From the NCBI GenBank assembly GCA_041623475.1, contig JBFJWU010000216.1:1-5983 (forward strand): a DNA stretch of 5,983 bases, written 5' to 3'. This stretch comes from JBFJWU01 sp041623475 [NCBI: bacterium]. Its GTDB lineage: Bacteria; J088. This document shows, in pieces, positions 1 to 5,983 of this stretch. The notes under the pieces are model-generated. The model searched no databases. It was not told where the DNA came from and saw nothing but the letters and a program-made list of their open reading frames with translations. The translations under genes and the position numbers were made by a program. Position 1 is the first letter of the stretch. Every line of letters begins with the position of its first letter.

Positions 1-1
1 C

Positions 2-220
2 GACGAGGGCATCACCTGGAATCCGGTGAGCAACGGCTGCGATTTCCCCAACGACGCGCCGTTGACCACCATTGACGCGGACCGGACCTGGCGCCCACTG
101 TCATACGATCTGTCCCCGTGGGCGGGCCAATGGGGTGTATTGATGTTTTCGTTCGATACGGATGACGGCTGTTGCGGCGGCGACGACGGCTGGTACCTGG
201 ACGATGTCCGTGTGAAATAA
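2..220 (+). CDS. C-terminal end of a secreted protein with a jelly-roll-like domain (5' truncated)
   Basis: An open frame enters from the left edge (first full codon at base 2) and runs 72 codons to TAA at 218-220; the true start lies outside the window. The visible part contains the pattern W-x-P-L-S-x-D-L-S-x-W-A-G-Q, then a hydrophobic strand, then an acidic glycine stretch and G-W-Y-L-D-D-V-R-V at the extreme C-terminus. That ending is typical of the carbohydrate-binding or MAM-like beta-sandwich domains that close many secreted peptidases, for example M6 immune-inhibitor-A-like enzymes. This suggests an exported protein, but the catalytic part is not seen and the enzyme class cannot be assigned. 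An adjacent Cys-Cys pair lies just before the final Gly-Trp-Tyr. The terminator that follows closes this transcription unit. Coding status is well supported by the family-like ending; the function is inference. Confidence 0.7.
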   Translation, partial: DEGITWNPVSNGCDFPNDAPLTTIDADRTWRPLSYDLSPWAGQWGVLMFSFDTDDGCCGGDDGWYLDDVRVK

Positions 221-247
221 GCTAAGCTGTTTTTACCGGTTAACTGC

Positions 248-280
248 AAGCCGCCTGGTCGCAAGATCAGGCGGCTTTTT
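248..280 (+). terminator. Intrinsic terminator with GCAA tetraloop
   Basis: A 10-bp GC-rich perfect stem (left arm 248-257, right arm 268-277) extends inward by three further pairs (G-U, U-A, C-G) to a GCAA tetraloop at 261-264, a stable GNRA loop. The right arm ends in a run of five T at 276-280, giving the classic rho-independent arrangement on the plus strand. It lies 27 bases after the stop of the upstream secreted-protein gene and is clearly that gene's terminator. Read on the other strand the stem is not followed by T residues, so it works in one direction only. Confidence 0.87.
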
Positions 281-302
281 ACTTTGTTACTTTGGAAACG
301 CA

Positions 303-1268
303 ATGAACAGGAAATTCCGGGTTTTTGTCACAACGCTGGCGCTGGCCGTTTCTGGTTGTGCGTCGATTTTTCGGATGCCGCCGTTGCCCCCGGACATGCC
401 GGAACGGGCGTTGGTACGGGACCTCGCCCGGATCGCCGATGCGCGTGAGCAACTGGGCTGGTTTATTGACGAGCTCGAAGTAAATGAGGCGATGGAGGAT
501 GTCCTGAAGACGGTTTGTCGGGTCGAGGACAGCGGCCGTCGCCGGGCGATGGGCTGGCTGGGTGCCGAAATCCTGCGGCAAGGAGGACCAATTGAGCAGG
601 CCTTTGTTGACAACGGCAACAGCCTGGATTCGCTGGAGACGCTGCTTCTGTTAAGCCGGACACAGGGGCTTCTGAATGCTGCGGAGTTCAGGGTCCGCCG
701 CGGGGATTGCCCGTTCTGGCTGCCGCGCGAGCCGGATTTTCGTGAGGTCCAGGGTGAGTTCCGCAAATGGATTCTGTCCGTTGAAGGCGGCGGCCGGTTT
801 TATGGCGGGCTTGAAGCCGGCGAGCCGGGCTACGGTGGGGGCGGTGCCGGACGGGGGTTGATTGGCTATGGAATTCGCGACCGGCTGTCTGTCCTGGGGG
901 CCATCGAAGGCGGTGGCGTTGCCAGAATCTCAGGTCTGCTGAATGACAGCTCGGACGAATCCACGATTATCATCGTTGGCGCGATGCCAGTGGTTGTTCG
1001 TTATTACTATCTGGCCGAGTATCTGGAGGCCGAACTGGGGCCGATGGGATTCTATTATCAGTCAAGCAACGAGTTCCAATGGGGAATCCGCTCGGGCTTT
1101 TCAATTGGACTTACCCAGAAACGTATCAAGGGCGTCGCCCCCGGCCTGGCATTGTCAATCGTCTACGACATGGCGCCGCCAGGGAATGGTCGCGAATGGA
1201 TGCACCAGATCAGCGCCGGACTGAAAGCGGCGTTTTCTTTGGGTCTTTACCGTGACGCCGCAATGTAG
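303..1268 (+). CDS. Uncharacterised outer-membrane-type lipoprotein, 321 residues
   Basis: The protein begins with a basic n-region (MNRKFR), a hydrophobic stretch and a lipobox-like V-S-G-C with the lipidated cysteine at residue 19. Ala follows at +2, which in the E. coli Lol rule favours sorting to the outer membrane. Residues about 35-135 look mainly helical and contain Cys72; Cys136 follows, and the two could form a disulfide. From about residue 160 the protein is rich in glycine and aromatics, with alternating hydrophobic segments (around 220-236, 249-270, 279-290, 303-316) that suggest beta strands, possibly a small sheet or barrel-like domain. The ATG at 303 is chosen because it gives the signal peptide directly; a weak GGAAA precedes it by four bases. 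The start lies only 22 bases after the T-run of the preceding terminator, so no separate promoter fits between them. I do not recognise the family and assign no function. Confidence 0.87.
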   Translation: MNRKFRVFVTTLALAVSGCASIFRMPPLPPDMPERALVRDLARIADAREQLGWFIDELEVNEAMEDVLKTVCRVEDSGRRRAMGWLGAEILRQGGPIEQAFVDNGNSLDSLETLLLLSRTQGLLNAAEFRVRRGDCPFWLPREPDFREVQGEFRKWILSVEGGGRFYGGLEAGEPGYGGGGAGRGLIGYGIRDRLSVLGAIEGGGVARISGLLNDSSDESTIIIVGAMPVVVRYYYLAEYLEAELGPMGFYYQSSNEFQWGIRSGFSIGLTQKRIKGVAPGLALSIVYDMAPPGNGREWMHQISAGLKAAFSLGLYRDAAM

Positions 1269-1279
1269 GGCCAGTGCGC

Positions 1280-1891
1280 CTATTCCTCAGGCAGGGGCGC
1301 GATCCAGGAGGGTCCCTCGATCACGGTCTGTTCGGGAATATCTGCAATTGTCACCGGATACCAGTTTCGTTTGGTCGTCGGATTTTCGAACATGCAGTTA
1401 CCACCACTGGACCAGCTGACGGGGTCGAATACTTCAAAATCGTCGTTGGGATCAATACGAAACCATCTGGTTGGGGATGCATTGTTGTCAATACTGCGCC
1501 AGATATTGAATTCGACATCGTTGACCGGAACATATCCCTGGCCCTTGCACTCAGACTGACGGTAATAAACATCACCGGCCACAGGCCAGGATTTGCCCGA
1601 TTCAACCAACAGGAATCGCGTCAGGCCATGGCCCGGGACCCGAGCCACAATGCCGGCACTATCGACGGCGACCGCCTCGAATCGGGGGTTTTGGGTCCGG
1701 TCGTAGATCCAGAGGGATGTGGCACCATTCAGTCCCTGGCGCGCGACATCCTCGACGGCAGTAACCCTGGACTCCAGTTGCAGGACGCGTGCCTGCAGCT
1801 TTTCGTAGGTCACCAGATCAACCGTATCGATCGCAATTCCGTTATCGCAACCGGCGACCAGCAACAAAATCAATCCAGCAATTATTCGCAC
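1280..1891 (-). CDS. Uncharacterised lipoprotein with short coiled coil, about 203 residues
   Basis: I choose the GTG at 1889-1891. From there the protein opens with Met-Arg, a hydrophobic run and the lipobox L-V-A-G-C with the lipidated Cys at residue 15, a canonical short signal peptide. AGGGG lies ten bases upstream (1902-1906). A TTG at 1942 would add 17 residues containing Arg-Arg and Cys before the signal peptide and is less likely. The residues after Cys are Asp-Asn; Asp at +2 is the inner-membrane retention signal in E. coli, though this rule varies between groups. Residues about 25-51 form a short coiled coil with hydrophobic positions 32, 36, 39, 43, 46 (Leu, Val, Leu, Val, Val; spacing 4-3-4-3). 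The rest is a soluble domain rich in Trp, Asn and Asp, with Cys115 and Cys166 as a possible disulfide. It converges on the preceding plus-strand lipoprotein with 11 bases between stops and no terminator visible. Family and function are unknown. Confidence 0.83.
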   Translation of the reverse strand: MRIIAGLILLLVAGCDNGIAIDTVDLVTYEKLQARVLQLESRVTAVEDVARQGLNGATSLWIYDRTQNPRFEAVAVDSAGIVARVPGHGLTRFLLVESGKSWPVAGDVYYRQSECKGQGYVPVNDVEFNIWRSIDNNASPTRWFRIDPNDDFEVFDPVSWSSGGNCMFENPTTKRNWYPVTIADIPEQTVIEGPSWIAPLPEE

Positions 1892-2020
1892 GTACGGCCA
1901 GCCCCTGCGTTCACTCCGGCGACACCAGCCTGATTGGGCCAAACCGGCTCCGAAGTGGAATTTGAATTCAGAACAGCCAATATTGTAAAGGTTTCCTGAT
2001 GTCTGCCGCCGTGATCGAGG

Positions 2021-2836
2021 TCACGTCTCCAGCCACTTGCGGACCCGCGCTGGTCCGATCGTCTCGCCATCGCGTTTCATTTCCTGGACGATCTGGTCAA
2101 CACGCCACCCCTGTCCATGTAGCTCGGCGACTTTTCGTCGGCGCCAGCGGGATCGGCGCATTTTGCACGCATCTCCGCACCAACGCTGATCGGACCGTGT
2201 GGCAACAAAGACCCGTCCGCACATCGAGCACTGACAAGGCGCGACCATACCGCCGTGTTCCCTGGCCAGGCAAAACCATGCCGCAGCCAGAAGGCCCCTG
2301 GGTTGCCATTGGACGGATTTGTTGTCCATCACCAGCCGTCCGAACAAACGGCTGGTAATGGTTTGATCGAGGTCGCCGTCGGCAATGGTTTCCGAACCAG
2401 CAGCGGCCCAGGCCCTTTGATGTTTTACGTCCATGTGGTCGATTGCACGGCGCAGCGCATCCAGTTCCTGTCGCCACAAAGCGACGGGTTCACAGGCAAC
2501 AACCCTGGCGACTGTCCCGTGCGTGGGAGGAACGACATTTCGGACCAGTGGAACATTCAGGAAACCAAAATACTCCACTGCGCGCGCGATCGAAGGTGGA
2601 TCTGGTGGTATTGCGGCCAGATCCCTGTGAAGCCCGGGAATCGCGAGACTGTCATAGGCGACAAATCCGGGCAGGTTATGGCCCGATCCCGGATTCGCCA
2701 GTACCCTGCGGACATTCAACTGGTCCTCGTGGTCCGGAAGCCCAATTACGGTCAGCGGATTGCTGGCCCCGTCCCAGGCCTCCATAATTCGGGGCAATTC
2801 AGCCGGCCGATACCATGTCCCGTCCAGCGTGATCAT
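2021..2836 (-). CDS. Uncharacterised zinc-ribbon protein with basic C-terminal helix-turn-helix-like tail
   Basis: The ATG at 2834-2836 gives 271 residues; CAAAGG lies three bases upstream, a weak and rather close ribosome site. No signal peptide or membrane segment is visible, so it is probably cytoplasmic. Residues 1-115 have no motif I recognise. Residues 115-195 are mostly helical. Then comes a zinc-ribbon signature C-x2-C-x13-C-x3-C (Cys203, Cys206, Cys220, Cys224), with Arg-Trp before the third Cys, loosely like CGNR-type zinc fingers. An arginine-rich stretch (227-235) follows. Residues 236-271 then resemble a helix-turn-helix of the recombinase or regulator type (A-E-L-H-G-Q-G, then I-V-Q-E-M, ending V-R-K-W-L). 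This C-terminal half points to nucleic-acid binding. The gene stands alone downstream of two palindromic sites, which could be its own operators; that link is inference. No catalytic motif is seen. A regulator, or an accessory protein of a mobile or phage-derived function, are both possible. Confidence 0.84.
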   Translation of the reverse strand: MITLDGTWYRPAELPRIMEAWDGASNPLTVIGLPDHEDQLNVRRVLANPGSGHNLPGFVAYDSLAIPGLHRDLAAIPPDPPSIARAVEYFGFLNVPLVRNVVPPTHGTVARVVACEPVALWRQELDALRRAIDHMDVKHQRAWAAAGSETIADGDLDQTITSRLFGRLVMDNKSVQWQPRGLLAAAWFCLAREHGGMVAPCQCSMCGRVFVATRSDQRWCGDACKMRRSRWRRRKVAELHGQGWRVDQIVQEMKRDGETIGPARVRKWLET

Positions 2837-2874
2837 AAGCCTTTGCCATCATTTAGAATTTCTATTGCCAGCAT

Positions 2875-2905
2875 TTTATACTATGTCCGTTTTCAATTTC
2901 TTCAA
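2875..2905 (-). promoter_or_regulatory. Candidate sigma-70-type promoter of the zinc-ribbon gene
   Basis: Read on the minus strand, TTGAAG (2900-2905) is followed after 16 bases by TAGTAT (2878-2883), or after 19 bases by TATAAA (2875-2880), so a -10 element of reasonable quality sits at a usable distance. Transcription would start around 2866-2872, leaving a leader of roughly 30-35 bases before the ATG at 2836. The inner palindrome begins 13 bases upstream of the -35 hexamer, a position where activators often bind. The call rests on consensus matching by eye. Confidence 0.4.
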
Positions 2906-2918
2906 GACAACAAACATC

Positions 2919-2948
2919 GTTACGTTAAAAGTATCACGAAAACGTAAC
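2919..2948. promoter_or_regulatory. Palindromic site 1 (GTTACGTT-N14-AACGTAAC), probable operator
   Basis: A perfect 8-bp inverted repeat (2919-2926 with 2941-2948) flanks a 14-base AT-rich centre. Half-site centres are 22 bp apart, about two helical turns, which fits a protein dimer bound to one face of the DNA. The same half-sites with the same overall length of 30 bp recur at 3039-3068; aligned, the two sites agree at 25 of 30 positions and the differences all lie in the centre. A GC-poor stem without a following T-run argues against a terminator. The site is centred roughly 65 bases upstream of the predicted start of the zinc-ribbon transcript. The binding protein is unknown. Confidence 0.72.
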
Positions 2949-3036
2949 ATGATCAAGCAGTACTTTAAAGGGTTGCCCTGAAAGGGAAATTCCGAGATTG
3001 CCGGGAGTCTGTCGGACTGTCAGAGTGGCGTCCAAC

Positions 3037-3070
3037 TCGTTACGTTTAAAGCATTATAAAAACGTAACGA
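3037..3070. promoter_or_regulatory. Palindromic site 2, longer arms, same half-sites as site 1
   Basis: The inverted repeat here is perfect over 11 bp (3037-3047 with 3060-3070) around a 12-base centre; its 30-bp core (3039-3068) matches site 1 in half-sites and spacing. The cores start exactly 120 bp apart. Read on the minus strand, the centre contains a perfect TATAAT (3053-3058) but I see no matching -35 hexamer at 16-19 bases. If this is a second promoter, it would depend on an activator or be covered by a repressor. The stronger symmetry suggests this is the higher-affinity site. Sequence symmetry is seen directly; function as an operator is inferred. Confidence 0.72.
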
Positions 3071-3227
3071 CGCGACGTTTCGGCATCACCGTATCCGGCC
3101 TCTGGTGCCGCAATGTCCCGTGTTGAAAGTGAATAGCGGCCAAAGGTCCCTGCCAAGCCTCAACATGGTGCTTGATAAACTGGACTCGTTCGCCAGCAGG
3201 TGCAATGTCGGGCGCCGGTCGTGGCCG

Positions 3228-3593
3228 TCAGTTGGCCAGAATGCCCTGGACTTTGCGAGTGAAGGACTCGGGATCGTCGCCCTTGCAAATAAACCCGTCG
3301 GCCTCGGCGGCCTGGGACAATTTTGCCAGTTCTTCTTCGGGCTTGGCCGAGTAGAGGACAATCTTGGTCCGGGCTGCACTTTGCAGCTGTTTGAGCTTGC
3401 GGGTTGTTTCGGCCCCGTTTTCGGCACCCATCTCCACATCCATCAGGACCAGATCGGGATGGAAAATATCGAGAAGGTGGGTGATCCAGACCGTTTCAGC
3501 CGTCAGGACGCTGTATCCTGCAGACTCCAGCGCATCCTTGGTCCAACCGAGGATAAAACTGCTGTCATCAACCACCATAATCCGCTGTTTCAT
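3228..3593 (-). CDS. Stand-alone CheY-like response-regulator receiver, 121 residues
   Basis: This is a complete single receiver domain with no output domain. All signature residues are present: the acidic pair Asp9-Asp10 after the first strand (R-I-M-V-V-D-D), phospho-acceptor Asp52 in D-L-V-L-M-D, the switch Ser82 after K-I-V-L-Y, and the conserved Lys104 in F-I-C-K-G. It should therefore accept phosphate from a histidine kinase, which is not encoded nearby, and act through protein contacts, since no DNA-binding part exists. I choose the ATG at 3591-3593, which places the first strand at residues 3-8 as usual for the family and has GGAGGG eleven bases upstream. A TTG at 3623 would add ten residues without benefit. 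It follows the permease gene on the same strand after 39 bases, so the two are probably cotranscribed. The partner kinase and target are unknown. Confidence 0.93.
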   Translation of the reverse strand: MKQRIMVVDDSSFILGWTKDALESAGYSVLTAETVWITHLLDIFHPDLVLMDVEMGAENGAETTRKLKQLQSAARTKIVLYSAKPEEELAKLSQAAEADGFICKGDDPESFTRKVQGILAN

Positions 3594-3603
3594 AGGCTTA
3601 TGG

Positions 3604-3614
3604 GCCCTCCGGGC
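3604..3614 (-). promoter_or_regulatory. Ribosome binding site of the receiver gene, inside a small hairpin
   Basis: On the minus strand GGAGGG (3605-3610) is the only strong Shine-Dalgarno sequence before the ATG at 3593; the eleven-base distance is somewhat long. Its three-G end pairs with the preceding GCCC in a 4-bp stem (GCCC-gga-GGGC) that could partly hide the site. It supports the ATG at 3593 over the upstream TTG. The hairpin is short and its effect is uncertain. Confidence 0.4.
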
Positions 3615-3632
3615 AGTCCCCAAAATTCCATT

Positions 3633-4523
3633 CTACAGGATCGTGCCGGACCCGCTGTTGCGCCGGGAAATGGCAACAATCGAAACGACAATCAACGCCG
3701 AACCAATCACCATTGACAGCGAAATCACGTCGCCAAAAATCAACGCACCCATTCCCCCTGCAAACAGAATCCTGGACAGAGATGCCACGCTTCCATCCAC
3801 CGCAGTTGCGTACCGGTAGCCAAACGTAATCAGTAACTGGCCGCCGACGCCACAGACCGCCGCTCCAAACCATAACCCCCAGTCTGCGCCGACAAAAGTC
3901 GCCAGTTCCGGTACCCACGGCAAAAGCAACGCGCAACCCAGCAGCATGACCCAGAATACAATGACATCCGCTTCATCCCAGGCGCGTGCTTCCCGCAGCG
4001 CCAGCACTGCAAAGGCCGAGACGATCCCACACGCGAGGCCGACCAGGTCACCGGTGGCAAACTCAGATCCAAACGGCATTACTACCAGCAGGGTCCCCAC
4101 AAAACCGATAACCAGGGCGACGACCTGGTGGACACCGGTTTGTTCCCGAACCAGTACCGGACCCAGCAGCCCGACAAAAAGCGGATACGTCATGTTCAGG
4201 ATGTTGGCCTTGGTGACCGTTGTCATCTCGATCGCCTTGTAGAACAACAAAACCGCCGCGACGTTCAACGCGGCCCGAGCCAGGACCGTTTGCCATCGAC
4301 GGGGCCGGAACCGCCGACGACCGATGCCCAGCCAAAGTCCCAGTACCAAAGCTCCGATCGAAAACCGGCCAAATGCTGTTACACCCGGGCTGATTCCATT
4401 CTGCGCGAGCATCTTGACCAGGACTGTTGCCACCGCAAACAGCACTGCCGATCCGACGATCGCAACGACGCCCGCGTAGCTGGTGGGCCGGCGACGATCA
4501 GCCATTGATGTTTCAGCGGTCAT
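3633..4523 (-). CDS. EamA/DMT-family permease (ten-helix drug/metabolite-type transporter)
   Basis: At 296 residues this has the normal size of the drug/metabolite transporter superfamily. It contains about ten hydrophobic segments forming two EamA repeats, roughly residues 18-150 and 160-285. The first repeat carries the typical stretch F-Y-K-A-I-E then T-K-A-N-I-L-N-M-T-Y-P-L-F-V before the fourth helix, with V-R-E-Q after it. In the second repeat the equivalent region reads S-V-A-S-L-S-R-I-L-F and ends in F-G-D, with Asp265 where Glu is common and no proline, a modest departure from the family pattern. It acts in the inner membrane; exporters of amino acids, metabolites or drugs are all known in this family, so the substrate cannot be predicted. 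The start could be ATG 4523 or ATG 4505 (residue 7); neither has a clear ribosome site. It is followed by the receiver gene and is divergent from the hydrolase. Confidence 0.93.
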   Translation of the reverse strand: MTAETSMADRRRPTSYAGVVAIVGSAVLFAVATVLVKMLAQNGISPGVTAFGRFSIGALVLGLWLGIGRRRFRPRRWQTVLARAALNVAAVLLFYKAIEMTTVTKANILNMTYPLFVGLLGPVLVREQTGVHQVVALVIGFVGTLLVVMPFGSEFATGDLVGLACGIVSAFAVLALREARAWDEADVIVFWVMLLGCALLLPWVPELATFVGADWGLWFGAAVCGVGGQLLITFGYRYATAVDGSVASLSRILFAGGMGALIFGDVISLSMVIGSALIVVSIVAISRRNSGSGTIL

Positions 4524-4533
4524 TTGCGATCAT
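4505..4533 (+). promoter_or_regulatory. Weak candidate promoter for the alpha/beta hydrolase gene
   Basis: TTGATG (4505-4510), 17 bases, then GATCAT (4528-4533): each hexamer matches the sigma-70 consensus at four of six positions with ideal spacing. Transcription would begin near 4540, about 25 bases before the ATG at 4565, and would exclude the in-frame ATG at 4532. The element would overlap the start codon of the divergent permease. Such a match is easily found by chance, so this is tentative. Confidence 0.22.
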
Positions 4534-4564
4534 GTTGGTAAGCAACGCCAGCAAATGGATCCAC

Positions 4565-5677
4565 ATGAGCGAACCGATACGCATTGACCGCTGGGTCGAC
4601 GACAATATTTTGCGGGTCGACCGGGAACCCGGGAAATCCGCCAAACCGGCCGATGAGTTCCAGCAGCAGTTGGTACGTGATGGTGTTCACTTCATGGTCT
4701 CCCTGTTGGGTGAGGCCCGTGGAATTGCTGCCGCGGGGCCGGGATGGCTCGGCGAAGTGCTGCGCAACGGTTTCTATCCGGATCATATGACCTTCCGGAA
4801 GTTGCCCTACCTGCCCGAACGCGCGGATCTGAAAATGCTAAAAGCCAAAAACCCGGACTGGACATTCCGGGAGGACTTTGATCCCCGACGGTGGGTTTTC
4901 GTTTTCCTGCACGGTTACATTGATAATACAGGTGCCGACCGGATTGCCTTTAAGCTGGCCAGCCTGGGTTACCAGGTTTACCTGGTTCGTTACCCGTTCC
5001 TGCGCAATGTCCGCCGGACAGCAGGGGAATTAAGCGAAATATTGCAGCAGATCAGCCGGCGCGAGCGCGGCAAGCGCCTGGTACCGATCGGGCACAGCCT
5101 GGGGGGGTTCGTCTGGGACCATCTGCTGCTGCACCGACCCGACATCGCCGAGCAATACAATATGCCGTTGTATATCCCACTTGGCAGTCCGCATTTCGGG
5201 ACACTGGCCGCGTTCCTCGGCGTCGGTCAGAGTGCCAAGCAGATGCAGCCCACAAGTGACGTGGTCCTGGAACATCTGAATCGAAAATTCCCGAAGGACC
5301 TTGAAATATATCCTTTTGTCAGTCGATTCGACCTGCTCGTTCTGCCAATCGAGACCGCATTACTGAAACGTGGCGTCAACTACCTGCTTTCAGAAACCGG
5401 CCACATCGGGCAGGTTGTCAAGAACGAAGTCGTCCAGTCCATCGAGGAAATAATCGCGACACCACCGGAGCTCCTGAAGCAGCGGGCGGAGCGACGAAAG
5501 TTTTACCTGTCCAGCCTGGCAAATCTGTTGCGGCGGTTGCCTGCAAAGACCCGCAAACGCCTGGGAGTCGACGGCGTTTTGAATTACGTTGGTGCCAACG
5601 ATACAACGACCGAATTCGATGTCCGAATCGTGCATCATGAACTTCGCCTGGGGCTGATCCCGCCGCTTCGACGTTAA
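4565..5677 (+). CDS. Alpha/beta hydrolase (lipase/esterase-like) with C-terminal basic extension
   Basis: Counting from the ATG at 4565 the protein has 370 residues. The fold's key elements appear in order: a strand ending in H-G (116-117, oxyanion region) in V-F-V-F-L-H-G-Y; the nucleophile elbow G-H-S-L-G-G with Ser178; P-L-G-S-P-H-F-G-T at 205-213, typical of PGAP1-like and triacylglycerol-lipase-like esterases; Asp256 in S-R-F-D-L-L-V; and His280 in T-G-H-I-G. The catalytic triad is thus complete and ester hydrolysis on lipid-like substrates is likely. No signal peptide is seen, so it is probably cytoplasmic or membrane-associated. An N-terminal region of about 100 residues and a C-terminal one from about 300 (rich in Arg and Lys, with L-A-N-L-L-R-R-L) flank the core and may bind membrane or partner. 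In-frame ATGs at 4532 and 4427 would extend it; the latter reads deep into the divergent permease gene and lacks a plausible N-terminus. No clear ribosome site precedes any candidate. Confidence 0.93.
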   Translation: MSEPIRIDRWVDDNILRVDREPGKSAKPADEFQQQLVRDGVHFMVSLLGEARGIAAAGPGWLGEVLRNGFYPDHMTFRKLPYLPERADLKMLKAKNPDWTFREDFDPRRWVFVFLHGYIDNTGADRIAFKLASLGYQVYLVRYPFLRNVRRTAGELSEILQQISRRERGKRLVPIGHSLGGFVWDHLLLHRPDIAEQYNMPLYIPLGSPHFGTLAAFLGVGQSAKQMQPTSDVVLEHLNRKFPKDLEIYPFVSRFDLLVLPIETALLKRGVNYLLSETGHIGQVVKNEVVQSIEEIIATPPELLKQRAERRKFYLSSLANLLRRLPAKTRKRLGVDGVLNYVGANDTTTEFDVRIVHHELRLGLIPPLRR

Positions 5678-5685
5678 GCGTCTGG

Positions 5686-5973
5686 TCAGTCACCGTTTCC
5701 CAGGGATTTCGCAAATCCCTGGCGAATCATCTTTTCGATCATGCCCTTCATGGGCTTACCCATCATTCCCAGGTTTATCTCAACGGAAATATCCTGGTCA
5801 TCGACGACGATGGTGCCTGATTTGAGGACCGGGGCGGACAACCGACAAACGTTGTCGTCCCAGCTGACATTGACACCCATCTTGTCCGCCATCCGGGCGG
5901 TCATCTTTTCGGTGCCGCGTTTGGCTTTCTCGAGCGTTGAGCCGTGGGCCATCCTGATCGATATATCCGCCAC
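5686..5973 (-). CDS. Polyhydroxyalkanoic acid system family protein (PHA_gran_rgn type)
   Basis: At 95 residues this matches the small family annotated as putative polyhydroxyalkanoic acid system protein (PHA_gran_rgn, as I recall PF09650). The N-terminus A-D-I-S-I-R-M-A-H is the characteristic opening strand followed by His. A helix then contains basic and acidic residues (L-E-K-A-K-R-G-T-E-K-M). Next come beta strands around V-N-V-S-W and G-T-I-V-V and the typical V-E-I-N-L-G-M-M-G-K-P-M-K-G before a closing helix. The GTG at 5971-5973 is chosen because the family begins at this point; only ten bases of upstream sequence are visible and no ribosome site is seen in them. Family members are linked by name to PHA granules, but their biochemical role is not well established, and no PHA synthase or phasin gene lies in the window. 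It is unusually rich in methionine. It converges on the hydrolase gene with 8 bases between stops. Confidence 0.93.
   Translation of the reverse strand: MADISIRMAHGSTLEKAKRGTEKMTARMADKMGVNVSWDDNVCRLSAPVLKSGTIVVDDQDISVEINLGMMGKPMKGMIEKMIRQGFAKSLGNGD
5700..5722. other. Perfect hairpin at a convergent gene junction
   Basis: A perfect 10-bp inverted repeat (5700-5709 with 5713-5722) around a 3-base loop CGC lies 22 bases past the hydrolase stop and within the last codons of the PHA-type gene (encoding about F-A-K-S-L-G). No T-run follows directly on either strand; on the plus strand TCTTTTC comes only eight bases after the stem. It may end or protect the 3' ends of both transcripts, or simply slow convergent polymerases. 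The stem is seen directly; the role is inference. Confidence 0.5.
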
Positions 5974-5983
5974 GTTTAATTCA

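What the first reader, a model, noticed from the sequence alone, without database searches (positions are those of the whole stretch)
2919..3068. Two matched 30-bp palindromes exactly 120 bp apart upstream of an uncharacterised DNA-binding-like gene
Both sites carry GTTACGTT and AACGTAAC half-sites with identical 14-base internal spacing; site 2 extends the symmetry to 11 bp per arm. All five differences between them fall in the centre, the pattern expected if a dimeric protein contacts only the arms. Site 1 sits just upstream of a plausible promoter; site 2 covers a perfect TATAAT on the minus strand. 120 bp is about 11.4 helical turns, so a tight DNA loop is not obviously phased but is possible. 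I do not recognise this half-site as belonging to any regulator I know.
Basis: partly seen in the sequence, partly recalled or inferred. Interest (0 to 1): 0.6.

Follow-up and report, generated by a model that had tools for sequence, protein, structure and literature searches.

The report
Paired palindromes upstream of regulator-like gene
Two nearly identical 30-base mirror-symmetric DNA sites sit upstream of a gene for a probable DNA-binding protein; they are very likely docking sites for a paired regulator protein, an ordinary kind of switch whose owner is still unknown.

Summary
GTTACGTT-N14-AACGTAAC occurs exactly twice in the window (2919-2948 and 3039-3068, 120 bp apart). Nothing else in the window comes within 4 mismatches. 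None of 1000 whole-window shuffles, and 1 of 5000 shuffles of the intergenic region, has any 8-bp-arm palindrome twice with the same arm and gap. Both sites lie in the 391-bp gap upstream of a minus-strand gene (2836-2021), whose product ends in a Cys4 knuckle plus a probable helix-turn-helix. The half-site centres are 22 bp apart, about two turns, so they lie on one DNA face. BirA, NikR and Desulfovibrio ModE-type operators have similar layouts, but those consensus sequences do not fit. Best explanation: a pair of operators for a dimeric factor controlling this gene, possibly autoregulation by its own product (untested). The relaxed pair has no match in genome contigs or viral contigs, and one neighbouring protein found no close relative in genome contigs, so the lineage is probably unsampled and that absence is weak evidence. 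Verdict: a real, probably ordinary regulatory feature with an unassigned regulator.

The parts
2919..2948 (.). Site 1: GTTACGTT-N14-AACGTAAC, 8-bp arms
   Evidence: Exact match
3039..3068 (.). Site 2: the same motif; symmetry extends to 3037-3070 (11-bp arms)
   Evidence: Exact match
3053..3058 (-). TATAAT hexamer inside site 2; -35 partners poor (CCGAAA, 19-bp spacer, or GAAACG, 17-bp spacer)
   Evidence: no standard promoter hit
2875..2905 (-). Weak promoter-like pair TTGAAG-19-TATAAA between site 1 and the gene
   Evidence: 9 of 12, non-standard spacer; 0 hits
2837..3227 (.). Intergenic region (391 bp, 48% G+C, falling to 31% over 2850-2949) holding both sites
2021..2836 (-). 271-aa protein: N-terminal part of unknown fold, Cys4 treble-clef-like knuckle, C-terminal helix-turn-helix-like end; probable DNA-binding regulator and the likely target gene
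   Evidence: ORF; phrog_12986, E 1.8e-5, residues 199-240; C-terminal model confident; Z 5.8 to a phage small terminase, 43 residues, rmsd 1.1; codon score weakly positive in this frame and negative in the other five

Best explanation
The two sites are a pair of operators for one dimeric (or dimer-of-dimers) transcription factor. Each subunit reads one GTTACGTT half-site. The two half-sites of a site are 22 bp apart centre to centre, about two turns, on one face, and the A/T-rich centre is largely uncontacted. The controlled gene is the minus-strand gene at 2836-2021, perhaps with the 1891-1280 gene downstream. Site 1 lies just upstream of the weak promoter nearest the gene. Site 2 covers a TATAAT on the same strand, so occupancy would block that hexamer and/or help or hinder the nearer promoter. 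Shown: the sites, their rarity, their place and the DNA-binding-like product. Inferred: that a protein binds them, the direction of regulation, and which protein it is. The gene's own product is the simplest candidate, at about 0.4.
For: Exact paired motif far above chance. Both copies lie in the one intergenic region upstream of a gene for an HTH-like protein; the 8-mer half-site occurs nowhere else in the window. Similar wide-spaced layouts are described for known regulators: BirA TTGTAAACC-[N14/15]-GGTTTACAA, NikR GTGTTAC-[N13/14]-GTAACAC, and the Desulfovibrio ModE-type CGGTCACG-[N14]-CGTGACCG (PMC545781, passages). A paper on proteobacterial regulons says negative autoregulation of regulator genes is common (PMC5343134, passage). 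No terminator-like site is found around the sites.
Against: No orthologous region could be compared, so conservation is not shown. The relaxed pair gave no match in genome contigs or viral contigs. The standard promoter scan finds nothing. The centres share a same-orientation likeness (9 of 14) that a purely symmetric dimer site does not need. 120 bp is not an integral number of turns. The HTH call rests on a model made without an alignment, and unrelated PEX14 chains score almost as high (Z 5.0).
Confidence: 0.72

Rival explanations
1. Recombination-type core sites: two inverted arms of about 11 bp around an 8-bp asymmetric centre, bound by a tyrosine-recombinase-fold protein, either as att/dif-like sites or as operators of a recombinase-derived regulator. 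The Desulfovibrio 8-N14-8 motif lies upstream of molybdate genes whose cluster includes a gene fusing a phage-integrase domain to molybdate-binding domains.
For: Site 2 is 30-34 bp with 11-bp arms. The centre likeness is directional (9 of 14 same orientation against 4 of 14). Paper precedent PMC545781 (passage). A serine recombinase-DNA complex is among the listed fold matches of the regulator-like protein (2r0q, Z 4.8, rmsd 5.5), but weakly and of the other recombinase class.
Against: No recombinase among the 7 window proteins scanned with Pfam. The two centres differ at 5 of 14 positions, which would hinder crossover between them. The relaxed pair has no match in genome contigs or viral contigs.
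Confidence: 0.1
2. The repeats are a chance or duplicated remnant of a small palindromic mobile element (MITE or IS200/IS605-like hairpin ends) of 150 bp.
For: Two palindromes in the same orientation at the ends of a 150-bp stretch; sharp 32-bp repeat boundary; both strands can form hairpins, and the 158-nt stretch as single-stranded DNA folds better than all 200 shuffles (z -3.25).
Against: No transposase among the 7 window proteins scanned. By eye no target duplication. Loops of 12-14 bases are larger than those I recall for IS200/IS605 ends. No blastn match in plasmids or phages; no near-identical single site in viral contigs and no relaxed pair in viral contigs or genome contigs.
Confidence: 0.08
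3. They act in RNA, as terminator or leader hairpins.
For: Both fold as hairpins on both strands (-8.4 to -13.9 kcal/mol, z -0.9 to -3.4). Two of the four viral single-site matches (L002, L004) are followed by T-runs and look like terminators.
Against: Any gapped palindrome folds this way. No terminator-like site is found in 2700-3300 and by eye no T-run follows either site. No Rfam match in the window. The 236-nt minus-strand leader does not fold unusually well (z -1.3, 19 of 200 shuffles as good).
Confidence: 0.06

Closest known systems
BirA operators (TTGTAAACC-[N14/15]-GGTTTACAA; PMC545781, passage)
   Same: Wide inverted repeat, short arms, 14-15 bp centre, a repressor site upstream of its target
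   Different: Half-site sequence unrelated: at least 8 of 18 mismatches near the sites; no biotin gene seen among the families of the 7 window proteins
NikR operators (GTGTTAC-[N13/14]-GTAACAC; PMC545781, passages)
   Same: Wide inverted repeat, and a GTTAC block in each arm
   Different: The GTTAC blocks are 20 bp apart here against 13-14; at best 5 of 14 mismatches near the sites
Desulfovibrio ModE-type sites (CGGTCACG-[N14]-CGTGACCG; PMC545781, passage)
   Same: Identical geometry, 8-N14-8
   Different: Best match near the sites has 5 of 16 mismatches and is not in register with them (3062); no molybdate gene among the 7 window proteins
ABATE / CGNR zinc-finger regulators (Jann_2411, PMC2954205, passages)
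   Same: For the protein: N-terminal domain followed by a treble-clef-like Cys4 zinc finger; dimer with a putative DNA-binding site proposed there
   Different: No Pfam match to ABATE or zf-CGNR listed, and an extra C-terminal HTH-like end; I know of no operator for them (recalled)

Membership tests
NikR operator | GTGTTAC-[N13/14]-GTAACAC (or the reversed N13 form) | tested here: not met
   Best near the sites 5 of 14 mismatches
BirA operator | TTGTAAACC-[N14/15]-GGTTTACAA | tested here: not met
   Best near the sites 8 of 18 mismatches
ModE operator | ATCGNTATATA-N6-TATATANCGAT or CGGTCACG-N14-CGTGACCG | tested here: not met
   9 of 20 and 5 of 16 mismatches at best near the sites
ABATE/CGNR regulator (gene 2021-2836) | Pfam ABATE PF07336 and zf-CGNR PF11706 | tested here: inconclusive
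   Neither listed at a limit of E 10, where the filters drop most matches above about 0.1 (C-terminal piece); Cys4 knuckle present by sequence; N-terminal model not usable (residues 22-200 under pLDDT 50)
Operator of a dimeric regulator (general) | Inverted repeat in an intergenic region upstream of a gene, above chance | tested here: met
Operator of a dimeric regulator (general) | Conserved in orthologous upstream regions | not testable with these tools
   No genome held; no relatives found in the scans made
Operator of a dimeric regulator (general) | Binding by a protein | not testable with these tools
   Needs a gel shift or DAP-seq
Intrinsic terminator | GC-rich stem followed by a T-run | tested here: not met
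   0 found in 2700-3300

The most novel reading that the evidence does not exclude
The sites are the autoregulatory operators of a new family of regulators: an N-terminal sensor domain of unknown fold, a treble-clef knuckle and a C-terminal HTH, reading GTTACGTT half-sites two turns apart. As far as I know this would be the first operator assigned to a protein of that build.
Probability: 0.35. Interest if true: 0.45.

Novelty: new member of a known kind. Interest (0 to 1): 0.3.

Why it matters
If the pair is bound by the neighbouring protein, it gives a ready, testable operator for an uncharacterised treble-clef/HTH protein. Otherwise it is one more operator pair whose regulator is unassigned. 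It does not change how we think regulation works.

Tried and rejected
Relatives: the host genome is not held. The relaxed paired motif gave 0 in genome contigs and 0 in viral contigs; since the window itself fits that pattern, its own contig is not in those collections. The hydrolase 4565-5677 gave no relative in genome contigs (51 stretches matched a seed, none confirmed; seeds are exact 8-residue peptides, so only close relatives are reached); in plasmids it has 1 partial match at 30% identity. The regulator-like protein gave none in viral contigs (6 seed matches, none confirmed), none in plasmids or phages at E 0.01, and no PDB sequence match better than E 0.44. Its 96-residue C-terminal piece at E up to 10 has weak matches only: 8 plasmid records (best E 0.2; some annotated as helix-turn-helix protein or Tn4555 TnpA) and 91 phage records (20 listed, best listed E 0.07); the lowest-E ones cover only the knuckle. 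Pfam on that piece lists NinG, Terminase_5, DUF2116 and DUF6076, each under its cut-off. The EamA protein gave none in viral contigs (10 seed matches, none confirmed) and 4 Azospirillum plasmid records at about 30% identity. The intergenic DNA (2700-3400) gave none in plasmids or phages.

The single exact motif has 4 viral matches. From: L001 lies inside an ORF; L002 and L004 are followed by T-runs; L003 sits just before a start with a ribosome-site-like stretch (and inside a small opposite ORF). Within 3 mismatches, 3 of the 4 records have no second copy; G002 (L002) has one with 3 mismatches about 2.5 kb away. I treat all four as unrelated.

An attC-like reading (AACGTAAC-N90-GTTACGTT) was rejected: the recalled GTTRRRY core is not met by GTTACGT. 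A dif-like reading was set aside because the arm register differs by eye (recalled consensus).

Papers: the two half-site words are in 514 papers (40 listed). I saw the listing only, except two bacterial ones, where all shown places are primers. Searches for a 14-bp-spacer operator and for treble clef plus HTH operator returned no paper. TunR, a recombinase-derived regulator, is recalled only: the search found no paper and an identifier tried from memory is not held. The listings (IS200/IS605, tyrosine recombinase) were not read further.

Foldseek on the whole low-confidence model gave nothing under E 0.001. In the VIA-align table (199 chains aligned, 92 at Z 2 or more, one row per entry, 50 shown) most shown rows fall in residues 213-271. 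All shown Z are under 6, and the near-tied rows include trypanosome PEX14 domains, so the HTH reading may be only a common-arrangement match.

Full report
The pattern is real. GTTACGTT-N14-AACGTAAC is present exactly at 2919-2948 and 3039-3068 and nowhere else in the window within 4 arm mismatches. The repeat is 32 bp with sharp edges. Site 2 is symmetric over 11 bp per arm and site 1 over 8 bp. Chance does not explain it: 0 of 200 shuffles have two such matches; 0 of 1000 whole-window shuffles and 1 of 5000 intergenic-only shuffles have any 8-bp-arm palindrome (gap 0-30) twice with the same arm and gap. The second test is corrected for choice of motif and the third also for the local A/T content. 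Two unlike palindromes in the same stretch would be less remarkable: 62 of 5000 intergenic shuffles have two or more centres.

Anatomy. Both sites lie in 2837-3227, between the end of a stand-alone response-regulator receiver gene (3228, minus; PF00072) and the ATG of a 271-aa minus-strand gene (2836). I see no credible plus-strand gene start near, so the only obvious target is that gene. G+C falls to 31% over 2850-2949. A standard sigma-70 scan finds no promoter in 2700-3300. Relaxing the spacer gives TTGAAG-19-TATAAA between site 1 and the gene and a TATAAT at 3058-3053 inside site 2 with a poor -35. Half-site centres are 22 bp apart, about 2.1 turns, so a dimer could read both from one face. 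The sites are 120 bp apart, 11.4 turns, so a stiff loop is not phased.

The product. Pfam gives nothing at the 0.01 cut-off for the whole protein and only NinG, under its cut-off (E 0.095). NCBIfam lists only two chance-like matches far under their cut-offs. PHROGs shows a weak zinc-knuckle match at residues 199-240 (phrog_12986, E 1.8e-5; 14 families at E up to 1). A model without alignment is poor overall (mean pLDDT 45.7) but confident at the C-terminus: hairpin, long helix, two helices. The last 43 residues match a phage small-terminase chain (Z 5.8, rmsd 1.1), with PEX14 domains close behind (Z 5.0) and FlhDC, AhrC and Fur-type regulators at about Z 3-4; Z under 8 may mean only a common arrangement. 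The build resembles ABATE/CGNR proteins, which were proposed to be dimeric DNA-binding regulators (PMC2954205, passages read), but no Pfam match to those families is listed. The codon score favours this frame only weakly (0.095 per codon, the other five frames negative).

Comparison with known operators. Passages of PMC545781 give BirA, NikR and Desulfovibrio ModE-type consensus sites with 13-15 bp centres; the last has exactly 8-N14-8. Tested directly, none fits these sites. So the geometry is familiar and the half-site is unassigned in what I could search.

Alternatives. A terminator is not found and there is no Rfam match. Both sites can form hairpins and the stretch folds well as single-stranded DNA (z -3.25), as any pair of palindromes would. 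No mobile-element or recombinase family was found among the 7 window proteins scanned, and 2700-3400 has no match in plasmid or phage records. The directional likeness of the two centres (9 of 14 against 4 of 14, P about 0.02) is a small point in favour of recombinase-type sites or of a past duplication, and I cannot explain it further.

Limits. No host genome is held. The relaxed pair has no match in genome contigs (described as 84,980 species) or viral contigs, and one window protein found no close relative in genome contigs. This shows that the exact pair at about this spacing is not widespread, but it does not test conservation in the host's own lineage.

Noticed in passing
1280-1891, minus: A gene starting at a GTG (1891) with a lipoprotein-like signal (by eye ...LILLLVAGC) follows the regulator-like gene on the same strand after about 130 bp and may be co-transcribed; no Pfam match at E 0.01.
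   Followed up: no
3228-3623, minus: A stand-alone receiver-domain protein without an output domain (PF00072) sits just upstream of the intergenic region; as it has no DNA-binding domain it is an unlikely owner of the sites.
   Followed up: partly
L002 7434-7463 and L004 16-45: Two viral contigs carry the same 8-N14-8 motif followed by T-runs, so they look like terminators; by eye L004 has an integrase-like ORF nearby at 521-1588 (not tested).
   Followed up: partly
2927-2940 against 3047-3060: The two 14-bp centres are alike in the same orientation only (9 of 14 against 4 of 14), which a purely symmetric dimer operator would not need.
   Followed up: partly
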